A DNA stretch of 64,000 nt, from positions 16,619 to 80,618 of the forward strand of contig ONEB01000010.1 of assembly GCA_900316745.1 (NCBI GenBank), in the 5' to 3' direction. The notes below the pieces were generated by a model, which was not told the DNA's origin, ran no database searches, and saw only the letters and a list, made by a program, of their open reading frames with translations. The position numbers were made by a program, and so were the translations under genes. Each line of letters starts with the position of its first letter. Position 1 is the first letter of the stretch. This DNA is from an uncultured Eubacteriales bacterium (lineage in GTDB: Bacteria > Bacillota > Clostridia > Oscillospirales > Oscillospiraceae). Of the stretch, positions 1 through 64,000 are shown one piece after another.

Positions 1-605
1 TCCTTTTTGCGTAAAATGTCCGCCATGGCGTCGATCGTCTCGCCGGAGAAGATGGAGCCGGAGGGGTTTGACGGGGAGTTTACGATCACAAGCTTCGTCT
101 TTTTCGTGACCGCCTGTTCAAATGCGGCCAGATCGATCTGGAAATCTTCCTCGCGGCATTTTAAGATCACGCTTCTGGCGCCGCAGACCTCAGCAAATAC
201 AGCGTATTCGGGGAAGTACGGCGCGAAGATGATCACCTCGTCGCCCGCAACAAGGGTCGCGCGGCATGCGATCGAAAGCGCCGCGGAAGCGCCGGCGGTG
301 AGATAGAGATCGTTCGCGGTGTAGTCCGTGCCGAAGCGCCGGTTCAAATCGTCCGCAACGGCCCTTCGCACCTGCGCCATTCCCGGCGCGGGCGTGTAGG
401 CGTGCAGCACCTCGGGCGGCACGGTCTGAATAATATGCATGAGCGACTCCGTTACAATGGCGGGAGCCGGTACGTTCGGGTTGCCGATACTGAAATTGAA
501 TACGTTCTCCGCGCCGATCTCCTCTGCGCGCCTGGCGGCATAGGCGGCCGTTTCGCGGATCGCGTTGTCCTCACGCCCGTATTCCAAAACATTCTGCGGC
601 AGCAT
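1..605 (-). CDS. Class I/II PLP-dependent aminotransferase, C-terminus cut off by window edge
   Basis: About 201 N-terminal residues of a fold-type I aminotransferase are present and the rest lies left of the window. The product begins MLPQNVLEYG; an AGGAGG ribosome site sits a few bases upstream of the ATG. Visible family motifs are the N-terminal FSIGNPNVPAP segment that forms the substrate entrance, the LTAGASAAL helix that binds the PLP phosphate, the APYFPEY aromatic stretch, and NSPSNPSG with the Asn that contacts the PLP ring. The catalytic lysine would be beyond the edge. It lies 28 bases downstream of the prolyl-tRNA editing gene on the same strand and is probably cotranscribed. The substrate (aspartate, alanine, aromatic) cannot be told from this part. 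Confidence 0.88.
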   Translation of the reverse strand, partial: MLPQNVLEYGREDNAIRETAAYAARRAEEIGAENVFNFSIGNPNVPAPAIVTESLMHIIQTVPPEVLHAYTPAPGMAQVRRAVADDLNRRFGTDYTANDLYLTAGASAALSIACRATLVAGDEVIIFAPYFPEYAVFAEVCGARSVILKCREEDFQIDLAAFEQAVTKKTKLVIVNSPSNPSGSIFSGETIDAMADILRKK

Positions 606-633
606 GGTCTGCGCCTCCTTTTGCAGCGTCGGA

Positions 634-1200
634 TTATGCGTCATAGCGCGGCAGCTCCACAAATTGCAGATCGTTTCCGAGTGCCGGAATGAGCACGTTC
701 ATCGCGTCTGCCATGGAAAACTTCACCGTCGAGGAATTGATGCACGGATGGCAGCAGAGCCATTCGTCGCGCAGAAGCTCCCGGTCGATGAGCAGGTGCA
801 CGGCGTTCTCCCTGTCGTTCATCAGCCCAAGAACGCTCACGGAGCCCGGTGTGATATCGAGCAGGCGCAGCATGTGGTCGGCGCCGGCAAAGCTCAGGCG
901 GGACGAGCCGATCTGTTTGGAGAGATCCTTCGTCTTAAAAGGCTTCGTGCCCGGCATCAGCAGCAGGTAGAAAACCGTCTCCTGCCGGTTCGTCAGAAAG
1001 AGATTTTTGCAGATCTCCGCGCCCAGCACGTTTTCCACAAGCTCACAGTCCGGGATCGTGTCCGCGTGCTCGTGGTCGGCGCGGTCATACTGGATGCCGA
1101 GCCTGTCCAGCAGGTCATAGCAGCGCAGTTCCTTTTCGAGCCTGTCTGTCGTGTCCGCGGGACGTCCGTGGTACAGTGTCTGATCTACATGAATGGCCAT
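634..1200 (-). CDS. Prolyl-tRNA editing protein of the ProX/PrdX type (YbaK/aaRS-associated domain)
   Basis: The 188-residue product is one YbaK/ProX domain of normal length. Such proteins hydrolyse mischarged Ala-tRNA(Pro) or Cys-tRNA(Pro) in trans, as a cytosolic quality-control step. Family features visible are YDRADHEHADTI near residue 40, KNLFLTNRQETVFYLLLMPG with the conserved lysine around residue 65, SRLSFA and the GSVSVLGLMND loop, and the late HPCINSSTVKF segment. The start ATG follows AAGGAG. A promoter of TTGCGA-17-TAATAT type lies about 55 bases upstream. It is divergent from ahcY and heads a two-gene unit with the aminotransferase. Free-standing ProX proteins are common in Clostridia; exact specificity is not shown by the sequence. 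Confidence 0.85.
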   Translation of the reverse strand: MAIHVDQTLYHGRPADTTDRLEKELRCYDLLDRLGIQYDRADHEHADTIPDCELVENVLGAEICKNLFLTNRQETVFYLLLMPGTKPFKTKDLSKQIGSSRLSFAGADHMLRLLDITPGSVSVLGLMNDRENAVHLLIDRELLRDEWLCCHPCINSSTVKFSMADAMNVLIPALGNDLQFVELPRYDA

Positions 1201-1230
1201 AGCTGACTCCTTAATTCAAAAATATCTTTC

Positions 1231-1259
1231 ATATTACCATGATTTCTCATTTCTCGCAA
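1231..1259 (-). promoter_or_regulatory. Promoter for the prolyl-tRNA editing gene
   Basis: Read on the minus strand, TTGCGA (1254-1259) and TAATAT (1231-1236) are separated by 17 bases, a good vegetative sigma-factor match. The start codon is about 31 bases beyond the -10. Confidence 0.55.
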
Positions 1260-1274
1260 CAGATCATTTTGCGG

Positions 1275-1303
1275 TTGTAATCCACCGCGAAAAATGGTAT
1301 ATT
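1275..1303 (+). promoter_or_regulatory. Promoter for ahcY
   Basis: TTGTAA (1275-1280) and TATATT (1298-1303) have a 17-base spacer and lie 36 bases upstream of the ahcY start. The leader is too short to hold an SAH riboswitch, and I see none. Confidence 0.55.
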
Positions 1304-1339
1304 ATTTTAGTTCAAATAGAAAGAATCGGAGGAACTCCT

Positions 1340-2581
1340 ATGAGCACGATCAAAGACATTTCTCTCGCGCCGTCCGGCGAGCGCAAGATCCGCTGGGTGG
1401 AGGCGCACATGCCCGTCCTGCGCGACATCGGCAGGGACTTTGCCCGGTCCAAGCCCTTCGCGGGCCTGAAGATTACGCTCTCCGTGCATCTGGAGGCCAA
1501 AACGGCGTATCTCTGCCGCGTGCTAGAAATGGGCGGAGCGGAGATGCATGTCACGGGCTCCAACCCGCTGTCCACGCAGGATGACGTCGCCGCGGCGCTT
1601 GCGGCGGGCGGCATGGACGTCAACGCCGTCTACGGCTGCACGATGGAGGAATATGCTGAGCATCTGCGCGCCGTGCTCTCGATTGGCCCCAATATCATCA
1701 TCGACGACGGCGGCGATCTCGTCCACCTCATCCATACGGAGTTTCCCGAGCTCATCGAAAACGTCATCGGCGGCTGCGAGGAGACCACCACGGGCATCCA
1801 CCGTCTGCGCGCCATGGCAAACGCCGGCACACTGCGCTTCCCGATGGTCATGGTGAACGACGCCGACTGCAAGCACCTCTTCGACAACCGCTACGGCACG
1901 GGCCAGTCCGTCTGGGACGGCATCATGCGCACGACGAACCTCGTCGTCGCGGGCAAGTACGTTGTCGTCAATGGCTACGGCTGGTGCGGCAAGGGCGTTT
2001 CCATGCGCGCCAAGGGTCTCGGCGCCAAGGTCATCGTCACCGAGGTCGATCCGGTGCGCGCGCTCGAGGCTGTCATGGACGGCTTCGAGGTCATGCCCAT
2101 GTCTGATGCCGCCAAGGTCGGCGATATCTTCTGCTCCGTCACGGGCTGCCGCGACATCATCACGATGGAGCACCTGCTTTTGATGAAAGAGGGCGCCATC
2201 GTCTCCAACGCCGGTCATTTTAATGTCGAGATCGACATGGCGGCGCTCGACGCCGAGTGCGTGGAGAAGTGGGAAGCCCGCCACAACATTGACGCCTATA
2301 AGCTCTCCAACGGCCGCACGATTTATGTGATCGCGCAGGGACGCCTCGTAAACCTCGCCGCCGGCGACGGTCATCCGGCGGAGATCATGGATATGAGCTT
2401 TGCCATTCAGGCGATGGGCGCGTACTATCTTGCCCAGACGCGCGGCACGCTGAAGCCCGGCGTCGTTCCCGTCCCGAAAGAGATTGATCTCGACGTCGCC
2501 CGCCGGAAGCTCGCCTCCATGGGCGTCAGCATCGACAGTCTCACGGATGTGCAGATTGACTACCTGAACAGCGAGGGCTGA
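1340..2581 (+). CDS. ahcY: Adenosylhomocysteinase (S-adenosylhomocysteine hydrolase)
   Basis: The 413-residue enzyme splits S-adenosylhomocysteine into adenosine and homocysteine, using bound NAD, and so removes the product inhibitor of methyltransferases. Motifs in order: GSNPLSTQDDVAAAL, DDGGDLVHLIH, GCEETTTGIHRL, the NAD-binding loop VVNGYGWCGKGVSMRAKGLGA around residue 215, SNAGHFNVEID and the C-terminal NLAAGDGHPAEIMDMSFA. It is the short form without the roughly 40-residue insert of many proteobacterial and eukaryotic enzymes, and it lacks the usual C-terminal YRY-like tail, as in the thermotogal/archaeal-type branch. The ATG at 1340 is preceded by GGAGGAA at proper spacing; longer in-frame starts have no ribosome site. 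mgtE follows 39 bases downstream. S-inosylhomocysteine hydrolase activity, known in some archaeal relatives, cannot be excluded. Confidence 0.95.
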   Translation: MSTIKDISLAPSGERKIRWVEAHMPVLRDIGRDFARSKPFAGLKITLSVHLEAKTAYLCRVLEMGGAEMHVTGSNPLSTQDDVAAALAAGGMDVNAVYGCTMEEYAEHLRAVLSIGPNIIIDDGGDLVHLIHTEFPELIENVIGGCEETTTGIHRLRAMANAGTLRFPMVMVNDADCKHLFDNRYGTGQSVWDGIMRTTNLVVAGKYVVVNGYGWCGKGVSMRAKGLGAKVIVTEVDPVRALEAVMDGFEVMPMSDAAKVGDIFCSVTGCRDIITMEHLLLMKEGAIVSNAGHFNVEIDMAALDAECVEKWEARHNIDAYKLSNGRTIYVIAQGRLVNLAAGDGHPAEIMDMSFAIQAMGAYYLAQTRGTLKPGVVPVPKEIDLDVARRKLASMGVSIDSLTDVQIDYLNSEG

Positions 2582-2620
2582 GCCCTCATACGATAAGTCG
2601 GAAGAAAGGGGGGCGCCGCT

Positions 2621-4015
2621 TTGGAGAACGTGGATTATGAAGCCGTGCATGACGAGCTGTTTATCATGCTGGAAGATCACATGATCAAGGAGCTCAGCCT
2701 CACGCTTGCGGAGATGAACGAGTTCGACATCTCCGAATTTCTCGGCGAGCTCTGGGAGACCGATCAGACGCGCATGGCGATGGTGTTTCGCCTGCTTTCA
2801 AAAGAGATCGCGGCGGACGTGTTCGCGAATCTGGAGGTTGAGGAGCAGGAGACGATCATCAACTCCATCACCGATACCGAGCTCGGCGACATCATCGAAG
2901 ACTTGAGCGTGGACGACGCGGTCGACATGATGGAGGAGCTGCCCGCGAATGTCGTCAAGCGCGTCATGCGCACGACGGATGCCGAGACGCGCGCGCTCAT
3001 CAACAAATATCTGAAATACCCCGAAAATTCCGCCGGCAGCATCATGACGGCGGAGTACATCGACCTGAAAAAGTACATGTCCGTCCGCGAGGCAATCGCC
3101 CGCATCCGCCGCATCGGCGAGGATAAGGAGACCATTTACGTCTGCTATGTCACCTCCGCCAAGCGCCATCTGGAGGGCGTCGTCACGGTCAAGGATCTGC
3201 TCTTGTCGGATGATGACGAGATCCTTGAGGACATCATGGACACGAACGTCATCTGCGCCCGGACCACGGACGACCAGGAGGACGTCTCCGAGCAGTTCTC
3301 GGACTACGACCTGCTCGCCATTCCGGTCGTGGACAAAGAGGGCTGCCTCGTCGGCATCGTCACGGTCGACGACGTCATCGACGTCATGGAGCAGGAGGCC
3401 ACCGAGGACATTGAGAAGATGGCCGGTATCACGCCGAGCGACCGCCCGTATTCCCGCACCAGCGCCATCGAGATCTGGAGAAACCGCATCCCGTGGCTCA
3501 TGTTCCTCATGCTCTCTGCCACGTTCACCGGCATGATCATGACGCACTTTGAAGACGCGCTTGCCGCGCAGGTTGTGCTCGCGGCCTTCATCCCCATGCT
3601 GATGGGCACCGGCGGCAACTCCGGCTCGCAGGCGTCCACCGCCGTCATCCGAAGCCTGTCGCTGGGCGATGTGGAGCCGTCGGATGTGCTCAAGGTCGTC
3701 TGGAAAGAGCTGCGCGTCGCGTTCCTGTGCGGCGTCACGCTCGCCGTCATCAACTTCGGCAAGATGTACCTTGTGGACCGCACGCTCCTCGGAAACGCCG
3801 AGGTCACGCTCACGGTCGCCGCCATCGTCAGCCTCACGATCGTGTTTGTCGTCATGTTCGCAAAGGTCGTCGGCAGCACGCTCCCGATCATTGCCGAGAA
3901 AATCGGCGTCGATCCCGCCGTCATGGCAAGCCCGCTCATCAGCACGATCACCGACGCCGTGTCGCTGATGATCTACTTCAACATCGCAAGAATCCTGATA
4001 CCGTCTCTGCGGTAA
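2621..4015 (+). CDS. mgtE: Magnesium transporter MgtE
   Basis: The 464-residue product is full length for the MgtE channel family: an acidic N-terminal superhelical domain (about residues 15-130, with repeated EELP/DD motifs), paired CBS domains (about 135-255, including VVTVKDLL and LVGIVTVDDVIDVM), and a membrane part from about residue 285 with roughly five helices. The signature GTGGNSGSQAS of the pore helix is intact, as is the late DPAVMASPLISTITD segment that lines the ion path. It gates Mg2+ entry in response to cytosolic Mg2+. The start is TTG at 2621 with AGGGGGG upstream; no in-frame ATG fits better. It probably shares the ahcY transcript and is followed by a strong hairpin. Confidence 0.95.
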   Translation: MENVDYEAVHDELFIMLEDHMIKELSLTLAEMNEFDISEFLGELWETDQTRMAMVFRLLSKEIAADVFANLEVEEQETIINSITDTELGDIIEDLSVDDAVDMMEELPANVVKRVMRTTDAETRALINKYLKYPENSAGSIMTAEYIDLKKYMSVREAIARIRRIGEDKETIYVCYVTSAKRHLEGVVTVKDLLLSDDDEILEDIMDTNVICARTTDDQEDVSEQFSDYDLLAIPVVDKEGCLVGIVTVDDVIDVMEQEATEDIEKMAGITPSDRPYSRTSAIEIWRNRIPWLMFLMLSATFTGMIMTHFEDALAAQVVLAAFIPMLMGTGGNSGSQASTAVIRSLSLGDVEPSDVLKVVWKELRVAFLCGVTLAVINFGKMYLVDRTLLGNAEVTLTVAAIVSLTIVFVVMFAKVVGSTLPIIAEKIGVDPAVMASPLISTITDAVSLMIYFNIARILIPSLR

Positions 4016-4020
4016 CGAAA

Positions 4021-4052
4021 AGCACCGCACCGGAAAAACCGGTGCGGCGCTT
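4021..4052 (+). terminator. Hairpin terminator after mgtE, first copy
   Basis: Arms AGCACCGCACCGG and CCGGTGCGGCGCT close an AAAAA loop with one mismatch, six bases after the mgtE stop. There is no T-run, so it may act as an RNA-end stabiliser or work with the later hairpins. A near copy sits at 4263-4295. Confidence 0.6.
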
Positions 4053-4087
4053 GAGACTGTCAAAAAACTATGCTTTTGACCCGTGAA

Positions 4088-4132
4088 ATAGAGCAGCAGG
4101 GGAGCTCGAGGGGGCAAGGCCCGCCTCGAATT
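4088..4132. repeat. Dispersed 45-base hairpin repeat, copy 1
   Basis: The segment starting ATAGAGCAGC and ending in GCCCGCCTCGA recurs at 24353-24397. The last 28 bases of the hairpin part (4104-4131 here) are identical in both copies, and the preceding part differs at two positions. The core folds on itself: TCGAGGGGGC pairs with GCCCGCCTCGA across an AAG loop with one bulged base. Both copies lie between two terminator-like hairpins in intergenic DNA. No coding role is seen. Confidence 0.7.
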
Positions 4133-4147
4133 GGATCCAGCATCGCC

Positions 4148-4187
4148 AAAAAGCCATTGAAAGTCAAGGGCTTTCAATGGCTTTTTC
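4148..4187. terminator. Perfect 16-bp hairpin with A/T flanks (bidirectional terminator)
   Basis: AAAAAGCCATTGAAAG pairs perfectly with CTTTCAATGGCTTTTT across a 7-base loop. The T-run on the right serves the plus strand and the A-run on the left gives a T-run on the minus strand, so it can stop transcripts from both mgtE and lysA. Confidence 0.8.
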
Positions 4188-4220
4188 TTTTACGGAGCAA
4201 AAGTTATGGCGATACGCGCA

Positions 4221-4260
4221 GCGCGTCAAAAAATGCCCGTAAAGGGCTTTTTTGACACGC
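4221..4260. terminator. Hairpin with A6/T6 arms between mgtE and lysA
   Basis: GTCAAAAAATGCCC pairs with GGGCTTTTTTGAC with one bulged base and a short GTAAA-like loop. It is flanked by GCGC/GCGC-like extensions. Orientation is ambiguous; it suits termination of lysA transcripts coming from the right. Confidence 0.65.
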
Positions 4261-4262
4261 TG

Positions 4263-4295
4263 AAGCACCGCACCGGAAAAACCGGTGCGGTGCTT
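4263..4295 (-). terminator. Hairpin terminator after lysA, second copy of the 4021 hairpin
   Basis: AAGCACCGCACCGG and CCGGTGCGGTGCTT form perfect 14-bp arms with an AAAAA loop, four bases beyond the lysA stop. It is nearly the same sequence as 4021-4052, so the two convergent genes each end in a copy of one hairpin. Confidence 0.7.
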
Positions 4296-4299
4296 AAAT

Positions 4300-5592
4300 T
4301 TATGCGTCGTTTTTGATCATCTGATCCAGCGTTTCGCGTTTGACCGCAACGGACGCGCCCTTTGAAGAGAGCATCACGATCGGGGCGTTCGGAATGCGGT
4401 TGTAGTGCGAGGCCATCGCGTAGTTGTAAGCGCCGGTCGTACACACGGCGAGCAGATCTCCGCGCCGCAGCTCCGGCAGCCACACGTCCGGCTGGATGAT
4501 GTCGTCTGATTCGCAGCAGCGTCCCACTACGTCGCAGTGGAGCGTCGGCGGCGCCTCCATGCGCTCGGGGGCAAACACCGTGTACTGCGAGCGATAGAGC
4601 GCATAGCGCGGGTTGTCCGTCATGCCGCCGTCCACGGAGACGTAATTTTTATAGCCCTTGATGCGCTTGACAGACCCGACGGTGTACATCGTGAGACCCG
4701 CGTCCGCCACGATGCTGCGTCCGGGCTCCAACAGCACGGCAGGGAACGGAATGTTCAGCTGCGCGGCGAGCTCCTTCATGAAGTCCGCGAGCGCCGAGAT
4801 GCGGTAGGCGATATCCACAACGCCCTCGCTCTCGCGATAGCGCACGCCGTAGCCGCCGCCGAGATCCAGAAACTGCGTCACGAAGCCGTATTTGTCGTGG
4901 AGCTTTGCCATGAACTCCAGCATGATCTGCGCCGTGCGCTCATACACGTCCTCATCGAATACCATCGAGCCGACGTGGCAGTGCAGACCCACGATCTCGA
5001 GGTGCGGCAGCGCCGCGGCATAGTTATAAAACTCCTCGGCCTGTCCCGTCTCGATCGGGACGCCGAATTTGGAATCGACCTTGCCGGTCGCGACCGCGTC
5101 ATAGGTGTGCGGATCGATGCCCGGCGTCACGCGCAGCAGGCATTTTTGCGTAACACCCTTGCGTTCCGCGATATGCTCGATGGCGTACAGCTCCTCGACG
5201 TTGTCCACCACGAAATAACCGACTCCGCGGTCCATCGCAAAGGCGATGTCCTCATCCGTCTTGTTGTTGCCGTGGAAAAACGCCTTTTCCATCGGAAAGC
5301 CCGCCTTTGCCGCAGTGTGAACCTCGCCGGAGGAAACGACGTCGATGCCGAGCCCCTCATCCGAGACGATCTCATACATCCGCTTGAAGCACAGCGCCTT
5401 GCTGGCATAGAGCGTCAGAGCCTTTTCGCCGAAAAACTCCGTCATGGCTTTCTGATACATGCGGCAGTTGTCGCGGATGCGCTGCTCATCCATCAGATAG
5501 AGCGGCGTGCCGTATTTTCTCGCGAGCGCGGGTGTGCTGAATCCGGCGAACTCCAGAACGCCGTCCTTGATCTTCAGATTGGTTGCGATCAT
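4300..5592 (-). CDS. lysA: Diaminopimelate decarboxylase
   Basis: The 430-residue PLP enzyme of the alanine-racemase fold makes L-lysine from meso-diaminopimelate, the last step of lysine synthesis. Visible motifs: YASKALCFKRM with the PLP lysine near residue 60, the VVSSGEVHTAAKAGFP stretch, HCHVGSMV, the glycine-rich LDLGGGYGVRY, EPGRSIVADAG, and the C-terminal CCESDDII with the active-site cysteine, followed by GAYNYAMASHYN. The ATG at 5592 has GGAGG eight bases upstream; a 22-residue longer in-frame start at 5658 lacks one. It is the last gene of a minus-strand run behind two membrane-protein genes, 75 bases after the nearest, and is followed by several hairpins. Confidence 0.96.
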   Translation of the reverse strand: MIATNLKIKDGVLEFAGFSTPALARKYGTPLYLMDEQRIRDNCRMYQKAMTEFFGEKALTLYASKALCFKRMYEIVSDEGLGIDVVSSGEVHTAAKAGFPMEKAFFHGNNKTDEDIAFAMDRGVGYFVVDNVEELYAIEHIAERKGVTQKCLLRVTPGIDPHTYDAVATGKVDSKFGVPIETGQAEEFYNYAAALPHLEIVGLHCHVGSMVFDEDVYERTAQIMLEFMAKLHDKYGFVTQFLDLGGGYGVRYRESEGVVDIAYRISALADFMKELAAQLNIPFPAVLLEPGRSIVADAGLTMYTVGSVKRIKGYKNYVSVDGGMTDNPRYALYRSQYTVFAPERMEAPPTLHCDVVGRCCESDDIIQPDVWLPELRRGDLLAVCTTGAYNYAMASHYNRIPNAPIVMLSSKGASVAVKRETLDQMIKNDA

Positions 5593-5667
5593 GCGCGTGA
5601 CCTCCGGTGGGGAATGGATTATGAGCCTTACAATATCATACAGCGATTTAATGCGCAAGAGAAAATG

Positions 5668-6306
5668 TCACTTTTTTCGTTTTCTTCCGACAAGGATGTA
5701 CACAAGGCACAGCGCCGCGATGATCCCGATGGCGAGGATCGCGCAGTTGCGGAAATAGACCTCCGGCAGAATCAGGATGATCTCGTCCAGGTCGGGGTCA
5801 AACAGCCAGTTGGTTTTTCCCGGGAAAAAGATGTGGTGAAACACCGTGAACGCGCGGTCAAAGTCCGTCGCGCCCCATGCGGCGATCACGGCAAAGAGCG
5901 CGAGCACGCCCCAGCCCGCCCAGAACGAAGCGCCGCGCCCGAGCGGTCGCGCGGGCTTGACGCGCCGCAACAGCAAAAGCAGTACCGCCAGCGTCAGCGC
6001 AGAGCAGCCCAATACCCACAGATCCAGCCGAAACAGCACGCCGACGTCGGCAAAGTGCGTGCGCCCGGTCTCCGTCCAGCCAAGGTCTCCCGTGCTGAAC
6101 GTGCCGCCGCGCAGACAAAAGCGCATCACGTCGTCATAAGCCTCCAGGATCGTCTTCTCCGAAAAGCCGGTCTCCGCCGGGAGATTCAGCGCGTGGACGT
6201 GCGCGACATAAAACGAGCGCGAGAGGATCGGCGCCGCGATCCCGGCACTGACGGCAAAGAGCGCGAGCGCGATGATCAAAAATGCGCATTGAAGCTTAGA
6301 TTTCAT
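5668..6306 (-). CDS. Integral membrane protein of the TIGR01906/DUF1461 family
   Basis: The 212-residue protein has a signal-anchor-like N-terminus, one helix around residues 95-112, one around 130-150 and one near the C-terminus (about 185-205), with a K/R-rich tail. The pattern of an external loop carrying YDDVMRFCLRGG and a later FHHIFFPGKTNWLFDPDLDEIILILPEVYF matches the DUF1461 family, whose members typically keep the FHxxFF..D.W motif. Function is unknown; the family is common in Clostridia and lactobacilli. It overlaps the upstream YhhN-like gene by 11 bases, so the two are translationally coupled. lysA follows after 75 bases, with no clear functional tie. Confidence 0.8.
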   Translation of the reverse strand: MKSKLQCAFLIIALALFAVSAGIAAPILSRSFYVAHVHALNLPAETGFSEKTILEAYDDVMRFCLRGGTFSTGDLGWTETGRTHFADVGVLFRLDLWVLGCSALTLAVLLLLLRRVKPARPLGRGASFWAGWGVLALFAVIAAWGATDFDRAFTVFHHIFFPGKTNWLFDPDLDEIILILPEVYFRNCAILAIGIIAALCLVYILVGRKRKK

Positions 6307-6958
6307 CAGCCAAACCTCCGAAGCTGTCTGTGGATAGAACGATCAGCACCTGCCCGGGGAGATAAAACGCCCACATGGCGAGACTTGCAAACCCCGAGAG
6401 CGCGTTTTGCGGCAGATTGTGCAGCCCGACGCAGAGATCGCACAGGAAAAAGAGCCCGAGTCCCACAGCAAAGCGCACCGCGCGCTTTGTGCGCAGGTGC
6501 GCCGCTGCCGCAACGCTCTGCGCAAGATTCATGAAAAACCAGACGATATACGCAACCGCGAGCATTTCAAGCTTGCCGAAATGCGCGCTCACCAGATACG
6601 CCGCGAAGAGCGCAAGCATCCCGCGCGCCGTAAAATGGAGCGTCCGGTTCGCGCCGCCCATGGCGCAGAGCCGGCAGGTGTACAAGGCCTGTACGCACAG
6701 GAAGAGCGCCACGCCCGCAGTGTAGTGCGCGTCGAGCACCAGCAGAAACACGTCCGCCGCCGCCGTGAGCACGAGCGCCGCCGCGACGAGCCGACCGTCC
6801 GCTGTTTTTACCGCCGTGAGCCCTGCGAGTACGACGAGCACGATGGCGGCAAACTTCAGCCATGTCGCCGCGGCAGGGGACGCGCCCGACAGATCCAGCG
6901 TCAGAAACGCGGCATAGAGCGCCGCTTCCAATATCAAAAACAGCCGTTTCATCCGCAC
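6296..6958 (-). CDS. YhhN/TMEM86-like multi-pass membrane protein (lysoplasmalogenase family)
   Basis: The 220-residue product is almost wholly hydrophobic with about seven to eight helices. TAAADVFLLVLD, GVALFLCVQALYTCRL, AVRFAVGLGLFFLCDLCVGLHN and FYLPGQVLIVLS line up by eye with the YhhN family, whose animal member TMEM86B cleaves the vinyl ether of lysoplasmalogens; the conserved acidic residues (DVFLL, CDLCV) are kept. Some gut Clostridia contain plasmalogens, so such a role is possible but not shown. The start is GTG at 6958 with GGAGG six bases upstream, better placed than the ATG six bases later. It heads the unit that continues into DUF1461 and lysA. Confidence 0.6.
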   Translation of the reverse strand: MRMKRLFLILEAALYAAFLTLDLSGASPAAATWLKFAAIVLVVLAGLTAVKTADGRLVAAALVLTAAADVFLLVLDAHYTAGVALFLCVQALYTCRLCAMGGANRTLHFTARGMLALFAAYLVSAHFGKLEMLAVAYIVWFFMNLAQSVAAAAHLRTKRAVRFAVGLGLFFLCDLCVGLHNLPQNALSGFASLAMWAFYLPGQVLIVLSTDSFGGLADEI

Positions 6959-7106
6959 GCTTCACCTCCGATGGTCTCTAAAATACCACATCTGCCGGAG
7001 AATGAAAAGACGTCGCGCGCATGACAAAAAATTGTTTTGCTCTGAAAACACCCTCCGGCTATTGTGTCGGCGCACATTTTGTGTTAAATTGTAAAGAGCA
7101 TTTTCG

Positions 7107-7125
7107 TATGGTGTGATACACCATA
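7107..7125. promoter_or_regulatory. Perfect 19-bp palindrome upstream of the sensory hydrogenase
   Basis: TATGGTGT (7107-7114) and ACACCATA (7118-7125) are perfect inverted arms around GAT. The site lies 48 bases upstream of the hydrogenase start, in the divergent region shared with the YhhN-like gene. It has the size and symmetry of an operator for a dimeric regulator; the regulator is not identified. No clear -35/-10 pair can be fixed here. Confidence 0.5.
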
Positions 7126-7172
7126 TTTCGCACAGGCAGAGTGCCTTGCGTATTTTTGTGGAGGACAATTCG

Positions 7173-8870
7173 ATGGAAATTCTGAAATTCAATCAGGATG
7201 CTTGCAAAAACTGTTATAAGTGCGTGCGTTACTGCCCGGTCAAATCCATGCGTGTGTACAAGGGCCTGCCGCAGATCATTCACAATGAGTGCATCGTATG
7301 CGGCAACTGCGTGAGTGTTTGCCCGCAACACGCCAAGTATGTGGTGAGCGAGGTCAAGCGCATCAAGGAGCTCATCCGCGCAGGGAAGCAGGTCGTTGCG
7401 AGCGTGGACTCCACCTATCTTGCCTACTTTGAGACGCCCGGCTTCTCCGGCGTGCGGCAGGCGCTGCGCACGCTCGGCATGTCCGAGGCGTATGAGACGG
7501 CAGAGGGCGCGCAGCTGGTCGAGCGCCAGCTCGAGATCCTTGTCTCCCGCGCCGAGGGCAGGCCCGTCATCACGTCCGGCTGCCCGTCGATCGTGCTCTA
7601 CGCCGAGAAGCACTTCCCGGAGGCGCTGCCGTATCTCGCGCCGGTCCTGTCCCCGATGCAGGCGCACGCGCAGATCCTGCGCCAGCGCTGCCCGGGCGCC
7701 GTGATCGTCTATATCAGCCCCTGCATCGCCCGCAAGGAGGAGACCAAGGACTTCGAGAGCGTGGGCGCGGACTATGCGATCACGTTTGATGAGCTCGCCG
7801 CATGGATGGCAGAAGCGGGCGTGAAGGTGCCCGCGGATGTGGAGCCCGATGAGCCGAAGATCTCGCGCGGCTATGTCGTCACCGGCGGCGTCGAGGACGG
7901 CATGACCCATCTGATCGGCGTGGACTATCTCGCGGTCGATACGCTTGATGACTGCATCAAGGTCATGAAGTGCGTCGCAGACGGCGGCCTGACCGACTGT
8001 GTGATCGAGATGTCCGCCTGCCACGGCAACTGCATCGGCGGCATGGTGTTCTCCCGCAAGGATCGCAACCTGCTGGAATCCCGCAAGCGTATCGAGAACG
8101 CGTCGGCGTACAACGGCGGCGACTACGACATCTCCGAGCGCATCGACCTATATCGCGCCATGGAGGATCACCACATCCGCAAGGAAGAGGACGTTCCCGA
8201 CAGCGCCATCACCGGCATCCTGCGCAAGATGGGCAAATTCACGGCTGAGGATGAGATCGACTGCGGCCTGTGCGGCTATGCCACCTGCCGCGAAAGCGCG
8301 CGGGCAATCTATGAGGGACGCGCCGAGGTCAGCATGTGCCTGCCCTATATGAAGGAGAAGGCGGAGACCTACTCCGAGAAGATCATCAACGTCTCCCCGG
8401 AGGGCATCATCACCGTCAGCAAAAAGCTCAAGGTCAAGCAGATCAACAACGCCGCCTGCCGCATCTTCGGCATCAAGGACCCCTCGGACATCATCGGCTA
8501 TCCTGTCAGCCGCATCATGGATGAATATGATTTCGTCAAGCTCATGAGCATTGACGATACGCAGTATACGGACCAAATCTTCCTTGCTGAATACAACGTC
8601 TACCTCGAGCGGATCTTCATCTGCGACCCGCAGCGCACGATGTTCACCTGTATCATGCGCGACGTGACCCGCTCCCGTCAGCGCAAGAGCCAGGTGCAGA
8701 AGACCAAGCTCCACGCGGCGGACATTGCCGACAACATCGCCGACAAGCAGCTGCGCATCGTACATGAGATCGCAAGCCTCCTCGGCGAGACCGCCGCGGA
8801 GACAAAGGTTGCCGTGCACGATCTGAAGGAAGCGATCCTGCTGGATGAGGATGATGACGATGCGGAATGA
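7173..8870 (+). CDS. Sensory-type [FeFe] hydrogenase with PAS domain (HsfB-like)
   Basis: The 565-residue protein has two 4Fe-4S ferredoxin motifs (cysteines 11, 14, 17, 21 and 40, 43, 46, 50), an [FeFe] hydrogenase H-cluster domain (about 85-345), a further Fe-S motif CGLCGYATC with C389 (about 360-390), and a PAS domain (about 397-490). All four H-cluster cysteines are present: C137 in TSGCPS, C184 in SPCIARKEE, C283 and C287 in ACHGNCIGG. The cysteine that carries protons in catalytic enzymes (first C of TSCCP) is glycine here, and the usual MPC and KK residues are altered. That pattern, with a PAS domain and an adjacent phosphatase, fits the group C sensory hydrogenases rather than an H2-producing enzyme. 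No signal peptide; cytosolic. ATG 7173 has GGAGG eight bases upstream. The gene overlaps the phosphatase gene. Confidence 0.88.
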   Translation: MEILKFNQDACKNCYKCVRYCPVKSMRVYKGLPQIIHNECIVCGNCVSVCPQHAKYVVSEVKRIKELIRAGKQVVASVDSTYLAYFETPGFSGVRQALRTLGMSEAYETAEGAQLVERQLEILVSRAEGRPVITSGCPSIVLYAEKHFPEALPYLAPVLSPMQAHAQILRQRCPGAVIVYISPCIARKEETKDFESVGADYAITFDELAAWMAEAGVKVPADVEPDEPKISRGYVVTGGVEDGMTHLIGVDYLAVDTLDDCIKVMKCVADGGLTDCVIEMSACHGNCIGGMVFSRKDRNLLESRKRIENASAYNGGDYDISERIDLYRAMEDHHIRKEEDVPDSAITGILRKMGKFTAEDEIDCGLCGYATCRESARAIYEGRAEVSMCLPYMKEKAETYSEKIINVSPEGIITVSKKLKVKQINNAACRIFGIKDPSDIIGYPVSRIMDEYDFVKLMSIDDTQYTDQIFLAEYNVYLERIFICDPQRTMFTCIMRDVTRSRQRKSQVQKTKLHAADIADNIADKQLRIVHEIASLLGETAAETKVAVHDLKEAILLDEDDDDAE

Positions 8871-10038
8871 TAAGCTTCGAAACAAAACCCTGGTCTGGGA
8901 CATCGGCTTTGTGACCCGGTGCAAGAACGGGGAGACCATCTGCGGCGACCACTGCGTCATCAACAGCGACGTCGAAAAAACGATCGTCCTCTCCGACGGG
9001 CTCGGCAGCGGCGTAAAGGCGAACATTCTCTCCACGCTGACAGCCAAGATGCTCGCGCGCATGCTCGAGGGCAACGTGCCGCTTGACGAGTGTGTCACCA
9101 CAGTCGCCGAGACGCTCCCGATGTGCAAGGACCGGAAGCTCGCCTACGCCACGTTCACGATCGTGGAGACCGCCGGTCAGGCGGTCACGCTCGTGCAGTA
9201 CGATAATCCCCGTGCGGTGTATATCCATGACGGAAAGGTGCAGAAATACGGCTACACAGCGCACTTCATTCAGGACAAGGAGCTGCACGAAAGCCGCTTC
9301 CAGTTCAGCGCCGGCGACATGCTGATTCTCTTCAGCGACGGCGTGGCGGAGGCCGGACGCGGTCTGACCACGGTGTCCGGCTGGCCGGAGGACGAGATGC
9401 ACGATTTCATGGAGCGCAACTATACGCCCGACTGCTCCGCGCAGAAGATGGCAGCGCTGATCCTCTCGTGCGTCCAGTCTCTGGATCTGGACGTCATGCA
9501 CGATGATACGACCATCGCCGTGCTGCGCCTGCGCCCGCGCATGGCGGCAAACGTCATGATCGGACCTCCGGAGAACAAGGACGACGATCTCGGGACGATG
9601 CGCCTGTTCTTCGCCAAGGAGGGCAAGCACGCCGTCTGCGGCGGCACGACCGCAAAGGCGGTTGCAAACCACCTCGGCGCGCGCGTGCGCGTCCTGCCCG
9701 ACACGGGCACGGAAGAGGTTCCGCCCATGAGCGAGATCACCGGCGTCGACCTCGTCACCGAGGGCGCCGTCACGCTGCAGGAGACGATCCGACTCATTGA
9801 GCTCTATCAGAAAGACGGCCTGCTCACGCTCGAGCTTGAGCGCCGCAAGGACGGCGCTGCAAAGCTGGCAAAGCTTCTTTGCGAGGAGTCGACGGAGGTC
9901 AACATCCTCTTCGGCAACGCCTCGAACAGCGCCATGGACGATACGGAATTCAGCTTCTCGCACAAGCTTCAGCTCATGCAGCAGCTGCAGACCGTGCTGG
10001 AGGCTGCGGGAAAGCGTGTGAAAATCAGCCTCTGCTGA
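8860..10038 (+). CDS. SpoIIE-type PP2C-like serine phosphatase with unknown C-terminal domain
   Basis: The 392-residue product has a SpoIIE/PP2C phosphatase domain over about residues 10-230, with the metal-binding aspartates visible in LSDGLGSG, FSDGVAEAG and HDDTTIAVLRL. Such enzymes dephosphorylate serine or threonine, often on anti-sigma-factor antagonists. The remaining 150 residues, including LFFAKEGKHAVCGGTTAKAVA and a run of mixed alpha/beta sequence, I do not recognise. There is no receiver or membrane segment, so the signal probably comes from the hydrogenase encoded immediately upstream, whose gene overlaps this one by 11 bases. ATG 8860 has GAGG nine bases before it; earlier in-frame ATGs at 8845-8854 are worse placed. 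Confidence 0.82.
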   Translation: MRNDKLRNKTLVWDIGFVTRCKNGETICGDHCVINSDVEKTIVLSDGLGSGVKANILSTLTAKMLARMLEGNVPLDECVTTVAETLPMCKDRKLAYATFTIVETAGQAVTLVQYDNPRAVYIHDGKVQKYGYTAHFIQDKELHESRFQFSAGDMLILFSDGVAEAGRGLTTVSGWPEDEMHDFMERNYTPDCSAQKMAALILSCVQSLDLDVMHDDTTIAVLRLRPRMAANVMIGPPENKDDDLGTMRLFFAKEGKHAVCGGTTAKAVANHLGARVRVLPDTGTEEVPPMSEITGVDLVTEGAVTLQETIRLIELYQKDGLLTLELERRKDGAAKLAKLLCEESTEVNILFGNASNSAMDDTEFSFSHKLQLMQQLQTVLEAAGKRVKISLC

Positions 10039-10063
10039 CAGGAGCATCAGAAAGGAGCAGACC

Positions 10064-10771
10064 ATGACCCGACGAACCCGGACCATCCTCATCATCGTGA
10101 TCCTGATTCTCGCGCTCATCATCGGCGGCTATTTCTATTACCGCGCGCATTTTCAGGTCTATGTCGATACCGCGCGGATGCTCGACTCCGTCTATAACGC
10201 CGAAAAATCCGACATCAGCTACACCGTTGCGCTCAACGGAAAAGAGCTGAATGTCAAATTCCGCACCGTGAAATTCCCGGTCGGGGACGGCGGGAGCGCC
10301 ATGAAGATCGATGTGGAGGGGGATTATCTCTCTCATACTTTCTATAAGGTCAACGGGCGCAGCTACGACGACGAAAACGCGCTCGAGCGGGTCATCCCGA
10401 AAAACTTTATGAGCCTGCTGCAATGGGGCGCGGACGTATACAGCTCCGATCTTTCCATTGACCGCATCCGCGACGGCGCGCGCACGGTCTATACGGTCCA
10501 GGTTCCGGACAGCATGGTACAGTCCTTCATGGATCGCTATCTGGAGGGACTGGACAAACTGAATCTGACGTATTCCGACTGCACGATGTATCTCACCACC
10601 GTGGACGGACAGGTTTCGGAGCTGACGCTGCAGGGCAATACAAAATACAAAGTGCTTGTCAGAGAGGCGAGCACCATGATCACCGTGCGTGCGCAGGTGA
10701 ATGCCGTCGGCGACGCGGTCAAAGTGCCGTCGCTGCCGCAGGACGTTCAGTTCGCCATGCACAGTACATAA
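10064..10771 (+). CDS. Membrane-anchored protein of unknown function
   Basis: The 235-residue product starts with positively charged MTRRTRT, then one hydrophobic helix (about residues 8-24), and about 205 residues of predicted extracytoplasmic beta-rich sequence without cysteines. That is the layout of a signal-anchored lipid- or wall-associated domain. I do not recognise the family. AAAGGAG lies ahead of the ATG. It is 25 bases after the phosphatase gene and 24 before murT, so it is cotranscribed with both and could link the redox-sensing pair to the cell envelope, but nothing in the sequence proves that. Confidence 0.75.
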   Translation: MTRRTRTILIIVILILALIIGGYFYYRAHFQVYVDTARMLDSVYNAEKSDISYTVALNGKELNVKFRTVKFPVGDGGSAMKIDVEGDYLSHTFYKVNGRSYDDENALERVIPKNFMSLLQWGADVYSSDLSIDRIRDGARTVYTVQVPDSMVQSFMDRYLEGLDKLNLTYSDCTMYLTTVDGQVSELTLQGNTKYKVLVREASTMITVRAQVNAVGDAVKVPSLPQDVQFAMHST

Positions 10772-10795
10772 GAGACACAAGGGAGACTTCCGCCA

Positions 10796-12166
10796 ATGAA
10801 TTTTCGAGTATTTCTTGCAGTTTTATGCTGCAAGATCACACGCTTTCTGATCCGCCTCGTCGGGCGCGGCGGCACCGCCATGCCCGGCAGGATCGCATTG
10901 AAGATCTGCCCGACCGTCCTCGGCAGGCTCTCGCAGGGCGTGCGGACGATCCTCATCACGGGCACGAACGGCAAGACCACCAGCGCCCGCATGATCGAGC
11001 AGGCGTTCATTGACCAGAAGCGCAGCTATCTCGCCAACAAATCCGGCGCAAACCTTATTTCCGGCATCACGGCGGAGTTTGCCATGCAGAGCACGCTTTT
11101 CGGACGCTGCAAAAAAGAATTTGCGGTCATCGAGTGCGACGAGGCCGCGTCCAAGACCGTGCTGAAGTATCTTAAGCCTGAGGTCATCGTCGCGACGAAC
11201 GTCTTTCGCGATCAGCTCGACCGCTACGGCGAGATCACGCACACGCTGAACAACATCATCGAGGGCATTTCGCATTCTCCGGATTCGCTCCTGTGCCTCA
11301 ATGCAGATGATTCGCTCATCGCCTCCATTCCGGAGCATGTGCCGAACAAGACCGTGTTCTTCGGCATCAGCGTGCCGCTGGAAGCGGGCGACAGCGCAGA
11401 GCTCTCCGACGCGCCGCACTGCATTCACTGCAAGACGGAGTATGTCTATGACTACCGCACCTACGGACACCTCGGCGGCTTCCGCTGCCCGAACTGCGGC
11501 TATGCGCGTCCGGTGCCGCAGTACGCCGTCACGGAGATCGCCTCGCAGGATGCCGATTCCAGCAGCGTGACCATGGATCTGAACGGTAGAAACCTGTTTT
11601 TGCACATCAATCTTCCCGCTGTTTATAACATCTACAACGCCGCCGGCGCCGCTGCTGCGCTGGACGCGTTCGGCTTCCAGCGCGCCGAGATCGCAAGCGC
11701 GCTCGCAAGCTTTGACTGCGGCTTCGGGCGCATGGAGAAGTTTGATCTCGAGGGGACGCCCGGGCGCATGATGCTCGTGAAAAACCCCGCCGGCTGCAAT
11801 CAGGTCATGCGGTATCTCGCTGCGCTCAAGGATCCGGCGGAGTTCGTCGTGTGCCTGAACGACAATGACGCCGACGGCACGGATATCTCATGGATCTGGG
11901 ACGCGGACTTTGAGCGGCTTGCCACCATGGGCGACCGCCTTGCGCGCGTACTCGTCTCCGGCGTCCGCGCCGAGGACATGGCGCTGCGGCTGAAGTATGC
12001 CGGCGTCCCTGTCGAACGCATGGAGATCATTCATGATTACGCAGCGCTCATCGATGAGATGTGCAGGAGCGAGGACCGCGTCTTTATCATGCCGACCTAT
12101 ACGGCGATGCTGGATCTGCGCAGCCAGCTGCAGAAGCGCCTCGGCGGAAAGGAGTTCTGGGAATGA
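10796..12166 (+). CDS. murT: Lipid II isoglutaminyl synthase, Mur-ligase-like subunit MurT
   Basis: MurT with GatD amidates the alpha-carboxyl of D-glutamate in lipid II, at the inner face of the membrane. The 456-residue product shows the Mur ligase P-loop TGTNGKTTSARM near residue 57, the central VIECDEAASKTVLKYLKPEV and NVFRDQLDRYGEI stretch, a Cys4 zinc ribbon CIHC...CPNC (about 215-240) typical of MurT, and the C-terminal DUF1727 region with NDNDADGTDISWIWDADFE, including the aspartates that act with GatD. The length is normal. The next gene begins inside its stop codon (ATGA), so the two subunits are translationally coupled. It ends the transcript that begins with the sensory hydrogenase, unless an internal promoter exists. 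Confidence 0.95.
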   Translation: MNFRVFLAVLCCKITRFLIRLVGRGGTAMPGRIALKICPTVLGRLSQGVRTILITGTNGKTTSARMIEQAFIDQKRSYLANKSGANLISGITAEFAMQSTLFGRCKKEFAVIECDEAASKTVLKYLKPEVIVATNVFRDQLDRYGEITHTLNNIIEGISHSPDSLLCLNADDSLIASIPEHVPNKTVFFGISVPLEAGDSAELSDAPHCIHCKTEYVYDYRTYGHLGGFRCPNCGYARPVPQYAVTEIASQDADSSSVTMDLNGRNLFLHINLPAVYNIYNAAGAAAALDAFGFQRAEIASALASFDCGFGRMEKFDLEGTPGRMMLVKNPAGCNQVMRYLAALKDPAEFVVCLNDNDADGTDISWIWDADFERLATMGDRLARVLVSGVRAEDMALRLKYAGVPVERMEIIHDYAALIDEMCRSEDRVFIMPTYTAMLDLRSQLQKRLGGKEFWE

Positions 12167-12912
12167 GCACAACAAAGCTGCAAATCTGCCACCTGTATCC
12201 CGATCTCCTGAACCTCTACGGCGACCGCGGCAACATCCTGTGCTTCCGCCGCCGTCTGGAGTGGCGCGGACTCGAGGCCGAGATCACCGAGGTCGGCGCC
12301 GGCGATACGGCGGACTTTACGAGATTCGATCTCATCTTCATCGGCGGCGGACAGGACTTTGAGCAGGAGGTTCTGCTCTCCGATCTCCGCAGCGGAAAGG
12401 ACCGCGAGCTGAAAGCCGCCATCGAGGACGGCAAAACCGTTCTTGCCATCTGCGGCGGGTATCAGATGCTCGGTAATTACTATAAGACATGGGACGGTCA
12501 GCAGTGCGATTTCATCGGCGCGATCGACCTCTATACCATCGGCTCCAGGGAGCGCATGATCGGAAACTTCGCGTTTGAGTGCGGCGCTGCCTCCGGCGGC
12601 AGCACAGTTGTCGGCTTTGAGAACCACAGCGGCAAGACCTATCTCGGCGCGGGCGTCGAGCCCCTCGGCAGGATTCTCGCCGGCGGCGGCAACAACGGCT
12701 CTGACGGCACCGAGGGCGTGCGCTACATGAACGTCTTCGGCACATACAGCCACGGCCCGGTGCTGCCGAAAAACCCGGAGTTCTGCGATCACATTCTTGA
12801 GACGGCGTTCCGCCGCAGGGACGACAGCTTCCGTCTGCCGCCGCTGGACGACGCCGTTGAGCGCGCCGCGCACGACGCCATGGTCAAGCGCGTCGTGGGG
12901 CAGAGCAAATAA
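12163..12912 (+). CDS. gatD: Lipid II isoglutaminyl synthase, glutamine amidotransferase subunit GatD
   Basis: The 249-residue class I (triad) glutaminase supplies ammonia to MurT. Landmarks are HLYPDLLNLYGDRGNI near the start, FIGGGQDFEQ, the nucleophile cysteine in VLAICGGYQMLG (about residue 94), GFENHSGKTYLG, and the catalytic histidine in GTYSHGPVLPKNPEF. It is the normal length and lacks the C-terminal triad glutamate of classical members, as GatD does. ATG 12163 overlaps the murT stop by four bases, which rules out the longer in-frame start at 12061. A bidirectional terminator follows 12 bases beyond the stop. Confidence 0.95.
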   Translation: MSTTKLQICHLYPDLLNLYGDRGNILCFRRRLEWRGLEAEITEVGAGDTADFTRFDLIFIGGGQDFEQEVLLSDLRSGKDRELKAAIEDGKTVLAICGGYQMLGNYYKTWDGQQCDFIGAIDLYTIGSRERMIGNFAFECGAASGGSTVVGFENHSGKTYLGAGVEPLGRILAGGGNNGSDGTEGVRYMNVFGTYSHGPVLPKNPEFCDHILETAFRRRDDSFRLPPLDDAVERAAHDAMVKRVVGQSK

Positions 12913-12924
12913 GCGCAAACATTC

Positions 12925-12957
12925 ATCGCCGCAGGCCTTTCGGTCTGCGGCGATTTG
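12925..12957. terminator. Bidirectional terminator between gatD and gluQ
   Basis: ATCGCCGCAG and CTGCGGCGAT form a 10-bp stem whose top GCC/GGT closes a TTTC loop. The two genes converge here, so it can serve both. Confidence 0.7.
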
Positions 12958-12961
12958 CTGC

Positions 12962-13900
12962 TTATATCAGATTGTTCGGCACCAGAATAGGCTCTGCGGG
13001 CACCTTTTTCCATGAGAAATCAGCGATCAGTTCCTGCGCCGTCACGGGCGCTGCCGTCTCGCGCAGCCCCGCGAGTTTGGCGAGAACGCCGGTCAGCGCC
13101 TCGGGCGTGAACCGCTCGCGGAACGCCTCCATGCTCAAATCTCCGGCGCGCTTGGAGAGCTTACGACCCTCGGGAGCCACCAGCAGAGGACAATGGCAGT
13201 AGCTTGGCGGCGTACCGCCGAGCAGGCGCATGAGCGTGATCTGCCGCGCCGTGGAGCTTATGAGGTCCTGCGCGCGCACAACCCGCGTCACGCCCATCTC
13301 CATGTCGTCCACGGACACCGCGAGCTGATAGGCATAGACGCCGTCGGAGCGCCGGATGATGAAATCATCCTCGCCGGGGCAAAGCACGTCCGTCTGATCG
13401 CCGAAATGCCCGTCCGTCCAGTGCACCGTTTCGTTCGGCACATAGAGCTTCTTTGCCGCGGGGCGTCCGGTGTCCGGCTTCGGATGCGTCCGGCAGGTGC
13501 AGCCGCGCGGCCTTTCCTCGCCCGGATGCGGCGCGGAGGCGGCTAGACGCTCGGCGCGTGAGCAGCGGCAGTCATAGACGAGCCCCTGCGCTTCGAGCGT
13601 CTTCAGCGCGGCGGCATAACGTTCTGTCCGGTGTGACTGCGCAAACGCAGTGCCGCCGGGGCGCCAGCCAATGTCCCAGTCCAGCCCCAGCCAGAGAAGA
13701 TCCTCTGCCATGCGGCCTGCATATTCGGGAGAGCTTCGCGCGGGGTCTAAGTCCTCCAGCCGAAACAGCATCACGCCGCCCTGGCTGCGCACGTCGAGCC
13801 ACGCGAGCAGAGAGGACAGAAGATTTCCCAGATGCAGCCGCCCGCTCGGACTCGGCGCAAAGCGCCCAACGATCGGGGAAACGTCAGATCTCATCTTCAT
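12962..13900 (-). CDS. gluQ: Glutamyl-Q tRNA(Asp) synthetase GluQRS-like protein
   Basis: The 312-residue protein is a truncated class I glutamyl-tRNA synthetase: the catalytic Rossmann domain with GRFAPSPSGRLHLGN (HIGH-like motif) and KLSKR (KMSKS-like motif), but no anticodon-binding domain. In known cases such proteins attach glutamate to queuosine at position 34 of tRNA(Asp). The CP1 zinc-site region carries several cysteines (YDCRCSR and CTCR around residues 105-135). Reading and charging details such as FRLEDLDPAR and DLISSTARQITLMRLLG are conserved. Its start overlaps the end of the barstar gene by 17 bases, so it is coupled to the RNase/inhibitor pair on the minus strand. Confidence 0.9.
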   Translation of the reverse strand: MKMRSDVSPIVGRFAPSPSGRLHLGNLLSSLLAWLDVRSQGGVMLFRLEDLDPARSSPEYAGRMAEDLLWLGLDWDIGWRPGGTAFAQSHRTERYAAALKTLEAQGLVYDCRCSRAERLAASAPHPGEERPRGCTCRTHPKPDTGRPAAKKLYVPNETVHWTDGHFGDQTDVLCPGEDDFIIRRSDGVYAYQLAVSVDDMEMGVTRVVRAQDLISSTARQITLMRLLGGTPPSYCHCPLLVAPEGRKLSKRAGDLSMEAFRERFTPEALTGVLAKLAGLRETAAPVTAQELIADFSWKKVPAEPILVPNNLI

Positions 13901-14171
13901 GCCCGAGCAGCAGTACCGTCAGAGCCTCGTTTTCCTGCCCCGCGTCATTCAGAACGCGGCGCAGTGCCGCGCCTTTCTCGCCGAGCGTCTCCGAGAGCGT
14001 GTCAAAGTCATAGATCGTCAGCGTCACAGGTTCCATCGGCTCCGTGAGCAGATCATACAGCGCGTCGAGATTCCGTCCGTACCACGCGGGAAAGCCCAGA
14101 CCCTCGGAGAGCGCGGTGTGCAGCGCGTCCATGTCCGCAATGCGCGCGCCGTATAGTGTGCAGTTTCTCAT
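13884..14171 (-). CDS. Barstar-family ribonuclease inhibitor
   Basis: The 95-residue product matches barstar in length and pattern: a first strand, the helix with FPAWYGRNLDALYDLLT (barstar's DALWDALT segment that blocks the barnase active site), and later LLLGHEDEI. Its gene starts inside the stop codon of the barnase-like gene (ATGA overlap at 14168-14171), and the two form a toxin/antidote pair: the inhibitor would protect the cell from RNase that folds before export. It is followed, with overlap, by gluQ. Acidic residues D and E in the helix that mimic RNA phosphate are present. Confidence 0.9.
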   Translation of the reverse strand: MRNCTLYGARIADMDALHTALSEGLGFPAWYGRNLDALYDLLTEPMEPVTLTIYDFDTLSETLGEKGAALRRVLNDAGQENEALTVLLLGHEDEI

Positions 14172-14680
14172 TGGTTTTCCTCCCCGTACAGGAGCGTAAA
14201 GCTTTCGTAGTGGTCATCGGTGTAGTAGATCAGTCCGTCGTTGGAGAACACGATCCTCTTCGCGCCGCGGCCGGACTGGCCGAGCGTGTCAATGTCGCAC
14301 TCGGTGTAGGTGCGTCCGGGCGCTGCGGGCAACAGCCCCTCGTAGTTGCCGAAGCGGCTGCCGCCGATGCATTTTCCGGGGGCGTAGGGCTCCAGCGAGC
14401 CGCCCGTCCAGCCGAGCTTCTCGGCGTCGCGCTTCGTGATGAAGTTTTCCGGCAGATGACCGTACTGATGGATGTAGAGCGCCACGTCCTCTTTCGTGGT
14501 GTAAACGCCGTCTGGATCGAGCATCTCGTCGACCGGCGCGCTCGCGTTATCCGCGCTTTGCGGCGCAGCAGACTCGGGCGTATTGCCGGAGCAATCAGGT
14601 GTCGTAAACACCACCAGCAGCGCCAGCAGCGCGATCACAGCGAGGACGAACGCCAGACCCTGGCGAAGATTCAGCTTCAT
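14168..14680 (-). CDS. Secreted barnase-like guanyl-specific ribonuclease
   Basis: The 170-residue product has an N-terminal hydrophobic signal or signal-anchor (about residues 8-25), a Ser/Ala/Pro-rich linker to about 50, and a barnase domain from about 55. All barnase catalytic residues can be placed: K83 (barnase K27), E127 (E73), R138 (R83), R142 (R87) and H157 (H102). Two cysteines absent from barnase, C104 and C128, may form a disulfide outside the cell. APGKCIGGSRF and RIVFSNDGLIYYTDDHY align closely. ATG 14680 has GAAGGGG upstream; a longer frame to 14764 has no ribosome site. A strong promoter lies 33 bases before it. The role could be RNA scavenging or attack on neighbours; the barstar gene follows directly. 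Confidence 0.9.
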   Translation of the reverse strand: MKLNLRQGLAFVLAVIALLALLVVFTTPDCSGNTPESAAPQSADNASAPVDEMLDPDGVYTTKEDVALYIHQYGHLPENFITKRDAEKLGWTGGSLEPYAPGKCIGGSRFGNYEGLLPAAPGRTYTECDIDTLGQSGRGAKRIVFSNDGLIYYTDDHYESFTLLYGEENQ

Positions 14681-14712
14681 GCAACCCCTTCTTTCGCAGA
14701 ATGGATAACAGC

Positions 14713-14741
14713 AGTATATCATTTTTGCACTTTGCATACAA
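14713..14741 (-). promoter_or_regulatory. Promoter of the RNase-barstar-gluQ unit
   Basis: On the minus strand TTGTAT (14736-14741) and TATACT (14713-14718) are separated by 17 bases, 33 bases ahead of the RNase start. Confidence 0.65.
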
Positions 14742-14766
14742 GATAAACAAAGCGCACAATTCATGT

Positions 14767-14795
14767 TTCCCTTTTCGGGAAAGGTGTGCTATAAT
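14767..14795 (+). promoter_or_regulatory. Probable ddl-murF promoter
   Basis: A perfect TATAAT lies at 14790-14795, 44 bases before ddl. The element 17 bases upstream (TTCCCT) is a poor -35, so the call rests on the -10. Confidence 0.45.
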
Positions 14796-14839
14796 AAAAT
14801 TTGTTGTATTCTGCCAATGTTTAAGGAGCGTTTATCAAT

Positions 14840-15880
14840 ATGAAGATCGTTGTTTTGTGCGGCGGGCTGAGCCCCGAACGCAATGTGTCGCTTTCCAGCG
14901 GCAAAAAGATCGCCGCCGCGTTGTCCGCGCGCGGGCACAAGGTCGTCCCGGTGGATATGTTCCTGGGCTTTGAAGACTACGAGGGCGACCTGAATGCCAT
15001 CTTTGAAAACCCGCCTGAGCTGGACTTCTCGGCGATCTCCGAGATTGCGCCGGATCTCGAAGCCGTGCGCGCCTCCCGCCGCTTCAGGAGCAAGAGCCTC
15101 TTCGGGCAGCATGTGCTGGAGGTCTGCCAGATGGCGGACGTCGTCTTCATGGCGCTGCACGGACGCGTCGGTGAGGACGGGCGCACGCAGGCCACGTTCG
15201 ATATGCTCGGCATCCCGTATACCGGCAGCGGCTGTCTTCCCAGCGCGATCGCGATGGATAAGGATCTCACCAAGCGCCTTGTCGCCCCGGCGGGTGTGCG
15301 CACGCCCGCGTGGCAGCTTGTCGAGAGCGCAACGCTGGACGCGGACGCCGTCTGCGCCAAAGCGGTCTACCCCTGTGTCGTGAAGCCGGACGACTCCGGC
15401 AGCAGCATCGGCGTCGCCATCGCGCACAATGAAGCGGAGCTTCGCGCCGCGCTCGCGGATGCCGCCAAGGAGGGCAGCCGCATCCTGGTCGAGCAGTATG
15501 TCTCCGGCCGTGAGGTGCAGATCGGCATTCTCGGCGACCGCTGCCTGCCGAGCATTGAGATTATCCCCGCTGAGGGCTTTTATGACTATAAGAACAAGTA
15601 CCAGCCCGGCGCGGCAAAGGAGATCACGCCCGCGCCCATCCCGGCGGAGACGGAGGCGGAGCTTGCGCGTTCTGCCATGATCGTCTTCAAGACGCTGGGG
15701 CTGCGCGCCTATTCCCGCGCGGACTTCATTCTGGACGCCGAGGGCAAGCTCTGGTTTTTGGAGATCAATACGCTGCCCGGCATGACGCCGACCAGCCTCG
15801 TCCCGCAGGAGGCGGCTGCCGTCGGCATCGAATACGGCGAGCTCTGCGAGCAGATCATCGCACTTTCTATGGAGGCTTAA
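14840..15880 (+). CDS. ddl: D-alanine--D-alanine ligase
   Basis: The 346-residue ATP-grasp enzyme makes D-Ala-D-Ala for the peptidoglycan stem. Motifs: VLCGGLSPERNVSLSSG at the N-terminus, MALHGRVGEDGRTQATFDMLGIPYTGSG, the ATP-grasp lysines in AIAMDKDLTKRL and CVVKPDDSGSSIGV, the omega loop FYDYKNKYQPGA, and the metal ligands in WFLEINTLPGMTPTSLVPQEA. The N-terminal GGLSPE replaces the more usual GGxSxE but keeps the glutamate. It is four bases upstream of murF, which uses its product, so the two steps are encoded together. VanA-type D-Ala-D-Lac specificity is not suggested: the omega-loop tyrosine of D-Ala-D-Ala ligases is present. Confidence 0.95.
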   Translation: MKIVVLCGGLSPERNVSLSSGKKIAAALSARGHKVVPVDMFLGFEDYEGDLNAIFENPPELDFSAISEIAPDLEAVRASRRFRSKSLFGQHVLEVCQMADVVFMALHGRVGEDGRTQATFDMLGIPYTGSGCLPSAIAMDKDLTKRLVAPAGVRTPAWQLVESATLDADAVCAKAVYPCVVKPDDSGSSIGVAIAHNEAELRAALADAAKEGSRILVEQYVSGREVQIGILGDRCLPSIEIIPAEGFYDYKNKYQPGAAKEITPAPIPAETEAELARSAMIVFKTLGLRAYSRADFILDAEGKLWFLEINTLPGMTPTSLVPQEAAAVGIEYGELCEQIIALSMEA

Positions 15881-15884
15881 ATAC

Positions 15885-17240
15885 ATGACCGGTTATCAGG
15901 TATCGGATATCGCAGCTGTCACGGGCGGTACGCTCCACGGCGACGGCGCGGCGGAGGTCACGGGCGTCGTGATCGACAGCCGCAAGACGCAGCGCGGCAG
16001 CCTTTTTGCCGCGCTTCCCGGTGAGCGCGTGGACGGACATGACTATATCGCCAAGGCGTTTGATCTCGGCGCGTCCTGCGCGCTGGCGCAGCGTGTGCCG
16101 GAGGGGGAGACGCGTCCCGTCATCGTGGTTGAGGATGTGGAGACAGCGCTCGAGACGCTCACGGCGGACTACCGCGCGCATCTGGATATCCCCGTCATCG
16201 GCGTCACCGGCAGCGTCGGCAAGACGACCGCCAAGGAAATGACCGCCGCCGTGCTCTCCACGCGCTGGCCGGTCTTGAAGACGGAAAAGAACTTCAACAA
16301 TCAGCTCGGCGTGCCGCTCACGCTCGCGCGTGTTGAGCCGAACCACCGCGCCGCCGTGGTCGAGATGGGCATTTCGCACTTCGGCGACATGGAGCCGCTC
16401 GCGAAGATGGCGCGCCCGACCGTCATGCTCTTTACGAACATCGGCCGCGCGCATCTGGAATATCTCGGCGACCGCAGCGGCGTGTTCCGCGAGAAAACGT
16501 CTGTTCTGAATTGGATGGAGCCGGACGCGCTGGTAATCTATAACGGCGACGATGATCTCCTGCGGACGCTCGACTGCAAACAGCGCAGGCTGAGCTTCGG
16601 CCTTTCGCCTGACTGCGACGTGCGCGCCGAAAACGTGCGGGACTTCGGGCTTGCGGGCTCGGAGTGCACGATCGTTTCGAAAGGCCGCCGCTTTGATGTG
16701 CGCATCTCCGCCTACGGCGCACACATGGTCTATGCCGCGCTGGAGGGCGCCGCTGTCGGCATTGCCTTTGATCTCACGGATGAGGAGATCTGCGCCGGCA
16801 TTGCCAACTATGTGCCTGTGGACGGACGCGCGGGCATCGTCCAGACCGGGATGCTCACGGTCGTGAACGACTGCTATAACGCAAACCCCGACTCCACCGC
16901 CTCCGCAATCCGCTCTCTGAGCCGGACGCAGGGCGCGCGCAAGGTCGCGATTCTCGGCGATATGGGCGAGCTCGGCGCGGACGGCCCGAGACTCCATCGC
17001 GAGACCGGCCGCATCGCCGCCGAGGCGCAGGTCGATGTGCTGCTGTGCTGCGGCGATCTCGCGCGCGAGATTGCCGATGGCGCCAGGGAAGCGGGGCTTC
17101 AGGACGTGCACCATTACGCGACGCTGGAGGATATGCTTGCGGCGCTGCCGGGCATGTTCCAGCCGGGCGACTGCGTGCTCGTCAAGGCTTCGCACAAAAT
17201 GGCCTTTGAAAATGTTATTTCCGTTCTGGAAACGCTCTGA
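15885..17240 (+). CDS. murF: UDP-MurNAc-tripeptide--D-alanyl-D-alanine ligase
   Basis: The 451-residue Mur ligase adds D-Ala-D-Ala to UDP-MurNAc-tripeptide in the cytosol. It has the three-domain order: N-terminal substrate domain with VVIDSRKTQRGSLFAALPGERVDGHDY, central ATPase domain with P-loop GVTGSVGKTTAKEM (about residue 107), KNFNNQLGVPLTL and the EMGISHFGDM motif, and the C-terminal domain with NDCYNANPDSTASAI. The stop is followed within five bases by a strong bidirectional terminator. Confidence 0.96.
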   Translation: MTGYQVSDIAAVTGGTLHGDGAAEVTGVVIDSRKTQRGSLFAALPGERVDGHDYIAKAFDLGASCALAQRVPEGETRPVIVVEDVETALETLTADYRAHLDIPVIGVTGSVGKTTAKEMTAAVLSTRWPVLKTEKNFNNQLGVPLTLARVEPNHRAAVVEMGISHFGDMEPLAKMARPTVMLFTNIGRAHLEYLGDRSGVFREKTSVLNWMEPDALVIYNGDDDLLRTLDCKQRRLSFGLSPDCDVRAENVRDFGLAGSECTIVSKGRRFDVRISAYGAHMVYAALEGAAVGIAFDLTDEEICAGIANYVPVDGRAGIVQTGMLTVVNDCYNANPDSTASAIRSLSRTQGARKVAILGDMGELGADGPRLHRETGRIAAEAQVDVLLCCGDLAREIADGAREAGLQDVHHYATLEDMLAALPGMFQPGDCVLVKASHKMAFENVISVLETL

Positions 17241-17244
17241 TAAA

Positions 17245-17284
17245 TGAAATGACCGATTCGGCCGCGGCCGGATCGGTCATTTTG
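17245..17284. terminator. Bidirectional terminator between murF and bofA
   Basis: AAATGACCGATTCGGCC pairs with GGCCGGATCGGTCATTT (one mismatch) around GC, with T-runs on both strands. The two flanking genes converge on it. Confidence 0.85.
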
Positions 17285-17551
17285 TCAGAAGAAGTATTTG
17301 AGCAGCAGAAGCAGAATCAGCCCCGGATAGCCGAACACGCCGATGATCAGCGCGTTCACCCAGTTCAGGCCGAGCGAGATGCCGATGATCGCGCCGAACT
17401 TGTTCAGCAGAAACAGCGCTATGTAGCCGATCGCCGTGTTGATGGCGAGCTTGAAAAGCAGCTTGATCGGCTTGGTAAAGAGCTTGATGAGCAGCCAGAG
17501 CAGAAACAGTCCGCCGATGATCAGCAATGCATGCGAAAAGATAAACTCCAT
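17285..17551 (-). CDS. bofA: BofA-like pro-sigmaK processing inhibitor
   Basis: The 88-residue protein is almost entirely membrane: two or three helices, with the C-terminal half KFGAIIGISLGLNWVNALIIGVFGYPGLILLLL showing the BofA pattern (N...N.....G.PG). In Bacillus, BofA holds SpoIVFA and blocks the SpoIVFB protease in the outer forespore membrane until the sigmaG signal arrives. A SpoIVFA/SpoIVFB-like pair is present at 24.6-26.0 kb. ATG 17551 has AAGGAAGAG upstream. It follows the yaaL-like gene, as in Bacillus (yaaL-bofA), with a 31-base gap. Confidence 0.88.
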   Translation of the reverse strand: MEFIFSHALLIIGGLFLLWLLIKLFTKPIKLLFKLAINTAIGYIALFLLNKFGAIIGISLGLNWVNALIIGVFGYPGLILLLLLKYFF

Positions 17552-17582
17552 AATGATTCTCTTCCTTGTCTGTGATGATGGG

Positions 17583-17807
17583 TTATTCCCGCGCCTGCGG
17601 CAGCGCGCGCAGCTCATGCACCGCGCAGAAATACTTTGCGCGCAGGGCGTTGATTTCGTAGATACACGCGTCAAGCTGCATGGGATCGCGCAGCTCGTTG
17701 AAGCGCATATAGCTCTGCTCCAGGTCGCGCCGGACGGCGTGCAGCTCGGTTTTCATGCGTTTTTGCTCCGCGCGCAGACGGCGGCGCTCTTTTCGTTTGG
17801 CTGCCAT
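17583..17807 (-). CDS. YaaL-like small protein (DUF2508)
   Basis: The 74-residue product has a charged N-terminal helix (KRKERRRLRAEQKR) and the family pattern LEQSYMRFNELRDPMQLDACIYEINALRAKY. YaaL is a small cytosolic protein of unknown role that is encoded between recR and bofA in Bacillus; here bofA follows, but recR is not upstream. GGAG nine bases before the ATG supports the start. Confidence 0.85.
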   Translation of the reverse strand: MAAKRKERRRLRAEQKRMKTELHAVRRDLEQSYMRFNELRDPMQLDACIYEINALRAKYFCAVHELRALPQARE

Positions 17808-17837
17808 GACAGAAAAGCTCCTTTGTCTTTTCTGTTC

Positions 17838-17865
17838 ATTCTATGCCGATCTGCATGCTTTTAAA
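17838..17865 (-). promoter_or_regulatory. Possible promoter for yaaL-bofA
   Basis: Minus-strand TTTAAA (17860-17865) and TAGAAT (17838-17843) with a 16-base spacer lie 31 bases ahead of the yaaL start. The match is moderate. Confidence 0.4.
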
Positions 17866-17984
17866 CCGGAGAAATCTGACAGGCATAAGCGCCGAACGGC
17901 GTGACATGATAGGTGCGGAAGAACTCCGACGCACAACGCGCACACATTGCCGCTTTTGACCCATGCGGTCTGAACACCTCTTAA

Positions 17985-18129
17985 CCGGCAGAGGATGCTG
18001 CGCCGCGTGCGGAAAAAGAACGCGGCGCAGGCCGGCGACTTTTCGTGCGGATGTGCTTCAAGTCCCGAACCGACCGCGAATACGCGCTTCGGGGCGAGAG
18101 GAGCTGTGCTTGATGCAGCTCCTTTTTTT
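17985..18129 (+). ncRNA. Candidate structured RNA ending in an intrinsic terminator; identity unknown
   Basis: The 410-base gap between yaaL and parE holds no plausible gene but has three stacked hairpins on the plus strand. CCGGC...GCCGG encloses an 11-bp stem CTGCGCCGCGT/ACGCGGCGCAG (17985-18034 region). GTCCCGAA/TTCGGGGC (18062-18095) encloses CGCG-AATA-CGCG. A terminator with T7 follows at 18099-18129. parE has its own promoter right after that terminator, so the upstream transcript would be separate. The 5' end is uncertain and may be as far left as 17866. I found no SRP, RNase P or tmRNA signature; 6S RNA or a new family remain possible. Confidence 0.45.
18099..18129 (+). terminator. 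Intrinsic terminator of the candidate RNA
   Basis: AGGAGCTG (18099-18106) and CAGCTCCT (18116-18123) with a 9-base loop are followed by a run of T to 18129. No protein gene lies upstream on this strand for 850 bases. Confidence 0.8.
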
Positions 18130-18130
18130 C

Positions 18131-18159
18131 TTGCATTTTTATGTAAAGTAGGATATACT
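18131..18159 (+). promoter_or_regulatory. Promoter of the parE-parC-yitT unit
   Basis: TTGCAT (18131-18136) and TATACT (18154-18159) with a 17-base spacer start immediately after the terminator and 60 bases before parE. Confidence 0.6.
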
Positions 18160-18218
18160 AAATCAGTTAATGACCCTGCGAAGGGAATACCATATCTTGT
18201 GATTTGAGGGAAAGTACC

Positions 18219-20210
18219 ATGGCGAAAGCCCAGGCAACCTACGGCAACGACAGCATTTCCATGCTCAAGGGCGCGGATCGCGTCCGCAAGCGCCCCGGCG
18301 TCATCTTCGGCTCCGACGGGCTGGACGGCTGCGAGCATGCTGTGTTTGAGATCCTCTCCAACGCCATCGACGAGGCGCGCGAGGGATACGGCAATATTAT
18401 AACAGTAAGCCGCTTTGAAGACAAGTCCATCGAGGTCGAGGACTTTGGCCGCGGCTGCCCCGTGGACTGGAACGAGTCCGAGCAGCGCTATAACTGGGAG
18501 CTCGTCTTCTGCGAGATGTACGCGGGCGGCAAGTACAAAAACGACGCCGGCGGCGACTATGAATATTCGCTCGGCTTAAACGGCCTCGGCACCTGCGCCA
18601 CGCAGTATGCCTCGGAGTACATGGACGTCACAATCCGCCGCGACGGCAAAAAATACGGCCTGCACTTTGAGCGCGGCGAGATCGTGGGAGACCTCGTCAC
18701 CGAACCTGCCGACCGCAAGAAGACCGGCACGACCATCCGCTGGAAGCCGGATCTCGACGTCTTTACGGACATCAACGTGCCCGTGGAATACTTTGAGGAT
18801 GTGCTGCACCGGCAGGCGGTCGTGAATCAGGGCGTCACCTTTGTGCTGCGCATCGAGGAAAACGGCAAATTCCGCACCGAGGAATTTTTCTATGCCGACG
18901 GCATCCGCGACTATGTGCAGGAGCTCGCCGGAGAGGACGCGCTCACGCAGCCGCACTTCATCGAGACCGAGCGCAAGGGCCGCGACCGCGCGGACAAGCC
19001 GGAGTACAAGGTCAAGATCTCCGCGGCGTTCTGCTTTTCCAACCGCGTGAACGTGCTGGAGTATTACCACAACTCCTCGTGGCTGGAGCACGGCGGCGCG
19101 CCGGAGAAAGCGGCCAGAAGCGCCTTTACCTCTGCCATTGACAACTACATCAAGGCGCAGGGAAAGTACCAGAAAAACGAGAGCAAAATCGGCTTTCAGG
19201 ATGTGCAGGACTGCCTGATTCTCGTCACGAACTGCTTCTCCACGCTCACAAGCTACGAAAACCAGACGAAAAAGAGCATCACGAACAAATTCATTCAGGA
19301 GGCCATGACCGCCTTTTTCCGCGAGCAGCTGGAGATCTATTTCATCGAGCACAAGCCGGAGGCCGACCGCATCATGGAGCAGGTGCTCATCAACAAGCGC
19401 AGCCGCGAGCAGGCGGAGCGCGCCCGCCAGAATCTGAAAAAGAAGCTCACGGGCAACCTCGACCTTGCCAACCGCGTGCAGAAGTTTGTCGACTGCCGCT
19501 CCAAGGATGTGAGCCGCAGAGAGATCTATATCGTCGAGGGCGACTCAGCGCTCGGCGCCTGCAAGCAGTCGCGCGACGCGGAGTTTCAGGGCATCATGCC
19601 GGTGCGCGGCAAGATCTTGAACTGCCTCAAGGCGGATTATGTCCGCATCTTCAAGAGCGATATCATCACTGACCTCATGCGCGTGCTCGGCTGCGGCGTG
19701 GAGGTGCAGCTCAAAAACGCCAAGCAGGCGAAGGATCTCTCCGCGTTCTCGCTGGACAATCTCCGGTGGAACAAGGTCATCATCTGCACCGACGCCGACG
19801 TCGACGGCTTCCAGATCCGAACGCTCATCCTCACGATGCTCTATCGTCTCGCGCCGACGCTCATCCGCGAGGGGTATGTGTATATCGCGGAGTCGCCGCT
19901 CTATGAGATCGAGAGCAAGGGCAAGACGTATTTTGCCTACTCCGACCGCGAGAAAGCCGAGATCGTCGAGTCTCTGGGCGGCGCGAAAGCGACGATCAAC
20001 CGCTCCAAGGGTCTTGGCGAGAACGATCCCGAAATGATGTGGATGACGACCATGAACCCCGAGACGCGCAAGCTCATCCGCGTGCTTCCCGAGGACGTGG
20101 AGCGCACCGCGCAGATGTTCGATCTTCTGCTCGGCGATAACCTCGCCGGACGCAAGGAGCACATCGCCCTGCACGGCAGTGAGTTTCTGGATCTGGCTGA
20201 CATTTCCTGA
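18219..20210 (+). CDS. parE: Divergent type IIA topoisomerase subunit B (ParE-like)
   Basis: The 663-residue ATPase/TOPRIM subunit works with the A subunit encoded at 21017-23260. The GHKL ATPase motifs are present: EILSNAIDEAREGYG, EVEDFGRGCPVDW and TGTTIRWKPDLDVF. The glycine-rich lid is SLGLNGLGTCATQYAS instead of the usual GGLHGVG, and the N-terminal RKRPGVIFGSDGLDG is also off-consensus. The TOPRIM part has YIVEGDSALGACKQSRD, the DxD in TDADVDGFQIRTL (Q replaces the usual SH) and RSKGLGENDPEMMW. It is clearly a paralogue rather than the housekeeping GyrB. ATG 18219 follows GAGGG by eight bases. Two small genes separate it from parC. Gene symbol given by role and pairing. Confidence 0.85.
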   Translation: MAKAQATYGNDSISMLKGADRVRKRPGVIFGSDGLDGCEHAVFEILSNAIDEAREGYGNIITVSRFEDKSIEVEDFGRGCPVDWNESEQRYNWELVFCEMYAGGKYKNDAGGDYEYSLGLNGLGTCATQYASEYMDVTIRRDGKKYGLHFERGEIVGDLVTEPADRKKTGTTIRWKPDLDVFTDINVPVEYFEDVLHRQAVVNQGVTFVLRIEENGKFRTEEFFYADGIRDYVQELAGEDALTQPHFIETERKGRDRADKPEYKVKISAAFCFSNRVNVLEYYHNSSWLEHGGAPEKAARSAFTSAIDNYIKAQGKYQKNESKIGFQDVQDCLILVTNCFSTLTSYENQTKKSITNKFIQEAMTAFFREQLEIYFIEHKPEADRIMEQVLINKRSREQAERARQNLKKKLTGNLDLANRVQKFVDCRSKDVSRREIYIVEGDSALGACKQSRDAEFQGIMPVRGKILNCLKADYVRIFKSDIITDLMRVLGCGVEVQLKNAKQAKDLSAFSLDNLRWNKVIICTDADVDGFQIRTLILTMLYRLAPTLIREGYVYIAESPLYEIESKGKTYFAYSDREKAEIVESLGGAKATINRSKGLGENDPEMMWMTTMNPETRKLIRVLPEDVERTAQMFDLLLGDNLAGRKEHIALHGSEFLDLADIS

Positions 20211-20224
20211 GAGGAGAGCTCTGT

Positions 20225-20515
20225 ATGAATCTGAATTTCAAGACCGCGCGCAGGCTTGTCATGGTTTTCATGATCGCGTCGCTCATCTGCGCGCTCGGCG
20301 GCATGATCTTCATCCGCCCCGGCACGCAGGCAAGTGTGTATGTGGTGCTGCTCGCGCTCATTCTGATGCTGCTTGCGCTGCTGTTTCTGTTTGCGTTCTG
20401 CCGCTGCCCGTGGTGCGGCAAGCGCATCACCTCCGGCATGATGAAGGTGGAGGTCTGCCCGCACTGCAAGCGCGATATCGATACCGGCATCAAGCGCAAA
20501 GGCAAGAAGAAATAA
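20225..20515 (+). CDS. Small membrane protein with C-terminal zinc ribbon
   Basis: The 96-residue product has two hydrophobic helices (about residues 10-30 and 38-60) and a cytosolic tail with CPWCGKRI...CPHCKRDI, a Cys4 zinc ribbon, ending in a lysine-rich tail. No family name is known to me. AGGAGAG lies upstream. It sits 14 bases after parE and 12 before the PPOX gene, inside the topoisomerase unit. Confidence 0.75.
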   Translation: MNLNFKTARRLVMVFMIASLICALGGMIFIRPGTQASVYVVLLALILMLLALLFLFAFCRCPWCGKRITSGMMKVEVCPHCKRDIDTGIKRKGKKK

Positions 20516-20527
20516 GGAGGACGCGCT

Positions 20528-21004
20528 GTGTTTCGAGATGTTGCACGCAAAAAACAGGCGCTCACCCGCGCGGAATGCATCGCGCTCCTGAAGCGGGAAA
20601 AGCGCGCCGTGCTCTCCGTCGTGACCGAGCACGGCTACCCGTATGCCGTGCCTGTGAATCACTGGTATAACGAGGCGGACGGCAAGCTCTATTTCCACGG
20701 CGGCAAGATCGGTCATAAGATCGACTGCATGAAAGCCAGCGACAAGGTCTCGCTCTGCGTCATGGACGCCGGAACGCCTGTCGAGGACGGCTGGTGGCTG
20801 ACCGTTCAGAGCGTCGTCGTGTTCGGGCGTGTGGAGTTTATCGAGGACTATGACCGCGCCATGGACATCGCCCGCGCGCTGAGCCACCAGTTTACGCTGG
20901 ATGAGGCGTACATCGACGACGAGATCGAGCACCACGGTCACCGCACGCTCGTCTGCGCCGTTACCATCGAACATATCACCGGAAAAACCGTTACGGAACG
21001 ATAA
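20528..21004 (+). CDS. Pyridoxamine-5'-phosphate-oxidase-like flavin protein (NimA-like)
   Basis: The 158-residue product is a single split-barrel FMN-binding domain. ECIALLKREKRAVLSVVTEHGYPYAVPVNHWYNEADGKLYFHGGKIGHKIDCM matches, in shape, the 5-nitroimidazole-reductase/NimA-like branch; KLYFHGG and GHK are family hallmarks. It probably binds FMN or another flavin and reduces small substrates; nitroimidazole resistance is known for some relatives but is not established here. The start is GTG at 20528 with AGGAGG seven bases upstream. It lies between parE and parC with 12-base gaps. Confidence 0.8.
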   Translation: MFRDVARKKQALTRAECIALLKREKRAVLSVVTEHGYPYAVPVNHWYNEADGKLYFHGGKIGHKIDCMKASDKVSLCVMDAGTPVEDGWWLTVQSVVVFGRVEFIEDYDRAMDIARALSHQFTLDEAYIDDEIEHHGHRTLVCAVTIEHITGKTVTER

Positions 21005-21016
21005 GGAATCATATCT

Positions 21017-23260
21017 ATGCCCAGAAAGAAGAAAACCGATGCCCAGCCGCAGCGCCGCGGCGATCCGAACGTTGTCGGCCTGAAAGCGGAGGTCATCTCC
21101 CAGCCGATCACGGAGACGCTGGAAAAAAACTACATGCCCTACGCCATGAGCGTCATCGTCTCGCGCGCGATCCCGGAGATCGACGGCTTCAAGCCCAGTC
21201 ACCGGAAGCTGCTGTACACGATGTACAAGATGAACCTGCTGCGCGGCGTGCGCACGAAGTCGGCGAACATCGTCGGACAGACCATGCGCTTAAACCCCCA
21301 CGGCGACGCCGCCATCTATGATACGATGGTGCGCCTTTCAAAGGGGTACGGCGCGCTGCTCACGCCCTTTGTGGATTCCAAGGGCAACTTCGGCAAGGTC
21401 TACTCCCGCGATATGGCGTGGGCGGCCTCGCGTTATACCGAGGCGAAGCTCGCGCCCATCTGCAATGAGCTCTTCGGCGACATTGACAGCGACACCGTGG
21501 ACTTTGTGGATAACTACGACGGCACCATGCTCGAGCCGACGCTCCTGCCCACGACGTTCCCGAACGTGCTCGTCTCGGCGAACACGGGCATTGCCGTCGG
21601 CATGGCGAGCCAGATCTGCGGCTTCAACCTCGAAGAGGTCTGCCAGACCACGATCGAGCTGCTGCAAAACCCCGACCATGATATCCTCTCCACCATGCCC
21701 GCGCCGGATTTTCCGACCGGGGGAGAGGTGCTCTATGACGAGGCGGAGATGCGCGAGGTGTACCGCACCGGACGCGGCGGCATCAAGGTGCGCGCCCGCT
21801 GGCGCTTCGTGCCGAAGGAGAACATCATCGAGATCTATGAGATCCCGTATTCCACCACCGGCGAGGCGATCATCGATAAGGTCGCCGAGCTCGTCAAGGC
21901 GGGCAAGCTCCGCGAGGTCAGCGATATGCGCGATGAAACGGATCTGAGCGGTCTGAAGCTCGCGATCGATCTCAAGCGCGGCGCCGACCCCGAAAAGGTC
22001 ATGGCAAAGCTTTTTAAGCTCACGCCGCTGCTGGATACGTTCTCCTGCAACTTCAACATCCTCATCGCCGGCAATCCCCGCGTCATGGGCGTGCAGGAGA
22101 TCCTCGACGAGTGGACGAGCTGGCGGCAGGACTGCATTCGCCGCCGCGTGTATTTCGATCTCACGCGCAAGAAAGAAAAGCTCCACCTCCTGCGGGGCCT
22201 CGGCAAGATCCTGCTCGATATCGACCGCGCCATCGCCATCATCCGCAATACCGAAAAGGAAGCGGACGTCGTGCCGAATCTCATGGCGGGCTTTGAGATC
22301 GATGAGGTCCAGGCAAACTACGTTGCCGAGATCCGCCTGCGCAACATCAACCGCGAATACATCCTCAAACGTCTGGAGGAGACCGAAGAGCTCGAAAAGG
22401 CGATCGCCGATCTGGAGGCGATCCTGAAGAGCCGCACACGCGTGCGCAGCATCATCATCCGCGAGCTGAAAGACGTGATGAAAAAATACCCGAGCCCCCG
22501 CCGCACCGGCATCGTGAATGTCGCCGATGTTACGGAGACGGTGGAGGAAGAGGATCTCACGCCGGAATATCCCGTCACGCTGTTTTTGAGCCGCGAAGGC
22601 TATTTCAAAAAGATCACGCCGCAGTCCCTGCGCATGGCGAGCGAGCAGAAGTATAAGGAAAACGACAGCTTGAACATGTCGTTTGAGTCCTCCAACCGCC
22701 GCGAGCTGCTCTTCTTCACGGATCGCCAGCAGGTCTACAAGGCCAAGGTCGCGGACTTTGCCGATACCAAGGCGTCTGTCCTCGGCGTGTTCCTGCCGAC
22801 GGCACTGGAGATGGACGAGGGCGAGAATGTGCTCACCATGCTCGACCCCGGCGATTATCAATCCGAGCTCCTGCTCGTGTTCCAAAACGGCAAGGTTGCG
22901 CGCATCCCCATGTCGGCCTACGAGACCAAAACCAACCGCCGCCGGCTCACGGGCGCGTATTCCGATAAAAGCCCGCTTGTTGCGGTGCTGCCGCTGAAAG
23001 AGCCCGGCGAGTACGTTCTGCGCACCTCGGAGGGAAGAGCGCTCATCTTCAAGTCCGATGCGCTCACGCCCAAGGCCTCCCGCACGACGCAGGGCGTCGC
23101 CGTCATGACGCCGAAGAAAAAGCACGTCGTGGACTTCGCCGCGCCGCTCTCCGAGACCCAGATCCAGAATGTCTCCCGTTACCGCACCAGAACGCTCCCT
23201 GCCGCCGGAGCGCTGCTGAAAGAAGAAGACCGCGGCGAGGAGCAGATGAGCCTGATTTGA
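21017..23260 (+). CDS. parC: Divergent type IIA topoisomerase subunit A (ParC-like)
   Basis: The 747-residue cleavage subunit has the winged-helix/tower core with AMSVIVSRAIPEIDGFKPSHRKLLYTMY, the QRDR segment NPHGDAAIYDTMVRLSKGY and the catalytic tyrosine in AASRYTEAKLAP near residue 137. A C-terminal pinwheel-like region follows from about residue 510 and has no QRRGGKG GyrA box, so it should relax or decatenate rather than supercoil. At the position of the quinolone-contact serine (E. coli GyrA S83) this protein has alanine (HGDA), while the acidic partner four residues on (D) is kept. ATG 21017. Partner of parE upstream; yitT follows after 24 bases. Confidence 0.9.
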   Translation: MPRKKKTDAQPQRRGDPNVVGLKAEVISQPITETLEKNYMPYAMSVIVSRAIPEIDGFKPSHRKLLYTMYKMNLLRGVRTKSANIVGQTMRLNPHGDAAIYDTMVRLSKGYGALLTPFVDSKGNFGKVYSRDMAWAASRYTEAKLAPICNELFGDIDSDTVDFVDNYDGTMLEPTLLPTTFPNVLVSANTGIAVGMASQICGFNLEEVCQTTIELLQNPDHDILSTMPAPDFPTGGEVLYDEAEMREVYRTGRGGIKVRARWRFVPKENIIEIYEIPYSTTGEAIIDKVAELVKAGKLREVSDMRDETDLSGLKLAIDLKRGADPEKVMAKLFKLTPLLDTFSCNFNILIAGNPRVMGVQEILDEWTSWRQDCIRRRVYFDLTRKKEKLHLLRGLGKILLDIDRAIAIIRNTEKEADVVPNLMAGFEIDEVQANYVAEIRLRNINREYILKRLEETEELEKAIADLEAILKSRTRVRSIIIRELKDVMKKYPSPRRTGIVNVADVTETVEEEDLTPEYPVTLFLSREGYFKKITPQSLRMASEQKYKENDSLNMSFESSNRRELLFFTDRQQVYKAKVADFADTKASVLGVFLPTALEMDEGENVLTMLDPGDYQSELLLVFQNGKVARIPMSAYETKTNRRRLTGAYSDKSPLVAVLPLKEPGEYVLRTSEGRALIFKSDALTPKASRTTQGVAVMTPKKKHVVDFAAPLSETQIQNVSRYRTRTLPAAGALLKEEDRGEEQMSLI

Positions 23261-23284
23261 CCGGATTGACCGAGGTAAAGACAG

Positions 23285-24148
23285 ATGCATTACAAATCCC
23301 ACTATTCGCTCATGAACTGGCTGAAGATCATTGTCGGCGCGACGGTCGCGGCGGCAGGCTTCCGATTCTTCACCTATCCGAATGACATCGTCTCCGGCGG
23401 CGTTACCGGCATCGCGCAGATCATCAATAAGCTGAGCGGCCTGCCCGTCGGCGTGATGATCATTCTGATGAACATCCCGATTTTCATCATTTGCTTCCGG
23501 AAGCTCGGCGTCAAGAGCGTCATCGGCGCGCTTGCCGTCATGCTCATCAATTCCGTCGCGATCGACCTGTTTCAGATGATCCCGCTGATCGCAACCGATG
23601 AGCCCCTGCTTGCGGCGGTCTATGGCGGCGTGCTGAACGGTCTGGGCTACGGCCTTGTGTACAGCGCCGGCGCCACCTCCGGCGGCACGGACATTCTGGC
23701 AAAGCTTCTGCGCCGCCATTATGCGCATATCAACTTCGGCACGCTGCTGATGGGACTGAATATCACGGTCGTGCTGGCGTTCTCGATTATCTTCCGCAAG
23801 GCCGAGAGCTGCATGTATACGATGATCCAGATGTTCATCTCCACGCGCATCGTAAACCTCGTCATCTACGGTCCCGGCGTGTCGAACCTCTGCTACATCA
23901 TCACCTCGAAAACCGAGGAGATCACCGACGCCATCACGCATGAGATGAAGCGCGGCGTCACATTCCTCAAGGCCGAGGGCGCGTGGAAGCATCAGGATCG
24001 GCCGGTGCTCATGTGCGTCATCAAAAAACCGGAAATCACGCACCTGCGCGCCATCATCCGCGGCGTGGACGAAAAAGCGTTCCTGATCGTCACGGAGGCA
24101 AAGGACGTGTTCGGCAAGGGCTTTGAGAATATTTACGACGATACTTGA
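23285..24148 (+). CDS. YitT-family membrane protein (DUF161-DUF2179)
   Basis: The 287-residue protein has about five to six helices over residues 12-205, with family stretches FTYPNDIVSGGVTGIAQII and GLGYGLVYSAGATSGGTDILAKLL, and a soluble C-terminal DUF2179 domain (about 210-285: MKRGVTFLKAEGAW, VDEKAFLIVTEAKDVFGKGF). Its transport or signalling role is unknown. Gap to parC is 24 bases, so it likely ends the topoisomerase transcript; I see no clear terminator before the tRNA promoter. Confidence 0.88.
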   Translation: MHYKSHYSLMNWLKIIVGATVAAAGFRFFTYPNDIVSGGVTGIAQIINKLSGLPVGVMIILMNIPIFIICFRKLGVKSVIGALAVMLINSVAIDLFQMIPLIATDEPLLAAVYGGVLNGLGYGLVYSAGATSGGTDILAKLLRRHYAHINFGTLLMGLNITVVLAFSIIFRKAESCMYTMIQMFISTRIVNLVIYGPGVSNLCYIITSKTEEITDAITHEMKRGVTFLKAEGAWKHQDRPVLMCVIKKPEITHLRAIIRGVDEKAFLIVTEAKDVFGKGFENIYDDT

Positions 24149-24185
24149 CCCCGGTCAGAAACCGCAAAATCGTGCGAAAAAAAGC

Positions 24186-24213
24186 TTGACAAATGCAAAA
24201 AGCATGGTAAAAT
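24186..24213 (+). promoter_or_regulatory. tRNA-Gly promoter
   Basis: TTGACA (24186-24191) and TAAAAT (24208-24213) with a 16-base spacer lie 19 bases upstream of the tRNA 5' end. Confidence 0.75.
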
Positions 24214-24232
24214 AGCTTTTGTTCGCACCGAT

Positions 24233-24308
24233 GCGGGCGTAGCTCATCCGGTAGAGCGCCACCTTGCCAAGGTGGAGGTAGCGAGTTCGAGCCTCGTCGC
24301 CCGCTCCA
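24233..24308 (+). tRNA. tRNA-Gly (anticodon GCC)
   Basis: GCGGGCG pairs with CGCCCGC in the acceptor stem. The anticodon stem CACCT/AGGTG closes TTGCCAA, so the anticodon is GCC. A T arm with GTTCGAGCC is present and CCA is encoded at 24306-24308. A terminator follows at once. Confidence 0.97.
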
Positions 24309-24310
24309 GA

Positions 24311-24347
24311 AAAAAGCACCGACAGTTTGTCGGTGCTTTTGCTTTTT
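24311..24347 (+). terminator. Terminator of tRNA-Gly
   Basis: GCACCGACA (24316-24324) and TGTCGGTGC (24328-24336) form a perfect 9-bp stem with A-run before and T-rich tail after. Confidence 0.85.
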
Positions 24348-24352
24348 ACGGG

Positions 24353-24397
24353 ATAGAGCAGCGGGAGAGCTCGAGGGGGCAAGGCCCGCCTCGATTC
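24353..24397. repeat. Dispersed 45-base hairpin repeat, copy 2
   Basis: Second copy of the element at 4088-4132, with the same ATAGAGCAGC start and the same TCGAGGGGGC-AAG-GCCCGCCTCGA hairpin. It lies between the tRNA-Gly terminator and the tRNA-Pro terminator. Confidence 0.7.
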
Positions 24398-24410
24398 TTA
24401 TTATTGGACA

Positions 24411-24449
24411 AAAGAAAACCGGTCTGCATTTGCAGACCAGTTTTCTTTA
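24411..24449 (-). terminator. Terminator of tRNA-Pro
   Basis: AAAGAAAACCGGTCTGCA pairs with TGCAGACCAGTTTTCTTT with one mismatch. It starts one base beyond the tRNA 3' end on the minus strand, and can also stop plus-strand transcripts. Confidence 0.8.
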
Positions 24450-24525
24450 TGGTCGGAGTGGCGAGACTTGAACTCGCGGCCTCATGGTCCCGAACCATGC
24501 GCGCTACCATCTGCGCTACACCCCG
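24450..24525 (-). tRNA. tRNA-Pro (anticodon CGG)
   Basis: On the minus strand CGGGGTG pairs with CACTCCG (one G-U). The anticodon stem CATGG/CCATG closes TTCGGGA, giving anticodon CGG. The T arm reads GTTCAAGTC and CCA is encoded. Confidence 0.96.
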
Positions 24526-24538
24526 AAACAGCTTTCTT

Positions 24539-24567
24539 ATTATAACGACACAAACCAGACTTGTCAA
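24539..24567 (-). promoter_or_regulatory. tRNA-Pro promoter
   Basis: Minus-strand TTGACA (24562-24567), 17-base spacer, TATAAT (24539-24544): a perfect consensus promoter 13 bases upstream of the tRNA. Confidence 0.9.
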
Positions 24568-24615
24568 GCATAATTTTCTCGCAATTCGAATAACGTTGAG
24601 GGGAGGAGGGATCGG

Positions 24616-25458
24616 ATGAAACGCATACGGATTTATCTCTGCGCCTTTCTCTTTGTGGCGCTGACGGCGGTGAAGCTTGTCGCGCCCGCATCGGCGGCGC
24701 AGCTGCGCAGCGCGGTACAGGAGCAGATCAGCCGCGACGATGATTATCGCGCGGCGGGAGATAGGCTCCGCGCTGTCTTAAAAGCACCAACGGATGCGCC
24801 GGATGCAGCGACGCCTGCCGGAACCTATACGGTCGTGCTGCCGGTGGAACAGATGGAGCAGACGCGCGCGGTTCACACGCAAAATCATTTTGCGGCTCTG
24901 CCGGAGGGACTGCTGCACCCCACGCCGAGCGCGGAAGTGGAGGCGGAGCTGTCGCACGCAGCCGCTCTGGACGCGGCCTACGCCGCGCGGGAGACGTTTC
25001 TGGATGCGCAGGCGGCCTTTTCCGACCATGCGGTGCCGGCCAACGTGAGCTATGAGATTCCGGAGCTTCCGTTTTCGACTGCCGCGCCGGTCTCGGGTAC
25101 TGCGTCATCGGGCTTCGGCTATCGCATGCACCCGATCCACCAGACCGTAAAGTTCCATTACGGCACCGACTTTGCGGCCTCTGCCGGGACGGACATCTGC
25201 GCCTTTGCGGACGGCACCGTGCTTGCAGCCGGACAGGACGCGGGCTATGGAAACTATGTAAAGCTCGACCACGGCGGGGGCTTTGTCACGCTTTACGGAC
25301 ATTGCAGCGCGCTGCTCGTCTCAGCGGGAGAGACCGTCACGGCGGGGCAGGTGATTGCCCGCGTCGGCAGCACGGGTCTTGCGACCGGGCCGCATCTGCA
25401 TTTTGAACTCATCCATGAGGGGGTCTATCTGAATCCGGAATTCTATCTCGCGGCGTAG
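24616..25458 (+). CDS. M23/LytM-family metallopeptidase, SpoIVFA-like by position
   Basis: The 280-residue product has a signal peptide or anchor (residues 1-27, ending APASAA), an Ala-rich region to about 160 with little recognisable structure, and a LytM domain from about 165. The zinc residues are complete: H181 and D185 in HYGTD, and H260-H262 in GPHLHFEL, so it may be an active endopeptidase. Bacillus SpoIVFA has a LytM domain without a full zinc site. The link to SpoIVFA is inferred from the next gene, a SpoIVFB-like protease; SpoIIQ-like function is another option. ATG 24616 follows a GGAGGAGGG ribosome site. It opens a run of six plus-strand genes. Confidence 0.78.
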   Translation: MKRIRIYLCAFLFVALTAVKLVAPASAAQLRSAVQEQISRDDDYRAAGDRLRAVLKAPTDAPDAATPAGTYTVVLPVEQMEQTRAVHTQNHFAALPEGLLHPTPSAEVEAELSHAAALDAAYAARETFLDAQAAFSDHAVPANVSYEIPELPFSTAAPVSGTASSGFGYRMHPIHQTVKFHYGTDFAASAGTDICAFADGTVLAAGQDAGYGNYVKLDHGGGFVTLYGHCSALLVSAGETVTAGQVIARVGSTGLATGPHLHFELIHEGVYLNPEFYLAA

Positions 25459-25501
25459 CTGCCGCTTTACGCTCACGCCCGGCGGCGCGCTGCTGCTGGG
25501 C

Positions 25502-26029
25502 GTGCTGGTGTTTCTGCTGCGCCCGGAAGAGCTCGCCGCTCTCGCGGTTGCGGTCATCGCCCATGAGCTGGGGCATCTGCTTGCTCTGCTGCTCTTCGGC
25601 GTGCGTCTGGAGGAAGTCTCCTTTGCCGCCACCGGGCCGGTGCTGTACTGCGCGTTTCCGGACAGCGGCGGTGCGGGCGCGCTCGCAGCGCTCTCAGGCC
25701 CGATTGCGGGCGCGCTGTTCTTTCTGGCTTTCCGGGACTGCTGGGCGCTCGCGGCGGAGATGAGCTTTGTGCTCACTGCGGTGAATCTTCTGCCGGTTTT
25801 GCCGCTTGATGGCGGACGCGCGCTCTCTGCCGTGCTGCGTCAATCTTCTGCCAGGGCGTCGCTTATGCGCAGCGTGCGCTTTGCGGTACTTGCGGCGCTG
25901 GCGCTGTTCGGAGCCGCCTGTCTGGCCGCCGGGTGGGGCTGCGCTCCGCTGCTGCTTGCGCTTTGGCTGCTGGTTGTGCCGTCTCGCTCTTGTAAATCCG
26001 CTTTGAATGATGTAAAATACTCCTACTAA
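25502..26029 (+). CDS. SpoIVFB-like site-2 protease
   Basis: An intramembrane zinc protease with the HELGH motif at residues 21-25 and the second active-site segment NLLPVLPLDGGRAL about 100 residues later; four or so helices are visible. Such proteases cut pro-sigmaK at the outer forespore membrane. Counted from GTG 25502 it is 175 residues, but no ribosome site precedes that codon and the first helix looks cut short. The frame stays open back to 25433, where an ATC codon lies nine bases after GAGGGGG inside the upstream gene. The true start may be that rare codon, giving an N-terminus with RFTLTPGGALLLG typical of the family. BofA, which inhibits SpoIVFB, is encoded at 17.3 kb. Confidence 0.75.
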   Translation: MLVFLLRPEELAALAVAVIAHELGHLLALLLFGVRLEEVSFAATGPVLYCAFPDSGGAGALAALSGPIAGALFFLAFRDCWALAAEMSFVLTAVNLLPVLPLDGGRALSAVLRQSSARASLMRSVRFAVLAALALFGAACLAAGWGCAPLLLALWLLVVPSRSCKSALNDVKYSY

Positions 26030-26049
26030 ATTATGACGGGAGTTATTTT

Positions 26050-27891
26050 ATGGACCGGCGACTGGAACGCATCCTCCCACGGGTGCAGAAGCCCGCGCGC
26101 TATACGGGCGGAGAATACAACCAGATCATGAAGGACAAGGCGGACGTGGATCTGCGCGTTGCGTTTTGTTTTCCCGACCTCTATGAGATCGGCATGAGCA
26201 ATATCGGCATGCGCATCCTGTACAGCACGATGAACAAGCTCGACGGCGTCTGGGTCGAACGCGTGTTTGCCCCCTGGGGCGACATGGAGGATGAGATGCG
26301 CGCGTCGGGCATCCCGCTGTATGCGCTCGAAAGCGGCGACCCGGTGTCGGACTTTGATGTCGTTGCGTTCTCCATCGGCTACGAGATGGCGTATACGGAA
26401 GTATTGAACATGCTGGATATCTCCGGCATCCCGCTGCGCAGCGCGGACCGTCCCGATCTCGTTCCGCTTGTGATTGCCGGCGGCACGAGCTGTGTCAACC
26501 CTGAGCCCATGGCGCCGTTTCTCGATCTCATGATCATCGGCGAGGGCGAGGAGGTCAATAATGAAATTCTCCTCCTGTTTCGCACCGCGCGCGATGAGGG
26601 TTGGTCGAAAGAGCGCTTCCTGCGCACTGCGGCGGAGACCATTCAGGGCGTCTATGTGCCCTCGCTCTATACACCCGAATACAACGAGGACGGCACGCTC
26701 AGCACCATCCGCCCGGCGGAGGGGCTTCCCGCACGCGTGAAAAAGCGCATCATTCAGGATCTCGACGCCTGCGAATATCCTACGTCGCCGATCGTGCCCT
26801 CCACCGAGATCGTGCACGACCGCGTAAATGTGGAGCTCTTCCGCGGCTGCATCCGCGGCTGCCGCTTCTGTCAGGCGGGCTATGTCTATCGCCCGGTTCG
26901 CCCGCGCAAGCCGGAAACAATCATCCGGCAGGGCATTGAGAGCCTCAAAAGCACCGGCTATCAGGAGGCGACGCTTTTGAGCCTCTCCAGCAGCGACTAC
27001 CGCCCGCTTTCGGACGTGTGCGACGGCCTGCTGGAGTATTGCGAGCCGCGCAGCATCAGCCTGTCGCTGCCGAGCCTGCGCGCCGATAACTTCTCCATGG
27101 ATATCATGAGCCGTCTGCAAAAGGTGCGAAAGGGCGGCCTGACGTTCGCGCCCGAGGCCGGCACACAGCGGCTGCGCGACGCGATCAACAAAAATGTCCG
27201 CGAGGAAGATCTGCTCCATTCCTGCCGCGTTGCCTTTGAGGGCGGCTGGAACGGCGTGAAGCTCTATTTCATGCTGGGCCTGCCCACCGAGACGGACGAG
27301 GACGTCATCGGCATCGCGGAGCTGGGCGATCAGGTGCTGCATACATGGCGGCAGTATGCCAAGTACAAAAACCGCGGCGTTCGCATCACGATCAGCACAT
27401 CCTGCTTTGTGCCGAAGCCGCACACGCCGTTTCAGTGGGAAGCGCAGGTCACGATGGACGAATATCAGCGCCGCGTGAATCTCCTGCGCGATCATATCAA
27501 GGCGCGCAACACGACGTATAACTGGCACGATCCCGATACCAGCTTTGTCGAGGCCGTGCTCTCGCGCGGCGACCGCCGTGTTGCGGACGTGATCGAGCAC
27601 GTCTGGCGCCATGCCAAGCCCCTGCAGGCGTGGAGCGATTATTTCTCTTTTGAAGCGTGGATGAATGCCTGCAAAGCAGCGGGTGTCGATCCCGCGTTCT
27701 ACGCCAACCGCGAGCGCGGAAAGGATGAATTTATGCCCTGGGACGTGATCGACGTCTCCGTCACGCGCCGCCATCTCTGGCACGAGCGCGAGCAGGCGTA
27801 TGCCGCCGAGCTCTCGCCCGACTGCCGCAAGCAGTGCACCGGCTGCGGCGCGCTGGGACTTATGACGAACGGAGGGTGCTGTGATGCCTGA
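26050..27891 (+). CDS. B12-binding radical SAM protein (TIGR03960-like)
   Basis: The 613-residue product has a cobalamin-binding-like N-terminal region (about residues 35-190; CFPDLYEIGMSNIGMRIL, GGTSCVNPEP, IGEGEE) and a radical SAM core from about 250 with the CxxxCxxC motif CIRGCRFC, followed by QAGYVYRPVRPR. The C-terminus ends in a cysteine-rich tail, CRKQCTGCGALG-like. The substrate is not known; the family is almost always encoded next to the TIGR03936 protein, as here. ATG 26050 follows GGGAG by seven bases. The next gene starts seven bases inside its end, so they are coupled. Confidence 0.9.
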   Translation: MDRRLERILPRVQKPARYTGGEYNQIMKDKADVDLRVAFCFPDLYEIGMSNIGMRILYSTMNKLDGVWVERVFAPWGDMEDEMRASGIPLYALESGDPVSDFDVVAFSIGYEMAYTEVLNMLDISGIPLRSADRPDLVPLVIAGGTSCVNPEPMAPFLDLMIIGEGEEVNNEILLLFRTARDEGWSKERFLRTAAETIQGVYVPSLYTPEYNEDGTLSTIRPAEGLPARVKKRIIQDLDACEYPTSPIVPSTEIVHDRVNVELFRGCIRGCRFCQAGYVYRPVRPRKPETIIRQGIESLKSTGYQEATLLSLSSSDYRPLSDVCDGLLEYCEPRSISLSLPSLRADNFSMDIMSRLQKVRKGGLTFAPEAGTQRLRDAINKNVREEDLLHSCRVAFEGGWNGVKLYFMLGLPTETDEDVIGIAELGDQVLHTWRQYAKYKNRGVRITISTSCFVPKPHTPFQWEAQVTMDEYQRRVNLLRDHIKARNTTYNWHDPDTSFVEAVLSRGDRRVADVIEHVWRHAKPLQAWSDYFSFEAWMNACKAAGVDPAFYANRERGKDEFMPWDVIDVSVTRRHLWHEREQAYAAELSPDCRKQCTGCGALGLMTNGGCCDA

Positions 27892-28546
27892 AAAGCTCAG
27901 ACTGCGTTTTTCCAAAACGGGCCGCGCCGTTTATCTCTCGCATCTTGACCTCATGCGCACGATGCAGCGCGCGTTTCTGCGCGCCGGCTACCCGCTCAAA
28001 TACTCCGAGGGCTTCAATCCCCATCCGCAGATCTCCATTCTGCTGCCGCTGTCGGTCGGCTGCGCGAGCGTCTGCGAGCTGATGGATTTTCAGCTCGTGG
28101 AGGACGTGGACCTTGCCGAGCTCCCGACGCGGCTGACCGCCGTCATGCCGGAGGGCATTGCGGCGCAGGAGGCCTATCCCGCTGAGATAAAATCCAGGTT
28201 TCTGAAATGGCTTCGCGTCACGGGGCGGTATGAATATGACACCCGCGATCTTGCCGAGATGGCAGAGGCGCTGCGCGTGTTCTATGCGCGCGAGAGCATT
28301 GTCATCACGCGCAAGACCAAGCGCGGCATGGGCGAGATGGACATTCGCCCTGCCATCCGCGAGCTCACCGTCACGCCCGAGGCGGGCTTCGTGCGCATCG
28401 AGGCTGTGATCTCCGCGCAGGAGCCGACGCTCAATCCCGAGCACCTCGTCACGGCGCTGCGCCAGCTCGATGAGACGATCGCGCCCGACTTTGCCGCTTT
28501 TCGCCGCGAGGAGGTCTACCACGAGGACGGAGGCGTATTTCGTTGA
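27884..28546 (+). CDS. Radical SAM-associated protein (TIGR03936/DUF2344)
   Basis: The 220-residue product matches DUF2344: RLRFSKTGRAVYLSHLDLMRTMQRAFLRAGYP at the start, FNPHPQISILLPLSVG, and a second half with IVITRKTKRGMGEMDIRPAI. The fold is related to the C-terminal part of tRNA-modifying fusion proteins; the exact role is unknown. It overlaps the upstream radical SAM gene by eight bases. ATG 27884 is eight bases after GGAGG, better spaced than the GTG three bases earlier. In many Clostridia this gene precedes a ribonuclease G and rplU cluster; here a MATE transporter follows instead. Confidence 0.88.
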   Translation: MPEKLRLRFSKTGRAVYLSHLDLMRTMQRAFLRAGYPLKYSEGFNPHPQISILLPLSVGCASVCELMDFQLVEDVDLAELPTRLTAVMPEGIAAQEAYPAEIKSRFLKWLRVTGRYEYDTRDLAEMAEALRVFYARESIVITRKTKRGMGEMDIRPAIRELTVTPEAGFVRIEAVISAQEPTLNPEHLVTALRQLDETIAPDFAAFRREEVYHEDGGVFR

Positions 28547-29892
28547 CGGATGCTGAGCGGCTTTCGCTCTTTGAATCCATGCCCGTGCGCACGGCGGTGC
28601 GCCGCCAGATCGTGCCCGCTGTCATCAGCCAGATGATCGCGCTCATTTACAGTCTCGCCGATACCTACTTTGTAGGGCTTTTGAACAGCCCGGTGCAGAC
28701 GGCGGCGGTCACAGTCACCTATTCCTCGTTCGTGATGCTCACGGCGATCTCCAATCTCTTCGGCGTGGGCGGCGCAAGTGCGCTGTCCCGTGCTCTGGGA
28801 AAGAAAAACATCGGCGCCGCGCGCGATATCGCCGCGGTGTCGTTCTGGTTCGGACTTGTGGCCGCAGTGCTGTTTTCCGTGCTCTTTGCTTTGTTCGCCC
28901 GTCCGATCCTGTATCTTGCCGGTGCGACCGATGAGACGTGGACGGCTGTGATTGGCTATGCCCGATGGGTCATCATCCTCGGCGGGCCGTGCACGATCCT
29001 CTCGACGCTCCTTGCCAATCTCCTGCGCGCGGAGGGGAACGCGAAAGCCGCCTCGTTCGGCATGTCCCTCGGCGGCGTTCTCAATATCCTGCTCGACCCG
29101 CTGCTGATTCTGCCGCAGTTTGCAGACCTCGGCGCGGCGGGCGCGGGACTCGCGACCGCGCTGTCAAACGGCGTCTCGGCTGCGTATCTTCTGTGCGCGG
29201 CGCTTTCCAGGCGCAGCGTGCTCTCGCTCGCCGTGCGGCGTCTGGAGCGGACGCGCCTGTATCTCATGCGCATTCTCAAGGTCGGACTGCCGTCGGCGCT
29301 GCAATATGCGCTCACGGTCGTCGCCATCGCCGCGCAGGCGAAGTTCGTCTCCCGCTATCCCACAGAGGCGGTCGCCGCGCTCGGCATCGTGAAAAAGCTC
29401 GATCAGCTGCCTCTGTATTTCTCCATCGGCGTGTCGAGCGGCTTGCTGCCGCTGCTGGCGTATACAGACGCGGCGGGCTCCTATGACCGCCGCCGTGCCG
29501 CATTTCGGCATGGTACTGCAATCTCGTTCGGCTTCGCGGTGTTCTGCCTTGCCGCGTTCGAGCTCTTTGCCGAACCGCTTGCGTCTGTTTTCATGCGCGA
29601 CACGGTCACTGTCACTTATGCCGCGGCGTTTCTGCGCCGCATGGTGACCGCCATGCCGCTCATGAGCGTGGCGTATCCGATGATCATCCAGTTTCAGGCG
29701 ATGGGCCGCGTGAGAGAATCACTCGTGTGTTCAATCCTGCGCAAAGGTGTGTTGGATATCCCGCTGCTGTTTTTGATGGACGCGCTCGTGCCGCTGTACG
29801 GCCTGATGTGGGTGCAGCCGATCGTCGATCTCATTTCGCTTTCGGTGGCGGTCGTTCTGTATCTTCGCATTCGCAGAAAGGAGCAGGTATGA
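28543..29892 (+). CDS. MATE-family efflux transporter
   Basis: The 449-residue membrane protein has about 12 helices in two halves. IVPAVISQMIALIYSLADTYFVGLL in helix 1, VGGASALSRALGKKN after helix 2 and NLLRAEGNAKAASFGM are standard MATE pattern. It should export cationic compounds with Na+ or H+. The start is TTG at 28543, whose last two bases begin the stop codon of the upstream gene (28544-28546), with GGAGG nine bases upstream. Substrate unknown. The lipoprotein gene starts inside its stop codon. Confidence 0.93.
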   Translation: MTDAERLSLFESMPVRTAVRRQIVPAVISQMIALIYSLADTYFVGLLNSPVQTAAVTVTYSSFVMLTAISNLFGVGGASALSRALGKKNIGAARDIAAVSFWFGLVAAVLFSVLFALFARPILYLAGATDETWTAVIGYARWVIILGGPCTILSTLLANLLRAEGNAKAASFGMSLGGVLNILLDPLLILPQFADLGAAGAGLATALSNGVSAAYLLCAALSRRSVLSLAVRRLERTRLYLMRILKVGLPSALQYALTVVAIAAQAKFVSRYPTEAVAALGIVKKLDQLPLYFSIGVSSGLLPLLAYTDAAGSYDRRRAAFRHGTAISFGFAVFCLAAFELFAEPLASVFMRDTVTVTYAAAFLRRMVTAMPLMSVAYPMIIQFQAMGRVRESLVCSILRKGVLDIPLLFLMDALVPLYGLMWVQPIVDLISLSVAVVLYLRIRRKEQV

Positions 29893-30290
29893 AAAAAACC
29901 GCATTCTTGTCTGTTCTGCTTGCGCTCATCCTGCTCGCGGGCTGTGCTTCCGAGCCGGTGGACGTGGATCTGACGAAGCTCAGCAGCACGTTCGTCTATT
30001 CCGAGGTCTATAACATGGTCACGGATCCCGGTGATTACATCGGCAAGACCGTGAAGATGGACGGCACCATGAACCGCTATACGACGACCACCCGCGAGCT
30101 GTACGCCTGTCTCGTGCTGGATGCGACGGCCTGCTGCACGCAGGGCATCGCGTTCGAGTGGGCGGGGGAGCACGCGCCGTCGGAATACCCGCCGCAGGGC
30201 GCCATGATCACCGTCGTTGGAACCTTCGCAACCTTTGAGGAGGACGGGATCACATACTGTTACCTAGCAAATGCGGAGCTGAAGCGATAA
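29889..30290 (+). CDS. Small secreted lipoprotein, function unknown
   Basis: The 133-residue product has a lipoprotein signal, MKKTAFLSVLLALILLAGCAS with lipobox LLAGC and cysteine at residue 19. The mature part (about 115 residues) includes YIGKTVKMDGTM, MITVVGTFATFEEDGITYCYLAN and two further cysteines; the G-rich strand pattern recalls small OB-fold-like lipoproteins, but I do not recognise the family. The ATG lies inside the MATE stop codon (ATGA). A terminator follows. Confidence 0.75.
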   Translation: MKKTAFLSVLLALILLAGCASEPVDVDLTKLSSTFVYSEVYNMVTDPGDYIGKTVKMDGTMNRYTTTTRELYACLVLDATACCTQGIAFEWAGEHAPSEYPPQGAMITVVGTFATFEEDGITYCYLANAELKR

Positions 30291-30321
30291 TCTTACGATT
30301 TGTTTTATATTTATTTACAGT

Positions 30322-30359
30322 CCCCGGCTTGCAAACCTGTTGCAAACCGGGGATTTTTA
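30322..30359 (+). terminator. Terminator of the 24.6-30.3 kb unit
   Basis: CCCCGGCTTGCAA and TTGCAAACCGGGG form a stem around ACCTG, followed by ATTTTTATT. smc starts 89 bases later. Confidence 0.85.
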
Positions 30360-30447
30360 TTGTATATTATACTTTGTATGTGTATGCAAATTTTTGGGAA
30401 ACTGTGCCAGAAATCAGAAACGGTTTCCAAGGGTATGAGGGATTTAT

Positions 30448-33400
30448 TTGTATTTACGGGCAATCGAAATTCAGGGCTTCAAGTCCTTCGCCGACAAGAC
30501 GCGTCTGACGTTTGATCGGGATATCACCGCCATCGTCGGGCCGAACGGCGCCGGCAAGTCCAATCTCTCCGACGCGATCCTCTGGGTCATGGGCGAGCAG
30601 CGCACGCGCACGCTCCGCGGCGGCAAGATGGAGGACGTCATCTTTGGCGGCACGGAAAAGCGCGGTGCGCTGGGCTTTGCGCAGGTGTCGCTGATCCTTG
30701 ACAACTCCGCCGGTCTTTTCAACGTCGAGCAGGACGAGGTCACCATTACCCGGCGGTATTACCGCAGCGGGGAAAGCGAATACTATATCAACCGCGAGGC
30801 GTGCCGTCTGCGCGATATCCATGAGCTGTTGATGGACACCGGCCTCGGCCGCGACGGCTATTCCATCATCGGGCAGGGCAGAATTGCCGAGATCGTCGGC
30901 AACAAGTCCACCGAGCGCCGCGAGATCTTCGAAGAGGCTGCGGGCATTTCCCGCTACCGCTATCGCAAGGAAGAGTCCGAGCGCAAGCTTGCGCGCACGG
31001 AGGAAAACCTCCTGCGCATCAATGATAAGGTCGATGAGCTGGAACTCCAGATCGAGCCGCTGCGCAATCAGGCAGCTGCCGCGCGCAAGTATCTCGATCT
31101 GCGCGCCGAGTTGAAAGATATGGAGGTCTCCGTCTGGATGGAGACGCTCGACCGGCTGAAAGTGCAGAACGAGACGGTGCAGCGCGACTATGCCGCAGCG
31201 CAGGAAAACCTCGCCGGTGCCCAGCGTGAGCTGGACAGGCTCTATGCCGAGAGCGAAAACATCGCCGCCAAAATGCGCGAGCAGGATGTGCAGGCGGAGC
31301 AGCTTCGCGAGCGCGTCTCCGAGGCCGAGCGCATGAGCGCCGCCGCCGAGTCTGACGCCGCTGTCTTGCGCGCCAATCTCTCCACGGGCAGCGAGACCAT
31401 CGCCCGCATGCGCCTTGAGGTCAGTGAACAGGGCGACCGTGTGCAGGCGCTGCGCGATCAGATCACCTCCGGACGAACCAGACTGAATGCGATTGCCGGG
31501 GAAATGAAAACACTCTCTGACAAGATCGCGGAGACGATTTCCGCGATCGAGACCAATACCGCCGACTCCGGCGCAGCCGATAAGGCGTTCGCGTCGATTC
31601 TGGAACGCGAAAACGCCGCCGCCGCGCTACTGGCGGAACGCCGGACCGCGATCACGATGCTGGCGGATCAAAGCCAGTCGCTCCTTGACCGCGAATCCGC
31701 GCTGCAATCCGCTTCCGCGGACGCAGGAGAGAAGCGCGCTGCCCTGGAGCAGGAGCTTGAAGAGAAGACCGCCGCTCTGACGAGCGCCCGTGAGGATGTA
31801 CAGAAGTATACTGAGCGCCGCCGCGAACGCGCACAAGCCGCGCAGCAGGCAGACCACGCGCTGCGTGAAGCCGAGGCGAAGCTCTCCGGCGTGACGGTCG
31901 ATCTGCGCGCCGCCCAGTCCCGTCTGCAGATGCTCGAGGATCTGGAGCGCGGATATGAGGGCTATTCCAAGGCCGTCAAGACGGTCATGCGCGAGTCTGA
32001 GCGCGGCGCTCTGCGCGGCATTCATGGCCCGGTCGCAAATCTCGTCAAGGCCGATGACCGCTATGCGCTCGCCGTGGAGACGGCGCTCGGCGCTGCCATG
32101 CAGCATATCATTGTCGATACCCAGCGCAACGGCGCTGCCGCCATTGAGCTTCTGAAAAAGCGTGACGGCGGCCGCGCGACGTTCCTGCCGCTCGATACGA
32201 TCCGTCCGCAGCACTTAAACGACGTGCCGTCGAATGCCGCGGGATATATCGGCGTTGCGGCGGATCTCGTGCGCTGTGATGCGCGTTATAACGATATTGT
32301 CCGCAATCTCCTTGGCCGCACCGTCGTCGCGGAGTCTCTGAGCCATGCGATCGCCATGGCGCGCGGCACGGGCAACCGCGTCCGCATCGTCACGCTGGAC
32401 GGCCAGGTTGTGAACGCCGGCGGCTCGCTCACGGGCGGCAGCGCGGCGCGCGGCAGCGGCATCATCTCCCGTGCCAATGAGCTTGCCCGCCTGCGTACTG
32501 CGGCGGCGCGGCTCACAGCGGATAAAGAATGCGCCGAGAAGACGGTGCTCGAATGCGGCGACGCGCTGGAAAACGCGCGCACGCTGCTCGAAACTGCGAC
32601 CGAGCGATACGATATGGCGCAGACCGCGCTGCAAACCGCGGCGCGTGAGGAAACGCAGGTGCGTCTGCTTCTCGACGCCGCCCATGCGGCGATGGAGGAT
32701 CAGGAACGCACGCTCTCCGATATCCGCGCCGAGCAGGAGCTGCACCAGCAGCGCATTCGCGATGCCCGCGATGCCGCCGCTTCGGCGGAAGCCGCGCTCG
32801 AGGCTGTGCGCACCGAGCGCGCCGAAAGCGAAGACGGACGCGAGCGGTTCGACCGTCGAAGGCAGGAGCTGGCGGAGCAGCTTGCGCACCTGCGCGCAGA
32901 CAGCGCCTCGCTGGACGCCGAACGCGAGACGATCGAGGGCTCGCTCAGTCAGATCGACGCGCTCTTCCACGAGCTCTCCGATGACCGCGAGGCGCGTCTG
33001 ACCGCGATCACGGAGGCGGAAAACAACACCGCGCTCCTCCAGACACAGCTGCGCGAAAAGGAAGCCGTTGCCGCCGCACTGCAAACGCAGATCGAAGAGC
33101 GCCGCGCCGCGCTCTCGGCGGGCCAGACCCGCCGCATGGAGCTCGAGGGTATGCGCACCCGCGCCGACAAGCAGGTGCAGGAGCAGAACCGCGCGCTGCT
33201 GGATATGCAGGGACTCGTTTCCCGCTTCGAGCAGAAGAAGCTTGCCGCCGACATGGAGGAAAAGCAGCTTCTGGATAAGCTCTGGGATTCCTATGAGCTC
33301 AGCCACAGTGCCGCGCAGCGGCTCAGAAAGCCCATCGAGAGCATGAACAAGGCAAACCGCCGCGTTTCGGAGCTGCGCCGCTCGATCAGTGCACTCGGCA

Positions 33401-34014
33401 CGCCGAACCTCGGCGCGATTGACGAATATGACCGCGTGAACACGCGCTACACGTTCCTCACCGAACAGCGTGAGGACGTGCTCAAGGCCAAGCGCGAGCT
33501 CACCGGCATCATCCATGATATCACCGGCGAGATGGAGACCATCTTCCGCCGGGAGTTTACGAACATCGACGAAGCGTTCCGCAAGACGTTTCTGGAGCTC
33601 TTCGGCGGCGGCAAGGCACAGCTGGTGCTGGAAGACCCTGAAAACGTGCTCGACTGCGGCATCGATATCCGCGTCCAGCCGCCCGGCAAGGCGGTCTCCG
33701 CGATCAGCCTGCTCTCCGGCGGTGAAAAATCATTCGTCGCAATCGCGCTGTATTTTGCGATCCTGAAGGTACGCCCGACGCCGTTTTGCGTCATGGACGA
33801 GATCGAAGCCGCGCTCGACGAGGCAAATGTCGCCCGTTTTGCCGCCTACATGCGCACGATCTCGGAGCACACGCAGTTTCTTGTCATCACGCACCGCCGC
33901 GGCACGATGGAGGAAGCAGACCATCTCTTCGGTGTCACGATGCAGGAAAAGGGCATCTCCCGCGTGATCGCGCTGTCGCTCGATGAGGCGACGAAATCCG
34001 TTTCAAAGGAGTAA
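30448..34014 (+). CDS. smc: Chromosome segregation protein SMC
   Basis: The 1188-residue ATPase has the expected layout: head with Walker A GPNGAGKSNLSDAI (residues 28-41 or so), a coiled coil to about 510, a hinge (about 515-660; GIHGPVANLV, GGSLTGG), a second coiled coil, and the C-terminal head with LLSGGEKSFVAIAL (about 1087) and Walker B CVMDEIEAALDEAN (about 1115). It condenses and segregates chromosomes with ScpA/ScpB, whose genes are not in the window. The start is TTG at 30448 after GAGGG. A leader inverted repeat (TTGGGAAAC ... GTTTCCAA, 30394-30430) sits just before it. ftsY follows after six bases. Confidence 0.97.
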   Translation: MYLRAIEIQGFKSFADKTRLTFDRDITAIVGPNGAGKSNLSDAILWVMGEQRTRTLRGGKMEDVIFGGTEKRGALGFAQVSLILDNSAGLFNVEQDEVTITRRYYRSGESEYYINREACRLRDIHELLMDTGLGRDGYSIIGQGRIAEIVGNKSTERREIFEEAAGISRYRYRKEESERKLARTEENLLRINDKVDELELQIEPLRNQAAAARKYLDLRAELKDMEVSVWMETLDRLKVQNETVQRDYAAAQENLAGAQRELDRLYAESENIAAKMREQDVQAEQLRERVSEAERMSAAAESDAAVLRANLSTGSETIARMRLEVSEQGDRVQALRDQITSGRTRLNAIAGEMKTLSDKIAETISAIETNTADSGAADKAFASILERENAAAALLAERRTAITMLADQSQSLLDRESALQSASADAGEKRAALEQELEEKTAALTSAREDVQKYTERRRERAQAAQQADHALREAEAKLSGVTVDLRAAQSRLQMLEDLERGYEGYSKAVKTVMRESERGALRGIHGPVANLVKADDRYALAVETALGAAMQHIIVDTQRNGAAAIELLKKRDGGRATFLPLDTIRPQHLNDVPSNAAGYIGVAADLVRCDARYNDIVRNLLGRTVVAESLSHAIAMARGTGNRVRIVTLDGQVVNAGGSLTGGSAARGSGIISRANELARLRTAAARLTADKECAEKTVLECGDALENARTLLETATERYDMAQTALQTAAREETQVRLLLDAAHAAMEDQERTLSDIRAEQELHQQRIRDARDAAASAEAALEAVRTERAESEDGRERFDRRRQELAEQLAHLRADSASLDAERETIEGSLSQIDALFHELSDDREARLTAITEAENNTALLQTQLREKEAVAAALQTQIEERRAALSAGQTRRMELEGMRTRADKQVQEQNRALLDMQGLVSRFEQKKLAADMEEKQLLDKLWDSYELSHSAAQRLRKPIESMNKANRRVSELRRSISALGTPNLGAIDEYDRVNTRYTFLTEQREDVLKAKRELTGIIHDITGEMETIFRREFTNIDEAFRKTFLELFGGGKAQLVLEDPENVLDCGIDIRVQPPGKAVSAISLLSGGEKSFVAIALYFAILKVRPTPFCVMDEIEAALDEANVARFAAYMRTISEHTQFLVITHRRGTMEEADHLFGVTMQEKGISRVIALSLDEATKSVSKE

Positions 34015-34020
34015 CGCTGT

Positions 34021-34932
34021 ATGGGCATTTTTGATAAATTCAAACAGGGGCTGACCAAGACCAAAAAGGTCATGGACGTCCAGCTCACCGGCATCTTTGC
34101 CGAATATGACCCCAACGATACCGAGGAGTTCTTCGAGGATCTGGAGGAATGCCTGATCCTTGCCGATACCGGCATCCAGACGACCGAGCGCGCCATGAAC
34201 GAGCTGCGCGAGGCAATCGAGACGAAAAAGCTCCGTGACGGCGCGTCCGTCAAGCAGGAGTTTGTGCGCATTCTCACGAAGATCATCAAGGTGCAGGACA
34301 CGATGCTCCTGACCACCACGCAGCCGTCCGTCATTCTGGTTGTCGGCGTCAACGGCGTGGGGAAGACTACGACGATCGGAAAGCTCGCCTGCCAGATGGA
34401 CAAGGAGGGCTATAACGTGCTCCTCTCCGCCGCCGATACGTTCCGCGCCGCCGCCTCCGAGCAGCTCACGGTCTGGGCCAAGCGCGCCGGCGTTGAGATC
34501 GTCAAGCACGGCGAGGGCTCCGATCCCGCATCTGTCGTATTCGACTCCATCCAGGCAGCAAAGGCGCGCGGCACGGATATCATCATCGTCGATACCGCCG
34601 GACGTCTGCACAACAAGACGAATCTGATGAACGAGCTCAACAAGATCACGCGCGTCATCCGCCGGGAGCTCCCCGACGCCGATATGGAGACGCTCATGGT
34701 GCTCGACGCCACGACCGGACAGAACGGTCTCATTCAGGCAAAACAGTTCATGGAAACCGCCGATCTCACCGGCATCGTGCTCACGAAGCTCGACGGCACG
34801 GCAAAGGGCGGCATCGTCTTTGCCATTGCCGACCAGCTGCAGCTTCCCGTGAAATACGTCGGCGTCGGCGAGAAAATCGACGACCTGCTGGAGTTTAAGC
34901 CGGTCGAGTTTGTGGAAGCCCTGCTCAGTTAA
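34021..34932 (+). CDS. ftsY: Signal recognition particle receptor FtsY
   Basis: The 303-residue GTPase is the short Gram-positive-type SRP receptor: the NG domains with only a short N-terminal A region. Motifs are GVNGVGKTTTIGKLA (P-loop, about residue 105), DTFRAAASEQL, DTAGRLHNKTNLMNEL, TKLDGTAKGG and the C-terminal GVGEKIDDLLEF. It docks ribosome-SRP complexes at the membrane. It lies six bases after smc and just before rdgB. Confidence 0.96.
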   Translation: MGIFDKFKQGLTKTKKVMDVQLTGIFAEYDPNDTEEFFEDLEECLILADTGIQTTERAMNELREAIETKKLRDGASVKQEFVRILTKIIKVQDTMLLTTTQPSVILVVGVNGVGKTTTIGKLACQMDKEGYNVLLSAADTFRAAASEQLTVWAKRAGVEIVKHGEGSDPASVVFDSIQAAKARGTDIIIVDTAGRLHNKTNLMNELNKITRVIRRELPDADMETLMVLDATTGQNGLIQAKQFMETADLTGIVLTKLDGTAKGGIVFAIADQLQLPVKYVGVGEKIDDLLEFKPVEFVEALLS

Positions 34933-34950
34933 AATGATGGGAGAATGGCA

Positions 34951-35547
34951 ATGATCTTAGCAAGCAACAACGCGCATAAGGTGACCGAGGTTCAGGCCAT
35001 TCTCGCCGATCTCGGTGAGGAGATCATCCCCCAGCGAGAGGCGGGGTGCGATTTTGAGGTCGAGGAAACCGGCACGACGTTTGAGGAAAACGCCTATCTC
35101 AAGGCCATCGCCGTGACCCGCGCCACGGGGCAGCCCGCCATCGCGGACGACTCCGGGCTGGAGGTGGACGCGCTCGGCGGCGAGCCCGGCGTCTATTCCG
35201 CGCGTTATACCGGAAACCACGAGGACACCGATGAAGACCGCAACAACTATCTTCTGAAAAAGCTCGGCGATACGCCGATGGAACAAAGAACCGCGCGGTT
35301 CGTCTCCTGCATCTGCCTGACGTTCCCGAACGGCGATGTGCTGCGTGCTCGCGGCACGATGGAGGGGAAGATCCTCTTTGCCGCGCGCGGCAAAAACGGC
35401 TTCGGCTATGATCCGCTGTTTCAGACAGACGGGTATGACCGCTCCAACGGAGAGCTCACGCCCGAGGAAAAAAACGCGATCTCACACCGCGGCAAAGCGC
35501 TGCGGCAGATCCGGAAAGAATTGGAGAAATATTATGCTGACAAGTAA
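34951..35547 (+). CDS. rdgB: XTP/dITP diphosphatase (RdgB/HAM1 family)
   Basis: The 198-residue enzyme removes deaminated purine nucleotides (dITP, XTP) before they enter DNA or RNA. It has the N-terminal LASNNAHKVTEVQ loop, the TFEENAYLKA motif, DDSGLEVDALGGEPGVYSARY, and the C-terminal KNGFGYDPLF and SHRGKAL. ATG 34951 is chosen over the ATG two codons upstream because GGGAG lies seven bases before it. It overlaps yhbY by 14 bases. Confidence 0.94.
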   Translation: MILASNNAHKVTEVQAILADLGEEIIPQREAGCDFEVEETGTTFEENAYLKAIAVTRATGQPAIADDSGLEVDALGGEPGVYSARYTGNHEDTDEDRNNYLLKKLGDTPMEQRTARFVSCICLTFPNGDVLRARGTMEGKILFAARGKNGFGYDPLFQTDGYDRSNGELTPEEKNAISHRGKALRQIRKELEKYYADK

Positions 35548-35839
35548 ACAGCGCGCATATCTGCGCGGTCTTGCCGCCCACGAGGACACGATCGTCCATA
35601 TCGGTAAGGGCGGTATCACGGACAATATCATCATCCAGATGCAGGATGCGCTCAAAGCCCGCGAGCTCGTCAAGGGCCGTGTGCTGGAAGCGTCCCTGCT
35701 CACGGCGCGGGAGGCCTGCGACGCGCTCTGCGAAGCGTGCAGGGCCGAGGGCGTACAGGTCATCGGCTCGAAGTTTGTGCTCTATAAGCGCAACGAGGAG
35801 AAGCCGAAGATCGAGCTTCCGAAAACGAAAAAGAAATGA
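35534..35839 (+). CDS. yhbY: Ribosome assembly RNA-binding protein YhbY
   Basis: The 101-residue CRM-domain protein shows MLTSKQRAYLRGLAAHEDTIVHIGKGGITDNII, with the conserved GKGG loop, and LVKGRVLEASLLTAREAC, then VQVIGSKFVLYK. It binds pre-50S particles. The C-terminal tail KTKKK is basic. The start lies inside the end of rdgB, and nadD begins in its stop codon (ATGA). Confidence 0.92.
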   Translation: MLTSKQRAYLRGLAAHEDTIVHIGKGGITDNIIIQMQDALKARELVKGRVLEASLLTAREACDALCEACRAEGVQVIGSKFVLYKRNEEKPKIELPKTKKK

Positions 35840-37008
35840 AGCTTGCCATCTACGGCGGAAGCTTCAATCCGCCCCATCTCGGCCATACAGCAGCCATCCT
35901 CGCCGTGCAGAAAGCCATCTGCCCGGATGAGCTTCGCGTGATCCCCGCGGCGATCCCGCCGCATAAAAAGCTTCCCGCCGGAAGCCCCGGAGCCGCCGAG
36001 CGGCTGCATCTGGCGCAGCTTGCATTCGGCGATATCCCCGGCGTTACGGTTTCCGACATGGAGCTGAAGCGCAGCGGGAAGAGCTATACCGCCGATACGA
36101 TCCGGGCTCTGAAGAAAGAAAACCCCGGCGCGAAGCTCTATCTCATCGTCGGCACGGACATGCTCGAAACCTTCACCGAGTGGTATGATTATGCATACAT
36201 CCTGCGCTCGGTGACGCTTGTGGCGCTTGCGCGTGATTTCGGCGAGCTGGAGCACGTGCGCGAGAGCGCCAAAGCGCTCCGCGAAAGCCACCATGCCCGC
36301 ATACGCGTGCTGACGGCCCAGCCGCTGCCGATTTCTTCAACACAGCTGCGCATGCTGCTGCCCAGGCGCCACGGCACGGAATTCTTAAATCCCAGGGTCT
36401 ACGCCGCCATCATTCAGAAGCGGCATTACGGCGCGCAGCCGAACTTCGACTGGCTTCGCGAGCAGACGTATCCGATGCTCAAGCCGAGAAGAGTCGCCCA
36501 TGTCTGGGGCTGCGAGCATGAAGCGCGCCGGCTTGCCGAGCATTGGGGCTGCGACGTTGATCTTGCCGCGGAAGCCGGAATTTTACACGATATCACGAAA
36601 AAATTTGAGCTAACTGATCAATTGCTATTGTCGCAGAAGTATGGTATTATAAACGATACGATAGAAACAGAAAACATCAAGCTTCTGCATGCGAAAACCG
36701 GTGCTGCTGTGGCGCGCGAACTCTACGGCGTCCCGGACGCCGTCTATGACGCGATCCGCTGGCACACCACCGGCAAGCCCGATATGACGCTTTTGGAAAA
36801 GATCATCTATATGGCCGATTACATCGAGCCGACACGCGACTTTCCCGGCGTCGAGCCGCTGCGCAGACTGGCATATCTGAATCTCGACCGCGCCATGGCG
36901 CTCGGGCTGCAGATGAGCCTGGACGAGCTGCTCGAAAAGGGAGTGGCGCCGCATCCGAATACTGCGGATGCGCTGAATTGGTATCAACAACAGGGAGGAC
37001 AATTATAA
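35836..37008 (+). CDS. nadD: NadD-YqeK fusion: nicotinate-nucleotide adenylyltransferase plus HD hydrolase
   Basis: The 390-residue product joins two proteins that are separate in Bacillus. Residues 1-195 are NadD: IYGGSFNPPHLGHTAA, GTDMLETFTEWYDYAYIL and ISSTQLRMLL; it makes deamido-NAD. Residues about 205-385 are YqeK-like HD domain: HVWGCEHEARRLA, AGILHDITKKF (HD pair), DAIRWHTTGKPDM and IIYMADYIEPTRDFPGVE. Bacillus YqeK hydrolyses diadenosine tetraphosphate. Both catalytic sets look complete. The gene order nadD/yqeK-LCP-rsfS-leuS is conserved in many Firmicutes. The ATG overlaps the yhbY stop by four bases. Confidence 0.93.
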   Translation: MKLAIYGGSFNPPHLGHTAAILAVQKAICPDELRVIPAAIPPHKKLPAGSPGAAERLHLAQLAFGDIPGVTVSDMELKRSGKSYTADTIRALKKENPGAKLYLIVGTDMLETFTEWYDYAYILRSVTLVALARDFGELEHVRESAKALRESHHARIRVLTAQPLPISSTQLRMLLPRRHGTEFLNPRVYAAIIQKRHYGAQPNFDWLREQTYPMLKPRRVAHVWGCEHEARRLAEHWGCDVDLAAEAGILHDITKKFELTDQLLLSQKYGIINDTIETENIKLLHAKTGAAVARELYGVPDAVYDAIRWHTTGKPDMTLLEKIIYMADYIEPTRDFPGVEPLRRLAYLNLDRAMALGLQMSLDELLEKGVAPHPNTADALNWYQQQGGQL

Positions 37009-37010
37009 AA

Positions 37011-38213
37011 ATGAGACGGAAAGATCAGGAGCGTTACCAGCGCGAATATGAAGAACTGAACGGCGGCTTCGTCGAGGCGCCCTCCGGGGGCTTTGTCGAT
37101 GAAGGTTCCGTCGAATACAATCGTCAGCTGCGATTGGAAGCGCAGCGCCGCGCGGAAGACCGGCAGCGCCGCTATCAGCTGTACCTCAAGGCGCAGGAGC
37201 AGGAGCGCAGGCGCACCCGCACCCGCCGCATTCTGCTTGCCGTTGTCGCCGTGCTGGCGCTTGCGGTCGCAGCCGGCTTTGTGATCTGGCGTTCCTGGGC
37301 GCGAAAGCCCGAGGTAAAGTCTGAAAAGCCCGCGCTTGTCAACGCGCAGGAGGGCGCCGTCTCCCGCGGGGAGGACACCTTTACGCTGCTGATCGCCGGC
37401 AAGGACAAGGCAGCCGGCCTCACGGATACGATCCTGCTCGGCAAGTTTGACGCAAAGGAGCACAGCGCGCATTTTTACAGCATCCCGCGCGACACCTGCG
37501 TGAACGAGGATTGGACGACCAAGAAAGTCAACCAGTACTACACCTCCGCCGGCGGCGGACAGGATGGCGTGAATGCGATGCTCGCCGGCGCCAAGAAGCT
37601 GCTCGGCTTCCAGGTCGACCACTATATGATCATCGACCTTGAGGCGTTCATGGAGATCGTCGATACGGTCGGCGGCGTGGAGTTCGATGTGCCGATCGAC
37701 ATGGATTATGATGATCCGTGGCAGGACCTGTCCATCCATGTCAAGAAAGGCCCGCAGAGACTCAACGGCATGGATGCGATGGGCGTCTGGCGTTACCGCA
37801 AGACCTATGTCAACGGCGATATCGGCCGTCTGGATGTGCAGCATGATCTGCTGAAATCGGTCGTCAAGCAGACGCTGTCGATCGGCAATATCAAGAATCT
37901 CGACAAGATCATCGACATCATCGACAAGCGTGTCGAAACGGATCTCTCGACCGGCAACCTCGCGTATTTCGCCGAGCAGTTCCTCCAGATGAAGGAAGAA
38001 AACGTCACGTTTGATACTGCACCCGGCAACTACAACGGCATGATGAACAAGCTCAGCTACGTCTTCCTCTATCCGGATCAGTGGCTGGAGTGCATCAACA
38101 CCTATATCAACCCCTACGATGTGGCAATCTCGCTGGAGGACCTTGATATCGTTTATGAGACCGGAAGCGGCTTTGCCGCCACCAGCGGACAGCTTGCCAA
38201 AAACTTCCCGTAA
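37011..38213 (+). CDS. LCP-family cell wall ligase (LytR-CpsA-Psr)
   Basis: The 400-residue product has a long basic cytosolic N-terminus of about 60 residues, one helix (about 68-86, ILLAVVAVLALAVAAGFVIW), and an external LCP domain from about residue 118. FTLLIAGKDKAAGLTDTILL, SIPRDTCVN, KKVNQYYTSAGG and GVWRYRKTYVNGDIGRLDVQHDLL carry the conserved arginines and aspartates. Such enzymes attach teichoic acid or polysaccharide to peptidoglycan. ATG 37011 has GGGAGG 12 bases upstream, rather far; no better start is seen. It follows nadD by two bases and precedes rsfS. Confidence 0.9.
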   Translation: MRRKDQERYQREYEELNGGFVEAPSGGFVDEGSVEYNRQLRLEAQRRAEDRQRRYQLYLKAQEQERRRTRTRRILLAVVAVLALAVAAGFVIWRSWARKPEVKSEKPALVNAQEGAVSRGEDTFTLLIAGKDKAAGLTDTILLGKFDAKEHSAHFYSIPRDTCVNEDWTTKKVNQYYTSAGGGQDGVNAMLAGAKKLLGFQVDHYMIIDLEAFMEIVDTVGGVEFDVPIDMDYDDPWQDLSIHVKKGPQRLNGMDAMGVWRYRKTYVNGDIGRLDVQHDLLKSVVKQTLSIGNIKNLDKIIDIIDKRVETDLSTGNLAYFAEQFLQMKEENVTFDTAPGNYNGMMNKLSYVFLYPDQWLECINTYINPYDVAISLEDLDIVYETGSGFAATSGQLAKNFP

Positions 38214-38269
38214 CACCACCCCAAATCTTCCCGGGGACTGACCTCCCCGAACTGAATGGAGCGATTAAT

Positions 38270-38632
38270 ATGATGCCTGCAAAAGAAATGGCGATGCAGA
38301 TCGTCAAAACCATGGACAGCAAAAAGGGTTTGGATATCCGACTACTGCACACCGGGGATATTACCGTTCTTGCTGAATACTTTGCCATCTGCACCGCAAG
38401 CTCTCCGACGCATGTGAAAACACTGACCGAGGAGATCGACCATGTCATGTCCGAGTTGGGTGAGCCGCCGCTTCGCCGCGAGGGTCACCGCAGCGGCAGC
38501 TGGGTTTTGCTTGACTTCGGCTGTGTGATCGTCCATGTGTTTATGGACGAGGCTCGCAAGTTCTATGATCTGGAGCGACTATGGAGCGATGCAGAGAACG
38601 TCGATCTATCCGACATTCTTACGGAAAACTGA
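38270..38632 (+). CDS. rsfS: Ribosomal silencing factor RsfS
   Basis: The 120-residue protein binds ribosomal protein L14 and keeps the subunits apart in starvation. Typical segments are KKGLDIRLLHTGDITVLAEYFAICTASSPTHVKTL, GHRSGSWVLLDFGCVIVHVF and the FYDLERLW end. ATG 38270 follows GGAG by eight bases; a second ATG follows directly. It is 56 bases after the LCP gene and 56 before leuS. Confidence 0.94.
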   Translation: MMPAKEMAMQIVKTMDSKKGLDIRLLHTGDITVLAEYFAICTASSPTHVKTLTEEIDHVMSELGEPPLRREGHRSGSWVLLDFGCVIVHVFMDEARKFYDLERLWSDAENVDLSDILTEN

Positions 38633-38688
38633 TGCTCCCGCCGGGGCGCTCCGCCCCGATTCCAGATTTAGAAAGAGTGTGAAAAACG

Positions 38689-41112
38689 ATGAAATATGAT
38701 TTTGCTGCAATTGAAAAGAAATGGCAGGCAAACTGGGAAGTTACCAAGCCCTATGCCGCCGTTACCGGTGATCCCCGCCCGAAGTTCTACGGCCTGATCG
38801 AGTTCCCGTATCCCTCCGGACAGGGTCTGCACGTCGGTCATCCGCGTCCGTTTACGGCGATGGATATCGTCTGCCGCAAGCGCCGTATGCAGGGCTACAA
38901 CGTGCTGTTCCCGATCGGCTTTGATGCGTTCGGTCTGCCCACCGAAAACTACGCCATCAAAAACCACATCCATCCCTCGATCGTCACGAAGAACAACATC
39001 AAGACCTTCACCGATCAGCTGAAAATGCTCGGCTATGGCTTTGACTGGGATCGCTGCGTGGATACCACCGACCCGAAATACTACAAGTGGACGCAGTGGA
39101 TCTTCCTCAAGTTTTTCGAAAACGACATGGCGTATAAGACCACCATGCCCGTCAACTGGTGCACCGGCTGCAAATGCGTCCTGGCGAATGAAGAGGTCGT
39201 TGACGGCGTCTGCGAGCGCTGCGACAGCCCCGTTGTTCAGAAAGAAAAGAGCCAGTGGATGCTGCGCATCACGAAGTATGCCCAGCGCCTGATCGATGAT
39301 CTGGATGACGTGGACTTCATCAACCGCGTCAAGATCCAGCAGCGCAACTGGATTGGCCGCTCCGAGGGCGTCGAAGTCGACTTTAAGGTCTCCACCGGCG
39401 ATACAATGACGGTCTTCACCACCCGTGCGGACACGCTCTTCGGCGTTTCGTACATGGTGCTCAGCCCCGAGCAGCCTTTCCTCGATCAGTGGAAGGACCA
39501 GATCGGGAACTGGGATGAGGTCGAGGCTTACCGCAAGGAGGCCGCCCGCAAGAGCGACTTTGAGCGCGGCGAGCTCAACAAGGAAAAGACCGGCGTGCGT
39601 CTCGAGGGCATCACCGTCGTGAATCCCGCGAACGGAGAGACAATCCCTGTCTTCGTTTCCGACTATGTCCTCATGGGCTACGGCACCGGCTGCGTCATGG
39701 GCGTGCCGGGTCACGACCAGCGTGACTGGGACTTCGCCACGAAGTTCGGTCTGCCCATCATTGAGGTCGTCGAGGGCGGCGACGTCACCAAAGAGGCCTA
39801 TGTCGCCAAGGAAGACGGCATCATGGTCAACTCCGGCTTCATGAACGGCATGACCGTCAAGGAAGCCATTCCCGCCATGAAAGACTATGCCGAGGCGCAC
39901 GGCTTCGGCAAGCGCAAGGTCAACTATAAGCTCCGCGACTGGGTCTTCACCCGTCAGCGCTACTGGGGTGAACCGATCCCGCTCGTCAACTGCGAAAAGT
40001 GCGGCTGGGTCGCCATTCCCGAGAGTGAGCTGCCGCTCGAGCTGCCGATGGTCGAAAGCTATGAGCTCACCGACGACGGCGAGAGCCCGCTCTCGAAGAT
40101 GACCGACTGGGTGAACACCACCTGCCCGAAGTGCGGCGGTCCTGCCAAGCGCGAGACCGATACCATGCCCAACTGGGCTGGCTCCTGCGTCTACTATGTG
40201 CGCTATCTCGATCCGCACAACGACGAGGCAATCGCCAGCAAGGAAGCCATGGACTACTGGATGCCCGTTGACTGGTACAACGGCGGCATGGAGCATACCA
40301 CCCTGCACCTGCTTTACAGCCGCTTCTGGTATAAGTTCCTCTATGACATCGGCGTTGTGCCCACCAAGGAGCCCTATGCCAAGCGCACGAGCCATGGCAT
40401 GATCCTCGGCGAGGGCGGCGAGAAGATGTCGAAGTCCCGCGGCAATGTCGTCAACCCCAACGACATCGTCAACGAGTTCGGCGCGGACACGCTGCGTCTG
40501 CACATCATGTTCATCGGCGACTTTGAAAAAGCCGTCTCCTGGGCGAACGACGCCGTCAAGGGCTCCAAGCGCTTCCTCGACCGTGTCTGGAACCTCGGCG
40601 AGCGCTGCTCCGATGATGAGAATGTCACGCCTGAAAATGAAGCCATCCTCAACAAGACCGTCAAGAAGGTCACCGAGGACATCGAGGAGCTCAAGATGAA
40701 CACGGCCATCGCCGCCATGATGACCATGGTCAACGAGTTCACGACGCGCGGCTGCAGCAAGGGCGATCTGGAGATTTTGCTGAAGCTGCTCAGTCCTTTC
40801 GTTCCGCACATTGTCGAGGAGATCTGGGAGATGAAGGGCTTTGCCGCAAAGTACGGCAAGATGTGCATGCAGTCGGACTGGCCGACCTACGACGAGAGCA
40901 AGATTGCAGCCTCCACGGTCGAGATGGCCGTGCAGGTGGCGGGCAAGCTCAAGGGTACCGTCGTTGTCCCCGTGGACAGCGATCAGGATACCGTCATGGC
41001 AGAGGCCATGAAACTCGAAAAGGTTCAGCGTATGATGCCGGGCATGCAGGTGTTCAAGGTCATCTTCAAGCAGAACAAGATTTTGAATCTCATTTTGAAG
41101 CCGGAAGCCTAA
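38689..41112 (+). CDS. leuS: Leucyl-tRNA synthetase
   Basis: The 807-residue class I synthetase has HVGH (HIGH motif, about residue 48) in PYPSGQGLHVGHPRPFT, a CP1 editing domain (about 220-410) with TTRADTLFGVSYMVL and GTGCVMGVPGHDQRDWDF, a zinc-like CxxC insert (CTGCKC, CEKCGW, CPKCGG), and KMSKS near residue 578 in GEKMSKSRGNVVNP. Length is normal for the bacterial type. No T-box lies in the 56-base gap from rsfS; only a small GC hairpin (GGGGCG/CGCCCC-like) is seen there. It ends the long run that starts with smc. Confidence 0.97.
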   Translation: MKYDFAAIEKKWQANWEVTKPYAAVTGDPRPKFYGLIEFPYPSGQGLHVGHPRPFTAMDIVCRKRRMQGYNVLFPIGFDAFGLPTENYAIKNHIHPSIVTKNNIKTFTDQLKMLGYGFDWDRCVDTTDPKYYKWTQWIFLKFFENDMAYKTTMPVNWCTGCKCVLANEEVVDGVCERCDSPVVQKEKSQWMLRITKYAQRLIDDLDDVDFINRVKIQQRNWIGRSEGVEVDFKVSTGDTMTVFTTRADTLFGVSYMVLSPEQPFLDQWKDQIGNWDEVEAYRKEAARKSDFERGELNKEKTGVRLEGITVVNPANGETIPVFVSDYVLMGYGTGCVMGVPGHDQRDWDFATKFGLPIIEVVEGGDVTKEAYVAKEDGIMVNSGFMNGMTVKEAIPAMKDYAEAHGFGKRKVNYKLRDWVFTRQRYWGEPIPLVNCEKCGWVAIPESELPLELPMVESYELTDDGESPLSKMTDWVNTTCPKCGGPAKRETDTMPNWAGSCVYYVRYLDPHNDEAIASKEAMDYWMPVDWYNGGMEHTTLHLLYSRFWYKFLYDIGVVPTKEPYAKRTSHGMILGEGGEKMSKSRGNVVNPNDIVNEFGADTLRLHIMFIGDFEKAVSWANDAVKGSKRFLDRVWNLGERCSDDENVTPENEAILNKTVKKVTEDIEELKMNTAIAAMMTMVNEFTTRGCSKGDLEILLKLLSPFVPHIVEEIWEMKGFAAKYGKMCMQSDWPTYDESKIAASTVEMAVQVAGKLKGTVVVPVDSDQDTVMAEAMKLEKVQRMMPGMQVFKVIFKQNKILNLILKPEA

Positions 41113-41121
41113 ATTCAGAGC

Positions 41122-41150
41122 TTGACATTCAGTCTGTTTGCGTTTATAAT
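41122..41150 (+). promoter_or_regulatory. Strong promoter of rpsU
   Basis: TTGACA (41122-41127), 17-base spacer, TATAAT (41145-41150): perfect consensus. Confidence 0.92.
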
Positions 41151-41163
41151 ATCTCTGCTAAAG

Positions 41164-41200
41164 CCATGAACTTATGGCCCTTAAAACACCGATCGGTGTA
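41164..41200 (+). promoter_or_regulatory. Structured leader of rpsU
   Basis: The roughly 64-base leader holds two inverted repeats. GCCAT (41164-41168) pairs with ATGGC (41175-41179). ACACCGATCGGTGT (41187-41200) is a perfect 14-base palindrome that can fold as ACACC-GATC-GGTGT. GGAGGGAGG follows at 41205-41213. A role in S21 autoregulation is possible but is an inference. Confidence 0.4.
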
Positions 41201-41220
41201 TTTGGAGGGAGGGAAAATAA

Positions 41221-41406
41221 ATGTCTGAAGTCTACGTCAAGGAGAATGAATCTCTGGACAATGCTCTGAAAAGATTCAAGCGTAGCTGCGCCAAGGCCGG
41301 TGTCCTTTCTGATCTTCGCAAGAAAGAGTACTATCAGAGCCCCAGCGTCAAGCGTCGCAAGAAATCCGAAGCGGCTCGCAAGAACAAGAACAAGCGCTAC
41401 TATTGA
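41221..41406 (+). CDS. rpsU: 30S ribosomal protein S21
   Basis: The 61-residue basic protein begins [27 protein letters not shown] and ends in [15 protein letters not shown], the standard S21 pattern of normal length. It is a free-standing gene with its own consensus promoter and terminator, set between leuS and prfA. The strong ribosome site GGAGGGAGG fits high expression. Confidence 0.97.
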
Positions 41407-41410
41407 TCTT

Positions 41411-41446
41411 AAAAAACCGAAGCTCCATTCGAGCTTCGGTTTTTTC
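41411..41446 (+). terminator. Terminator of rpsU
   Basis: AAAAAACCGAAGCTC pairs perfectly with GAGCTTCGGTTTTTT around CATTC. Confidence 0.93.
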
Positions 41447-41449
41447 TCG

Positions 41450-41478
41450 TTTACACGAATTGCCTTTTGTGATACAAT
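41450..41478 (+). promoter_or_regulatory. Promoter of prfA
   Basis: TTTACA (41450-41455), 17-base spacer, TACAAT (41473-41478), 32 bases before the start codon. Confidence 0.75.
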
Positions 41479-41509
41479 GAATGGCTGAATGATGAAAGGA
41501 GGGAGACAC

Positions 41510-42577
41510 ATGCTCGAAAAGCTGAGGCAGGTTGAAGCACGCTATACCGAGGTCGAAGCCAAGCTCGCCGAGAGCGCGTATTACGCCGATCCCGCGGTAT
41601 CCCGCGCGCTGTTTCAGGAGCAGAGCCGTCTCCGTCCGATCATCGAGACCTACCGCGCCTACCTGCAGACGCAGACGGATCTGGCCGAAACACGCGCTCT
41701 GCTGGATGATCCCGATCTGCACGACATGGCGTCGGAGGAGCTGCACGCCCTTTCCACCAGACAGACGGCGCTGGAAAAGGAGCTGCGCCTTCTGCTCCTG
41801 CCGCGCGACCCGAATGATGATAAAAACGTCATTCTGGAGATCCGCAGCGGCGTCGGCGGCGAGGAATCGGCGCTCTTTGCCCACAGCCTGTATCGCATGT
41901 ACAGCATGTATGCCGACCGAAAAGGCTGGAAGACCGAGGTCGCAAACCTGAGCGAAACGGAGCTTGGCGGCATCCGGGAGATCAGCGTGATCATCACCGG
42001 CGCCGGCGCGTATTCCAGACTCAAGTTTGAAAGCGGCGTCCATCGCGTCCAGCGCGTGCCGGAAACGGAGGCTGGCGGACGCATTCATACCAGCACCGCG
42101 ACCGTCGCTGTTTTGCCGGAGCTTGAAGAGATCGATTTTGCACTCGATCCCAAAGATCTGCAAATCGACACGTTTCGCAGCAGCGGCGCCGGCGGGCAGC
42201 ACGTCAACAAGACGGAAAGCGCCATCCGCATCACGCACCTGCCGACGGGGATGGTCGTGGAGTGCCAGGATGAACGCAGCCAGTATAAGAACAAGGATCG
42301 CGCCATGAAGATCCTCGCCTCGCGGCTGTACGCCATGGAGGAGGAAAAACGGTCGTCCGAGCAGGCGGCAGAACGCCGCAGTCAGGTCGGCACCGGCATG
42401 CGCAACGAGCGCATCCGCACCTATAATTTCCCGCAGGGGAGAGTGACCGACCACCGCATCGGACTGACGCTCTATAAGATCGACCAGATCATGGACGGCG
42501 CGCTGGATGAGATCATGGATGCGCTCATCACCGCCGATCAGGCGGAAAAGCTCAAAGCATCCGCGGAGGAGCCATGA
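41510..42577 (+). CDS. prfA: Peptide chain release factor 1
   Basis: The 355-residue factor ends translation at UAA and UAG. The catalytic GGQ is in [14 protein letters not shown], and [16 protein letters not shown] carries a PxT tripeptide (PET), which marks RF1 rather than RF2. The region [26 protein letters not shown] is the usual domain 2 start. ATG 41510 follows AAAGGAGGG. No prmC methyltransferase gene follows; the next gene, four bases inside its end, encodes the Sua5-CoaE fusion. Confidence 0.96.
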
Positions 42578-43779
42578 ATACCGAAATCCTGATACACGAT
42601 CCTGCCAGAGCGGCAGAGATCCTGTGCGCCGGCGGTCTCGTCGCCGTCCCGACGGAGACGGTCTACGGACTTGCGTCAAACGGACTGGATGCGCATGCCG
42701 TGCAGCGGATCTATGACGTAAAGGGGAGACCCGCCGTCAAGCCGCTTTCCCTCATGGTGCACGACGCATCGTGGATGAAGCGCCTGTGCGCGGCTGTACC
42801 AAGGGTGGCAGAGGCACTCGCCGGGCGCTTCTGGCCGGGACCGCTTACGATCATTTTGCCCGCCAAGGACCTGATCCCCGAGATCGTCCGTGCCGGCGGC
42901 GATACCATTGGCCTTCGCTGCCCGGATCATCCCGACACGCTCGCGCTCATCCGGCAGGCGGATCTTCCGCTTGCCGCGCCCTCGGCGAATCCCTCCGGTG
43001 CGCCGAGCCCCAAAACGGCAGGGGAGGTCGCCGCGTACTTTTCCGGCAGCATCGAGGCAATCATCGACGGCGGCGCGTGCGGCATCGGTCTGGAATCCAC
43101 GATCGTGGATCTCGCGCATACGCCGTACCGCATCCTGCGGCAGGGCGCGCTCCCGGCGGCGGAGGTCTGGCAGTGCGTACAGGAGTGTGTGACCGTCATC
43201 GGCATCACGGGCGGCACAGGCTGCGGCAAGACGACGCTCCTGCAGGTGCTTGAAAAGCGCGGCGCGCTTTTGCTGGACGCGGACGCGATCTATCACGAGC
43301 TGCTCGAAACGGACGAAGAGCTGCTCTCGGCAATCAACAACCGCTTTCCTGGAACCGTGGTAAACGGCGCCCTGCAGCGCAAGGTGTTGGGCGCGCAGGT
43401 CTTTTCAAATCCCGATGCGCTGAGCGACTTAAACGCAATCACGCACCGCGCGATCCTCGCCGAGATCGACCGGCGCATCCGCGCCTGGGGACAGACGGGC
43501 GGCACGCTCGCCGCCATCGACGCCGTCGCCCTCATCGAGAGCGGCGCAGCTGAAACATGCGATACGGTCATCGGCGTGACAGCGCCGCGGGAAGACCGCG
43601 TGCAGCGCCTGATTGCGCGCGAGGGCGTCACGCGCGCTTATGCCGAAAGCCGCATCGACGCGCAAAAGCCGAACGCATGGTATGCCGAGCACTGTGATCA
43701 TGTGCTGGAAAACAACGGAACCATCGAACAATTTACAAAAATTGCAGAAGAATTGATACAGGAGGTACTATCCGAATGA
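42574..43779 (+). CDS. Sua5/YrdC-CoaE fusion: threonylcarbamoyl-AMP synthase plus dephospho-CoA kinase
   Basis: The 401-residue product joins two enzymes. Residues 1-205 are a YrdC domain that makes threonylcarbamoyl-AMP for the t6A37 modification of t[32 protein letters not shown], the KPLSLMV strand, [11 protein letters not shown] and [11 protein letters not shown]. The separate Sua5 C-terminal domain is missing. From about residue 207 comes dephospho-CoA kinase, the last step of CoA synthesis: P-loop [37 protein letters not shown] and [18 protein letters not shown]. Both active sites look intact, with no frame break at the join. The gene overlaps prfA (ATGA) and the M18 gene (ATGA). Confidence 0.93.
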
Positions 43780-45170
43780 GTGAATCCAAGAAGTCTGAAT
43801 GGCGGGAAAAGCTGTTTTATCAGCAGAAGAACGGCTATGATCTGATCGACGCTGAGGAAAGCCGCCTTGCCTTTGCCTACTGCGAGGGCTACAAGCAGTT
43901 CCTGAACGCGTCCCGCACCGAGCGTGAAGCCGTGCGCGAGGCAATTTCGATCGCTGAGTCCGAGGGCTTTGTGCCCTATGTGCCCGGCATGGCGCTCAAG
44001 GCGGGCGACCGCGTCTATCAGTCCAACCGCGGCAAGGCGCTCATGCTCGCCGTGATCGGGGAGCAGCCCCTCTCCGAGGGCTGCGTGATCGCCGGCGCGC
44101 ACGTCGACTGCCCGCGTCTGGATCTCAAGCAGGTCCCGATGTATGAGGACACCGAGATGGCGTTTTTCAAGACGCATTACTACGGCGGCATCAAGAAATA
44201 CCAGTGGGTCGCGATCCCGCTGGAGCTGCACGGTGTCGTGGCGCTCAAAAACGGCGATCTCATTGACGTCGTTATCGGCCGTGATCCGGACGACCCGCAG
44301 TTTGTTATCACGGATCTGCTGCCGCACCTTGCAGCCGACCAGATGAAAAAGACGCTCGCCGAGGGCATCACGGGCGAGGGCCTGAATATCCTGATCGGCT
44401 CCATGCCGTATGATGATGAGGGCAAGGACCGCGTGAAGCTCGCGATCCTGTCGCTCCTGTATGATGACTACGGCATCACGGAGGAGGACTTCCTCTCTGC
44501 CGAGCTCGTTGCAACTCCTGCTTTTGAGGCGCGCGATATCGGCCTCGATCGCAGCCTGATCGGCGGCTACGGCCATGACGACCGTGTCTGCGCCTACGCG
44601 GAGCTGCGCGCGATTCTGGACGTCAAGACGCCGAAACGCACCGCTGTCTGCATCCTCGCCGACAAGGAGGAGATCGGCTCCGAGGGCGTTTCCGGCATGA
44701 AGTCCCGCGCGTTTGAGACGTTTATGGAAGATCTCTGCGACGCGCAGGGCGTGGCGCTGCGCCGCTGCTTTGAAAACAGCTTCTGCATCTCCGCCGACGT
44801 CTGCAACGCCTTTGACCCGAACTTCCCCGAGGTCAGCGAGAAGCGCAACGAGGCCAAGGTCAACTACGGCATGGGCATCTGCAAGTATACTGGCGCGCGC
44901 GGCAAGTCCGGCACGAGCGACGCCTCTGCCGAGATCGTGGCGCACCTGCGCCGCCTCTTTGCCGAAAACGGCGTTGTCTGGCAGCTGGTCGAGCTCGGCA
45001 AGGTCGACCAGGGCGGCGGCGGCACGATCGCCAAGTTCATGGCAGAGCGCAACATCGATACGATCGACGCCGGCGTTCCCGTTTTGAGCATGCACGCGCC
45101 GTTTGAGGTCGTGTCCAAGTTTGACTGCTGGATGACCTACAAGGGCGTTCTGGCGGCATATAACGAATAA
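43776..45170 (+). CDS. M18-family aminopeptidase
   Basis: The 464-residue cytosolic zinc aminopeptidase has the M18 order: NRGKALMLAVIG, the AGAHVDCPRLDLKQVPMYED segment (first zinc ligands), GYGHDDRVCAYAELRAIL, ILADKEEIGSEGVSGMKSR with the catalytic glutamates, and the C-terminal LSMHAPFEVVSKFD with the last zinc histidine. It likely removes acidic or other N-terminal residues; peptidases of this family form large tetrahedral complexes. Start ATG lies in the stop codon of the upstream gene. A terminator follows. Confidence 0.92.
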   Translation: MSESKKSEWREKLFYQQKNGYDLIDAEESRLAFAYCEGYKQFLNASRTEREAVREAISIAESEGFVPYVPGMALKAGDRVYQSNRGKALMLAVIGEQPLSEGCVIAGAHVDCPRLDLKQVPMYEDTEMAFFKTHYYGGIKKYQWVAIPLELHGVVALKNGDLIDVVIGRDPDDPQFVITDLLPHLAADQMKKTLAEGITGEGLNILIGSMPYDDEGKDRVKLAILSLLYDDYGITEEDFLSAELVATPAFEARDIGLDRSLIGGYGHDDRVCAYAELRAILDVKTPKRTAVCILADKEEIGSEGVSGMKSRAFETFMEDLCDAQGVALRRCFENSFCISADVCNAFDPNFPEVSEKRNEAKVNYGMGICKYTGARGKSGTSDASAEIVAHLRRLFAENGVVWQLVELGKVDQGGGGTIAKFMAERNIDTIDAGVPVLSMHAPFEVVSKFDCWMTYKGVLAAYNE

Positions 45171-45190
45171 AACACGGAAAAATACATGCA

Positions 45191-45227
45191 AAGGGGCTGC
45201 ATCACCGGATGCAACCCCTTGTTATTT
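45191..45227 (+). terminator. Terminator after the M18 peptidase
   Basis: AAGGGGCTGCAT and ATGCAACCCCTT form a stem (one mismatch) around CACCGG, followed by GTTATTT. Confidence 0.85.
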
Positions 45228-45247
45228 CCAGAAAAATATGGTATGAT
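45219..45247 (+). promoter_or_regulatory. Promoter of uppP-ftsK-mrnC-rqcH
   Basis: TTGTTA (45219-45224), 17-base spacer, TATGAT (45242-45247). The -35 overlaps the foot of the upstream terminator. Confidence 0.5.
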
Positions 45248-45307
45248 ATCAATTCAGGTTACATAATATTAGCCAGAACACCATTCTTACTCCCGGAGGG
45301 ATGTACA

Positions 45308-46150
45308 TTGACACTTTGGAATGCGATCATTTTGGGCATCGTGCAGGGCATTGCGGAGTTTTTGCCCATTTCGAGCTCCGGACACCTGTCCGTGCTGCAA
45401 AATCTGTTTCACATGTCCACGGCGGAAGAGGGGCACATGTTCTTTGATGTCATGCTGCACTTCGGCACGCTCATTTCCATCTGCATCGTCTACTGGAAAG
45501 ACATCGTCGCCATGGTGCGCGAGACGCTTCAGTTCCTGTCCGGCAGGGGCGGCGTGAAAGGCGCCGACGGCAAGCGTCAGAGCCTGCCCGCGGCGCGCAT
45601 GGTGCTGATGATCATCTTTGCGACCCTGCCGCTGGTGCTGATTATGCCCGTCAAGGACAAAGTCGAACAGCTTTATTATCACACGTTTGCGATCGGCCTG
45701 TTTTTCATCATCACGGGCTTTATCCTCTTTGTCTCCGATAAAATGCCGCGCGGCACCCGCACGGAGAAAAATATGCGCGTGACGGATGCGCTCATTATCG
45801 GCCTTTGCCAGTGCGTTGCCACGATTCCCGGCATCTCCCGTTCCGGCAGCACCATTACCGCCGGCATGGCGACGGGACTGGATCGCGACTTCGCCGTGAA
45901 GTTTTCCTTCATGATGTCGATCCCCGCCGTTCTCGGCGCAAGCCTTCTGACACTGATCGACGCGGTGAAAACCGGCATTGACGCATCGCTCCTGCCGGTG
46001 TATCTCGTCGGAACCGTGATCTCCACGGTCGTCGGCGTCTTTGCCATCAAGCTTGTGAAATCCATTACATCCAAGGGCAAATTCGGCAACTTTGCTTACT
46101 ACTGCTGGACGGTCGGCGCGCTGACGATCCTGCTCAGCCTGCTGTTCTGA
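45308..46150 (+). CDS. uppP: Undecaprenyl-diphosphate phosphatase (BacA/UppP type)
   Basis: The 280-residue membrane enzyme recycles the C55 carrier of wall synthesis. It has about eight helices with the two family motifs: GIVQGIAEFLPISSSGHL near the start and IIGLCQCVATIPGISRSGSTITAG at about residue 165. The start is TTG at 45308 with GGAGGG seven bases upstream; the ATG at 45301 is out of frame. UppP homologues also confer bacitracin tolerance when overproduced. ftsK follows after 22 bases. Confidence 0.95.
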   Translation: MTLWNAIILGIVQGIAEFLPISSSGHLSVLQNLFHMSTAEEGHMFFDVMLHFGTLISICIVYWKDIVAMVRETLQFLSGRGGVKGADGKRQSLPAARMVLMIIFATLPLVLIMPVKDKVEQLYYHTFAIGLFFIITGFILFVSDKMPRGTRTEKNMRVTDALIIGLCQCVATIPGISRSGSTITAGMATGLDRDFAVKFSFMMSIPAVLGASLLTLIDAVKTGIDASLLPVYLVGTVISTVVGVFAIKLVKSITSKGKFGNFAYYCWTVGALTILLSLLF

Positions 46151-46172
46151 TCCATACGATTTGAGGTAAACT

Positions 46173-48773
46173 ATGGCTTCTTCTACCGCAAAAAAGAAAA
46201 CAACGTCCAAGTCTGCACCAAAAAAGGCGCCGGCAAAGGCAGCCCCTGCCAAGACCCGGGAGCCTGCAAAGCCGATGAGCTTTGTGCCGCTTGCCATCGT
46301 GTGCATCCTGCTCGCTGCGCTTACACTCATTGGCTTCTTTACGAATGAGGGCGTTGTGGTGATCTATTTCTGCGCGTTTATCAAGGGTGTGATCGGCTAT
46401 GGCTTCTGGCTGTTCCCGTTCGCGATGATCTGGGCTGCCGTACTGCTGTTCGGCAAGAGCCGCACGCGCGCGATTCCGGTCGCGCTCATCCCGCTGCTGT
46501 TCGGCGCTTTGCTGCATCTGCTCATTGCGGACGCGAACCTGACCAGCGGTGGCTTCCTGCGCGCTGTGAGCGAGCTCTATGATAACGGCAAAGAGCTTCT
46601 GTCCGGCGGTGTGCTGGGCGGGGGACTGGCTGCGCTTCTGCGCGCCGGCATCAGCGTTTACGGCGCTGTGGCTGTGATCATTGCAGGGCTTATAGCGGCG
46701 CTCTTTGTCGCGATGCATGTTACGCCTGCAATGCTCTCTGAGTGGTACGGCGACCGCGCAGAGGATCTTGCCGCGCGCAAGGCCGAACGCGCGGAGGATC
46801 TCGCTGTGCGTAAGGCCGAGCGTGCGGAAGCCCGTGACCGCGCCGCGGCAGAGCGCCGTCAGGCCTATCAGGAGGATGACTGGCTCGACCCGCTCGAGCC
46901 GGAGCCGCCGCGCAAAGCGCGCCGCGGAAGCACCGTGCAGGTCGCGACGAAAAAGCTCGTCGATATCCCCATCGGCAGTGAGAGCCCGAATCTCCAGCCG
47001 GAGATCCCCGCAAAAGAGGACAGGAAAAAGGCTGCCGCTCGCAAAAAGGACTTTCGTCCGGATGTGGAGCCGCTCTCCGTGGAGGAAGCAGCGGATCTCG
47101 CCGGCGTCGATATTTCGAGTGACGCCAACGAGCGCGTGAGCAGTGCCAAGGCTGTGAAAAAGATCACCGCTGATGAGGTCGCCTCCGAGACCGCTGCGAT
47201 CACCGCCGCCATCGCCTCGGAAAACACCGACCATACGACGTATCAGCTCCCGCCGATCGACCTCCTGCGTGCCTCCAGGCAGACACAGGCCGACGCCTCC
47301 GAAGAACTGCGCTTCAACCGTGACCGGCTGGAAAATGCCCTGCGCAGCTTCGGTGTGAACGCCTCCATCCGCGACTATACGCGCGGCCCCACGGTCACAC
47401 GCTATGATCTGGAGCTGGAAGCGGGCGTCAAGCTCAATAAAATTACAAACCTCTCCGGCGACCTCGCGCTGGCGCTGGGTGTGGAAAATGTCCGCATCGC
47501 GCCCGTGCCTGAGAAGATCTCCACGGTCGGCATTGAGGTGCCGAATAAGATCGTCTCCATGGTCTGCCTGCGCGATATTCTGGATTCCAATGCCTTCCGC
47601 GCCGCGAAATCCAAGGTCTCCTTTGCCGTCGGCAAGGACATCGGCGGCAACTGCATCATCGGCAACATCTCCAAGCTGCCTCACATGCTCATTGCCGGCA
47701 CCACGGGCTCCGGCAAGTCCGTGTTCATGAACTCGCTGATTCTCTCGATCCTGTATAAGTCCACACCCGATGAGGTGCGCCTGATTATGATCGACCCGAA
47801 GATGGTGGAGTTCGGCATCTATAACGGCATCCCGCATCTCTATATCCCGGTCGTCACCGACCCGAAAAAGGCCGCGGGCGCGCTGCAGTGGGCGGTCGTG
47901 GAGATGCTCAAGCGCTATCGGCTTTTCTCCGAGGCGCAGGTGCGCGACCTCGCGTCCTACAACGCCATCCAGCGCAATGATCCCGATGGGGAGACGCTGC
48001 CGACTGTCGTGATCGTCATTGACGAGCTTGCCGACCTTATGCTCTGCGCCGCCAAAGAGGTGGAAGAGAGCATCTGCCGCGTGGCGCAGATGGGACGCGC
48101 CGCCGGTATGCATCTGATCATTGCGACGCAGCGTCCGTCGTCCGATGTCATCACGGGTCTGATGAAAGCGAACATTCCCAGCCGTGTCGCGCTCAGCGTG
48201 TCCTCCGGCCTCGACAGCCGTATCATCCTGGATATGCAGGGCGCTGAAAAGCTCATCGGCAACGGCGATATGCTCTATGCACCGATCACGCTCAACAAGC
48301 CGCTGCGTGTGCAGGGCGCGTTCGTGTCGGACGAAGAGCGCGAGGAGGTCATCGAATTTATCAAGCAGAACTCCGAAGCCCAGTACAGCGATGACATCAT
48401 GGCGCAGATCGAGAAAGCCGCCGTCAAGGATGAGGGCAAGCCGGCGAAGGACGATTCGTCCGCTGATAAGTTCGGCGACTATGACGAGCTTCTGCCGCAG
48501 GCGGTGGACGTGATTCTGGAAACGAACCAGGCGTCCGTGTCGCTGCTGCAGCGCCGCTTGAAGCTCGGCTACTCGCGCGCTGCCCGTCTGGTCGACCAGA
48601 TGGAGGAAATTGGCGTCGTCGGCCCGTTCCAGGGCTCGAAGCCGCGTGAAATTCTGATCACCAAGCAGCAGTGGCAGGAAATGCAGCTCGTGCAGGGCAC
48701 CGCACCCGGCGAAGTGCTGCAGACGCAGCTGGAGTTTGATACTCCCGAGGAAGAGGATGACCATGTATTCTGA
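46173..48773 (+). CDS. ftsK: DNA translocase FtsK/SpoIIIE
   Basis: The 866-residue motor has a Lys/Ala/Pro-rich N-terminus, about four membrane helices (about residues 30-190), a charged linker to about 370, and the motor domains with Walker A GTTGSGKSVFMNSL (about residue 510), VIVIDELADLML and RPSSDVITGLMKANIPSR. A winged-helix gamma domain at the end (LQRRLKLGYSRAARLVDQMEEIGVVGP) reads KOPS/SRS-like DNA signals. In spore formers it pumps the chromosome into the forespore and clears the division septum. mrnC starts inside its end, 11 bases before the stop. Confidence 0.95.
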   Translation: MASSTAKKKTTSKSAPKKAPAKAAPAKTREPAKPMSFVPLAIVCILLAALTLIGFFTNEGVVVIYFCAFIKGVIGYGFWLFPFAMIWAAVLLFGKSRTRAIPVALIPLLFGALLHLLIADANLTSGGFLRAVSELYDNGKELLSGGVLGGGLAALLRAGISVYGAVAVIIAGLIAALFVAMHVTPAMLSEWYGDRAEDLAARKAERAEDLAVRKAERAEARDRAAAERRQAYQEDDWLDPLEPEPPRKARRGSTVQVATKKLVDIPIGSESPNLQPEIPAKEDRKKAAARKKDFRPDVEPLSVEEAADLAGVDISSDANERVSSAKAVKKITADEVASETAAITAAIASENTDHTTYQLPPIDLLRASRQTQADASEELRFNRDRLENALRSFGVNASIRDYTRGPTVTRYDLELEAGVKLNKITNLSGDLALALGVENVRIAPVPEKISTVGIEVPNKIVSMVCLRDILDSNAFRAAKSKVSFAVGKDIGGNCIIGNISKLPHMLIAGTTGSGKSVFMNSLILSILYKSTPDEVRLIMIDPKMVEFGIYNGIPHLYIPVVTDPKKAAGALQWAVVEMLKRYRLFSEAQVRDLASYNAIQRNDPDGETLPTVVIVIDELADLMLCAAKEVEESICRVAQMGRAAGMHLIIATQRPSSDVITGLMKANIPSRVALSVSSGLDSRIILDMQGAEKLIGNGDMLYAPITLNKPLRVQGAFVSDEEREEVIEFIKQNSEAQYSDDIMAQIEKAAVKDEGKPAKDDSSADKFGDYDELLPQAVDVILETNQASVSLLQRRLKLGYSRAARLVDQMEEIGVVGPFQGSKPREILITKQQWQEMQLVQGTAPGEVLQTQLEFDTPEEEDDHVF

Positions 48774-49230
48774 TACCGGTACGGGGCGGCATGAACACCG
48801 CCCCGTCGGCACATTAACCTATCCTGCCGGCGCGCGATTTGCGCCGGCAATGCCGCCGGCCGAGGTCGGAGCGCTCAGCACGCTCGCGCTCGCGCACATC
48901 GGTGACGGTGTGTATGAGCTCATGATGCGCACGGCATTGGCTTTCTCCGGCGTCACGGCGGCGCACGAGCTGCACCGCGAGACGGTTTACCGCGTGAATG
49001 CGCCCGCGCAGGCGCGCGCCGTGGAGCACATCCTGCCCGCGCTCACGCCGGAAGAGCTCGCGGTCTATAAGCGCGGCCGCAACGCCAAGGTCAATTCCGT
49101 CCCGCAGCACGCGGACGTCTCGGAGTACCATGCTGCCACGGGGCTGGAAGCCCTGTTCGGGTGGCTGTGGCTTCAGGGCATGACCGAACGGCTGGAAGCG
49201 CTCTTCGGGCTGATTACGGAGGTGCTCTGA
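48763..49230 (+). CDS. mrnC: Mini-ribonuclease III
   Basis: The 155-residue product is an RNase III catalytic domain without the double-stranded RNA-binding domain; MrnC trims 23S rRNA ends in Bacillus. Catalytic pattern: LALAHIGDGVYELMMRT, with the conserved aspartate, and EYHAATGLEALFGWLWLQG with the second acidic site. ATG 48763 has GAGG six bases upstream; the ATG six bases earlier is also possible. It overlaps ftsK by 11 bases and is one base from rqcH. Confidence 0.88.
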   Translation: MYSDTGTGRHEHRPVGTLTYPAGARFAPAMPPAEVGALSTLALAHIGDGVYELMMRTALAFSGVTAAHELHRETVYRVNAPAQARAVEHILPALTPEELAVYKRGRNAKVNSVPQHADVSEYHAATGLEALFGWLWLQGMTERLEALFGLITEVL

Positions 49231-49231
49231 T

Positions 49232-50992
49232 ATGCCGCTTGACAGTGTGTTTCTTTCCGGCCTCGCCGGAGAGCTCTCCGAAAAGCTCACCGGCGCCAAG
49301 ATCGATAAGGTTCAGCAGCCGGAACGCGATCTGCTCATTTTGTCGCTGCGTATGCCCGGCGGAAACGGAAGACTCCTTATCAACGGCGGCGTCGGCAGCG
49401 CACGCGTCCACCTGACGCAGGGAAAGTTTGAAAACCCCGCCGAGCCGCCGATGTTCTGCATGCTCCTGCGCAAGCACCTCGTCGGCGCGCGCATCGAGCG
49501 TGTGGAGCAGCCGCACGATGAGCGCCTTTTGCTGCTGCATCTGGACGCTCGCGACGAGATGGGCGTCAACGTGCGCAAGCGCCTCATCGTCGAGATGATG
49601 GGGAGACAATCCAATGTGATTCTGACAGGCGAGGACGAGATCATCATTGACTGCATGCGCCGTGTCGATCCCTCCATGAGCGAGCTGCGCCCGATCCTGC
49701 CCGGCATGCGCTACCGTCTGCCGCCGCGCCCGGACAAGCCGACGCTCTTTGATCTGGATCAGTCTGCGCGTGCCGAGATGGTTGCCCACGCTGAGCCCGG
49801 CGCCGCGCTGGACAGCTGGCTTTTGCGCACGTTCTCCGGTCTCTCGCCGCTTGTTTGCCGTGAGCTCTGTTATCGCGCGCTGGGGGACGCAAGCCCGCGT
49901 CTGGATGCGCTCTCCGATGAGCAGCAGGGACGTCTGCTGGAGGCGCTGGATGCGCTCTGCTATACCGTGAACGCCGGAAATCTGGAGCCGGTTTTGCTCT
50001 GCGAGGGCGAAAAGCTGCGCGACTTTACCTATCTTGCCGTGGAACAGTACGGCAGCGCGGTCAGATGCGAGTCGCGCGATAGCTTCTCTGCGCTTCTGGA
50101 TGAATTCTACCTGCGCCGTGACAAGGCCGAGTCCATGCGCCGCCGCTCGCAGTCTCTGCAAAAGAGCATGAAGACGCTGCGTGACCGCACGGCGAAAAAG
50201 CTCGCCCTGCAGCGGGAAGAGCTGCGCCGCAGCGAGGATCGCGAAGTGCTGCGCCGCCGCGCCGATCTCATCACGGCGAATCTCTACCGCATGAAAAAGG
50301 GCGACCGCGTCCTGCGCACTGAGGACTATTATGACCCTGACATGCCGACGGTTGAGATACCGCTCGACGTGCTGAAAACGCCGCAGGAGAATGCGGCCGC
50401 GCTCTATAAGCAATATCGCAAGGCCAAGACCGCCGAGCAGCATCTGAATGTGCTGATCGCGGAGGGGGAAAAGAATCTCGAATACCTGAACAGCGTTCTG
50501 GACGAGATCACGCGCGCCGAGACCGAGCGTGACCTGTCGGAGATCCGGCAGGAGCTGCGCGAGACCGGCTTCCTGCGACCCGAACGCGGGAAGAAAAAGC
50601 AGAAGTCTGCTCCCAGCGCGCCGCTGAGGTTTGTGTCGGATACCGGCTATGAGATCCTTGTCGGGCGCTCCAATATGCAAAACGACACGCTCACGCACCG
50701 CACCGCCCGCCGCACGGATCTCTGGCTTCATGTCCAGAAAATCCACGGCTCGCACGTCATCATCCGCTGCATGGACACCACACCGGATGACGGGACCATC
50801 GCGCAGGCGGCGTCGCTTGCCGTTTACTATTCGCAGGGACGCGGCGGCGGCAAGATCCCCGTCGACGTCACGCAGGTGCGCCACGTCCGCAAAAGCCCCG
50901 GCGGTCTTCCGGGCATGGTGCTCTACACCGATTACCAGACCGTGATCGCCGAATCGGACGAAGCTCTGGCGCAGCGGCTCCTGCAGAAATGA
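49232..50992 (+). CDS. rqcH: Ribosome-associated quality-control factor RqcH (NFACT family)
   Basis: The 586-residue protein has the NFACT-N domain (about residues 1-200, PLDSVFLSGLAGELSEKLTGAKIDKVQQP), a helix-hairpin-helix and long coiled coil (about 260-450), and the NFACT-R domain (about 465-570; GRSNMQNDTLTHRTARRTDLWLHVQKIHGSHVII). Such proteins bind stalled 50S subunits and add alanine tails to the nascent chain; older names are fibronectin-binding protein. It closes the uppP unit and is followed by a terminator shared with the convergent hydrolase gene. Confidence 0.92.
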   Translation: MPLDSVFLSGLAGELSEKLTGAKIDKVQQPERDLLILSLRMPGGNGRLLINGGVGSARVHLTQGKFENPAEPPMFCMLLRKHLVGARIERVEQPHDERLLLLHLDARDEMGVNVRKRLIVEMMGRQSNVILTGEDEIIIDCMRRVDPSMSELRPILPGMRYRLPPRPDKPTLFDLDQSARAEMVAHAEPGAALDSWLLRTFSGLSPLVCRELCYRALGDASPRLDALSDEQQGRLLEALDALCYTVNAGNLEPVLLCEGEKLRDFTYLAVEQYGSAVRCESRDSFSALLDEFYLRRDKAESMRRRSQSLQKSMKTLRDRTAKKLALQREELRRSEDREVLRRRADLITANLYRMKKGDRVLRTEDYYDPDMPTVEIPLDVLKTPQENAAALYKQYRKAKTAEQHLNVLIAEGEKNLEYLNSVLDEITRAETERDLSEIRQELRETGFLRPERGKKKQKSAPSAPLRFVSDTGYEILVGRSNMQNDTLTHRTARRTDLWLHVQKIHGSHVIIRCMDTTPDDGTIAQAASLAVYYSQGRGGGKIPVDVTQVRHVRKSPGGLPGMVLYTDYQTVIAESDEALAQRLLQK

Positions 50993-51004
50993 CATTCCCG
51001 CATC

Positions 51005-51042
51005 AAAAAAGCAAGCTCAGGTTCAGCCTGAGCTTGCTTTTG
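51005..51042. terminator. Bidirectional terminator between rqcH and the hydrolase gene
   Basis: AAGCAAGCTCAGG and CCTGAGCTTGCTT pair perfectly around a TTCAG-like loop, flanked by A and T runs. The right arm overlaps the last codons of the minus-strand gene. Confidence 0.85.
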
Positions 51043-51964
51043 CTATGCGTTCGTTCAAGAATGCCAAAATATCGTTTATCACATCCGCACCGCCGGGGTC
51101 CAGATGGATCTCGTGCCTGCGTCCGGGATAGAGCTTCATGTGCACATCGGTATGCCCGGTTTGCAGATATCGATCATAGGTGCCCTGCACGAGCGCGCCG
51201 TATTCCCCGACGGGATCGTCCGCGCCCGAGACCAACAGAATCGGCAGATCCTTTGGCGTGCCGTTGTAGATCGTCTTGCTTACGGCGTATTCGTTCAGCG
51301 TGAAGAGATCGTAAAAGCCCTGATTCGAAAAGATGAATTGCGAGAGCGGATCGATTTGTGCGCTGCTTACATGCTGCTCGTTCGTCGAGAGCCAATCGAT
51401 GTTTGTGCGATGCTCCGTGCGGGCGAGAAACTGCCGGAAGAGAATCCGGTTGATCTGCCTGCCGGGCGCCTTGCCCTGTACGAGTGAGAGCGCTTTCGCG
51501 CCGAGGATGCCCGCTTTCAGCGCCGCGTTTTCGCCGCCTGTTGCGCAGATGATCGCAGCGGCGTAGTCGTTTCCGCGCTCGCCGATGCAGGTCCGGCAGA
51601 CAAACGAGCCCATCGAGTATCCGAACAGCACGATCGGGACGCCCGGATGCTTTTCCTTGATCAGATCGGTGACCTGATACGCGTCCTCGCGAAACACGCG
51701 CCCTGTCTTGTTCTGCTTGCCGAAGTAGCCGCGCGGGTAGCGCTCGTTCACGGAATGACCGTGCCCGAGGTGGCTGTGACCGTAAACGGCATAGCCCTGC
51801 GCCGCGAACTGCGCGGCAAAGCTGTCGTAGCGGTCGATGTGCTCGAGCATACCGTGTATGATCTGCACCACGCCGCGGATCTTTCCGTTCTCCGGCAGAT
51901 ATTCCACCGCCGCAATGTCGCAGTCACCGACAACGGAGGGAAAGGAAAAACTGCGCTTGATCAT
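51023..51964 (-). CDS. Alpha/beta hydrolase, monoacylglycerol-lipase/lysophospholipase-like
   Basis: The 313-residue serine hydrolase has the nucleophile elbow GYSMGS near residue 114, the oxyanion strand VVQIIHGMLEHIDRYDSFA near residue 33, the acid in LLVSGADDPVGEYG, and a late histidine in YPGRRHEIHLD. This is the pattern of the Hydrolase_4 group that cleaves monoacylglycerols or lysophospholipids. No signal peptide. It precedes purB on the minus strand but with no shared role evident; it may be a single transcript with purB, since the gap is 43 bases. Confidence 0.88.
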   Translation of the reverse strand: MIKRSFSFPSVVGDCDIAAVEYLPENGKIRGVVQIIHGMLEHIDRYDSFAAQFAAQGYAVYGHSHLGHGHSVNERYPRGYFGKQNKTGRVFREDAYQVTDLIKEKHPGVPIVLFGYSMGSFVCRTCIGERGNDYAAAIICATGGENAALKAGILGAKALSLVQGKAPGRQINRILFRQFLARTEHRTNIDWLSTNEQHVSSAQIDPLSQFIFSNQGFYDLFTLNEYAVSKTIYNGTPKDLPILLVSGADDPVGEYGALVQGTYDRYLQTGHTDVHMKLYPGRRHEIHLDPGGADVINDILAFLNERIAKASSG

Positions 51965-52007
51965 GCGTTTCGCATCCTTTCAAGATCTGGGTTTCGACTG
52001 CCTGCAT

Positions 52008-53441
52008 TCAGACGGTAACGGTGTCCTCGGTGCCGAGCAGGTCACGGTTTGCGTCCAGCACGGGCTGTACATGCTCGCGCAGGAACGCTTCCGTCTGCTG
52101 CACGGCCATACCGGTGAACTTCGTCGGGTCGATCACGGTGCGCAGTTCTTCTTCACTGAGTCCGAACGTCTCGTCCGCCGCGATGCGCTCCAGAAGATCG
52201 TTCTTCGCGCCGGTGAGCTTCACGGCTTTGGCGGCCGCCACGCTGTGCTGGCGGATCGCCTCGTGCAGCGCCTGCCGGTCGCCGCCCTTTTCCTTGACAC
52301 AGTACATCATGATGTTCTCTGTTGCCATGAACGGCAGCTCGTCCATCAGAAGCTTCTCCGCCATCTTCGGATACACGGTCATGCCGCGCACGATGTTGAG
52401 ATAGAGATTCAGAATGCCGTCCACCGCGAGGAACGCCTCCGGAATACTGATGCGGCGGTTGGCGGAGTCGTCAAGCGTACGCTCAAACCACTGGGTTGCC
52501 GCAGTGACAGAGGCGTTCGTGAGATCGCTCATTACATAGCGGGCGAGAGAGGCAATGCGCTCAGAGCGCATCGGATTGCGCTTATACGCCATCGCGGAGG
52601 AGCCGATCTGACCGCTCTCAAAGGGCTCGTCCACAACCTTCAAATGACTCAGCAGGCGAATGTCGTTGGAAAACTTCGCCGCGCTCTGTGCCACACCGCA
52701 GAGGACCTGAAGCACCTGATAGTCCACCTTGCGGGAATAGGTCTGCCCGCTGACGGCGTAGGCCGCGTCAAAGCCCATCTTCTCGCAGATCTTCTTTTCG
52801 AGTGTGATCACTTTCCCGGCGTCACCGTCAAAGAGCGTAAGGAAGCTGGCGCCGGTTCCGGTCGTGCCCTTGCAGCCGAGCAGCTTCAGGTGCTCCAGCT
52901 GGAAGTCCAGCTGTTCAATATCCATCAGAATGTCCTGCGCCCAGAGCGTGGCGCGCTTGCCCATCGTGGTCGGCTGCGCCGCCTGGAAGTGCGTGTAGGC
53001 GAGCGTCGGGAGCGCCTTGTGTGTCTCGGCAAAGTCGGAGAGCGCCGCGAGCACGTTCACGAGCATCCTGCGCGTGAGCTGCAGTGCCTCGCGCATGAGG
53101 ATGATGTCGGTGTTGTCACAGACATAACAGCTCGTCGCGCCAAGGTGGATGATCGGCATCGCCTTGGGGCAGCACTCGCCATAGGTGTGCACATGCGCCA
53201 TCACGTCGTGGCGCACCACATGCTCGTGCGCTGCCGCAGAAGCATAGTCGATGTCCGTGATGTGCGCTTTCATCTCGGCGATCTGCTCGTCTGTGATCGG
53301 CAGACCCAGCTCCTTCTCGCTTTCAGCGAGCGCGATCCAAAGCTTGCGCCAGGTCGAAAACTTCCGGTCATCGGAGAAAATTGCCTGCATCTGTTTTCCC
53401 GCGTAGCGGGCGCAGAGGGGATTGCGGTAGCTGTCGTGCAT
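52008..53441 (-). CDS. purB: Adenylosuccinate lyase
   Basis: The 477-residue enzyme splits fumarate from adenylosuccinate and from SAICAR in purine synthesis. The fumarase-superfamily signature is GSSAMAYKRNPMRSE (about residue 285); H-bearing TSCYVCDNTDIILMR, VAYTHFQAAQPTTMGKR and GTTGTGASFL match the family. ATG 53441 follows GGAAAGGAAG; a longer open frame to 53561 lacks a ribosome site. No PurR-like box was recognised upstream, where the region to 53640 is AT-rich and otherwise featureless. Confidence 0.95.
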   Translation of the reverse strand: MHDSYRNPLCARYAGKQMQAIFSDDRKFSTWRKLWIALAESEKELGLPITDEQIAEMKAHITDIDYASAAAHEHVVRHDVMAHVHTYGECCPKAMPIIHLGATSCYVCDNTDIILMREALQLTRRMLVNVLAALSDFAETHKALPTLAYTHFQAAQPTTMGKRATLWAQDILMDIEQLDFQLEHLKLLGCKGTTGTGASFLTLFDGDAGKVITLEKKICEKMGFDAAYAVSGQTYSRKVDYQVLQVLCGVAQSAAKFSNDIRLLSHLKVVDEPFESGQIGSSAMAYKRNPMRSERIASLARYVMSDLTNASVTAATQWFERTLDDSANRRISIPEAFLAVDGILNLYLNIVRGMTVYPKMAEKLLMDELPFMATENIMMYCVKEKGGDRQALHEAIRQHSVAAAKAVKLTGAKNDLLERIAADETFGLSEEELRTVIDPTKFTGMAVQQTEAFLREHVQPVLDANRDLLGTEDTVTV

Positions 53442-53640
53442 GTCAATTCTTCCTTTCCGTTCCATGCGGTATCCTATATAACAAGTTTCAGTATATCTTA
53501 CCTGAAGAAAAAATGGAATAACGAATCTGGCGGCTTTTTGCTGTTTTTCCGTCAAGCACAAATCAAATCTCCGGATTGTGGGAAAATCCGTCGAATTTTA
53601 TAAATCGTATTTATCTTTCTATTTTTTGAAATCGATCTTC

Positions 53641-53669
53641 TTGACAAGATGTCCGAAAGGTAGTAAAGT
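53641..53669 (+). promoter_or_regulatory. Promoter of glnN
   Basis: TTGACA (53641-53646), 17-base spacer, TAAAGT (53664-53669). Confidence 0.8.
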
Positions 53670-53716
53670 AGCGCCATTGAAACGGCAAAGGCGTCGGGGG
53701 AGGAGGATTCTCTTTT

Positions 53717-53741
53717 GGCACCGGTGCCGCTTTTTTCGTTT
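53717..53741 (+). promoter_or_regulatory. Terminator-like palindrome in the glnN leader
   Basis: GGCACCGGTGCC (53717-53728) is a perfect 12-base palindrome, followed by GC and T6, between the promoter and the glnN start. It could be an attenuator, a protein site or chance; the stem is short. Confidence 0.3.
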
Positions 53742-53770
53742 TATCATACTTTAGCAAAGGAGAGATCCTT

Positions 53771-55864
53771 ATGGCGAAGATCTCGGAGATTTTCGGATCG
53801 AATGTGTTTGGCGACGCCGTGATGAAGCAGCGCCTGCCGAAAGAGACATATAAGCAGGTGCAGCGGACGATCCAGACGGGCAAGCGGCTGGATGACGAGG
53901 CGGCGCGGATCGTGGCCAACGCCATGAAGGACTGGGCGATTGAAAAGGGCGCCACACACTTCACGCATTGGTTCCAGCCGATGACGGGCGTCACCGCCGA
54001 GAAGCATGACAGCTTCATTTCTCCGACGGATAACGGCGGCGTCATCATGGAGTTCTCCGGCAAGGAGCTCGTCCGCGGCGAGCCTGACGCGTCGAGCTTT
54101 CCCTCCGGCGGCCTGCGCGCCACGTTTGAAGCGCGCGGCTATACCGCGTGGGACCCGACGAGCTATGCCTTCATCAAGGAAAACGTCCTTTGCATTCCGA
54201 CGGCGTTCTGCTCCTACGGCGGAGAAGCGCTCGATAAGAAAACGCCGCTTCTGCGCAGCATGGATGCGCTCAACCGCGAATGCCTGCGTATCGTGAAGCT
54301 CTTCGGTCACGAGGATGTAAAGCACATTATGACGACGGTCGGTCCCGAGCAGGAGTATTTCCTGATCGACCGCAAGGCTTATGAAAAGCGCAAGGATATC
54401 ATCTACACCGGCCGGACGCTCTTCGGCGCCAAGCCGCCGAAGGGACAGGAGCTGGACGATCACTACTTCGGCTCCATCAAGCCCCGCGTCCAGGCGTTCA
54501 TGAACGACCTGAACGAGGAGCTCTGGAAAGTCGGCGTCCTCGCCAAGACCGAACACAACGAGGTCGCCCCCGCGCAGCACGAGCTTGCGCCGATCTTCAC
54601 CACCGGAAACCTCGCCGCCGACCACAACCAGCTCACCATGGAGACCATGCAGCGCGTCGCCGCCCGCCACGGGATGGTGTGTCTTCTGCATGAAAAACCG
54701 TTTGCCGGCGTCAACGGAAGCGGAAAGCATAACAACTGGTCCATGAGCACCGACACCGGCATCAACCTGCTGGAGCCCGGTGATACCCCTGAGCAGAACG
54801 CGCTGTTCCTGCTGAGCCTCTGCGCTGTCATTCAGGCTGTTGATGATTATCAGGACATGCTCCGCATCAGCGTCGCCTCTGCCGGAAACGATCACCGTCT
54901 CGGCGCCAATGAGGCGCCTCCCGCGATCATCTCCATGTTCATCGGCGATGAGCTTGGAGCCATCCTGGATGCGATCGAGAGCGGCACGGCTTATGTCGGC
55001 AAGGAGCGCGAGCAGCTCAAAATCGGCGTTCACGTCCTGCCGCGGTTCCCGAAAGACACCACCGACCGCAACCGCACCTCGCCGTTTGCTTTCACGGGCA
55101 ACAAGTTTGAATTCCGCGCGCCCGGCTCCAGCGCGTCGATCTCCGGCGTCAACGTCGTTTTGAACACCGCTGTTGCCGAGAGCCTGCGGCAGTATGCCGA
55201 CGTGCTTGAAAACAGCACGGACTTTGAAAACGATCTTCAGTCGCTCATACGCCGCGTGATCCACGACCATAAGCGTATTATCTTCAACGGCAACGGGTAT
55301 GATGACGCCTGGGTGACGGAGGCGGCCAACCGGGGCCTTCTGAATCTGCGCACGACGCCCGAGGCGCTGCCGTATTACATTGCCGAGAAAAATGTCGAGC
55401 TGTTCACGCGGCACAAGGTCTATTCGCGGATCGAGATGGAGGCCCGCTATGAGATCCATCTGGAGCACTACTGCAAGGTGCTCAACATCGAGGCGCTCAC
55501 GATGATTGATATGGCGCGCCGCGACATTCTGCCCGCGGTCAGCCGCTATATCCACGAGCTGAGCGATACGGCGCTTGCGATCCAGTCGCTCACGACCTCA
55601 GCCGTCAGCACCTTTGAATCCGAGCAGGTGGCTGAAATGTCCGGCCTGCTGGCGGACGCTTTCCACAAGACCAAGAACCTCGACGCCGCTCTCTTCGGCG
55701 CGAAGTTTGTCACCGGAAGTCAGGCGCTTGCGGATTACTACCGCGAACGCGTGTTCAGCGCCATGGCGGAGCTGCGCATCACGATCGACCAGCTCGAGAC
55801 CATGACGCCGGAGGACGTCTGGCCGTTCCCGTCCTACGGCGAGCTGCTGTTCAGTGTGAAATAA
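53771..55864 (+). CDS. glnN: Glutamine synthetase type III
   Basis: The 697-residue enzyme makes glutamine from glutamate and ammonia and belongs to the large GSIII class, which is common in gut anaerobes. Characteristic stretches are [21 protein letters not shown] with metal ligands, [30 protein letters not shown] and the phosphate/substrate-binding [21 protein letters not shown]. Length and the C-terminal helical region (about residues 580-690) are normal for the class. It has its own promoter and a leader of about 95 bases with a terminator-like palindrome; AAAGGAGAG precedes the ATG. A terminator lies right after it. Confidence 0.97.
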
Positions 55865-55871
55865 TAAGACA

Positions 55872-55909
55872 AACAGGCGTGGAAGCGAAACCGTTTCCAC
55901 GCCTGTGTT
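55872..55909. terminator. Terminator between glnN and bioY
   Basis: ACAGGCGTGGAAGCG and CGTTTCCACGCCTGT form a long stem with small internal mismatches; the genes on either side converge. Confidence 0.75.
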
Positions 55910-55924
55910 CTCTTATGAATCTCT

Positions 55925-56461
55925 TTAAGCCGGAACGTATCTTCTGAGCGCCTGACGCACTGCGACGGCAAGCGCGAGCTTGATCGCGTCAAACGGCAGG
56001 AACGGAATCACGCACAGCATCAGCGCCTTGCCGAAAGAGATCGCGCCGTTGGCTTTCGTATACACCGTGACAAACCACGCTGTTCCAAACGCATAGCAGA
56101 GCAGAAGACCCACAATCATAGACGCAATGAACACCGCAGGAGAAGTGCCGAAGCGCTTTTCGGCAAACCAGACGCAGAGACCGGAGAGCAGAAAGCCCAG
56201 CAGGTATCCGCCTGTCGCGCCAAATAGCGCGCCGGGTCCGCCTTTGAAGCCCGCGAATACCGGCACGCCGAACGCGCCCAGCAGCAGAAAGACACAGATC
56301 GAGATCGTGCCGCGCTTTCCGCCCAGCAACCCCAGCGCGGCGAATACAGCGAACGTTTGCAGCGTAAAGGGCACGGGACCCGGAATCTGGATCCAGGAGC
56401 ATACCGCGAGCACAGCGGCGAAAATGCCGCACAGGGTCAGATCGATCGTTTTCAGTTTCAT
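55925..56461 (-). CDS. bioY: Biotin transporter S-component BioY
   Basis: The 178-residue membrane protein has about six helices and the BioY segments PVPFTLQTFAVFAALGLLGGKRG, GAFGVPVFAGFKGGPGALFGATGGYLLGFL and the C-terminal FLPFDAIKLALAVAV. It captures biotin and may work with a shared energy-coupling module, not encoded here. ATG 56461 follows GGAGG. The upstream gap holds two biotin-repressor-like operators, and birA is divergent, so the two genes are very likely co-regulated by biotin. Confidence 0.93.
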   Translation of the reverse strand: MKLKTIDLTLCGIFAAVLAVCSWIQIPGPVPFTLQTFAVFAALGLLGGKRGTISICVFLLLGAFGVPVFAGFKGGPGALFGATGGYLLGFLLSGLCVWFAEKRFGTSPAVFIASMIVGLLLCYAFGTAWFVTVYTKANGAISFGKALMLCVIPFLPFDAIKLALAVAVRQALRRYVPA

Positions 56462-56469
56462 GATTGCCT

Positions 56470-56508
56470 CCGATTGTAAATTATAAAGCAAAAAATATTT
56501 ACAATCGG
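56470..56508. promoter_or_regulatory. BirA-type operator of bioY
   Basis: CCGATTGTAAAT (56470-56481) and ATTTACAATCGG (56497-56508) are perfect 12-base inverted arms with a 15-base spacer, the classic biotin-repressor layout. A minus-strand TATAAT (56480-56485) overlaps the left arm, so bound repressor would block bioY transcription. Confidence 0.88.
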
Positions 56509-56530
56509 AGATTACCACAGAACGATATCA

Positions 56531-56582
56531 TTGTCAACAAGCGATTTGCTTTCTTTACAATCGGAACGATGTGGTCTATAAT
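56531..56582 (+). promoter_or_regulatory. birA promoter with overlapping BirA-type operator
   Basis: TTGTCAA (56531-56537) and TTTACAA (56554-56560), 16 bases apart, make an imperfect copy of the bioY operator. TTTACA (56554-56559) is also the -35, with TATAAT (56577-56582) after 17 bases. Repressor bound here would cover the -35, so birA should repress itself. Confidence 0.7.
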
Positions 56583-56615
56583 GCGAACATAAGATGTTCA
56601 GAGAGAGGGATTCAG

Positions 56616-57611
56616 ATGCTCACAGATGCGGTGCTGACCCTGCTGACAGCTGCGAGGGGCAATTACATCTCCGGCGCGGAGATGAGCAAGACCCTCGGTG
56701 TGACGCGCATGGCCGTGAGCAATGCGGTGCGCGCGCTGCGGGAGCAGGGATATGCGATCTCCTCCATAACGAATCGCGGCTACTGTCTCACGGCGCAGCC
56801 GGACAATCTGACGCCCGGCGATGTGCTCGGCAGACTCCCGGAGTCCCGGCGCGGCACGGTGCGGGTGTTTGATACAATCGACTCTACCAATACCTACCTG
56901 AAGCGCGAGTTCATGGGCGGTGCGCCGCACGGGCTTTGCGCGGTGGCGAACGAACAGACGGCCGGACGCGGGCGAGTCGGGAGAACGTTTCTCTCCGCGC
57001 CAAACTGCGGCGTTTATCTGTCTGTGCTGCTGCGTCCGACCTGCGCGCCGGCAGACTGCGCCACGCTGACGTCACATGCCGCTGTTGCCGTGTGCCGCGC
57101 GTTGGAGCGTGTATGCGGCGTCCGTCCCGGTATCAAATGGACGAATGACATTCTGCTTGGCGGCAAAAAGGTCTGCGGCATCCTGACGGAGCTGTCCCTG
57201 GAGGGGGAGAGCGGCGCGGTTGATTCCGTGGTCATCGGCATCGGGATCAATGCGAACAATTTACCGGAGGATTTCCCTGAGGAGCTGCGTGAGATCGCCG
57301 GATCGGTGTACAGCGCAGCCGGTGTGCGTGTCTGCCGCGCGGAGCTTGCCGCGGCACTGATCATGGAGCTGGACGCTATGACGCAGGCATGGTCGAACGA
57401 TCCGCGCGCGTATTTGCAGGCGTATCGTGCGCTCTGCCTCACAACGGGGAAAGAGGTTCGCGTATTGCGCGGTGATACGCAGAGGCTCGCGTTTGCCGAA
57501 TCCGTTACAGATGATTTTGCGCTTGCAGTGCGATACCCCGACGGCAGCACGGAGGCGCTTACAGGAGGAGAAGTATCCGTTCGCGGTCTGCTTGGCTATC
57601 AGTGTGACTGA
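56616..57611 (+). CDS. birA: Bifunctional biotin--[carboxylase] ligase and biotin operon repressor
   Basis: The 331-residue product has a winged-helix DNA-binding domain (about residues 1-65; GNYISGAEMSKTLGVTRMAVSNAVRAL), the biotin ligase core with TIDSTNTYLKREF, the GRGRVGR biotinyl-AMP loop in QTAGRGRVGRTFLS, KWTNDILLGGKKVCGILTE, and a C-terminal SH3-like domain. It charges biotin enzymes and represses bioY and itself when biotin is plentiful. ATG 56616 follows GAGAGAGGGA. Two operators in the upstream gap support the repressor role. tetR follows after 44 bases. Confidence 0.95.
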   Translation: MLTDAVLTLLTAARGNYISGAEMSKTLGVTRMAVSNAVRALREQGYAISSITNRGYCLTAQPDNLTPGDVLGRLPESRRGTVRVFDTIDSTNTYLKREFMGGAPHGLCAVANEQTAGRGRVGRTFLSAPNCGVYLSVLLRPTCAPADCATLTSHAAVAVCRALERVCGVRPGIKWTNDILLGGKKVCGILTELSLEGESGAVDSVVIGIGINANNLPEDFPEELREIAGSVYSAAGVRVCRAELAAALIMELDAMTQAWSNDPRAYLQAYRALCLTTGKEVRVLRGDTQRLAFAESVTDDFALAVRYPDGSTEALTGGEVSVRGLLGYQCD

Positions 57612-57655
57612 TGCTTTCAGCCGAGGCAGCTTGAATCATTGAGGGAGGAGACCAG

Positions 57656-58219
57656 TTGGCGCGTTTTACCGAGCAAACCATTTTGCAAATATTTCAGGAA
57701 ATGCTGATCGAGATGCCGTTTGATCAGATCAAGGTTTCGACGCTGACCAGAAGATGCGAGATCAGCCCCAATACCTTCTACTATCACTATCGTGATATCC
57801 ACGATCTGCTGGACGCGTGGCTGCGCGAGCGGGTGGATCAGGAACTGGATGCGATCCCGAAGTCTTTCTCCTGGACGGAGCGGCTGCGCAGCATTCTCAA
57901 TATCTGCAAGGCAAATGAGAAGATCATTTTCCATATTTCCGACTCCAACGCGCGCTCGCAGCTCGAACGCTATGTCTACGAAACCAGCAGGGAGCATGTG
58001 CTCAATGCCGTGGATGAACGGCTGGGTGACGTGCATATTTCCAATGCGCGCCGGCAGGAGATCGGAGACTCTTTCCAGGTCGTCTTTCTCGGATTCTTTA
58101 TTCGGTTTCTCTGGAGCCGGATGGAGGATGATATCGACAGCAGCGTGGAATGGCTCGACCGGCAGTTCTGGCTCTATGTCAGACATGCGGTCGGAGAGTC
58201 CTATGAGCTGCGGAGTTGA
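57656..58219 (+). CDS. TetR/AcrR-family transcriptional regulator
   Basis: The 187-residue product has an N-terminal helix-turn-helix (about residues 5-50; KVSTLTRRCEISPNTFYYHYRDIHDLL), the standard TetR pattern, and a helical ligand-binding domain. Ligand unknown. The start is TTG at 57656 with GGGAGGAG just upstream. It lies between birA and cdsA and may act on neighbouring genes, but no clear inverted operator for it is seen. Confidence 0.88.
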   Translation: MARFTEQTILQIFQEMLIEMPFDQIKVSTLTRRCEISPNTFYYHYRDIHDLLDAWLRERVDQELDAIPKSFSWTERLRSILNICKANEKIIFHISDSNARSQLERYVYETSREHVLNAVDERLGDVHISNARRQEIGDSFQVVFLGFFIRFLWSRMEDDIDSSVEWLDRQFWLYVRHAVGESYELRS

Positions 58220-58243
58220 AATAACGTATAACGAAATTTATTC

Positions 58244-58270
58244 GACCACCCCTCCGCAAGGAGCCTGGTC
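58244..58270 (+). other. Small hairpin with GCAA tetraloop in the cdsA leader
   Basis: GACC...CTCC-GCAA-GGAG...GGTC forms a stem with an internal CC/CC mismatch, about 16 bases before the cdsA start. Its role is unknown. Confidence 0.35.
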
Positions 58271-58285
58271 AAAAGGAGAATCAAT

Positions 58286-59083
58286 ATGAAAAAACGTGTG
58301 ATCTCAGCAGTCGTCCTGCTAGCGGTAACGTTTGTGTGCGTCCTGCTTTCCACGGTGAGCCGCGTGGTGTATTTCGGCATCATCGCGATCCTGTGTGCGT
58401 ATGAATGGGGCAAGAATCTGCGCGTGCGCGAAGTGAACTGTGCCGACTGGGTGCTGTATTTGATGTTTGCCGGCCTCACGGTTGTGACCGTGCTGCATGC
58501 CGGCACATTCTGGTATGCCGTAGTTTTGGTTTGCGCCGTGATGCTCTCTATGGCGGCCGGCGTTATCCAGCAGAAGGTTTCCGGCTTCGGCGCGATGTTT
58601 ACCGCCGCCGGCGTTGCCTATCTGGGCGTTCTGTTCGCGGCGATCCTCGCGATCTCCGTAAGTCCGATCTGGCTTGCGAGCTTCGCGCTCGGCTGCATCT
58701 CCACCTGGGTTTGCGACAGCTTTGCGCTGTTCGGCGGCAGCCGCTTCGGCAAGCACAAGCTCGCTCCGCGCGTGTCCCCGCATAAAACATGGGAGGGCTC
58801 GCTCTGCGGCGCTGCCTCGGCGGTTGTGGTCGGTGTGATTTTGTGCTTCCTGCCATGGTACAAGGGCGTTGCCTGGTGGGTTGTGATCCTTGCGGCTCTG
58901 GTCTCTTCCAGCTTCGGCCAGATCGGCGACCTCGCCGAGTCGCTCTTCAAGCGCATGATCGGCGTCAAGGACTCCAGCAACCTGATTCCCGGTCACGGCG
59001 GCGTGCTCGACCGCGTGGACAGCCTGCTGTTCTCCATCCCGACGGCTTATTTCTTCCTGCACGTTGCAGGTCTGGGAGCTTGA
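58286..59083 (+). CDS. cdsA: Phosphatidate cytidylyltransferase
   Basis: The 265-residue membrane enzyme makes CDP-diacylglycerol, the branch point for phosphatidylglycerol and phosphatidylserine. About seven helices are visible and the family signature runs from SPHKTWEGSLCGA to GDLAESLFKRMIGVKDSSNLIPGHGGVLDRVDSL. CDS is followed after six bases by a lipid kinase gene that makes its substrate class, phosphatidate. Usual Firmicute neighbours (uppS, dxr, rseP) are absent. Confidence 0.95.
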   Translation: MKKRVISAVVLLAVTFVCVLLSTVSRVVYFGIIAILCAYEWGKNLRVREVNCADWVLYLMFAGLTVVTVLHAGTFWYAVVLVCAVMLSMAAGVIQQKVSGFGAMFTAAGVAYLGVLFAAILAISVSPIWLASFALGCISTWVCDSFALFGGSRFGKHKLAPRVSPHKTWEGSLCGAASAVVVGVILCFLPWYKGVAWWVVILAALVSSSFGQIGDLAESLFKRMIGVKDSSNLIPGHGGVLDRVDSLLFSIPTAYFFLHVAGLGA

Positions 59084-59089
59084 TGAGCC

Positions 59090-60010
59090 ATGAGCAACTC
59101 GATATCGCATGGTGATCCGTGCGCGCTGCTTACCAAACGCGCGCTGCTGATCATCAATCCCGTTTCCGGCAGACGGTTTGTGAACCGCTCTGTCGCGAAG
59201 ATCGTTCGCCGCCTGATGGACGAGGGATACCTCGTTACGACTGCGATCACGGGCGCGCACGGCGATGCGACCGCGTTTGCCCGCGAGCTCGGACCGTTTG
59301 ATCTGATCGTCTGCGCCGGCGGCGACGGCACGCTGCATGAGACGGTCGGCGGCCTGCTGGAGAGCGGAAACAGCGTTCCCGTCGGATATATCCCGTGCGG
59401 AAGCACGAATGATTTTGCCGTGACGCACGGTCTGCCGGTTCTGATTCCGGAGGCGATTGAACGCGCGGTGATCGGCAGTGTCCGAAATTTCGATGTCGGC
59501 CGCTTCGGCAGCTCGCATTTTCTCAATACCGCTGCGTTCGGCGCGTTCTCCTGGATGGCGTATACCACGGATCAGACGCGCAAAAACATGCTCGGTCTGA
59601 CGGCCTATGTTCTGGATGCCGCCAAGGAGCTGCCGCGCCTGAAGCCGCGTTTTATGCACGTTGAGGTCGATGGCGAAGTGTATGAGGACGATTACCTCGT
59701 CGGCGCCGTCTGCAACTGCACGTCCGTGCTCGGCATTGTGGAGCTTCCCGAGGGCTACGCGGACACCTGCGACGGCATGCTGGAGGTCTTTTTGATTCGC
59801 TTCCCGCGCAATCTGGCGGAGCTTGAGAGCATTGTGCGCAGTCTGGTTTTCGGCTCGTTTTCTTCGCCGATGATCACGCTGAAAAAGGGGAGGAGCATCA
59901 CGGTTTCCTGTGATGAGCCGTGCATCTGGTCGCTGGACGGGGAGTCCTCCGGTGAGATCACGAAAGCGGAGATCTCAGCGGTGCCGGGCTTCCTGCAGAT
60001 GAAGATATGA
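59090..60010 (+). CDS. Diacylglycerol/lipid kinase family protein (YegS/DgkB type)
   Basis: The 306-residue product has the DAGK catalytic motif VCAGGDGTLHETVGGLL near residue 75, the IIPCGSTNDFA loop (as YIPCGSTNDFA), and a C-terminal beta-sandwich with SCDEPCIWSLDGE. It phosphorylates a lipid such as diacylglycerol. An N-terminal NPVSGRR motif for ATP is present. It lies six bases after cdsA, and the last four bases of its end overlap the next gene. Confidence 0.92.
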   Translation: MSNSISHGDPCALLTKRALLIINPVSGRRFVNRSVAKIVRRLMDEGYLVTTAITGAHGDATAFARELGPFDLIVCAGGDGTLHETVGGLLESGNSVPVGYIPCGSTNDFAVTHGLPVLIPEAIERAVIGSVRNFDVGRFGSSHFLNTAAFGAFSWMAYTTDQTRKNMLGLTAYVLDAAKELPRLKPRFMHVEVDGEVYEDDYLVGAVCNCTSVLGIVELPEGYADTCDGMLEVFLIRFPRNLAELESIVRSLVFGSFSSPMITLKKGRSITVSCDEPCIWSLDGESSGEITKAEISAVPGFLQMKI

Positions 60011-60681
60011 AGCAATCCAATCGCTTCCGTCAGCTTGGCAGTTATGCTGCGATCCTGGCGGTGCTGGCTGTAACGGTCGCGCTGATCGTGCTTGCGGCGA
60101 AGCTGGTGCCGGTCGATACGATCCTGGAGCTGCGCACCAACAGCCTGTGGACTTCGTGTATCCTTGCGGTGGGGCTTTACGTGTTCAAATGCTTCGATTT
60201 TTTCGTGCATGTGGGGCTTATCTACTCCGCAGTCGGCATGATTTTGCCCCTGTGGGGAGCGATCGTGATGAATCTGGCCGGAACCGTGATTCTCACGGAG
60301 CTGCCCTATTGGGTGGGCAGCCTCATCGGACACAGCCGTGCAGCCGGACTTAGAAACCGGTTTCCCCGTCTGCTGGAGGCCGAAACGCATCTGCGTGACA
60401 ACGTGGTCATTTTTTCCATGCTCACGCGGATGCTGGGCGTACCGCTCAACGTGCTGGGCATTTATATGGGCGCCGCTGCGTATGACCACAGGCAGTATTC
60501 GCTGGGCTCCTATCTCGGATTGCTGCCGGCGATGGCGTGCTTTATGGTGATGGGCGCAGGCGCTGCAGATCGGTCGAACGCCGCGTTCTGGGTTGCTGTT
60601 GGCGTCCAGGTGCTTGTCGCGGTCACCGCGACCGCGATCTTTCAGCGCATCAAGCGGCGCAATGCATCCAATGATTCATAA
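60007..60681 (+). CDS. VTT/SNARE-associated (TVP38/DedA-like) membrane protein
   Basis: The 224-residue protein has about five to six helices and the VTT pattern YVFKCFDFFVHVGLIYSAVGMILPLWGAIVMNLAGTVILTELPYWVG, then RMLGVPLNVLGIYMGAAAY. DedA/TVP38 proteins are thought to move phospholipids between leaflets; the neighbouring cdsA and lipid kinase fit a membrane-lipid role. The start lies in the stop codon of the kinase gene. Confidence 0.75.
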   Translation: MKQSNRFRQLGSYAAILAVLAVTVALIVLAAKLVPVDTILELRTNSLWTSCILAVGLYVFKCFDFFVHVGLIYSAVGMILPLWGAIVMNLAGTVILTELPYWVGSLIGHSRAAGLRNRFPRLLEAETHLRDNVVIFSMLTRMLGVPLNVLGIYMGAAAYDHRQYSLGSYLGLLPAMACFMVMGAGAADRSNAAFWVAVGVQVLVAVTATAIFQRIKRRNASNDS

Positions 60682-60727
60682 ACAAAAGCTGTCCCGCATA
60701 CATCTTCGTATGCGGGACAGCTTTTGT
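60682..60727. terminator. Bidirectional terminator between the VTT gene and lysR
   Basis: ACAAAAGCTGTCCCGCATAC pairs perfectly with GTATGCGGGACAGCTTTTGT around ATCTTC, a 20-bp stem serving convergent genes. Confidence 0.95.
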
Positions 60728-60737
60728 CTCGTATGGG

Positions 60738-61646
60738 TCAGACAACATCAGGCTTGAGTGTTGCGCCGACCGCTTCTGCGATCACAGCAGCCATGGCGCG
60801 AATCTGCGGCGTGATAACCTTGTCGCGGTGGTGGATCAGCTGGCTCCACTGCTCCATGTGGCAGTCGGAGAGTGGCAGCGCGACAATGTTGCTCTCGCCG
60901 CCCTTGCGCTGCGCAGCAAAATGCGGGAGCACCGTGAGATAATCATTCTCGGTGATCATGCGGATCGCCATGCCGGTGTCGTCCAGCTCCAGAAACGGAG
61001 AGACTTCAAGATTCAGCCGTGCCAGCTCCATGTCGAACAAACGGCGGTAGTTGCTGGTGCGCGGCATGAGAATGAACTGCTCGTTTACGATGTCCTGCAG
61101 CGTGAGCGTATCGGCCTGCGCAAGCGGGTGCTGCTTTCCGGCCATGACCACGACAGCCTCAGAGCGCTCAAAGAGCTTCACCAGCTGCGGATCGTACGCG
61201 TGGTCATCCAGCGTATAGATCAGATCCAGCTCATTGTGGGTGAGCTTGCGCAGAAGCTCCTCCGTGCTGCCGGAAAAGAGCTGCGTGCGAACGTGCGGGC
61301 AGCGCTTGTGAAAGGCGGGAATGATCTCTCCGAAGCGCGAGATCATCAGAGATTCCAGCGTTCCGATCCGGAGCGTACCGGTGAGATCCTGGTCATCCAC
61401 GGCAAAGTTTGCCGCGCGAGTGGCGGCGGAGATCACATCGCGCGCATAGGGGATGAAGGTTTGGCCATAATGCGTAATGGTGACATTTTTGCCGATGCGA
61501 TCGAACAGGCGCACGCCGAGCTCGTTTTCGAGCTGCTGGACCTGAACGGTGATGGCGGACTGCGAGTAGCCCAATGATTCTGCCGCTTTGGAAAAGCTTT
61601 GCAGTTGTGCGACTTTCAAAAACGTATTCAGTATTCTAAGCTCCAT
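60738..61646 (-). CDS. LysR-family transcriptional regulator
   Basis: The 302-residue product starts MELRILNTFLKVAQLQSFSKAAESLGYSQSAITVQVQQLENELGVRLFDRIG, the LysR helix-turn-helix (residues 1-60), and continues with a type 2 periplasmic-binding-like effector domain. ATG 61646 follows AAGGAG; a longer frame to 61694 has none. It is divergent from the YugP-like gene, which it may control; the shared gap holds the palindrome GATTTTCGAAATC at 61712-61724. The effector is not known. Confidence 0.93.
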   Translation of the reverse strand: MELRILNTFLKVAQLQSFSKAAESLGYSQSAITVQVQQLENELGVRLFDRIGKNVTITHYGQTFIPYARDVISAATRAANFAVDDQDLTGTLRIGTLESLMISRFGEIIPAFHKRCPHVRTQLFSGSTEELLRKLTHNELDLIYTLDDHAYDPQLVKLFERSEAVVVMAGKQHPLAQADTLTLQDIVNEQFILMPRTSNYRRLFDMELARLNLEVSPFLELDDTGMAIRMITENDYLTVLPHFAAQRKGGESNIVALPLSDCHMEQWSQLIHHRDKVITPQIRAMAAVIAEAVGATLKPDVV

Positions 61647-61781
61647 GATATCTCCTTTTTGTAAACGATGCCGCATCGTACCAATTGGCATCATTAAATT
61701 TTATAATAGTTGATTTTCGAAATCCAGTCAACCCTTTTTGAACATTTTAGAAATAATCACGTCAATCCAGGCGGACACAGG

Positions 61782-61810
61782 TTGACTACGTGTGGAAAAA
61801 GGGGTAAAAT
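61782..61810 (+). promoter_or_regulatory. Promoter of the YugP-like gene
   Basis: TTGACT (61782-61787), 17-base spacer, TAAAAT (61805-61810). The rest of the 61647-61781 gap is AT-rich, with an inverted repeat GTTGA (61709) / TCAAC (61728-61732) around the GATTTTCGAAATC palindrome. Confidence 0.75.
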
Positions 61811-61845
61811 ACAATATCCATTTAAGTCGAAAGGACGTGTATGGG

Positions 61846-62541
61846 ATGTACTACGGTTACGGCTTTGATTGGACCTATCTTGTTTTTATCGTTCCTGCGC
61901 TGCTCATCTCGCTGTGGGCGCAGTTCAAAGTCAGCAGTTCTTTTTCAAAGTATTCCAAAGTCCGGAATATGCGCGGTCTCACAGGCGCGCAGACTTCGGA
62001 GTATATTTTGCGCTCTTACGGCGTGACCGGTGTGCGCATTGAGCACATTTCCGGCGAGCTGACCGATCACTATGACCCTACTTCCAATGTGATCCGTCTT
62101 TCTGATGCAGTCTACAACGCTACGACCGTCTCCGCGATCGGCGTAGCCGCGCACGAGACGGGACATGCGCTTCAGTACGCGCAGGGGTATGCGCCGATCA
62201 AGCTGCGCGCTGCCGTCATTCCGGCGTCGCGCATCGGCTCTCTCGCCTCGTGGCCGCTGCTGCTCATCGGCATCATTTTCAGCATGCGACCGCTGATCTG
62301 GCTCGGTATTGCGTTTTTTGCGCTCGCGACGCTCTTTCAGGTGCTGACGCTCCCGGTGGAGTTCAACGCCTCTTCCCGTGCGCTGAAAGCGATCGATCAG
62401 TGGAACATTCTCTCGGCAGAGGAGTATCAGGGCGCCAGGAAGGTGCTCACGGCAGCCGCGCTCACGTATGTCGCGGCGCTGCTGACCTCGCTGATGCAGC
62501 TGCTGCGTCTGATTCTGCTTTTCGGCGACCGCCGCAGCTGA
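61846..62541 (+). CDS. YugP-like membrane zinc metallopeptidase
   Basis: The 231-residue protein has an N-terminal membrane helix, a zinc-protease HExxH motif in VAAHETGHALQYAQGYAPIKLRAAVIPAS (about residue 105), and two or three further helices near the C-terminus. This fits the DUF204/YugP family of membrane proteases of unknown substrate. ATG 61846 follows AAGGA by ten bases; a GTG at 61837 is too near that site. It is divergent from the LysR gene. Confidence 0.9.
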   Translation: MYYGYGFDWTYLVFIVPALLISLWAQFKVSSSFSKYSKVRNMRGLTGAQTSEYILRSYGVTGVRIEHISGELTDHYDPTSNVIRLSDAVYNATTVSAIGVAAHETGHALQYAQGYAPIKLRAAVIPASRIGSLASWPLLLIGIIFSMRPLIWLGIAFFALATLFQVLTLPVEFNASSRALKAIDQWNILSAEEYQGARKVLTAAALTYVAALLTSLMQLLRLILLFGDRRS

Positions 62542-62577
62542 CGATTATTATCAACATATTTCGGAGGAATCAGGACC

Positions 62578-63873
62578 ATGTCTCTTCTATTGAAGATTCC
62601 TGTTATCATTTCGCTCATCTTTTTCGTTTGCTATTCCTATCAGATCATCTATATTCCAATCTCGATCCTGAAAAAGAGCAAACCCATCCAAAACGTCACA
62701 CCGCATCGTTTCGCTGTGCTGATCAGCGCGCGCAACGAATCGGTTGTCATCGGTGACCTGCTCGACAGCATTCGCGGTCAGACCTATCCGCAGGATCTGA
62801 TCCACACGTTCGTGATCGCCGATAACTGCACGGATGACACGGCCGACATCGCGCGCGCTCATGGCGCAACGGTCTATACACGTTTTAATGATCAGCTCGT
62901 CGGAAAAGGCTATGCGCTTCATGAGCTGCTTGGACACATCCGCAAAGACTATCCCGGCGCATTTGACGGCTATTTTGTCTTTGACGCTGATAACATTCTC
63001 CGTCCGGATTACATCGAGCGCATGAACGAAACGTTCTCCTCGGGCTACGAGATCACGACCAGCTACCGCAACTCCAAGAACTACGGCGCGAACTGGATCT
63101 CTGCCGGCTATGCGCTCTGGTTCCTGCGCGAGTCCCAGTATCTCAACGGCGCACGTATGAAGATCGGCTCCAGCTGCGCGGTCTCCGGCACGGGCTTTCT
63201 GTTCAGCCACAAGGTGATGGAGGAAAACGACGGATGGCCGTTCTACCTGCTGGTCGAGGATATCCAGTTTTCCATTTGCTCCATCCTCAAGGGCTACAAG
63301 ATCGGCTACTGTGAGAAAGCGGAGCTGTTCGATGAGCAGCCTGTCACGTTCCGTCAGTCCTGGCGACAGCGTTCCCGCTGGGCAAAAGGGTATTTTCAGG
63401 TCATGCGGCATTATGGCACGAAGCTGATCGGCAAAGCCGCAAAGGGCAGTTTCTCGGCGCTCGATATGAGTTTGAACATCATGCCGGCGTTCATTCTCAG
63501 TGCCGCGATGATCGTGGTTGAGCTCGCGAAGTTCTTCGTCTGTCTCATTGCCGGCCTTGGACTCGGCGAGTTCTGGTTCTCGCTGGCACAGCTGCTGGTC
63601 GGCGTGTTCGGGCTTCTCTTTATCATCGGCCTGATCACCACGATCACCGAGTGGGACAGGATCCATACCACAACGCCGAAAAAGATCATCGCCCTCTTTA
63701 CATTCCCGCTGTTCATGTTTACGTATCTTCCCATCACGTTCCACGCCATGTTTGCGCGCCCGTCCTGGAAGCCGATTGAGCACACCTACACGGCGGCGGA
63801 TATGTTTGCCGAATCGCCGGAAATCAAGCAGGAAGATGCAACCGTTGCCTCCGGAACGAACCAATCTTTCTGA
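62578..63873 (+). CDS. Membrane glycosyltransferase, family 2
   Basis: The 431-residue product has a membrane helix at the N-terminus, a GT2 domain (about residues 40-270) with the nucleotide-sugar motif AVLISARNESVVIGDLLDSI, the DADN metal-binding motif near 135, the ED of LVEDIQF near 218 and the QxxRW of RQRSRWAKGYFQ, and about four helices at the C-terminus. This is the layout of processive synthases (hyaluronan, poly-GlcNAc, cellulose type) that make and export polysaccharide. The product is unknown. It is 36 bases after the YugP-like gene; a terminator follows at 63931. Confidence 0.92.
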   Translation: MSLLLKIPVIISLIFFVCYSYQIIYIPISILKKSKPIQNVTPHRFAVLISARNESVVIGDLLDSIRGQTYPQDLIHTFVIADNCTDDTADIARAHGATVYTRFNDQLVGKGYALHELLGHIRKDYPGAFDGYFVFDADNILRPDYIERMNETFSSGYEITTSYRNSKNYGANWISAGYALWFLRESQYLNGARMKIGSSCAVSGTGFLFSHKVMEENDGWPFYLLVEDIQFSICSILKGYKIGYCEKAELFDEQPVTFRQSWRQRSRWAKGYFQVMRHYGTKLIGKAAKGSFSALDMSLNIMPAFILSAAMIVVELAKFFVCLIAGLGLGEFWFSLAQLLVGVFGLLFIIGLITTITEWDRIHTTTPKKIIALFTFPLFMFTYLPITFHAMFARPSWKPIEHTYTAADMFAESPEIKQEDATVASGTNQSF

Positions 63874-63930
63874 GTATTTTACGCCTGACTCTGTTAGATA
63901 AAAAGGGCACGTTGCAAAATAACGCGCAGC

Positions 63931-63979
63931 AAAAAAGCACCAGTCATGCCCGAAAGGGCTTGGCTGGTGCTTCTTTTTG
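63931..63979 (+). terminator. Terminator after the glycosyltransferase gene
   Basis: AAAAAAGCACCAG ... CTGGTGCTTCTTTTT forms the outer stem and GCCC-GAAA-GGGC the top. It resembles the other GCACC/GGTGC terminators of the window (4021, 4263, 24311). Confidence 0.9.
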
Positions 63980-64000
63980 CGTTAAGCTGTAGGTGTGAAA

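Follow-up and report, generated by a model that had tools for sequence, protein, structure and literature searches.

The locus raises the question of what a hydrogenase joined to a phosphatase gene and placed ahead of cell-wall genes would sense, and what it would act on. It lies in a 64,000-nucleotide stretch of DNA (the window) from an uncultured bacterium of the Oscillospiraceae, in which the gene of a sensory-type [FeFe] hydrogenase, HydS, runs into that of a predicted Ser/Thr phosphatase.

The hydrogenase and phosphatase genes

Both genes were checked by translation and profile scans, and the features described here are on the forward strand. HydS (7173..8870, 565 aa) starts at the ATG at 7173, which has a GGAGG 5' of it, and stops at 8870; the earlier start, 7107, is 66 bases 5' of this ATG and belongs to the same open frame. 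The protein opens with two ferredoxin-type [4Fe-4S] sites (residues 11-50, 7203..7322), matched as two Fer4 stretches, whose eight cysteines are kept in 107/107 aligned HydS. These are followed by the H-cluster domain PF02906 (2e-38; residues 91-290, 7443..8042) with the ligands C137, C184, C283 and C287, and then by a C-terminal [4Fe-4S] motif, PF04060 (2.5e-9; residues 362-391, 8256..8345; C364, C367, C372, C389), and a PAS domain (PAS_8, 1.4e-5; residues about 402-497, 8376..8663), the last two above their cut-offs. At the proton-shuttle position, in the motif TSGCPS, stands Gly136 (codon 7578-7580). The preliminary description had read the four H-cluster ligands, the glycine in place of the proton-carrying cysteine, and the PAS domain correctly. 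In the alignment all 16 Fe-S cysteines are present in every one of the 107 HydS. The protein ends in a helix (residues 526-555, 8748..8837; QxRIVxEIASLLGETxAETKxAxxxLK), the proposed output helix, of which residues 526-540, with a mean conservation of 0.87, form one of the two 15-residue blocks best kept in HydS, the C-terminal cluster motif standing at 0.88.

The phosphatase gene (8860..10038, 392 aa) begins at an ATG common to all six close relatives aligned, which gives the 11-base overlap with HydS described before. Another ATG lies at 8845, where none of the six aligned relatives has one. The assignment to the SpoIIE/PPM type comes from the profile scan, in which residues 42-224 (8983..9531) matched PF07228 SpoIIE at 1.8e-18 (67.6 bits, cut-off 25), and from alignment. 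Asp46, Asp160 and Asp215 fall inside this domain and Asp30 just N-terminal of it; each is at least 95% conserved among 54 aligned phosphatases, the window's included, and we take the four to be the metal-binding Asp motifs. The protein had been said to have no sensor of its own, which is right as far as known domains go but passes over an extra conserved C-terminal domain (residues about 228-392, 9541..10035). This domain is also present, by alignment, in the phosphatases of R. albus and Monoglobus, and it matched no Pfam family. Its only solved match, phosphoheptose isomerase (E 0.008 over 52 positions), was not accepted as a relative. Measured against the relative L127, pN/pS was 0.15/0.48 for HydS (78% identical) and 0.25/0.50 for the phosphatase (64% identical), values that suggest purifying selection on both genes. 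The observation on the pair is confirmed and is not due to chance.

Class of the hydrogenase and closest studied systems

HydS scored far below the cut-offs of the NCBIfam group A models (TIGR02512, 73 bits against 406; NF040763, 69 bits against 765) and also below that of the group B model TIGR04105 (159 bits against 450). A quick tree of 17 proteins, which carried a long-branch warning for some rows, placed it with the HydS of R. albus and apart from seven catalytic enzymes (SH-aLRT 99). The earlier assignment to the sensory, phosphatase-linked group C rather than group A is borne out by these results. Placed by features and by this tree, the two proteins fit HydDB [FeFe] group C3, with which they share the H-cluster domain and its four Cys ligands, the C-terminal cluster and PAS domain, and the adjoining Ser/Thr phosphatase; passages of the HydDB paper list the group as 'phosphatase-linked (putative)' and of 'undetermined role' (PMC5037454). 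Part of another paper reports co-transcription of C3 members with H2-evolving hydrogenases (PMC6163223), a habit outside the HydDB definition and one that the window's HydS does not share, there being no HydA match near HydS in the flanks examined at any of the 10 loci of the genus. Sensory enzymes are described, in passages of PMC10055695, as altered in the trio C299/M353/M497 (CpI numbering), to which G136/S182/S281 correspond in our own alignment by motif, an alteration of the sensory type.

The closest studied relatives of the pair are the HydS of R. albus and HfsB/HfsC of Thermoanaerobacterium, the latter likened by published description. In R. albus 7 (pRUMAL01, NC_014824.1) both proteins are homologous to ours over their full length, the phosphatase C-terminal domain and HydS tail included; the phosphatase is 38.5% identical over 98%, and its gene overlaps that of HydS by 8 bases. 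Unlike the window's HydS, that of R. albus has Cys at the shuttle site and keeps Rex, AdhE, an APH-like phosphotransferase, two [2Fe-2S] proteins and a hydrogenase in its cluster, in the order Rex-adhE-phosphotransferase-two [2Fe-2S]-HydS-SpoIIE-hydrogenase. According to an excerpted report, an eight-gene cluster in R. albus with matching content decreased 111-fold in co-culture (PMC6776011); by inference this would be the same locus. HfsB/HfsC, from hfsABCD, are described in passages of PMC5707799 and PMC11837493 as a PAS-containing sensory hydrogenase and a serine phosphatase for which genetics supports a regulatory role, and, in contrast to our pair, they are linked to a hydrogenase, HfsD. 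In T. saccharolyticum, the former source states, deletions of hfsA/B sent flux to ethanol, while those of hfsC/D sent it to lactate (PMC5707799). The HydS of Thermotoga maritima, as portrayed in the passages of PMC10055695, is likewise of sensory type, with a PAS domain, a non-Cys shuttle residue and Ser at the M497 position; it has Ala where ours has Gly136, and ours has Ser182 as well. As to signal transfer, passages of PMC12143880 describe how in B. subtilis RsbP/RsbQ and RsbU/RsbT a SpoIIE/PPM phosphatase is placed under a PAS domain or a partner via a helical linker, and how coiled-coil linkers activate PPM phosphatases. The window's system differs from these in having a hydrogenase as the sensor, in keeping it on a separate chain from the phosphatase, and in the extra C-terminal domain of the latter.

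Linkage of the pair and of its cell-wall neighbours

Of 120 family genomes, 20 have both HydS and the phosphatase, and in the other 100 neither was found at the cut-offs used. The phosphatase adjoins HydS in 104 of 108 HydS loci; of the remaining four, two run off a contig end and two carry a phosphatase-like protein that lacks the metal motifs, so that all 106 loci with intact flanks have HydS followed by the phosphatase (104) or by the phosphatase-like gene (2), a near-constant pairing throughout the order. A contig scan with one query protein gave eight loci, six of them from close relatives. The tie between HydS and the phosphatase, as first described, holds up: the two are linked in close relatives and come apart in the distant Acetoanaerobium noterae, whose phosphatase (35.8% identical) lies 0.88 Mb from its HydS (29.9% identical), with no phosphatase match within 6 kb of the latter. 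Strict linkage is thereby contradicted outside the order; that A. noterae retains both proteins despite the unlinking we count in favour of a two-protein unit. Within one genus, moreover, the pair moves freely among neighbours.

In the window these neighbours are P0003 (10064..10771; 235 aa, with an N-terminal membrane helix read from the sequence and no Pfam family), MurT (10796..12166) and GatD (12163..12912), the last two recognized by profile scans and all three probably outside the system. A hairpin 3' of gatD (12927-12952), seen by eye, was not flagged in the terminator scan. The gaps of 25 bases between phosphatase and P0003 and 24 between P0003 and murT, the 4-base murT/gatD overlap and the shared strand suggest that phosphatase, P0003, murT and gatD are cotranscribed. 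In a scan for promoters and terminators, promoter-like sites numbered 2 against a shuffled mean of 2.0, and terminator-like sites 7 against 4.6, counts that speak neither for nor against this. The preliminary description had gone on from this arrangement to the possibility that cell-envelope chemistry answers to H2 or redox state, with the output or target among P0003, MurT-GatD and their partners. The short gaps on one strand fit this, as does the placing of HydS-phosphatase directly before murT in 4 of 10 genus genomes, two of them with the full order HydS-phosphatase-P0003-murT-gatD and two without P0003. However, another four have P0003-murT-gatD away from the pair, with other upstream neighbours and with HydS-phosphatase on another contig, and in two genus genomes murT was not found. 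P0003 is directly 5' of murT in all six genus genomes that have it, and in the rest of the family it had no good match, only two weak ones (E 0.004 and 0.007) in a sample of 120 genomes. In flanks of roughly 5 and 9 kb, shorter near contig ends, MurT was matched on the strand of HydS at 0/80 order-level loci and at 1/19 family loci, that of congener G079. Neither the envelope link nor the order hydrogenase-phosphatase-membrane protein is conserved, and on synteny in 10 genus genomes, together with neighbour searches in 108 HydS loci, we reject envelope coupling as the leading model. We regard it as very unlikely, and the cell-wall genes beside the pair as probably chance neighbours. What survives of the first interpretation is the sensory hydrogenase tied to a phosphatase, without the step to the cell envelope.

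The shuttle residue and the usual operon

Outside the genus, HydS is mostly found with [2Fe-2S] proteins and HydA, and often with AdhE and an APH-like kinase, none of which had a match beside HydS in the flanks examined in the window and the other nine genus loci. The genus has lost these four kinds of neighbour together with the shuttle cysteine, which is a new finding here. The joint loss seems to recur elsewhere. Across 107 HydS the shuttle position is Cys in 81, Gly in 9, Ala in 14, Thr in 2 and His in 1, and Gly136 was rejected as a mark of the system. Among the 104 rows that have 600 bases or more upstream (L031, L192 and L194 were dropped), an adjacent [2Fe-2S] gene accompanied 72/78 Cys against 6/26 non-Cys proteins (naive Fisher 2.7e-11), and in the 81 rows with wide flanks HydA was nearby in 56/64 against 1/17. 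On the tree the Cys label needs six changes, with only four independent pairs on well-supported branches, of which on average 3 agree, 0.2 run opposite and 0.8 show no difference (median p 0.25); the association, not significant on the tree, is suggestive only. A [2Fe-2S] gene without the Cys was seen in L227-L229, L232, L242 and L243, and the Cys with no [2Fe-2S] gene found in L035, L037, L208, L218, L226 and L240. The cysteine is absent, as had been claimed, but its absence is less special than was implied, since by published counts, in the passages of PMC10055695, just 17% of sensory hydrogenases have Cys there, and the T. maritima enzyme with Ala instead is active.

Discussion

The reading that we favour, with a probability of about two in three, is a two-protein signalling unit, made up of a C3-type HydS and a SpoIIE/PPM phosphatase dedicated to it, whose output is most plausibly fermentation or hydrogenase regulation, murT-gatD being incidental. 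The H-cluster, the PAS domain and the highly conserved C-terminal helix of HydS would gate the phosphatase in trans, the helix replacing the coiled-coil linker that in RsbP and RsbU connects the sensor to the phosphatase within a single chain. As the predicted structure of HydS is unusable (mean pLDDT 31) and that of the phosphatase weak (60), the role of the helix is proposed from its conservation. The phosphatase would then dephosphorylate some regulator, the likeliest being a protein in control of fermentation and hydrogenase genes at other sites in the genome; this output is carried over from relatives with a different operon, and the flanks examined in the genus held no linked target, kinase or hydrogenase. 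The pair would have left its ancestral operon in this genus, and a Gly at the shuttle position may suit a sensor that needs no turnover.

Whether such a sensor would read H2 depends on its cofactor. A complete H-cluster in HydS is not assured because HydG was found, at the cut-offs, in 0/10 genus genomes, and because the window's own genome, whose assembly is 92.5% complete, yielded neither HydG nor HydF above cut-off; HydF is present in 5/10 genus genomes, and a different genus of the family does have HydG (L045, 1.5e-278). Taken with the lost shuttle residue, this might mean that HydS holds [4Fe-4S] clusters only and follows redox state (ferredoxin or NADH poise) instead of H2. We think this unlikely: every H-cluster ligand is kept, the assembly is incomplete, and the genome also has genes for a group B enzyme and for two more HydA proteins bearing a TSCCP motif, pointing to some route of maturation. 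In addition, a passage of PMC9431212 relates that a motif search missed HydG in 5/8 Clostridium acetogens, where its authors suspect an atypical homologue. A look for maturases on contig 27 of the window's genome (G000) led nowhere, the GTPase match there not being IF-2. That HydS is mainly a slow catalytic hydrogenase, the phosphatase link being incidental, could be argued from the Ala-bearing sensory-type enzyme of T. maritima, which still turns over (passages of PMC10055695), yet its near-constant pairing with the phosphatase, its PAS domain and conserved tail, and the lack of any linked redox partner in the genus leave this reading with hardly any credit.

Two further proposals concern the substrate. 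The SpoIIE type of the phosphatase, and an occurrence together in the genome of STAS, anti-sigma-type ATPase and sigma-factor genes (spoIIA-like, L106; the gene names are our own reading), could suggest that it acts on the SpoIIAA sporulation switch and so makes the onset of sporulation depend on H2 or redox state. SpoIIAA should, however, be served by the full-length SpoIIE-like gene seen in congener L245 (796 aa, 334.5 bits, cut-off 490.8), and in relatives the pair sits with fermentation genes, which makes the proposal very improbable. The other starts from the APH-like kinase that shares a gene cluster with HydS in many relatives. In the window's species a counterpart of this kinase carries a fused STAS domain and is encoded after a free STAS protein, at a locus not linked to HydS (contig 24 of G000, the window being on contig 14), and this STAS/STAS-kinase pair is a candidate substrate system of the phosphatase. 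It can be imagined that the APH-like kinase phosphorylates the STAS serine and the phosphatase reverses this, with HydS-phosphatase as the 'off' arm of a partner switch gated by H2 or electrons and with the H-cluster assembled, or replaced, without HydG; as a whole we hold this scheme to be quite unlikely. If true, a hydrogenase would be reading a switch of the sigma-factor type based on an aminoglycoside-kinase fold, and the scheme would supply a candidate substrate where the literature passages name none for phosphatase-linked sensory hydrogenases.

Returning to the two-protein unit, what the window holds is a known kind of two-gene switch, here in gut-type Clostridia and cut loose from its usual fermentation genes. 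Phosphatase-linked sensory hydrogenases matter for the yields of ethanol and H2 and for H2 flow in rumen and gut. Two pieces of the signal path, the highly conserved tail of HydS and the C-terminal domain of the phosphatase, lend themselves to concrete tests, and a pair that stands alone, without kinase, ferredoxin or hydrogenase neighbours, offers a small minimal system for signalling from H-cluster to phosphatase.

Results

The HydS gene (7173-8870, + strand; profile scans and translation) runs into that of the SpoIIE/PPM phosphatase (8860-10038, +; profile scans), and the genes for P0003, a membrane-anchored protein of 235 aa (10064-10771, +; translation), MurT (10796-12166, +; profile scans) and GatD (12163-12912, +; profile scans) follow. 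HydS comprises two ferredoxin sites, an H-cluster domain, a C-terminal [4Fe-4S] motif and a PAS domain; its H-cluster domain has C137, C184, C283 and C287, with Gly136 at the shuttle cysteine position. Its assignment in the preliminary description to the sensory hydrogenases of group C was borne out: HydS scores far under the curated group A and group B cut-offs, and in a rapid phylogeny of 17 sequences, which carries a long-branch warning among the HydS, 10 HydS (including that of R. albus) were separate, with SH-aLRT 99, from 7 catalytic enzymes, of which four come from relatives' HydS neighbourhoods and the other three from the genome of the window. HydDB names a phosphatase-linked (putative) class, C3 (PMC5037454). 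In the phosphatase, the Asp motifs of the SpoIIE domain are at least 95% conserved in 54 aligned sequences, and the structure model (pLDDT 60) confirms the SpoIIE fold only (5mqh, E 1.7e-10). The C-terminal domain, residues 228-392, is conserved to a similar degree and matched no Pfam family and no convincing solved relative; conserved GPP, CGG and VDLxTEG-like motifs occur in this domain of the HydS-linked phosphatases.

The pairing of HydS with the phosphatase is nearly constant. With cut-offs of E up to 1e-60 for HydS and 1e-20 for the phosphatase, the two genes share an identical set of 20 genomes among 120 of the family, and neither was found in the other 100; HydS is found in 83/295 order genomes and in all 10 of the genus. 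Among 108 HydS loci (the window, 19 from the family, 8 further from the genus and 80 from the order, three partial order matches being excluded), the phosphatase adjoins HydS in 104. Two of the remaining loci, L034 and L244, are cut off by contig ends, and in L240 and L241 its place is taken by a protein of 341-344 aa, which hhalign relates to the phosphatase with 94% probability (E 1.2e-7); judged from its sequence, which is devoid of the metal-binding Asp motifs, it is likely a pseudophosphatase. These genes (L240 3961-4995, L241 6665-7690) lie 3' of second HydS copies. Strict linkage is contradicted by Acetoanaerobium noterae, of another order, where the phosphatase (L256 6998-8179) and HydS (L257 6001-7707) are 0.88 Mb apart in a single 2.6-Mb record; since both genes are kept, their separation is no argument against a shared function. 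The phosphatase gene there has CoA-transferase-like genes on one side and a threonyl-tRNA-synthetase region on the other (names read from sequence). HydS-phosphatase-hydrogenase clusters with [2Fe-2S] genes were also seen in three faecal scaffolds, unverified and deposited as phage (L258, L259 and L260; records MT835503, MT835845 and MT835859), which are probably bacterial DNA; a fourth phage match, MT836102, was weaker.

The genes 3' of the pair behave differently. From its apparent cotranscription with P0003 and murT-gatD it had been suggested that the pair could place cell-envelope chemistry under H2 or redox control through protein dephosphorylation, and this link was not borne out, as these neighbours vary across the 10 genus genomes and are unlinked in four. 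P0003 was found in 6/10 and MurT in 8/10, the two in which MurT was not found, G397 and G403, being assemblies 82% and 57% complete. Within the genus, the window's order including P0003 was found again only in G079. The phosphatase is directly followed by murT in G396 and G398, with P0003 absent between them, and P0003-murT-gatD lies on a different contig from HydS-phosphatase in G399, G400, G401 and G402. In G399, G400 and G402 the gene upstream of P0003-murT-gatD is homologous, with 45% identity, to the one at 6296-6958 in the window, which makes this site look like the window's site minus HydS-phosphatase. The unlinked pairs stand among other genes, e.g. in G399 a MutY-like gene 5', and a membrane protein and a VTC-domain protein 3' ('MutY-like' and 'membrane' being readings of the sequence). 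Since all 6 genus genomes with P0003 have it immediately before murT, P0003 goes with murT and not with HydS. The P0003 family is nearly limited to one genus, with 2 weak matches in other genera in the sample of 120 family genomes.

Discussion

As regards H-cluster maturation, a search for HydG (TIGR03955, cut-off E 1e-20) found it in none of the 10 genus genomes; HydF was over its cut-off in five, in G400 as two pieces, and under it in the window's genome (92.5% complete), G396 (93%), G398 (97%), G397 and G403. The control search for HydG gave matches in 4/14 named genomes, including Thermotoga maritima, with one over the cut-off, and HydG from another genus of the family scored E 1.5e-278, in a TM1266-hydE-hydG-hydF cluster (L045 2147-6201). 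The clusters L245 (8553-19048, in G399), L246 and L247 have hydF-hydE and a TM1266-type regulator without hydG; hydF-hydE adjoin a NifH-like and two nitrogenase-component-1-like genes in G399, G401 and G402, with HypD and HypF genes nearby in G399. With no HydG found and no HydF over its cut-off, the window's genome still encodes a hydrogenase of group B as well as two HydA proteins bearing TSCCP, and hence either maturation follows an unusual route or HydS relies for sensing on its [4Fe-4S] clusters alone. In Clostridium acetogens, HydG is reported to have escaped a motif search in 5/8, an atypical homologue being suspected (PMC9431212).

While both parts are present, we infer the signalling path from HydS to the phosphatase. 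Over 107 HydS sequences, conservation in 15-residue blocks is highest at two places, the C-terminal cluster motif (361-375, 0.88) and the tail (526-540, 0.87); the tail's IASLLGETxAETK reads the same in R. albus and Monoglobus as in the window. Considering this conservation, and that PPM phosphatases are described as switched by coiled-coil linkers joining sensor to phosphatase (PMC12143880), the HydS tail may provide such a linker in trans; the HydS structure model (pLDDT 31) is too poor to support this proposal. As to a substrate, searching the window's genome for STAS domains yielded four places, one inside a spoIIA-like gene set (L106) and two that together form a gene pair, in which a 99-aa STAS protein immediately precedes a protein of 391 aa combining STAS and APH-type kinase domains (L105 322-1497 and 1510-1809, contig 24). 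The kinase half of this fusion is similar to the R. albus cluster's kinase, at 23% identity (E 4e-11 when three sequences were compared; E 1.7e-7 against all loci collected). This STAS/STAS-kinase pair could tentatively be considered a candidate substrate, though only as a lead, because APH-fold proteins form a large superfamily; a literature search on this idea that required any four of five terms found no paper.

In most other loci a small thioredoxin-like [2Fe-2S] gene lies just 5' of HydS with a hydrogenase close by, often together with an APH-like kinase and AdhE, R. albus 7 being a named example, on pRUMAL01. A HydS-type cluster with a phosphatase subunit, proposed to sense H2, was reported as 111-fold down in co-culture (PMC6776011), and from its gene content would be the pRUMAL01 locus. 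In T. saccharolyticum, hfsA/B deletions are reported to raise ethanol and hfsC/D deletions to push lactate (PMC5707799). In contrast to this usual operon, the pair in the window's genus lacks the [2Fe-2S], hydrogenase, APH-like kinase and AdhE genes beside HydS, within the flanks examined, and the shuttle cysteine is replaced by Gly in 9/9 genus HydS covering position 136. Joint loss of neighbours and Cys is also seen in L038/L039 and L043/L046 (the latter a long-branch join), too few independent cases on the tree for significance. At position 136 in 107 relatives, most HydS with a [2Fe-2S] gene beside them keep Cys and most lacking such a gene have lost it, in few independent events; loss of this cysteine alone is described as common among sensory hydrogenases (PMC10055695). 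The system in this genus is real, conserved and of a known kind, in a stand-alone variant.
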